Positions 1 to 19,096 of a stretch of 19,096 nucleotides of DNA are shown piece by piece. The stretch comes from Candidatus Undinarchaeales archaeon SRR5007147.bin71 (lineage in GTDB: Archaea; Undinarchaeota; Undinarchaeia; Undinarchaeales; Undinarchaeaceae). Position 1 is the stretch's first letter, and each line of letters begins with the position of its first letter. The stretch is from the NCBI GenBank assembly GCA_014189675.1, contig DVAE01000011.1:1-19096 (forward strand), given 5' to 3'. Made by a program: the position numbers and the translations under genes. The notes beneath the pieces were generated by a model, which had not been told where the DNA came from, searched no databases, and saw only the letters and a program-made list of their open reading frames with translations.

Positions 1-46
1 ACCTTGGTTAAGAGCCAAGCGCTCTACCAGCCTGAGCTACGGGCCC
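1..46 (-). tRNA. tRNA-Lys (anticodon CTT), 3' part cut off by window edge
   Basis: Read on the minus strand, the 5' acceptor strand GGGCCCG lies at 46-40. It is followed by a D-arm with GCTC/GAGC stem halves around AGGCTGGTA, and then the anticodon arm CTTGG-CTCTTAA-CCAAG. The 7-nt loop puts CTT at positions 34-36, which reads Lys AAG codons. No intron is visible in the anticodon loop. The variable loop, T-arm and 3' acceptor strand lie outside the window. An AT-rich TTAAATAA (minus strand, about 77-84) sits at a plausible TATA distance upstream. Confidence 0.93.
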
Positions 47-93
47 ACAGTAGAGCTTTATAGAAAACTTTCCTTTATTTAAGTTTGCTGATA

Positions 94-282
94 TTACTCT
101 AGTTCTTCGAGCTCGTCCAAATCTCCAAGAGCATCATCAAGGTCGTCTTCAAATAGTTCTTCAATATCTTGGCGCTCCTGTTCTTCCTCTTCAGAAATTT
201 CGTCTTCTCCTTCATCCATCGCTGTGCAGCCACTTACCAGGACCACAAGAACAAGAAGAAGTGCAATTATTTTATATTTCAT
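94..282 (-). CDS. Small acidic lipoprotein
   Basis: This 62-residue protein starts with a short lipoprotein signal: a basic start (MKYK), a hydrophobic core of Ile, Leu and Val, and a lipobox L-V-S-G-C with Cys19 as the expected lipidated residue. The mature part is almost entirely Glu and Asp (for example residues 23-36 and 41-62), so it is a short, highly charged surface peptide. The start is supported by GGAGGTT about 8 nt upstream. The gene overlaps the end of the upstream secreted-protein gene by 11 nt, so the two are probably translationally coupled and work at the same place, the outer face of the membrane. I recognise no named family, and the role is unknown. Confidence 0.8.
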   Translation of the reverse strand: MKYKIIALLLVLVVLVSGCTAMDEGEDEISEEEEQERQDIEELFEDDLDDALGDLDELEELE

Positions 283-1783
283 TTATTCCAACCTCCTGCT
301 GTTTTTGGTATTCTAACTTTCCAGTTTCAACGAAAGCGCTCCAAATCCGCTTTACCTGATTGATGATTTCCCTCTTCTCATCCAGAGTTTCAGCGGAGTC
401 AAATTCTCCTTTCTTTACTTCAATTGCATTTATGAGCCTCGATGCCAGCTCTTCACTTACATAGCCTCTTGATAGATATTCTTCAGACTTGTCCTGCAGT
501 CCCTGAAGTCTTAACTTTATTGTGTCGTAAACTCTGTCTTTTACTTCTGTATTGCACTCTGTTCTGTCATCGCCTTCCATCTGCTTGCATTCGGAAACAT
601 CTTCTTTAACATTTTTCTCTGTTCCAAGAGATTGTCTAACACAGGATAGGACTTCTTCATGTTCTTCATTAATTTCAGAGCATTTTCTGTATGCTGTATA
701 TTTCAGATTGCAGGATTCTTTTTGCTCTCCTTCCAAATCCCGGCACTCATCACTATCATGCCTTTCTTCTGAAACAAGGTAAGTCCCATGTTTCTTTACT
801 ACAGAGAGTCTGCAGCGTATTCTTTCTTCTCTGTCATCACTTTCTTCACAATCTGCGTCTTCAGAAACTTTTGTTACTCTGACCTTTACCTTCCTGATTT
901 CATCTTCTGAAAGTGTTGCTGCCTTCTTCTTTATCAGTCTAGCCTGCTTTACATCAGAACTTTCTGCGCTTCTTATCAGGAATTTTAGTTTTTCTATCTG
1001 GCTGTCGAATCTTTCCCTGTCATCATCGTCAAGTTTTGCTGAATCTGTGAAACTTTTTATTTCCTTTAAAAGTGACATTGCTTCAAACTGTGTAGCTTCT
1101 TTATTTTCGGAATTTATTCGATTCAGCATTTGTCTGACTTCGGAAATTCCCTGCCTTATCATCTGTACAGGGTCTAGGTCTTCAATTCCCCTCGGTTCTT
1201 CGGCTTCCATATCTATTATCATCGGATTATCGAAAAACATCTGAACCTGCTCAACAAGGGCCATTGCATTTTCCCGTTCTTCCTCACTCTCTCCTGATTC
1301 AGAAATCAGGCTTCGCAGGTCTTCCAGATTCCTCATCTGCATCTCTTTATCAAATTCTGATATTCCTTCGGAAGCTGCATCAATGGAGGAACTCAAATCT
1401 CTGATAATTCTGCTCGTTTTCTCAGCCATTCCAAAATCTGTCAAAATCAAATTTAATTCCTTAAGGGCAATCTCTGTTTCGGGTTTGAATAAGCTCACAT
1501 CGTCATAGCCTTTGACTATTTCCATTTCATCATCTTCATAACTTGATTCTGCATCCTCATCTGTCACTTCAAAAGTTTTCATAGGCTCAAAGTCCTTTTC
1601 TATTCTATTAAGTCCCGAATCTTCTTCAGACTCGTCATCAATTTCTTCAACAAGTTCTTGTTCTTTCACAATCCTTGAGCTATCTGCGATACTCTCCAAA
1701 TTCGCACTGCTATGGTGAGCATAAACACTGGGGCTTATCAAAATCAGCGCAATCAAAATAATACTTAATCTTTTCACGAACAT
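272..1783 (-). CDS. Secreted acidic helical protein with four Cys pairs, unknown function
   Basis: The 503-residue protein begins with a classical signal peptide: MFVKR, a hydrophobic core at residues 7-18, and a likely cut after VYA near residue 22. The mature chain is rich in Glu, Asp, Lys and Ser and looks largely helical or coiled. Cysteines occur only in one block, at residues 312/324, 347/358, 368/381 and 399/410. They form four pairs spaced C-x(10-12)-C, which suggests tandem disulfide-stapled helical units outside the cell. The leaderless-type promoter TATAAATATT starts right at the end of rpl37e. The downstream lipoprotein overlaps by 11 nt and could anchor or assist it. I do not recognise a family. 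Exported, Cys-paired, charged proteins of this sort are often lineage-specific. Confidence 0.85.
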   Translation of the reverse strand: MFVKRLSIILIALILISPSVYAHHSSANLESIADSSRIVKEQELVEEIDDESEEDSGLNRIEKDFEPMKTFEVTDEDAESSYEDDEMEIVKGYDDVSLFKPETEIALKELNLILTDFGMAEKTSRIIRDLSSSIDAASEGISEFDKEMQMRNLEDLRSLISESGESEEERENAMALVEQVQMFFDNPMIIDMEAEEPRGIEDLDPVQMIRQGISEVRQMLNRINSENKEATQFEAMSLLKEIKSFTDSAKLDDDDRERFDSQIEKLKFLIRSAESSDVKQARLIKKKAATLSEDEIRKVKVRVTKVSEDADCEESDDREERIRCRLSVVKKHGTYLVSEERHDSDECRDLEGEQKESCNLKYTAYRKCSEINEEHEEVLSCVRQSLGTEKNVKEDVSECKQMEGDDRTECNTEVKDRVYDTIKLRLQGLQDKSEEYLSRGYVSEELASRLINAIEVKKGEFDSAETLDEKREIINQVKRIWSAFVETGKLEYQKQQEVGINEI

Positions 1784-1798
1784 GAATAAGATGCAGTC

Positions 1799-1810
1799 GT
1801 TATAAATATT
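1799..1810 (-). promoter_or_regulatory. TATA box of the secreted-protein/lipoprotein operon
   Basis: On the minus strand AATATTTATAA lies about 20-27 nt before the ATG at 1783. It abuts the stop codon of rpl37e (1810-1812), so the two operons are packed without spacer. The distance suggests a leaderless or nearly leaderless mRNA. Confidence 0.55.
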
Positions 1811-1971
1811 TACTTGCTATGCCAGGCGAAGCTTCTGAGCTTTGCACTCTTTCCGAAGCCACAGCTGGCGCAGACCTCATGCGTTGCATGGTATGCATGC
1901 TTTCCGCAGCGTCTGCAACGAATGTGCGTTCTTTTGTTATGTTTTCCTCTTGAAGGTGTTCCTTTTCCCAT
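1810..1971 (-). CDS. rpl37e: Large-subunit ribosomal protein eL37 (L37e)
   Basis: This 53-residue protein is too short for most ORF cut-offs. It reads [19 protein letters not shown] at the N-terminus and contains the zinc-binding pairs C19-x2-C22 and C34-x2-C37. A G-F-G-K segment follows, then the basic C-terminus ending SFAWHSK. Start, length, zinc finger and the [10 protein letters not shown]-terminus are all typical of archaeal L37e, a small 23S rRNA-binding zinc protein of the 50S subunit. It begins 6 nt after the stop of the LSm gene, an arrangement common in archaea, so both are probably made from one mRNA started upstream of lsm. Confidence 0.97.
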
Positions 1972-1977
1972 CGTTCT

Positions 1978-2205
1978 TCACTTCTTGTTGTTCGGGCTTA
2001 TGAAAATAATATTGTCTCCTCTGACAATAAGGGTTCCAAATCTCTTTGTGCTCTCCGAGTCTGTCTCTTCCGCATCGTCAAGCACGACATTCATGTGAAC
2101 ATCGAAGGCTTTCAAAATACCACGGATTTCCTTTCCATCCTTTAATCTGAGGATTACTGGATTGCCCAATGACTGATTCATAGAATCAAAAGGTCTTTCT
2201 CCCAT
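1978..2205 (-). CDS. LSm (Sm-like archaeal) RNA-binding protein
   Basis: The 75-residue protein shows the two Sm motifs. Sm1 runs through about residues 17-50, with V-I-L-R-L-K-D-G, the G-I-L-K-A-F-D turn and H-M-N-V-V-L. Sm2 is around residues 60-70 with I-V-R-G-D-N-I-I-F-I. Archaeal LSm proteins form seven-membered rings that bind U-rich RNA and take part in tRNA and small-RNA metabolism. The segment between the Sm motifs (D-D-A-E-E-T-D-S-E-S-T-K-R-F) is acidic. The gene leads the lsm-rpl37e operon and has a TATA box about 29 nt upstream. Family assignment is firm. The RNA targets cannot be read from the sequence. Confidence 0.96.
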   Translation of the reverse strand: MGERPFDSMNQSLGNPVILRLKDGKEIRGILKAFDVHMNVVLDDAEETDSESTKRFGTLIVRGDNIIFISPNNKK

Positions 2206-2230
2206 AGTGCGTTCTCTACCCCTAAACGAC

Positions 2231-2238
2231 TATTTATA
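2231..2238 (-). promoter_or_regulatory. TATA box of the lsm-rpl37e operon
   Basis: Minus-strand TTATAAAT is centred about 29 nt before the ATG at 2205, the spacing expected for a leaderless or very short-leader archaeal transcript. Confidence 0.55.
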
Positions 2239-2270
2239 ATTATTGCTTATTACGGGAAATAAATCACAAC

Positions 2271-2300
2271 TAGACTGATCTATCTATATGGATTAGTCTA
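2271..2300 (-). terminator. Hairpin downstream of the Cys-cluster gene, possible terminator
   Basis: TAGACTGATC (2271-2280) pairs with GATTAGTCTA (2291-2300). That is a 10-bp stem with one G-T pair around a 10-nt loop. It lies 19 nt past the stop codon of the minus-strand gene ending at 2319, and on that strand it is followed by a T-rich stretch. A role in 3'-end formation is inference. It could also be a regulatory element for lsm on the other side. Confidence 0.4.
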
Positions 2301-2318
2301 TCCAACATTCGTTAATAT

Positions 2319-2615
2319 TTATGCGTCTGCAGGTTTTTCTTCAGATGCTTCTGCGGGTTGTTCTTCAGCTGGAGCTTCTGCGGGTTGTTCTTCAGCTGGA
2401 GCTTCTTCAGGAGCCTCTGTTGATTCCTCTGCAGGTGCTTCTTCAGATGTTTCTGCAGGTGCTTCTTCAGATGTTTCTGCAGGTGCTTCTTCAGATGTTT
2501 CTGCAGGTGCTTCTTCCTTCTTGCAGCAACCGCAGTCACTCTTTTCGCAGCTGCAATCTCCGCACTTGCAATCTTCAGCACACGGACATTCTGTTTCGCT
2601 TTCTTCAGGATTCAT
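2319..2615 (-). CDS. Cys-cluster (metallothionein-like) protein with EAPAETSE repeat tail
   Basis: This 98-residue protein has nine Cys within residues 10-31 (C10, C12, C16, C18, C21, C23, C28, C30, C31), mostly as C-x-C, resembling a metallothionein-style metal cluster. From residue 34 the chain is a low-complexity acidic tail: three perfect E-A-P-A-E-T-S-E units, then variants with EAPAEEQPA. No signal peptide is present, so it is probably cytosolic. The frame is supported by the C-x-C cluster, an ATG preceded by a TATA-like TATTAAATA at about the leaderless distance, and a sensible acidic composition. The other two frames across the repeats give Lys/Gln/His- or Leu-rich artefacts. Metal storage or detoxification is inference, and no family is recognised. 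Confidence 0.72.
   Translation of the reverse strand: MNPEESETECPCAEDCKCGDCSCEKSDCGCCKKEEAPAETSEEAPAETSEEAPAETSEEAPAEESTEAPEEAPAEEQPAEAPAEEQPAEASEEKPADA
2347..2400. repeat. Two perfect 27-bp tandem repeats in the acidic-tail gene
   Basis: The unit GCTTCTGCGGGTTGTTCTTC plus AGCTGGA occurs at 2347-2373 and 2374-2400 without a mismatch. It encodes, on the minus strand, nine-residue units of the type EAPAEEQPA. Confidence 0.9.
2437..2508. repeat. Three perfect 24-bp tandem repeats in the acidic-tail gene
   Basis: The unit GCTTCTTCAGATGTTTCTGC plus AGGT occurs at 2437-2460, 2461-2484 and 2485-2508 without a mismatch. Each encodes EAPAETSE on the minus strand. The unit length is a multiple of three, so copy-number changes keep the frame. 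There is no spacer, which rules out a CRISPR array. Confidence 0.92.
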
Positions 2616-2637
2616 AAAACTGCCTATGTGCTAGGAG

Positions 2638-2646
2638 TATTTAATA
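2638..2646 (-). promoter_or_regulatory. TATA box of the Cys-cluster protein gene
   Basis: Minus-strand TATTAAATA is centred about 27 nt before the ATG at 2615. This is the same leaderless geometry as its neighbours and is part of the argument that the low-complexity gene is real. Confidence 0.5.
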
Positions 2647-2682
2647 TTGCTGTATCTGAATAACCAGGCAAGTCTATCCGAT

Positions 2683-2694
2683 ATTTATTTAAAG
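2683..2694 (+). promoter_or_regulatory. TATA box of rps8e
   Basis: ATTTATTTAAAG lies about 32 nt before the ATG at 2720. The predicted transcript would have a leader of only a few nucleotides (GAAAGGCAA precedes the ATG). Confidence 0.5.
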
Positions 2695-2719
2695 CAAGAA
2701 GTTTCCTATAGAAAGGCAA

Positions 2720-3103
2720 ATGGCAATACTACAAGAGAGACCAAAGAGAAAGAACACAGGCGGAAGGTATATCGCCTACCGAAAGAAGCGTTTTCACGCT
2801 CTTGGACGTGACCAGATCGAGGTCAGAATCGGCTCAGGAAAGACGCAGTCTGTCCGGGGACGTGGCGGAAACCTGAAATCCAGGGCAATTACTGTAAAAG
2901 AGGTCAATGTTCTAGATCTGAAGACAAAGAAGTTCAAGAAATCCGAGATACTTTCAGTTAGTGATAATAAAGCTAATCAGCACTACATCCGCCGAAATAC
3001 AATAACGAAGGGTGCAATTCTTGAAACAAGCTCCGGACCTGCGAAAGTTACTAACAGACCAGGACAGGAAGGCTACATCAACGCCGTTCTTCTTGAGAAA
3101 TAA
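2720..3103 (+). CDS. rps8e: Small-subunit ribosomal protein eS8 (S8e)
   Basis: The 127-residue protein has the short archaeal S8e form: a basic N-terminus with R-P-K-R-K-N-T-G-G-R-Y and Y-R-K-K-R, then G-R-D-Q-I-E-V-R-I-G. The conserved V-R-G-R-G-G-N-L-K S-R-A-I follows near residues 45-57. The C-terminal half has the N-H-Y-I-R-R-N-like segment (N-Q-H-Y-I-R-R-N), T-K-G-A-I-L-E-T and R-P-G-Q-E-G-Y-I-N-A-V-L. It binds 16S rRNA in the 30S subunit. The length is normal and the start has a TATA box at a suitable distance. It appears monocistronic, because a T-run follows its stop and the next gene has its own promoter. Confidence 0.97.
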   Translation: MAILQERPKRKNTGGRYIAYRKKRFHALGRDQIEVRIGSGKTQSVRGRGGNLKSRAITVKEVNVLDLKTKKFKKSEILSVSDNKANQHYIRRNTITKGAILETSSGPAKVTNRPGQEGYINAVLLEK

Positions 3104-3133
3104 TAATTTTTAACTCAGCTCAGTTAATTAAAA

Positions 3134-3141
3134 TTATATAT
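3134..3141 (+). promoter_or_regulatory. TATA box of the Cas4-like nuclease gene
   Basis: TTATATAT is centred about 28 nt before the ATG at 3166, with no Shine-Dalgarno sequence in between, so a leaderless mRNA is likely. Confidence 0.6.
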
Positions 3142-3165
3142 CCTAGCTCGGCTAATGCTATTTTT

Positions 3166-3852
3166 ATGATTGATTTTGACGAACTTGTGGACAATTACCT
3201 CAAGCGTGAAAGTAAGAAGAAAACAATTGGGCGTTACTACCCCTCAGAGATAGGCGGTTGTCTCCGAAAAATTTGGTACAGTTACAAGTTCCCAGGTGAA
3301 GAAAAGGACAAAGACTTGATAAAGATTTTTGCTCTGGGTGACATGATTCATGACTTTGTTGTCAAGGTCCTGGAAAGCGACAAAAATGCGCATATAGATT
3401 CAATCGGCGACGAAATTCCTTTCACCAGAGAAGTGGAAGACTTCATAATCTCAGGCAGAATTGATAATCTCATCCTTTTAAAAGAAGATAGTAAAAAGAT
3501 CCTTATTGAGGTCAAGTCAATCAAAAATCTCAATGGTCTTGACGATGCGAAGCCCGAACACAAAATGCAACTCCAGCTTTACATGAATTCCTTGGACATA
3601 AAGAACGGAGTCGTTTTGTATATCGACAAGCAAAATCTCAAGTCAAAGGTTTTCCCACTAGCTTACGATGAAGAAATGGCGAATAAAATTGTTGAGCGTT
3701 TCAAAGTTCTTCATACAAGCCTGGTAAATGATATAATTCCAATTCCTGAAGCTCGCATTGAGGACAAAACTTACATCTGCAGGTTCTGTGAGTACGAGGA
3801 CCGATGTTACGCCGAGACCCCGAAGCTGGAAGAGCAGAAGAAGCTGAAATAA
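3166..3852 (+). CDS. Orphan Cas4-like PD-(D/E)XK nuclease with Fe-S cysteines
   Basis: The 228-residue protein has the Cas4/RecB-nuclease layout. Cys32 sits in the N-terminal S-E-I-G-G-C-L-R-K motif. The nuclease core has His62 (L-G-D-M-I-H-D), Asp100 (S-G-R-I-D-N), Glu115-Val-Lys117 (L-I-E-V-K-S) and a Q-L-Q-L-Y-M segment at 135-140. C-terminal Cys205, Cys208 and Cys214 (Y-I-C-R-F-C-E-Y-E-D-R-C) would complete a 4Fe-4S site with Cys32. All catalytic and cluster residues are present, so it should be an active DNA exonuclease-type enzyme. No cas1, cas2 or repeat array is nearby. A housekeeping role in DNA repair or an unlinked role is as likely as CRISPR adaptation. It has its own leaderless promoter. 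Confidence 0.88.
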   Translation: MIDFDELVDNYLKRESKKKTIGRYYPSEIGGCLRKIWYSYKFPGEEKDKDLIKIFALGDMIHDFVVKVLESDKNAHIDSIGDEIPFTREVEDFIISGRIDNLILLKEDSKKILIEVKSIKNLNGLDDAKPEHKMQLQLYMNSLDIKNGVVLYIDKQNLKSKVFPLAYDEEMANKIVERFKVLHTSLVNDIIPIPEARIEDKTYICRFCEYEDRCYAETPKLEEQKKLK

Positions 3853-3858
3853 TTGTTA

Positions 3859-3866
3859 TTATATAC
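3859..3866 (+). promoter_or_regulatory. TATA box of the 57-residue membrane protein gene
   Basis: TTATATAC is centred 25.5 nt before the ATG at 3888. This fixes the start at 3888 rather than an upstream in-frame codon that would overlap the nuclease gene. Confidence 0.6.
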
Positions 3867-3887
3867 TCTGCTTTCTTATTCGCTTTT

Positions 3888-4061
3888 ATGGCAAAAGAAT
3901 CACAGACATCGAATTATCTGTTCTGGATTGGAGTAGTCGCAGTTATAGGGATGCACATCTTTACTCTGCTAAAGGGACTTCCACAAGACCAGGTTCAGAT
4001 GCATTCGATAATCCAAATAATCGCCGGTGGACTAATAGTCGCCAGCTATTATACGAAGTAA
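3888..4061 (+). CDS. Small two-helix membrane protein, unknown function
   Basis: The protein has 57 residues (MAKESQTSNYLFWIGVVAVI at the start). Two hydrophobic segments lie at about residues 10-27 (L-F-W-I-G-V-V-A-V-I-G-M-H-I-F-T-L-L) and 40-54 (S-I-I-Q-I-I-A-G-G-L-I-V-A-S-Y), joined by a short K-G-L-P-Q-D-Q loop. The ends are Lys-bearing, consistent with a hairpin whose termini are cytoplasmic. An upstream in-frame start would give 85 residues, but it lies inside the nuclease gene and upstream of the TATA box, so I reject it. I recognise no family, and the role is unknown. Confidence 0.75.
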   Translation: MAKESQTSNYLFWIGVVAVIGMHIFTLLKGLPQDQVQMHSIIQIIAGGLIVASYYTK

Positions 4062-4076
4062 ATTAGTCTGGATATA

Positions 4077-4084
4077 TTTATATA
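4077..4084 (+). promoter_or_regulatory. TATA box of the GXGXG-repeat protein gene
   Basis: TTTATATA is centred 25.5 nt before the ATG at 4106, the same spacing as at the genes starting at 3888 and 4735. A leaderless transcript is expected. Confidence 0.6.
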
Positions 4085-4105
4085 TGGATTTCTCTAGGAT
4101 GTGCT

Positions 4106-4681
4106 ATGGCTAAAGAACAAACTACTACTACCAAGAAAGACGAAGTTCTGACTATAGAAGGTAAGGGGAGAGATGGACTTGGAAGAAACAACAAAGGCAC
4201 TCTGATTATTACAGGCGACGCAGGAAGTTATGTAGGTGAAAGTAACAAAGGTAAAATCCTAATCGAAGGCAATGTAAGGGGTCATCTTGGCTTAAAAAAC
4301 AGGGGTGAAATATTAGTCAAAGGCGATGCAGGAATGGGTGTGGGCAATGCAAACAAAGGAGAAATCACAGTCAAAGGTGACACCGGAGCAGCTGTCGGAT
4401 GGGCCAACCAAGACAAAATAGTAGTTGAGCGCAATACGGGAGATTGGCTTGGCTTAAAAAACAGGGGCGAAATATTAGTCAAAGGCGATGCAGGTAATTA
4501 TGTAGGTGACAACAACAGAGGAAAAATAATAATCAAAGGCAACGCAAGAAATGATCTGGGTTATGGCAAAGGAGAAATTACGGTCGAAGGTACAATAGAA
4601 TCACTTCATAAAAATGCTTCTGGCACAATCAGGGCAGGGAATGTAAAAGAAGACCGTGGCAGACCCTGGACTAAATTATAG
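4106..4681 (+). CDS. GXGXG-type right-handed beta-helix protein (glutamate synthase C-terminal fold)
   Basis: The 191-residue protein is built from about eight short repeats of the type G-x-I-x-V-K-G-D-A-G-x-x-V-G-x-x-N-K-G, roughly 17-19 residues each, from about residue 14 to 180. This Gly-rich ladder resembles the GXGXG domain at the C-terminus of the glutamate synthase large subunit and the FmdC/FwdC subunit. Here it stands alone, without the amidotransferase or flavin domains. In such helices the domain is structural, so this may be a scaffold or assembly partner of an Fe-S or Mo/W enzyme elsewhere in the genome. The N-terminus (MAKEQTTTTKKDE) is disordered-looking and there is no signal peptide. 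A 47-bp internal duplication shows recent repeat growth. Fold assignment is good; function is open. Confidence 0.8.
   Translation: MAKEQTTTTKKDEVLTIEGKGRDGLGRNNKGTLIITGDAGSYVGESNKGKILIEGNVRGHLGLKNRGEILVKGDAGMGVGNANKGEITVKGDTGAAVGWANQDKIVVERNTGDWLGLKNRGEILVKGDAGNYVGDNNRGKIIIKGNARNDLGYGKGEITVEGTIESLHKNASGTIRAGNVKEDRGRPWTKL
4286..4332 (+). repeat. 47-bp internal direct repeat, copy 1
   Basis: 4286-4332 is repeated at 4448-4494, 162 bp later (54 codons, three helix turns), with a single difference (T4306 versus C4468, a synonymous GGT/GGC change). It encodes L-G-L-K-N-R-G-E-I-L-V-K-G-D-A both times. Confidence 0.95.
4448..4494 (+). repeat. 47-bp internal direct repeat, copy 2
   Basis: This is the partner of the copy at 4286-4332. 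The near identity contrasts with the diverged other repeats and suggests a recent in-frame duplication or gene conversion within the beta-helix gene. Confidence 0.95.
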
Positions 4682-4705
4682 TCCCGTTTTTCGCCGAGAA
4701 TAAGA

Positions 4706-4713
4706 TTATATAT
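4706..4713 (+). promoter_or_regulatory. TATA box of the translation-factor-like beta-barrel gene
   Basis: TTATATAT is centred 25.5 nt before the ATG at 4735, with no Shine-Dalgarno sequence, so a leaderless start is likely. Confidence 0.6.
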
Positions 4714-4734
4714 CGCTAGTTCTTATGGAATATT

Positions 4735-5070
4735 ATGGCTAAAGCAAAAAAGGCAAAGCCTAAGGCAAAAGCTAAGCCAAAGGCAAAACCGAAAAAGAGT
4801 GAGGCAGCTGAAAAAGCAGAAGTTAAAAAGACGCAGGTAGGAACAGTGGTCCACTACTATGGCAATGCTGGTGTTGCAGTGGTAGATCTTACAAAAGTTC
4901 TGAAGGTGGGCGACAAGATCTCAATAGAGGCGGAGAACACGGATGTCCAGCAAACAGTAGAATCCATGCAACTAGAGCACACGCAAATTGAAAAAGCAAA
5001 GAAAGGCGATTCTGTCGGCCTGAAAGTAGATGGAAGAGTGGGAAAAAACAGCAAAGTCTTCAAGGTCTAA
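4735..5070 (+). CDS. Stand-alone EF-Tu domain-2-like beta-barrel with Lys/Ala-rich tail
   Basis: Residues 1-33 of 111 are almost all Lys, Ala, Pro and Glu (A-K-A-K-K-A-K-P-K type), like a nucleic-acid-binding histone H1-type tail. Residues 34-111 look like the second, beta-barrel domain of translational GTPases: V-G-T-V-V-H-Y-Y, G-V-A-V-V-D-L, L-K-V-G-D-K-I-S-I, then S-M-Q-L-E-H and K-K-G-D-S-V-G-L-K-V. There is no GTPase domain. Small archaeal proteins with this barrel alone are known, and the barrel also occurs at the end of U32 peptidases. Binding to RNA or the ribosome through the basic tail is a reasonable inference. Its operon is single-gene, leaderless and convergent with kbl. Confidence 0.8.
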   Translation: MAKAKKAKPKAKAKPKAKPKKSEAAEKAEVKKTQVGTVVHYYGNAGVAVVDLTKVLKVGDKISIEAENTDVQQTVESMQLEHTQIEKAKKGDSVGLKVDGRVGKNSKVFKV

Positions 5071-5076
5071 GTAAAG

Positions 5077-5109
5077 TCAGATTAGGCCAATAGCCTTTCC
5101 GACTTTCAC
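5077..5109 (-). pseudogene. Second, diverged copy of the kbl C-terminal codons
   Basis: On the minus strand this stretch reads V-K-V-G-K-A-I-G-L-I-stop, against A-K-V-G-K-S-M-G-L-I-stop at the true end of kbl (5171-5203). By hand alignment 25 of 33 bases match, both use TGA, and three of the differences are silent changes in the Gly, Leu and Ile codons. That pattern fits descent from a translated kbl-like end rather than chance. About 61 bp separate the two. The sequence upstream of the copy does not resemble kbl. It is best explained as the tail of a resident or paralogous kbl left behind after replacement or rearrangement. Confidence 0.5.
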
Positions 5110-5116
5110 ACACGCC

Positions 5117-5135
5117 CTTTTTCCAGGGGAAAAAG
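5117..5135. terminator. Hairpin between convergent genes, possible two-way terminator
   Basis: CTTTTTCC (5117-5124) and GGAAAAAG (5128-5135) form a perfect 8-bp stem with a 3-nt AGG loop, extended by GC/GC outside one mismatch. It lies between the convergent beta-barrel gene and kbl. It presents T5 runs on both strands, so it could stop transcripts from both sides. The assignment rests on structure and position only. Confidence 0.5.
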
Positions 5136-5170
5136 TGCGACCAAAAACCCTCACTCCGTTCGGGGGAAAC

Positions 5171-6349
5171 TCAAATCAAACCCATACTCTTTCCGACTTT
5201 CGCGAACTTTTCGACGCACTCATCCAAATCTTCCTTTGTATGACCTGCTGTAACGTTTGCTCTGATTCTTGACATGTCCTTCGCAACTAGAGGAAATACT
5301 ATTGGTTTAACGAAGACTCCTTCGTCCCACATTCTCTTCGAAAGTTCCTGCGCCTTCGAGGCCTCTCCAACTATTACGGGAGTAATTGGTGTCTGAGTTC
5401 TTCCTGTGTTGAAGCCAAGGTCCTTCATCTGCTCTTGGAAATGCTTAGTGTTATCCCACAGCCGTTTGTGATGCTCCGGTTCTTCCTGAACAATCTTAAT
5501 CGCTTCCCTGCAGGCCTGTACAATCGCCGGCGGGTGAGCTGTTGTGAAAATGAAGGAGCGGGCTCTGTTTGTCAGATAATCTCTAAGTTCCTGATCTCCT
5601 GCTATATAACCTCCAACACATCCGAAAGCTTTCGAGAGAGTTCCCATATCAATATCTACGCGGCCATGAAGCCCAAAGTGGTCAACAATTCCGCGACCTT
5701 CTCTTCCGAGAACGCCGTCTCCGTGGGCGTCATCAACCATTACCATTGCATCAAATTCCTCTGCAAGCTCTACAATCTGGTCCAGAGGAGAAATATCTCC
5801 GTCCATTGAGAATACTCCGTCTGCAACTACAAGTCGTCTTCGTGCGTCTTTTGTTTCCTGAAGTGCCTTTCTCAGACCTTCCATATCGTTGTGCGGGAAA
5901 ATCTTTCTATCTGACTTCGTCAGTCGGACTCCGTCTATAATGCTGCCATGGTTTAGTTCGTCAGATATAATCGCGTCTTCAGGTCCCATAAGTGCTTGTA
6001 TTGTCCCGCGGTTTGCGGCAATTCCTGCGACGAAAACTAGTGAAGATTCAGTTCCCTTGTACTCAGCAAGCTCTTTCTCGAGCTCGTTGTGTATTGGCAT
6101 TGTTCCATTTATCTGCCTTACAGCTCCTGTTCCGAAACCCCAGTCATCTATTGCCTTCTTTGCAGCGGCAATAACTCTCGGATGATTTGTAAAATTAAGA
6201 TAATTGTTTGAAGAAAGTGTTATGAGGTCCTTTCCATTGATTTTTATCCTCGGACCTGCTGGCGTTTCCATTACAGGTAGTTCTCCAAAAAGATTCTGAT
6301 CTTTCAGGCTTTGCACCTCTTCCTTGAGCCAGTTTGTCCTCTCAGTCAT
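5171..6349 (-). CDS. kbl: PLP-dependent alpha-oxoamine synthase (Kbl/BioF family)
   Basis: The 392-residue protein has the full-length fold-type-I layout of 2-amino-3-ketobutyrate CoA ligase (glycine C-acetyltransferase) and 8-amino-7-oxononanoate synthase. Visible landmarks are S-S-N-N-Y-L (46-51), G-F-G-T-G-A-V-R (71-78), His134 in E-L-N-H-G-S, D-G-V-F-S-M-D-G (177-184), the PLP-contacting Asp206/Asp207-Ala-His209, and the Schiff-base Lys240 in G-T-L-S-K-A-F-G. Kbl condenses glycine with acetyl-CoA (or works in reverse in threonine breakdown); BioF makes a biotin precursor. No tdh or bio gene is adjacent, so the substrate is unproved. Kbl is preferred by overall similarity as I recall it. 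The GC content appears higher than in its neighbours. A leaderless-type TATA lies upstream, and a duplicated tail lies past the stop. Confidence 0.92.
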   Translation of the reverse strand: MTERTNWLKEEVQSLKDQNLFGELPVMETPAGPRIKINGKDLITLSSNNYLNFTNHPRVIAAAKKAIDDWGFGTGAVRQINGTMPIHNELEKELAEYKGTESSLVFVAGIAANRGTIQALMGPEDAIISDELNHGSIIDGVRLTKSDRKIFPHNDMEGLRKALQETKDARRRLVVADGVFSMDGDISPLDQIVELAEEFDAMVMVDDAHGDGVLGREGRGIVDHFGLHGRVDIDMGTLSKAFGCVGGYIAGDQELRDYLTNRARSFIFTTAHPPAIVQACREAIKIVQEEPEHHKRLWDNTKHFQEQMKDLGFNTGRTQTPITPVIVGEASKAQELSKRMWDEGVFVKPIVFPLVAKDMSRIRANVTAGHTKEDLDECVEKFAKVGKSMGLI

Positions 6350-6374
6350 AACTGGCTTTGATGATAATTGTCCT

Positions 6375-6385
6375 TTTTATATATT
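6375..6385 (-). promoter_or_regulatory. TATA box of kbl
   Basis: Minus-strand AATATATAAAA is centred about 30 nt before the ATG at 6349, which predicts a leader of only a few nucleotides. Confidence 0.55.
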
Positions 6386-6421
6386 GTTAAAGCTTTCTTC
6401 CCCTGGATTCGCGGGATTTTT

Positions 6422-6429
6422 TTTAAATA
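6422..6429 (+). promoter_or_regulatory. Upstream TATA box of the surface wHTH protein gene (P1)
   Basis: TTTAAATA is centred 38.5 nt before the ATG at 6464, which is preceded by GGGGGAG. This would give a short leader and the longer, 980-residue product. Confidence 0.45.
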
Positions 6430-6514
6430 GGTCAAATATCCATTTTAGTATAAAGGGGGAGAAATGTCCAGTAATTTACGCCAATTTGGAACAATATACT
6501 CTAATATCCGAATA

Positions 6515-6522
6515 TTTATATA
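6515..6522 (+). promoter_or_regulatory. Downstream TATA box of the surface wHTH protein gene (P2)
   Basis: TTTATATA is centred 38.5 nt before the ATG at 6557, which is preceded by GGGAGTGG. The geometry is the same as at the upstream promoter, 93 bp (31 codons) away. Confidence 0.55.
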
Positions 6523-6556
6523 CAGCCTCCTTCACGGAGCACTTGGGAGTGGTAAA

Positions 6557-9406
6557 ATGTCCAGCTTTTTGGACAAAAAACTGTACAAAAGTTCTGCACT
6601 CGCTAGATATGGACTACTATTTTCTATGTCTTTCGTGTTTTTGTGCATTTTCTCAAGCTCCTCCTTTGCCCTTTCACAAACAAGCTTCGCACTTGACACA
6701 GAGAATCCTGTGTTTTCATTTTACGAAAACTCCTTAAGCAGCTCCCCTCTCCCTTTAAATCATAGCTTTTCACAATCAATTTACTCATATTCTAATATCA
6801 GCATTCCAAATGGAACCTCAGTTTCAGGGGCACAGCTCTGGTTAATTGGTCATCAGTCTCTTACAGGAGAGAACTGGGACTGGACTTACTCGGCCAGTCA
6901 GCTTCCTAATGAGACTTTCTATAACTGGTCTGAAAGTGGGAATACTCTTTCCTCAATAAGCTCAGGTATATTGACTATAAATGGTTCAAATGCTTATTGG
7001 AATTTAGATTCTCAATATAGACCAGATAGATATGATAATTTTACAGTCGAGTTCAGAGCCCGCATTTCTAACAGTTCTTCAGGTCAAATGATATTCAGTT
7101 TCCACAGAGGTTCAGAATTTGCAGGTGGCAGTTCCTATAATAATTTCAAAGGAAATGCAATGGAAATATACACAGGTCATGTAAAATTCAAAGATTCTGC
7201 TAACTCTCCAGGGGATGTATACACACATACAGATAATTACAGTCTTGATGCGACTGAGTGGCACACCTATCGTTATACCTATCTAGAAAACGGCAAAGTG
7301 AATACAATATATGTTGATGGAAAGCAGGTTCTCCAGACAAGTCATATGACTTGTATGAACTCAAACTGCGGAGGACAAACCTTTTCCGAGTTCAGATTCG
7401 GTGTTTCTGGAGGCTCAGCTATAGCAGATATTGACTATTTCCAGTTTACAAAAGGTGGCGCAAGCACTGTCTTAATTCCAAAGACTCCAAAAAATCCAAA
7501 TCTGCGTGCTGGAAGCACCCAAGTCTGGTCTGTCTCTGGTTTTTACGCCGCTGATAATAATTCAACAGGAGATTTTTCTTCTGCAATTAATTCCTATCTT
7601 GGAACTTGCACCTATCTTAACTCATCCTGCCAAGTTCCTCTCCGCTTCTATTCTGAGGCAGAAGCCATACTGGAGCTGAACCGTCTGGATGTCAATTTGA
7701 CTTACAATCACAGCGGAGCTATTTCTTCGTCTTACAATATTTCTCTATCCAACTCTAGGGGAAGTAGAGTAAACTTGGAGGAAGCAATATCTTTTATTTC
7801 AGCTCCCTCACTTTCACTTAATATCACTCAGTTCTATGTCGATAGCGGGACAAGTTCCTGTAGCATCGGTGGAATAAGTGGAACTGTTGCAACACTTGAT
7901 AACAGAAAGGTCTGTTCAATAAACTCGAGTATTCTACTTCCTTCAAACGGCTCTCTTCCAAATACGACTTATCTTCTAACAAATCATCTGTCAAAATCAA
8001 TTCTAAATTCAAGCCAGGAATCCAATAGAACTTCCAGCCTTTCAGTCCAGCACTCCTATCTGTCTTATTTCCTAAACAATACTGGCTCAGCAAATTATTC
8101 AAACATTTCCTGGACTTTTTCAGACTCTTTGAACTGCACTCTCTGCTCTGGAAATTTGTCTTCTTTTAATTCAGGGACTTCATACACAATCATCGCAAAC
8201 TGGTCCGGGGATGCTCTTGACGAGTCCTATTCTGTTTGGCAGGCTTCAGCTTCAGTCGTCGCCGGTGGCTCTGCTTCAATTTCAAGAGATATTAGTATCC
8301 TTAATACTGGCTCTACAAACTTTTCCAATATTACTATTCCTCTTACTGGAAGAAGTGCTTGGAATTGTACACTTTCACAAAATCAGACTACACTTGATTC
8401 CGGGAACTGGTCTAATATATCGAATATAGAGTCCTGTACGAAGTCCAATATAGTTTCTCTCGAACTCGGTAGTGAATACTCCACCTCAGTTTCAACTCCG
8501 AGTGATACTCTCTCTGTTGCAAGGAATCTCAGCATTGTAAATTCTGATTCCGTGCTGGCTTATTCTGTTGTTATCTCATTTACTCTCAGTGATGCTCACA
8601 ATGATTCACTTAATGTCTCTGAGTCAGGGAATAACAGCTCTCTTAGTGGTGTCACTCTCTCTTCAGGTGTAGTCACTTTCACAAGAAATATGGATTCAAA
8701 TGAGAGTCTCAACCTCATCGTTAGATATCAGAAAGATGAGCCAGTTCAAAGCCCCTCTGGCGGAGGCGGCGGAGGCGGTGGAGGCGGTGGAGGAAGCTTT
8801 AGTGCGGCTCCTGCACAAGCACCTGCGTCTGTAGAAGAGCAAGTCAATTCATCTGAAAATTCAGTCTCAGATAATACTTCACTTTCCTATTCTTCTGATG
8901 CAGATACTCACAAGATAAACATTCCTAGTGAGGATGAGAAGTACAATTCAAATTCCTTGGTTTCCGGTCTTGTTGTCTGGTCAAGAGCTCACAAAGGTGT
9001 CGCAACTATGTCGATTGGCGGAATTCTTATGTCTCTTCTGGTGTCTGCGTATGTTCTCCGTTCCGGTCTTCCTGAGTTAAAGATTCCACACACTCTAAAA
9101 TTCTCCAGAAATATATCTCAGGATTCTGCGAAACCTCAAGACTCAGATATGTCTGCAATTACTGTGTCAAAGGAAGCAAGTTCAGCGATGAACATGCTCA
9201 ATCCACGGGCAAAGGAGATTCTGGAGTTTATTTTGCAGAACGGAGGCAAGACAACCCAGGCAAAAATTTATCACTCAACAGGAATTCCGACTACAAGCCT
9301 GTCTCGCTGGGTTGACACTCTCGAGCGAAGGGGTCTTATTAAGACATACAAACTGGGCAAACTGAGAAAAATTGAGATTTCAGAATCCTTTCCAGAGAAT
9401 AAGTAA
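6557..9406 (+). CDS. Surface sensor with ConA/LamG-like domain, one TM helix and cytoplasmic winged HTH
   Basis: The product has 949 residues. After an N-terminal signal or anchor (hydrophobic at about residues 19-38), residues about 105-300 resemble a ConA/LamG-like jelly roll: F-T-V-E-F-R-A-R-I, W-H-T-Y-R-Y-T-Y, I-Y-V-D-G-K-Q-V, then D-I-D-Y-F-Q-F. Ser/Asn/Thr-rich beta-sandwich repeats follow (about 500-730), three with an N-T-G/N-S-D, N-x-S/T and cysteine pattern. Next come twelve consecutive Gly (about 735-746), one transmembrane helix (about 818-836) and a cytoplasmic winged HTH (about 878-949: A-K-E-I-L-E-F-I-L, T-T-S-L-S-R-W-V-D-T-L-E-R-R-G-L-I). I count about 40 N-x-S/T sequons, all outside. 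This predicts an N-glycosylated surface receptor that acts directly on transcription. Start 6557 has its own TATA and GGAG; an in-frame ATG at 6464 would add 31 residues. It converges on the TrmB gene with 17 nt between. Confidence 0.85.
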   Translation: MSSFLDKKLYKSSALARYGLLFSMSFVFLCIFSSSSFALSQTSFALDTENPVFSFYENSLSSSPLPLNHSFSQSIYSYSNISIPNGTSVSGAQLWLIGHQSLTGENWDWTYSASQLPNETFYNWSESGNTLSSISSGILTINGSNAYWNLDSQYRPDRYDNFTVEFRARISNSSSGQMIFSFHRGSEFAGGSSYNNFKGNAMEIYTGHVKFKDSANSPGDVYTHTDNYSLDATEWHTYRYTYLENGKVNTIYVDGKQVLQTSHMTCMNSNCGGQTFSEFRFGVSGGSAIADIDYFQFTKGGASTVLIPKTPKNPNLRAGSTQVWSVSGFYAADNNSTGDFSSAINSYLGTCTYLNSSCQVPLRFYSEAEAILELNRLDVNLTYNHSGAISSSYNISLSNSRGSRVNLEEAISFISAPSLSLNITQFYVDSGTSSCSIGGISGTVATLDNRKVCSINSSILLPSNGSLPNTTYLLTNHLSKSILNSSQESNRTSSLSVQHSYLSYFLNNTGSANYSNISWTFSDSLNCTLCSGNLSSFNSGTSYTIIANWSGDALDESYSVWQASASVVAGGSASISRDISILNTGSTNFSNITIPLTGRSAWNCTLSQNQTTLDSGNWSNISNIESCTKSNIVSLELGSEYSTSVSTPSDTLSVARNLSIVNSDSVLAYSVVISFTLSDAHNDSLNVSESGNNSSLSGVTLSSGVVTFTRNMDSNESLNLIVRYQKDEPVQSPSGGGGGGGGGGGGSFSAAPAQAPASVEEQVNSSENSVSDNTSLSYSSDADTHKINIPSEDEKYNSNSLVSGLVVWSRAHKGVATMSIGGILMSLLVSAYVLRSGLPELKIPHTLKFSRNISQDSAKPQDSDMSAITVSKEASSAMNMLNPRAKEILEFILQNGGKTTQAKIYHSTGIPTTSLSRWVDTLERRGLIKTYKLGKLRKIEISESFPENK

Positions 9407-9423
9407 AATCTTTGACGAATGAC

Positions 9424-10308
9424 TTATTCTTCCAGAGCCTTTCCTAAAATCTGAAGAGCTTTGAGTCCGAGTGGTTCAGCATCTTCAAAGATTAGGTCGT
9501 ACATCTTGTCAAGAGAATCGACCATTTCCTTTGACTCTATATACAGTCCGTTTTCCACAGAACCGGTTTTTGGGGAAACCATTCCGAGAAGCGCTCTGTC
9601 CTTTACAATAAGCATGCTCTCAATTCCAGTTCCTTCTACATATCTGCAGGTCAGGTTTCCATTTTCAAGAGCCCCCTTCAGACTTTTTATTACTTCATCA
9701 GCGTTCTCACTTTCTGATGCAACTTTTCTTATGTTTTCAAGGGAGAAGATATATTTCAGGTCGAGTCGCTTAGACTCTGTCATATCTATCATAATTTCAT
9801 AAGTTCTCCTTCTCCAGGTTGAGTTCCTTTCCGTGGACAGAAAGAGAAGTGGAGTCCTTTCAGAGATTTTTGCGGTAGTGCTATCCATTAACATTTCCCG
9901 GGCTTTTATGTAGAATTCTTCGGGGCTGCTTATTATTTTAATGCTCCCTGTTTTTTCTCCGAGCTCTGCTCGCCAGGTCTTTTCTATTTTATTAGCTACT
10001 TCTAGAGTTTTTTTCTCCGTTTGAGTCAATTTCCGTTCTTTCCTGCTTATCGCATTCTGCAGAGATTCTTTCAGGTTTCGTATAGAGTATGTCTTCGGTT
10101 TTTTGTACTCAACATCAAGGAATCCCCAATCAACAAGGTCATTCAAAAATTCGTAAATCCTCCCCTTTGGAACTTCAGTCTCTGTCCAAAGAGTTTCTGC
10201 AGAAAGTTTCTTGCCTTTGTTTGACATAAAGTGGCTCAGTAAAATTAAATGATTTTCTCTAAAATCGTATTCTTCTTTGAGCAGAGTTCTGAATTCAGGA
10301 TCTAACAT
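9424..10308 (-). CDS. TrmB-family transcriptional regulator
   Basis: The 294-residue protein has an N-terminal winged HTH (about residues 15-75: H-L-I-L-L-S-H-F, V-P-K-G-R-I-Y-E-F-L-N-D-L-V-D-W-G-F-L). A Lys/Glu coiled coil at about 80-115 would dimerise it. A C-terminal TrmB-type sensor domain (about 120-270) has A-R-E-M-L, L-L-F-L-S-T-E-R, R-R-R-T-Y-E-I-M-I-D-M and D-R-A-L-L-G-M-V. TrmB proteins usually sense sugars or other small ligands and repress or activate nearby promoters. Here it is divergent from the RNR cluster over a roughly 100-nt region, so it may control itself and that cluster. I take ATG 10308, preceded by AAAGGTGG at 5-6 nt, over the GTG at 10317 that lies inside that ribosome-binding site. 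Confidence 0.9.
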   Translation of the reverse strand: MLDPEFRTLLKEEYDFRENHLILLSHFMSNKGKKLSAETLWTETEVPKGRIYEFLNDLVDWGFLDVEYKKPKTYSIRNLKESLQNAISRKERKLTQTEKKTLEVANKIEKTWRAELGEKTGSIKIISSPEEFYIKAREMLMDSTTAKISERTPLLFLSTERNSTWRRRTYEIMIDMTESKRLDLKYIFSLENIRKVASESENADEVIKSLKGALENGNLTCRYVEGTGIESMLIVKDRALLGMVSPKTGSVENGLYIESKEMVDSLDKMYDLIFEDAEPLGLKALQILGKALEE

Positions 10309-10334
10309 ATTTCCCACCTTTAATCGGTTTAATG

Positions 10335-10388
10335 TGTGTATAGTTTAAAAATGTATTTAAAGGTTTTTGAATTATCGCAAAATACACA
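10335..10388. promoter_or_regulatory. Shared divergent promoter and candidate operator between trmB-like and RNR genes
   Basis: Two TATA candidates nearly touch: TTTAAAAA (plus strand, 10344-10351) and TTTAAATA (minus strand, 10354-10361). The plus-strand TATTTAAA over the latter could also serve the RNR side. They are framed by an inverted repeat, TGTGTAT (10335-10341) and ATACACA (10382-10388). The left arm falls near the predicted start of the trmB transcript and the right arm near or just after the predicted RNR start. A dimeric regulator bound to both arms could affect both promoters. Binding by the TrmB protein is inference. Confidence 0.5.
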
Positions 10389-10412
10389 TAGGAAAGTTTT
10401 AAGGTGGTTAAA

Positions 10413-12245
10413 GTGACTGCGCAAATCTCCTCTTCGATAGAAAAACCCGAGTCCGTTCGAGTAAGAACGTCTCAGAATGTTCTAGTTCCTTTCAGTAAAG
10501 AGAAGATTGTAGTCTCTCTGGTGGATGAGACAAACATAGATGAGGCAATTGCCAAGTCAATTGCCCAGGAAGTTGAGCACGACGTCTCTAGGATGCACTT
10601 AAAATATCTAACTGCACCTCTAATAAGAGAAATCGTCAACGTGAAGCTCCTTGAACACGGCTATGAGTCTGCCAGAATGAGATACACACGTCTTGGTATG
10701 CCTGTTTATGACGCTCGTGAGCTAATATTCACAGGTCCGTCTGAAAGCGAGGGAATCCCACACAATCCTGAGACAGTTCACAAGATGATGGCTGATGTTG
10801 TTTCAAGAGAATATTCCTATGTGAATATACTTCCTCCAACTAGAGTGGATGATCATATGAGCGGAAACCTACACATTCATAGGCTAAATTATTTTGCAAC
10901 TCGGCCTTACTGTTTCTCTCACGACATGAGGCCATTTTTGAGAAGTGGTCTTAAGGTGGATGGTCTTGGAAGATTTGCACCTGTTGCAGGTCCTGCAAAA
11001 GCTCCTGATGTTGCATTTCTGCAGGCCTCAAGAGTTCTCTCTGCTGCTCAGACAAACTGTTCAGGAAGTCAGGGTCTCATAGCTTTAAACGTTCTTCTTT
11101 CTCCCTATGTCACAGGTCTTGATTATACTCAAATAAAACAGCTAGTTCAGATGTTTGTTTTTGAGATGAGCCACATGTACGTAACTCGTGGCGGTCAGAC
11201 TATGACTTCAACAATAGATTTGCATTTTAACGTTCCCAAAAATCTGGCATCTTGTGAGGCTGTTTCATCAGGAGGTTCTGTAAAAGGAGTCTACTCTGAT
11301 TATTCCACAGAATCAGAATCTATTTTAGAAGCATTTCTGGACATTTATATTCAAGGAGACTACGCCGGGAATCCATTTAAATATCCTCAACTTAATCTCT
11401 TCCTCGGTGACTCTCCATCTGAGAAACTTCTTTCAAAAGCCCTGGAGCTTACAGAGAAATTCCAGACTCCTTATTTTGTTCTGGGAGATCAGGAAGGACT
11501 AACATACCAAAATTCATCCTACATTTTCAACTGCCCGGATGGTGAGCCCTCTCGTGGTGGCGTCCTTCAGACTGTTACTATCAATCTTCCAAAAATTGCC
11601 TATGATTCTAACACTGACGAGAACCGATTTTTTACTATTCTTGACCAAAGAATGAGTGCTGCAAAGGATGTACTTTTCCTCAAAAGAGAGGTCGTTCATC
11701 GTAGTATGGAAGGCAATCTTATTCCATTTCTCCAGCAAAAAATCCCTGATAATGAGTCCTATCTCATTCCTGATATCCAGCCATTATCAATTGGGGTGAC
11801 TGGCATGAACGAGCTTCTTGAAATCATGACAGGTGTTCCACTTTCTGATAAAACTGGTCAGGACTTTGGGCGCAAAGTACTTGGGCGCATGAAGGAAAAT
11901 GCAGAAGAGTACAGGAAGCAGAGCGGTCTTAATTTCCAGATAGCAGGCTGCCCAGCCACGAAAGTTCTGGGAAGATTTTTCAAAATAGACTCAATAAATT
12001 ATAGTGCTGCGTCAAAAATTGGAACTTATACTCCTTCGTTTGAAGCTTCCCCGAAGCTTGATGCATCCAATAAGCTTTTATCTGAGTCTAGCCTACTTCC
12101 ATTTCTGGATGGCGGGGCGCTTCAGTCACTTCCAGTTCCTGAATCTGGAAAGCTTCGAGAGCTTCTTGATGAGGCAGTGAAGTCTGGTTCGAAATATATC
12201 AAGTTTGAGCGGAGGAGAAAAAATGCAAAAAACAGAAACACTTAA
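10413..12245 (+). CDS. nrdD: NrdD-like (class III RNR) protein without the glycyl-radical segment
   Basis: The product is 610 residues from GTG 10413, chosen because AAGGTGG ends 5 nt before it (an in-frame GTG at 10404 lies inside that site). Residues about 15-105 are an ATP-cone (R-T-S-Q-N-V-L-V-P-F-S-K-E-K-I; G-Y-E-S-A-R-M-R-Y). The body matches class III RNR: T-R-P-Y-C-F-S-H-D-M-R (163-173), Y-V-T-R-G-G-Q-T (256-263), N-C-P-D-G (373-377, Cys374 a candidate thiyl) and V-T-I-N-L-P-K-I-A (388-396). It ends after the F-L-D-G-G-A-L-Q loop, and the usual zinc Cys motif and RVCGY-like glycyl site are absent. No nrdG activase is beside it. It overlaps the next gene by 23 nt, so coupling is likely. 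It could be a regulatory or non-canonical subunit, or be completed in trans. Confidence 0.85.
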   Translation: MTAQISSSIEKPESVRVRTSQNVLVPFSKEKIVVSLVDETNIDEAIAKSIAQEVEHDVSRMHLKYLTAPLIREIVNVKLLEHGYESARMRYTRLGMPVYDARELIFTGPSESEGIPHNPETVHKMMADVVSREYSYVNILPPTRVDDHMSGNLHIHRLNYFATRPYCFSHDMRPFLRSGLKVDGLGRFAPVAGPAKAPDVAFLQASRVLSAAQTNCSGSQGLIALNVLLSPYVTGLDYTQIKQLVQMFVFEMSHMYVTRGGQTMTSTIDLHFNVPKNLASCEAVSSGGSVKGVYSDYSTESESILEAFLDIYIQGDYAGNPFKYPQLNLFLGDSPSEKLLSKALELTEKFQTPYFVLGDQEGLTYQNSSYIFNCPDGEPSRGGVLQTVTINLPKIAYDSNTDENRFFTILDQRMSAAKDVLFLKREVVHRSMEGNLIPFLQQKIPDNESYLIPDIQPLSIGVTGMNELLEIMTGVPLSDKTGQDFGRKVLGRMKENAEEYRKQSGLNFQIAGCPATKVLGRFFKIDSINYSAASKIGTYTPSFEASPKLDASNKLLSESSLLPFLDGGALQSLPVPESGKLRELLDEAVKSGSKYIKFERRRKNAKNRNT

Positions 12246-14733
12246 CGGCTATGCCAATATGTTCGAGTACGATAGCAGTCTTATAAAAAAAGTCGGTATC
12301 GAGCCAGTCAATACATACAAAGATATTCTTTCCTATATTAAGGAAAGACAGGCCGATGGAAGCTTGCCAGTCCATCCTGAAGATTATCTCTGTGGTAATG
12401 AGCTCGCCAAAAACATATTCGAGAAAAAATATTATCTCAAAGATTTAGAAACAAATCTTATTGATCAGAAACCTGAGGATGTCTACGCCAGACTTTCTGC
12501 TTTCATGGCTTCACTAGAAGATTCTGATGAGAAGAGAAAAAAATGGGCGGCAGAATTTTACAAGGATTTGTATGAGGGTCACTATGTTCCTGGTGGAAGA
12601 GTTATTGCAGGTGCTGGAGATCTTTATAGATTAAAAACTCTTGCCAATTGTTTTGTTGCTTTAATTAAAAAGGACAGTATAGAGTCGATATATGATGCAG
12701 CCTATCAGTGTGCAAGGACTGAGTCATACGGAGGAGGAATCGGAATTGATGTATCTACATTGCGACCAAAAGGGGCCGTAGTTCATAATGCTGCTGACAC
12801 TTCTACTGGAGCTGTTTCTTTTATGGATATTTATTCTCTTACGACAGGTCTTATAGGTCAGTCCGGGAGAAGGGGAGCTCTGATGCTTACCTTGGACGTC
12901 AAGCACCCAGATATTCTGGATTTCTTAAAAGTCAAGAAGGTTTCTAACTGGGTCACTAAACAAATTGTTGAGCAGTGCAATTGGTCCGGAAAGTTCAATG
13001 ATTCTCAGCTGGAGATAATTGAGAAACAAGTCCGAGAGAATACACAAATCCGTTTTGCTAATATCAGTATAAAGGTATCTGATGAATTTATGCAGGCCGT
13101 TGACGAGCAGACAAAGCACGGTCCAGATAAGTTATTGCTTTACAAGAAGCCTAAGGGAACTGTTATGAGAGCTCCGCAGACACTTTCTGTGAATTATTCC
13201 TATGGGATGCCTTCAAAAGATGTTTCGGAATATGAGCTTCTAGGAAATTTTGATTCTTTAGATTCTCTCAATGAAAAGCTGAAGAGTGATTACAATCATC
13301 AGCTTAAAATCTCAGATCTTGAAGATGTCAAGAAAAGAGATTTATATGGAGATTATCCTGTTGAGTTGGAAAAAGATTACGATCTGTCTGTAAAATATGC
13401 CGGGGATTTTCTTTTGTACTTTGAGTCAGAAGATTCAGGGGATACAAAAAACTTGGTCAAGGCTCGTGATGTGTGGGATCTTTTCATAGAAGGCAATTAC
13501 CAGACTGCTGAGCCTGGACTTATTTTCTGGTCCTCAATGACAAAGTATTCTCCTTCAAATTATGTCGGACGTCCTATAAGTTCAACAAATCCCTGTGGAG
13601 AGGTTCCACTTGAGGATGGAGGGGCGTGCAATCTTGGGTCTGTAAATCTGTCTCGAATGGTAGACGAGGGATATACAGATAATGCGTCCATTAATTGGGA
13701 GCGTCTGGACAGAGCAGCCAGCAACATTACAAGATTCCTTGATAACGTTGTCACATGGAATGAGAGTCTCAACGCACTTGAGAGTCAGAGAATTGCCGCC
13801 GGAGAAACCCGCCGTCTTGGTATAGGAGTTATGGGTATTGCAGATCTTCTAAACCAGCTAGGTCTTGGATACGATTCTGAGGAAGGAGTTAAAATCATAG
13901 AAAAAGTCATGAGCCGAATAGCCAATACAATATATAGTACTTCGGCACATCTTGCGGAGGAGAAGGGAAGCTCCCCAATTTATGACTATGAAAAATATTC
14001 ACAAAACCCCTTTTTCAAGGAGAGCCTGGAGGATGAGACAAAGGAACTTATTAAGAAAAAAGGTCTCAGGAATATCGCCCTCCTGTCTATAGCGCCTACT
14101 GGGTCAATTTCAAACATAGTTCTGGGATTCAAAGACGGAGATAAAAATTATATTGGTGTAAGTGGTGGGGTTGAACCAATTTTTGCTCTGTATTATACAA
14201 GGCGTTCAGAGTCATTTGGTAATAAGCTCTTTAAGGTATTCCATGGGACAGTCCAGGCTTATCTAGATGTGAAAGGGCTTTCCAATAAGGCAGAGAGTAT
14301 AGGGTCAGATAGTGATTTAAAAAATATACTTCCTGAGTATTTTTTCAGGACTGCTCACAATATTGATCCTCAACAAAGAATAGTGGCTCAGTCAATTTGT
14401 CAGAAATATATAGACCACAGCATATCATCAACATGTAATCTTGCTGAGGACATAGAGCCAGAAGTTATTTCAAGCATGTATATTGAAGCATGGAAAAAAG
14501 GTCTCAAGGGAATTACAATATACAGGGAAGGAAGCCGTTATCCAATACTTAGTGTTGATAATAAGGATAGTGAGTTCCAGAAGTTCAAGGACAAGAAGTT
14601 CAAAATACTAGGAGAGGATGGTGAGGAGCAAAGTCTTAATGGGGATAGTGTTATATCCCTGGCCGACGGTCGCTTGACAACAGTCTACCACGCAATAAAA
14701 TCAGGAAAGATAGACTTAGGGGGTGGTAGCTAA
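12223..14733 (+). CDS. nrdJ: Class II (adenosylcobalamin-dependent) ribonucleotide reductase, tail-less, with large insertion
   Basis: The product is 836 residues. ATG 12223 is preceded by GGAGGAG at 12211-12217, the best ribosome-binding site in the window; an in-frame TTG at 12205 would add only six residues. The active-site signature is intact: Asn456-x-Cys458-x-Glu460 in S-T-N-P-C-G-E, with the redox pair Cys143 (A-N-C-F) and Cys469 (A-C-N-L-G-S-V-N-L) and the phosphate loop A-P-T-G-S (624-628). There is no N-terminal ATP-cone. Between N-I-S-I-K-V-S-D (281-288) and R-D-V-W-D-L (415-420) it has about 100 residues more than the second paralogue. The C-terminus lacks the reducing Cys motif, which is encoded as the next gene. 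It reduces ribonucleotides to deoxyribonucleotides with B12. The NrdD-like gene upstream may supply the missing ATP-cone. Confidence 0.93.
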   Translation: MQKTETLNGYANMFEYDSSLIKKVGIEPVNTYKDILSYIKERQADGSLPVHPEDYLCGNELAKNIFEKKYYLKDLETNLIDQKPEDVYARLSAFMASLEDSDEKRKKWAAEFYKDLYEGHYVPGGRVIAGAGDLYRLKTLANCFVALIKKDSIESIYDAAYQCARTESYGGGIGIDVSTLRPKGAVVHNAADTSTGAVSFMDIYSLTTGLIGQSGRRGALMLTLDVKHPDILDFLKVKKVSNWVTKQIVEQCNWSGKFNDSQLEIIEKQVRENTQIRFANISIKVSDEFMQAVDEQTKHGPDKLLLYKKPKGTVMRAPQTLSVNYSYGMPSKDVSEYELLGNFDSLDSLNEKLKSDYNHQLKISDLEDVKKRDLYGDYPVELEKDYDLSVKYAGDFLLYFESEDSGDTKNLVKARDVWDLFIEGNYQTAEPGLIFWSSMTKYSPSNYVGRPISSTNPCGEVPLEDGGACNLGSVNLSRMVDEGYTDNASINWERLDRAASNITRFLDNVVTWNESLNALESQRIAAGETRRLGIGVMGIADLLNQLGLGYDSEEGVKIIEKVMSRIANTIYSTSAHLAEEKGSSPIYDYEKYSQNPFFKESLEDETKELIKKKGLRNIALLSIAPTGSISNIVLGFKDGDKNYIGVSGGVEPIFALYYTRRSESFGNKLFKVFHGTVQAYLDVKGLSNKAESIGSDSDLKNILPEYFFRTAHNIDPQQRIVAQSICQKYIDHSISSTCNLAEDIEPEVISSMYIEAWKKGLKGITIYREGSRYPILSVDNKDSEFQKFKDKKFKILGEDGEEQSLNGDSVISLADGRLTTVYHAIKSGKIDLGGGS

Positions 14734-14957
14734 TGGTGATAAAATTCGGACAATCAACAATTTCTTTACAGGAAGTAGAGACTTCTTCCGAAAATGAGGA
14801 AAGGCTCACAGAGTCATCGTCTGAGGACGCTGAAGAATCTACTGAAGAAGGAACTCTTGCCAAATGTCCAAATTGTGAGCAAAATACCCTGAAAATAGAG
14901 CAGGGATGTTCCTCCTGTACAAATCCTGAGTGCGGAATGAGCAAGTGCGACTCTTAG
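14733..14957 (+). CDS. Detached class II RNR C-terminal Cys tail (redox/zinc-ribbon protein)
   Basis: The 74-residue protein has a Ser/Glu-rich flexible first half (about residues 12-41). A compact Cys motif follows: C45-P-N-C48, E-Q-G-C59-S-S-C62, N-P-E-C67-G-M-S-K-C72. This C-P-x-C ... E-G-C-x-x-C ... C-G-x-S-K-C pattern is the tail normally fused to the C-terminus of class II NrdJ. There its last cysteines re-reduce the active-site disulfide and hand electrons from thioredoxin. Here the ATG overlaps the last base of the nrdJ stop codon (TAATG), with GGGGGTGG upstream, so it is a separate, translationally coupled gene. Both class II paralogues lack this tail, so it may serve both. Confidence 0.85.
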   Translation: MVIKFGQSTISLQEVETSSENEERLTESSSEDAEESTEEGTLAKCPNCEQNTLKIEQGCSSCTNPECGMSKCDS

Positions 14958-14965
14958 TTTAAATA
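14958..14965 (+). promoter_or_regulatory. Internal TATA box in front of the second nrdJ
   Basis: TTTAAATA is centred 26.5 nt before the ATG at 14988, starting at the stop codon of the tail gene. The second nrdJ and cobA can therefore be transcribed, leaderless, apart from the upstream RNR genes. Confidence 0.6.
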
Positions 14966-14987
14966 TTAATGTTGCCTATATTGTATT

Positions 14988-17039
14988 ATGGCAAAAATTT
15001 CTAAACTTTCCAGAGTAAAGAAGAGAGGTGGCGAGGTTGTTCCATTTAGGCCTAAGAAAATCAAAGAGGCTATCTGGAATGCCGCCCAGTCTGTTGCTGG
15101 AAAAGATAAGGATCTTGCCTATTCAATAGGGCAGGAAGTTGTCAAGTCTCTTCAAACTAAATATCCTGGGGCAGTTCCAAGTGTTGAGGATATACAGGAT
15201 GTTGTTGAGAAGTCCCTCGTTGAGGGAGGTCATTACAGAACTGCGAAGGCGTATATACTGTTCAGACACGAGAGAGAAAAAGAAAGGACAGAGCAAGAGT
15301 TCGTTCTTGGAGAGAGTTTTAAGGAAAGCAATCTTAATTTTTCTACCTATGCTCTTGAGGTTTTGAAGGGAAGATGCCTCCTGAAAGATCACAATGGAAA
15401 TGTTATAGAGACTCCCCAGAAGCTTCTTAAGCGTGTTTCAAAGGCAGTAGCTGGTGCTGAGAAGGATTATGGCTCAAAATCAACAAGGAAAACAGAAGCC
15501 GAATTTTATGGTATGATGAAAAATCTTCAGTTTTTACCAGGAAGCCCATTGCTTTCAAATGCAGGAACTCAGATGAACCAATTGTCTTCATGCCTAGTTC
15601 TCCCAATAGAAGATTCAATTTCAGGAATATTCGGAACTCTCCAGACTGCCGCTCTTGTAAACAAAAATGGAGGGGGTACAGGATTTTCCTTTACTCGGCT
15701 TCGCGGTAAGCGCGGTGTGGTTGCCGGGGGTGCTGATACTGCAGCAGGTCCTCTGGCTTTCATGGATGTTTTTGACAGTTCTGCAAATGCTATAAAACAA
15801 GGCGGCAGAAGAAAGGGGGCTAATATGGGAATTCTCAGAATTGACCATCCTGATATTTTTGATTTTATCAGTTCAAAAAATCGTCCTGGGAGGCTTACTA
15901 ACTTCAACATATCGGTTGCTATAACTGATGCCTTTATGAAAGCTGTTTTGAAGGATGGAAAATTCAACCTCATCGACCCTAATACAAAAAAGAAGCTTAG
16001 AGAGGTTCGGGCAAAAGATTTATTTGATCTCATAGTTCATAGTGCCTGGCTCACAGGGGACCCTGGTATTGTTTTCATAGATCAGATAAACAACAAACAC
16101 CCTTGCAAACATCTTGGAGATCTTGAGGCAACCAGCCCATGTGGTGAGGTCCCACTCCTTCCAAATGAAAGCTGTAATCTTGGCTCAATAAATTTGGTTT
16201 CGATGGTGAAACCAGATTGGAGCGATCTTGACTGGAGTCTTCTCCGTCAGACAGTCCAAAAAGCTGTCAGGTTCCTGGACAATTCTCTTGATGCTGCCAG
16301 CTACGCGAGTCATGACATAGAGTTTGCAACAAAGAGTACAAGAAAGATAGGACTTGGTATATTTGGTTTCGCTGACATGCTCTATATGCTCGGAATAAAA
16401 TACGATTCAAAAAAAGGTCTTGCGATGGCTGAGAAGCTTATGAAGTATATTAAGGACACAGCGTACAATACATCAGAAATCCTGGCGAAGGAGCGGGGGA
16501 CTTTTCCAGCTTGGGAAGGCTCTTTACATCATAAGAATAAGAGGCGCATGAGGAACGCCACATGCCTTGCAATTGCTCCTACAGGAACAATCAGCATACT
16601 CGCCGATGTGTCTTCTGGCTGTGAGCCAAATTTTGCAATTTCCTATGTCATGACTGTTCTTGATAATAGCCGCTTCGTTTACACAAATCCCATTTTCGAA
16701 AAGATTGCCATGGATCAGGGCTTTTATTCTCCAAGTCTGATGGCGGATATTGCGAAAATTGGATCAATTCAAAATTTCAAAGAGATTCCAAAGAATATAA
16801 AGGATGTTTTCGTGACTTCTCTTGATATCTCCCCTGACTGGCATATCAAGATTCAGGCAGCCCTCCAAAAATACGTTGATAATTCAGTCTCGAAGACAGC
16901 GAACCTCGTAAACACGGCAACTCTGAAGCAAATTAATGATACTCTGATTCTTGCATGGAAGAGTGGCTGCAAGGGAATCACAGTATATAGGGAGGGAAGC
17001 CACCCACACCAGGTTATATCCACTGGCGAAAGAAGATGA
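14988..17039 (+). CDS. nrdJ: Second class II ribonucleotide reductase, with ATP-cone, tail-less, Ser in catalytic triad
   Basis: The product is 683 residues. Residues about 8-95 form an ATP-cone ([22 protein letters not shown]), giving allosteric control. The catalytic barrel follows: G-S-P-L-L-S-N-A-G (185-193), redox Cys202 (S-S-C-L) and Cys396 (S-C-N-L-G-S-I-N-L), G-G-G-T-G-F-S (228-234) and A-P-T-G-T (530-534). The thiyl motif reads Ser383-Pro-Cys385-Gly-Glu387, whereas family members typically have Asn in place of Ser. The Ser codon AGC is one step from Asn AAC. The chain ends soon after [10 protein letters not shown], with no Cys tail. It overlaps cobA by 4 nt (ATGA), so cofactor synthesis and use are coupled. 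It is probably functional, with altered triad chemistry to be tested. Confidence 0.93.
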
Positions 17040-17638
17040 GACTTGGAGATACACCCAATTCACGAACTGGTCTTGGACTAGTTCATGTGTACACTGGGGA
17101 CGGAAAAGGGAAGACAACTGCGGCTCTTGGTCTGGCCATGCGTGCAATTGGGCATGGCATAAAAGTTTACATGATACAATTTCTAAAAGGAGGAACATAC
17201 GTCGGGGAGTATCTTGCCTCTGAATCCTTTATGCCCAATTTCACAATAAAACAATTTGGTAAAAAATGCACCTATTCTGACATGTACAAACAAGATAGAG
17301 ACTACTCTTGTGGAAGTTGCAGGGATTGTTTCATGACAAGTTCTGAGATGATTAGCAGTTCTAAGGAGGCTCTTGAGCTTTCCAAGGAAGTCAGCTCATC
17401 CGGAGATTATGGCCTAGTTATTTTAGATGAGATAAATATTGCTCTCAGTTTCAAGTACATAAAAATAGAGGATGTTTTGGAAATGCTCACGAATAAGAGT
17501 GAGTCAACAGAGCTGGTTCTAACAGGTAGGGGGGCACCTGAGGAAATCCGGGAAGTGGCAGATTACGTTACAGTTCTTCAAAGAGAGAAGCATCCATTTG
17601 ACCGCGGAATTATGGGGCGTTGGGGTGTAGAATACTAA
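17036..17638 (+). CDS. cobA: Corrinoid adenosyltransferase (CobA/CobO/BtuR family)
   Basis: The 200-residue protein has the family P-loop G-D-G-K-G-K-T-T (21-28), followed by A-A-L-G-L-A-M-R-A-I-G-H-G and V-Y-M-I-Q-F-L-K-G. The Walker-B-like L-V-I-L-D-E-I-N-I-A-L-S and L-V-L-T-G-R-G-A-P-E near 155-165 follow, and it ends with K-H-P-F-D-R-G-I-M-G-R-W-G-V-E-Y. It transfers the adenosyl group of ATP to cob(I)alamin-type corrinoids, giving adenosylcobalamin, the radical cofactor of class II RNRs. The start codon overlaps the stop of the second nrdJ (ATGA). Unusual is a Cys-rich insert, Cys78, Cys92, Cys95 and Cys98, which could bind a metal. The context argues that it feeds the two reductases. 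Confidence 0.93.
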   Translation: MRLGDTPNSRTGLGLVHVYTGDGKGKTTAALGLAMRAIGHGIKVYMIQFLKGGTYVGEYLASESFMPNFTIKQFGKKCTYSDMYKQDRDYSCGSCRDCFMTSSEMISSSKEALELSKEVSSSGDYGLVILDEINIALSFKYIKIEDVLEMLTNKSESTELVLTGRGAPEEIREVADYVTVLQREKHPFDRGIMGRWGVEY

Positions 17639-17650
17639 ATTACCAAGATA

Positions 17651-17658
17651 TTTATATC
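17651..17658 (+). promoter_or_regulatory. TATA box of the 74-residue membrane protein gene
   Basis: TTTATATC is centred 24.5 nt before the ATG at 17679, so the transcript is probably leaderless and separate from cobA. Confidence 0.6.
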
Positions 17659-17678
17659 TGACAATCTACCGTTCATCT

Positions 17679-17903
17679 ATGTCAAAATATTCACCCGCTT
17701 CGAAAGATAGATTCGCAAAACTTTTTCTGAGTGCAACAGCACTTTCATTGCTTCTGTTTATGTTCGTTTACACTGGAAATTCCACGAGCGGTCTCTCCAT
17801 TTCAGAGTCTTTGGGTCCGGCTGGCGGACTGTATGCAGTTGTTCTCGCGTCTGTAACTGTCCTACTTGGAGCTCTTATATGGCTAGTTTACTATCGGAAT
17901 TAG
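17679..17903 (+). CDS. Small two-helix membrane protein, unknown function
   Basis: The protein has 74 residues. After a basic N-terminus (S-K-Y-S-P-A-S-K-D-R-F-A-K) a first hydrophobic helix covers about residues 15-32 (L-F-L-S-A-T-A-L-S-L-L-L-F-M-F-V-Y). A polar loop of some 17 residues follows (T-G-N-S-T-S-G-L-S-I-S-E-S-L-G-P), with one N-x-S/T sequon (N-S-T), and then a second helix at about 50-70. The chain ends W-L-V-Y-Y-R-N. The positive charges at both ends suggest both termini are inside, with the loop outside. No family is recognised. It has its own promoter, so there is no operon link to cobA or gar1. Confidence 0.75.
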   Translation: MSKYSPASKDRFAKLFLSATALSLLLFMFVYTGNSTSGLSISESLGPAGGLYAVVLASVTVLLGALIWLVYYRN

Positions 17904-17913
17904 TTAGCAAAAC

Positions 17914-17921
17914 TTTATATA
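17914..17921 (+). promoter_or_regulatory. TATA box of the gar1-tfb operon
   Basis: TTTATATA is centred about 31 nt before the ATG at 17949 but only about 10 nt before the in-frame TTG (17928) and ATG (17931). It therefore supports the downstream start, because an mRNA begun about 25 nt from the TATA would not contain the upstream codons. Confidence 0.6.
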
Positions 17922-17948
17922 CTGCCTTTGATGCTACTATTTAAGTCT

Positions 17949-18176
17949 ATGGGATTACTTGGAAAGGTTCTTCACTTGTCAAAAAGTGGAAATATAATAG
18001 TCAGCTCTTTAAAATTGAGGAACTTGCCCAGAACTGGTGTAAAGGCTTTTGATTCTGATAGGATTGTTATCGGAAAGGTTTCAGAAGTTTTTGGTCCTGT
18101 TTCAAGTCCATATGTCTCTGTGAAACCCTTCAATAAAGATAAAGAGGCTTTGATTGGTAAAATGGTGTATGTATAA
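17949..18176 (+). CDS. gar1: H/ACA RNA-protein complex subunit Gar1
   Basis: The protein has 75 residues from ATG 17949. Landmarks of the Gar1 beta-barrel are [10 protein letters not shown] (2-11), the central P-R-T-G-V-K-A-F-D (28-36) and [20 protein letters not shown] (41-60). The ending is G-K-M-V-Y-V. With Cbf5, Nop10 and L7Ae, Gar1 forms the guide-RNA particle that converts uridine to pseudouridine in rRNA and tRNA. In-frame start codons at 17928 and 17931 lie too close to the TATA box. The stop overlaps the start of tfb by one base (TAATG). The gar1-tfb pair is widely conserved in archaea, which supports both calls. Confidence 0.93.
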
Positions 18177-19096
18177 TGGCAGAAAAATGTCCTGAGTGCA
18201 ATTCAGAAAGTGTGTCTTTTGATTCAAAGAGAGCGGAGACTGTGTGCAATAAGTGCGGAATTGTTATAGATGAGAGGCAGATTGATACTACACAGGAGTG
18301 GCGTGCCTTTGACTATGAACAGAGAAAGAAGCGCGACAGAACAGGCTCCTTTCTTACCTATACAAGGCACGATAAAGGGCTTTCTACTTCTATCGGAGAT
18401 CAGGGCTACAGCGACCTATACAAACTATCTCCTTCAAAGAGGGCATCATTCTACAGGCTTAAGCGATGGCACAAACAAGTTTCAACTGCCACTGAAAGAA
18501 ACCTTCGATTTGCTCTTAGCGAGCTCGACAGAATTTCAAGCACTCTGAGCTTACCAAAAAACATCAGGGAAACTACAGCACTTATTTACAGAAAAGCGGT
18601 TACAAAGGGTCTCGTTCGTGGCCGCTCAATGGAAAGCGTTGTTGCTGCCGCTCTCTACGCCGCATGCAGGAAACACAATGTTCCAAGAACTCTCGACGAA
18701 ATTGCAGAAGCTTCCAATGTTAAGAAGAGGGAAATAGGAAGGACCTATAGATTCATAACAAGAGAACTGAAGATAAAACTTCTTCCGACTTCGCCTATTG
18801 ATTACATTTCAAGGTTTTCATCTTCCCTGAAACTTTCCCCCTCTGTTCAGGAAGAGGCAATTAAAATACTCAAACAGGCCCAGGAGCACGATCTTGTTTC
18901 CGGTCGCGGGCCAACAGGTGTTGCCGCAGCGGCCATATATGTTTCCTCAACATTGTCAAATGAAAAGAGGACTCAGAGAGAGGTTGCAGAGGTTGCAGGT
19001 GTTACTGAAGTTACAATAAGAAACCGCTATAAGGAGCTCATAGATGAGCTCGGAATCGCTGACAAAATGAGTGAAGCTTCAGCGAAAGAAGACTAA
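18176..19096 (+). CDS. tfb: Transcription initiation factor TFB (TFIIB homologue)
   Basis: The 306-residue protein is complete; its TAA is the last codon of the window. An N-terminal zinc ribbon has Cys5-x2-Cys8 and Cys24-x2-Cys27. The B-reader/linker carries E-W-R-A-F and [19 protein letters not shown] (about 62-80). Two cyclin-like repeats (about 110-200 and 205-300) contain [10 protein letters not shown] and [10 protein letters not shown], ending in a DNA-contacting HTH ([21 protein letters not shown]). It recruits RNA polymerase to TATA/TBP complexes. It is translated from the gar1 mRNA through a one-base TAATG overlap. Confidence 0.98.

Follow-up and report, generated by a model that had tools for sequence, protein, structure and literature searches.

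The only ribonucleotide reductase (RNR) genes of the assembled genome of Candidatus Undinarchaeales archaeon SRR5007147.bin71 lie in one cluster, in which a class II catalytic chain (NrdJ1) and its detached Cys-rich tail (CRD) stand between an NrdD homologue that, to judge from the motifs it has lost, cannot act as a class III reductase and a second, tail-less class II chain (NrdJ2) followed by CobA. We lean slightly towards the reading that parts from three sources make up an adenosylcobalamin (AdoCbl)-dependent class II RNR system here, in which older reductases have been kept as partners. RNR is the sole de novo route to DNA precursors, and the six-frame scan behind this inventory covered the whole assembly of this tiny genome, all 623,718 bases. 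The window, that is, the whole stretch of 19,096 nucleotides that was analysed, contains the following features.

9424-10317, reverse strand: TrmB-family regulator, divergent from the cluster (PF01978, 28.6 bits)
10318-10412, no strand: divergent promoter/operator region between TrmB and the NrdD-like gene
10413-12245, forward strand: NrdD-like pseudo-reductase of 610 amino acids, GTG start (PF13597, 276 bits), with the NrdD fold in the predicted model and its motifs lost
10743-10754, forward strand: lost NxN flap site, ENAN in functional NrdD and ESEG here
10872-10883, forward strand: HxHD triphosphate motif changed to HIHR
11508-11522, forward strand: finger loop, QCC(S/A) in relatives and QNSSY here, both cysteines lost
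11949-11960, forward strand: TPAE loop changed to CPAT
12223-14733, forward strand: NrdJ1, class II RNR catalytic chain without ATP-cone or Cys tail, with NPCGE and the equivalents of C225 and C462 intact
14539-14730, forward strand: C-terminal extension of NrdJ1 (GDSVISLADGRLTTVYHAIKSG), a motif also found in related NrdJ of the subclass and conserved in split relatives
14733-14957, forward strand: free-standing Cys-rich zinc tail (CRD, NrdJb-like), PRK08665 positions 705-758, separate in three species
14958-14966, forward strand: TATA-like TTTAAATAT, about 27 nt upstream of the NrdJ2 start codon and identical in three species
14988-17039, forward strand: NrdJ2, tail-less class II RNR with a canonical ATP-cone by domain search
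16134-16136, forward strand: Asn to Ser (residue 383) in the NPCGE motif of NrdJ2, SPCGE in all three species
17036-17638, forward strand: CobA, ATP:corrinoid adenosyltransferase (PF02572, 188 bits)

The first-pass annotation had described five overlapping or closely packed genes with an adjoining trmB, and the ORF, domain and three-species synteny data bear this out. The five genes are intact and syntenic in all of the species compared in the genus (3/3), the order TrmB-NrdD-like-NrdJ1-CRD-NrdJ2-CobA-Gar1-TFIIB is retained in UBA55 and ARS1358 with 76-99% protein identity, and the dN/dS of the five RNR genes is 0.03-0.15 among the three species, so that the cluster is not a product of chance. 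In addition, no complete nrdD or nrdG and no full-length nrdJ occur outside the cluster in the assembly, and with the shared gene order the description stands within the genus. Adjacent genes overlap by 23 nt (NrdD-like/NrdJ1), 1 nt (NrdJ1/CRD, TAATG) and 4 nt (NrdJ2/CobA). The ORFs and domains are otherwise as first described, but two starts had to be moved in the light of the two sister species: that of the NrdD-like gene from 10404 to GTG 10413 and that of NrdJ1 from TTG 12205 to ATG 12223, which is preceded by GGAGGAG. TrmB is 89-96% identical in the two sister species and is found in the equivalent location.

The divergent region at 10318-10412 contains an inverted pair, TGTGTAT (10335) and ATACACA (10382), and a TATA-like tatttaaa at about 10354-10361, and about 96% of its columns are identical in the three species, as against a synonymous-site difference of about 60% for ARS1358. 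Because the 30-nt gap between CRD and NrdJ2 also contains a conserved TATA-like element, the cluster probably comprises two transcription units; no Shine-Dalgarno sequence precedes the NrdJ2 start, and TTTAAATAT is a probable leaderless promoter of nrdJ2-cobA. A sigma-70 promoter scan was set aside as not applicable to an archaeal host.

NrdJ1 has the features of a working class II enzyme. The profile search assigns it PF02867 and PF00317 with neither ATP-cone nor CRD, TIGR02504 matches it with 494 bits, its RNR barrel has the NPCxE finger loop and both reducing cysteines (STNPCGEVPLEDGGAC), and none of the 61 invariant NrdJ positions is broken. In the NrdJ model PRK08665, only the final 54 positions are matched by the CRD of 74 amino acids, whose cysteines (CPNC...CSSC...CGMSKC, about 14868-14952, in three species) follow the six-cysteine pattern CxxC...CxxC...CxxxxC of class II NrdJ with CRD (PMC5704485), although here, unlike in those enzymes, the CRD is a free protein and two NrdJ chains share one cluster. 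A frameshift or assembly error behind the break between NrdJ1 and CRD was ruled out, with stops in both frames within 14727-14733 and the two separate in three species; the detached tail of the first-pass annotation is upheld. That the detachment is unusual, as that annotation implied, does not hold: split tails of class II are already known (PMC4520616; PMC5704485) and are usual in this NrdJ subclass. An NrdJ1-type chain with a separate CRD occurs in G178, G062, G136, G142 and G165; in all, five further families of small-genome archaea show this detachment. The ATP-cone is present in the three nearest relatives of NrdJ1 (G178, G159 and G062) and absent in this genus, and the claim that NrdJ1 lacks a cone while two neighbours carry one is upheld, the match in the NrdD-like protein being only 29 bits. 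Phage and plasmid NrdJ were ruled out as close kin (identity below 37%), and a viral scan with NrdJ1 yielded distant matches and no close viral relatives.

The known counterpart is found in Pseudomonas aeruginosa, whose split class II RNR, NrdJa/NrdJb, needs the CRD for dithiol exchange (PMC4520616). In both systems a catalytic chain with a C-terminal extension is followed by the CRD in the next gene; unlike NrdJb, the CRD here is a 74-residue chain in an archaeal host in which no IscU-like/TSCPD domain was found, the CRD end being the only family matched, and the cluster here additionally includes another NrdJ without a tail, together with CobA and a dead NrdD. The IscU-like/TSCPD domain is present in G136 and G165. 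By analogy, NrdJ1 with its CRD would work as NrdJa/NrdJb does, but the pair is not filed in that subclass, given its small chain without IscU/TSCPD. The C-terminal extension of NrdJ1 is a likely candidate for the dock of the CRD.

NrdJ2 is a more ambiguous chain. It consists of an ATP-cone (71 bits) and a barrel without CRD, and it scores 649 bits with the B12-dependent RNR model TIGR02504 (cut-off 400). Its finger loop reads SPCGE in place of NPCxE, it breaks 5-6 of the 61 otherwise invariant NrdJ positions in all three species (21 of 22 others break 0-2), and it has neither redox-active C-terminal cysteines, there being no cysteine past the barrel, nor the extension that NrdJ1 has next to CRD; because of the missing extension, sharing of the CRD by NrdJ2 is at most putative. 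The cofactor link claimed earlier is confirmed by the adjoining CobA. CobA also adjoins NrdJ in seven related archaeal genomes without NrdJ1 (G001, G002, G297, G038, G366, G117 and G098); NrdJ-CobA is an old operon that other families and another archaeal phylum have as well. The tight pair resembles other B12-dependent NrdJ beside a CobA/BtuR adenosyltransferase, unlike which NrdJ2 is tail-less and has SPCGE for NPCGE. All three catalytic cysteines, both reducing ones included, and the glutamate are nevertheless retained, so that NrdJ2 may be fully active, which would speak against the reading favoured here; its dN/dS is 0.058-0.088, close to NrdJ1. The strongest rival explanation, possible though rather unlikely, builds on this: NrdJ2 would be a second class II RNR, active in its own right and using the CRD or an external dithiol, the pseudo-NrdD an unrelated nucleotide sensor, and the clustering a reflection of a shared dNTP theme rather than of a complex. 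The promoter-like element of its own, the tail-less NrdJ ending in CxxC in G297 and G038, which presumably work, and reports that Frankia and some Alphaproteobacteria combine two NrdJ with a single CRD (PMC5704485) also agree with it; the missing cysteine and extension and the broken positions, the N of NPCGE among them, argue against it.

The NrdD homologue keeps the class III fold without its chemistry. Its predicted model (mean pLDDT 72.5) matches P. copri NrdD (8p2s) with Z 33.9 and 2.4 A over 450 residues, a structural claim that excludes the finger loop (361-384) and the flap (93-114), which are not placed. PF13597 aligns to profile positions 5-492 of 562, and since the match stops there, the glycyl end is missing, as first described together with an ATP-cone. 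The cone is a weak PF03477 match (29.1 bits, cut-off 25.8) with VRTSQN replacing KRDG, as in functional relatives; given the weak match and the missing KRDG lid, nucleotide binding by it is doubtful. The first-pass annotation had missed the loss of substrate-binding motifs from the NrdD homologue and the altered active-site motif of NrdJ2. The radical cysteine of the finger loop is absent in three species (QNSSY), the QCC-type loop of relatives being equivalent to SCCR/MGCR (PMC4493059); the role of the NxN flap in NrdD has been described (PMC11226230). NrdG had no match in the whole-assembly scan, nor in G000, G004 and G005. With the glycyl domain, radical cysteine, NxN, HxHD, TPAE and NrdG lost, the homologue cannot, on sequence grounds, act as a class III reductase. 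It shares the fold and an ATP-cone-like N-terminus with the NrdD QCCR/A (NrdD3-like) group (PMC9669993), and its nearest functional relatives have YQCC(S/A), but the members of that group differ in having what is absent here. Its dN/dS of 0.076-0.150 in the three species, close to NrdJ1, indicates purifying selection despite the motif loss.

The same phylum has a second family with comparable dead NrdDs, and they are found in another phylum too, always without NrdG. NrdG exceeds the TIGR02495 cut-off in 0/9 pseudo-NrdD genomes versus 8/9 with intact NrdD. The lone exception, G038, has an intact NrdD without NrdG above that cut-off. The homologue of G002, aligned to QCC-type relatives, keeps the second finger-loop cysteine (QNCSY) and lacks the glycyl domain and TPAE. 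A single origin of all pseudo-NrdDs was not adopted, as monophyly is weakly supported (SH-aLRT 22, UFBoot 59) and the branches are long. In the open-access literature searched, neither a non-catalytic NrdD nor this cluster was found described.

Three further explanations concern this protein. It is improbable that the pseudo-NrdD is a dNTP-responsive, NrdR-like expression regulator acting with TrmB or another factor and not an RNR subunit: the strongly conserved control region common to it and TrmB, its ATP-cone-type N-terminus and the lack of NrdR in the whole-assembly scan would suit such a role, but it has no DNA-binding domain, and in genomes of family f41 it adjoins neither trmB nor nrdJ. 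Somewhat less probable still is that it and NrdJ2 are functionless relics being lost, as their lost catalytic motifs and long branches might suggest, since both have dN/dS values near NrdJ1 and frames intact in three species, and dead NrdDs are retained in several genomes from two phyla. An active class III RNR with its glycyl domain in trans, known from archaea including G003 of the same phylum, was rejected as highly improbable, since G003 has intact catalytic motifs and NrdG, while here those motifs are lost and neither a free glycyl domain nor NrdG was found in the six-frame scan of the whole assembly or in the two sister genomes.

In the AdoCbl-dependent system that we favour, NrdJ1 would be the working catalytic chain, generating its thiyl radical via adenosylcobalamin, a well-supported step. 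The separate CRD would re-reduce the active-site disulfide of NrdJ1, as NrdJb does for NrdJa, and would presumably be fed by thioredoxin, one with WCGPC being encoded in the genome; CobA would supply AdoCbl, and TrmB is the probable regulator of the first transcription unit. In an ancestor of the phylum, pseudo-NrdD may have had CobA and an NrdJ that carried its own CRD nearby, the NrdJ1-CRD pair may have entered between pseudo-NrdD and NrdJ2-CobA in this genus, and the resident NrdJ2 would afterwards have shed its tail and drifted at positions of the active site. The earlier proposal of parts distributed over one system thus keeps its separate tail, cones in neighbours and CobA link, but not a single ancestral five-gene module: brought together here are an NrdJ1-CRD pair that other small-genome archaea also have, an NrdJ-CobA operon that occurs in relatives without NrdJ1, and a pseudo-NrdD.

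It is quite possible, though short of an even chance, that the two older reductases were retained to assist NrdJ1 in an allosteric or structural role: NrdJ2 would lend it a nucleotide-sensing ATP-cone that acts in trans, and the contribution of pseudo-NrdD would be its conserved cone together with the N-terminal barrel region. That the dead class III chain and the tail-less class II chain with its altered active site join NrdJ1-CRD in one complex, with nucleotide activity control in trans, is a tentative and rather doubtful extension, and we only infer a joint action of the five proteins. NrdJ1 relatives in other archaea have no NrdD match in their genomes, which counts against a partner role of pseudo-NrdD, and the TATA-like element before nrdJ2, with two-unit transcription, counts against a single system.

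With this cluster, the range of the split class II RNR widens from a few gammaproteobacteria to several families of archaea with small genomes, and there is a natural setting for the question of ATP-cone activity regulation in trans; if the complex were real, a single RNR holoenzyme would combine homologues of two RNR classes. If, in two or more archaeal phyla, class III chains can survive without their chemistry alongside class II enzymes, an NrdD annotation would not equal activity as an anaerobic RNR, and RNR pseudoenzymes would become a family open to testing.

The ribonucleotide reductase (RNR) cluster lies on a window that is the whole of contig 33 of an archaeal assembly (623,718 bases, 83% complete), and an archaeal host is consistent with the TFIIB, Gar1 and Lsm-like protein encoded there. 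All five RNR-cluster genes and their TrmB neighbour were found by ORF and domain analysis with the domains claimed in the first-pass annotation, and start sites were set at 10413 (NrdD-like) and 12223 (NrdJ1) by comparison with sister species.

9424-10317, minus, TrmB
10413-12245, plus, NrdD-like protein
12223-14733, plus, NrdJ1
14733-14957, plus, CRD (free-standing Cys-rich zinc tail)
14988-17039, plus, NrdJ2
17036-17638, plus, CobA

This neighbourhood, continued by Gar1 and TFIIB, is kept in the same order in all three species compared within the genus. The dN/dS ratios (Nei-Gojobori script) of the window genes against the sister species UBA55 and ARS1358 are, respectively, 0.150 and 0.076 for NrdD-like, 0.110 and 0.058 for NrdJ1, 0.079 and 0.152 for CRD, 0.088 and 0.058 for NrdJ2 and 0.033 and 0.041 for CobA, those against ARS1358 being approximate because synonymous divergence is large. 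A KBL-like enzyme (window 5171-6349) and TFIIB (18176-19096) are 98-99% identical between species, while the RNR proteins are only 85-88% identical; therefore the cluster evolves fast. The window also carries a 980-aa ORF (6464-9406; 89% conserved in ARS1358) whose N-terminal part is secreted or membrane-like and includes a run of glycines; a hydrophobic stretch towards the C-terminus precedes a winged-helix-like domain. The protein resembles a surface sensor that ends in a DNA-binding tail.

A complete nrdD/nrdG or a full-length nrdJ elsewhere in the genome, which the annotation had named among the observations that would speak against it, was looked for in the whole assembly and is absent. 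Profile searches gave zero matches to PF13597 and PF02867 outside the cluster, and a six-frame scan of all contigs, with 604,622 bases lying outside the window, found no second NrdD or NrdJ, no NrdG or NrdR and no glycyl-radical motif in a plausible context. Only one radical-SAM motif has a plausible protein context, and it belongs to the lipoyl-synthase type (CTRACRFC). A thioredoxin with WCGPC is encoded. Two sister genomes (75 and 86% complete) agree for NrdD, NrdJ and NrdG.

The NrdD-like protein has lost the signatures of class III chemistry. The closest relatives that are functional (families f15 and f82, 43-46% identity) combine YQCC(S/A) with a full glycyl domain, and nearly all have NrdG. 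Aligned with them, the protein shows ENAN changed to ESEG, HIHD to HIHR, QCC to QNS, TPAE to CPAT and YTNS to YTPS, and the glycyl domain is missing; the beta-A cysteine (RPYC) is retained. In Prevotella copri NrdD structures the substrate is bound by the NxN flap and HxHD, and the radical sites are Cys416 and Gly711 (PMC11226230); in the SCCR motif of Thermotoga maritima both C329 and C330 are essential (PMC4493059). Structure prediction for the NrdD-like protein gives the NrdD fold (Z 33.9, 2.4 A over 450 residues). Identity to the functional relatives peaks at residues 51-100 and 151-250, which correspond to the latter half of the cone and to the N-terminal barrel region.

Such pseudo-NrdDs also occur in other genomes. 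G002, of a second family in the phylum (six genomes of which were compared), has an NrdD homologue that lacks the glycyl domain and whose N-terminus is truncated where the contig stops; NrdJ-CobA lies on this 13-kb contig too. In family f41 of another phylum, copies with the same motifs lost are found in G350, G383 and G117, and partial or badly degraded ones in G399 and G098; of these genomes, G117 and G098 have nrdJ-cobA, and G350 has NrdJ pieces. None of the nine genomes with a pseudo-NrdD gave NrdG above the curated cut-off, against eight of the nine with intact NrdD; the genomes are related and partly incomplete. The pseudo-NrdDs are placed beside f15 in the tree, with weak support. No description of a conserved non-catalytic NrdD was found in the searchable open-access literature.

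Other NrdD arrangements were also seen. Five archaeal genomes encode the glycyl radical domain of class III NrdD apart from the main chain, in a small ORF of about 50-85 aa immediately downstream; an open-access literature search found no account of such free-standing domains for NrdD:

L021:1194-3149 and 3153-3332, NrdD and glycyl ORF (G003)
L192:1182-3293 and about 3317-3463, NrdD and glycyl ORF (G065)
L193:2052-4088 and 1754-2011, minus, NrdD and glycyl ORF (G082)
L194:1116-3155 and 3109-3258, NrdD and glycyl ORF (G194)
L035:1489-1647, minus, glycyl ORF (G013)

The zinc site of G003 is divided, each of the two chains carrying one of its CxxC halves, and a thioredoxin-like gene and NrdG come next. 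In G068, G235, G145 and G028 the glycyl domain is fused, in a frame apart from NrdD, to a glutaredoxin/thioredoxin-like domain (CPRCPAAKE):

L189:3832-4437, glycyl fusion
L187:1372-1860, minus, glycyl fusion
L186:1809-2318, minus, glycyl fusion
L190:1653-2186, minus, glycyl fusion

Furthermore, the IMG/VR viral contigs L091 (about 4.5-4.9 kb) and L093 (about 4.5-5.0 kb) encode NrdD without the glycyl domain, directly preceded by a Cys-rich glycyl-domain ORF of 148-154 aa. Two complete NrdD genes are in tandem at G396:C45:43276-47786, and the very long NrdD frames (1575-2154 aa) of G152:C62, G262:C39, G332:C87 and G244:C46 suggest inteins.

NrdJ1 has NPCGE and both reducing cysteines intact and conforms at all 61 positions that are invariant across 22 other NrdJ. 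Searching with it brought up a distinct subclass (1082-1258 bits) whose members come from seven further small archaeal genomes. In five of these the CRD is a separate ORF adjoining NrdJ (G178, 89 aa; G062, 44 aa; G142, 182 aa; G136, 273 aa; G165, 201 aa), with a TSCPD domain also in those of G136 and G165. The contig of G172 ends there, and no CRD was seen near NrdJ in G159. This small-genome subclass with detached CRD is represented by loci L138, L140, L141, L142 and L143, and no description of it was found in the searchable open-access literature. In G062 a PduO-type adenosyltransferase and NrdR follow, and in G136 an NrdR-like gene. The split tail itself is already known from Pseudomonas; in P. 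aeruginosa, hydrogen-deuterium exchange mapped the binding of NrdJb close to the C-terminus of NrdJa (PMC4520616). Ahead of the break, the NrdJ of the subclass have a C-terminal extension in common, GDxVIxLPDGxLTTxYHxIKxG, where CRD may plausibly dock. Three of NrdJ1's nearest relatives (G178, G159, G062) carry an ATP-cone, which is missing in the window's genus.

NrdJ2 and CobA form a tight pair. Such an nrdJ-cobA pair also exists in two other members of the phylum, G001 and G002, and in five genomes that belong to a different archaeal phylum; because the window CobA groups as sister of that of G002, the pair is probably old within the phylum. Paired NrdJ elsewhere have their own CRD (G001, G002, G117, G098) or a CxxC end (G297, G038); NrdJ2 has neither. 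In each of the three species it breaks five to six of the 61 invariant positions (S236T, S257A, T266A, R276K and N383S, with L677I in two), while 21 of the 22 other NrdJ break 0-2 and one outlier breaks seven; the invariance of T266 holds within the comparison set, T. maritima having isoleucine there. N383 is the Asn of NPCGE, so that NrdJ2 does not keep NPCxE, a motif present in 3,175 of 3,347 class II sequences (PMC9669993). Since every catalytic cysteine remains, NrdJ2 may still be active.

The 95 bases between trmB and the NrdD-like gene are near-identical in the three species and contain TGTGTAT...ATACACA. All three also share an identical element, TTTAAATAT, 27 nt upstream of the NrdJ2 start, and therefore nrdD-like-nrdJ1-crd and nrdJ2-cobA may be two transcription units.

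A coneless NrdJ1 next to two relatives that carry cones and have eroded active sites would fit regulation in trans, but the ATP-cone match of the NrdD-like protein is weak, which counts against it. The main enzyme of this organism would be NrdJ1 with CRD, and NrdJ2 and the pseudo-NrdD would be older reductases retained for another role, most likely an allosteric or structural one.
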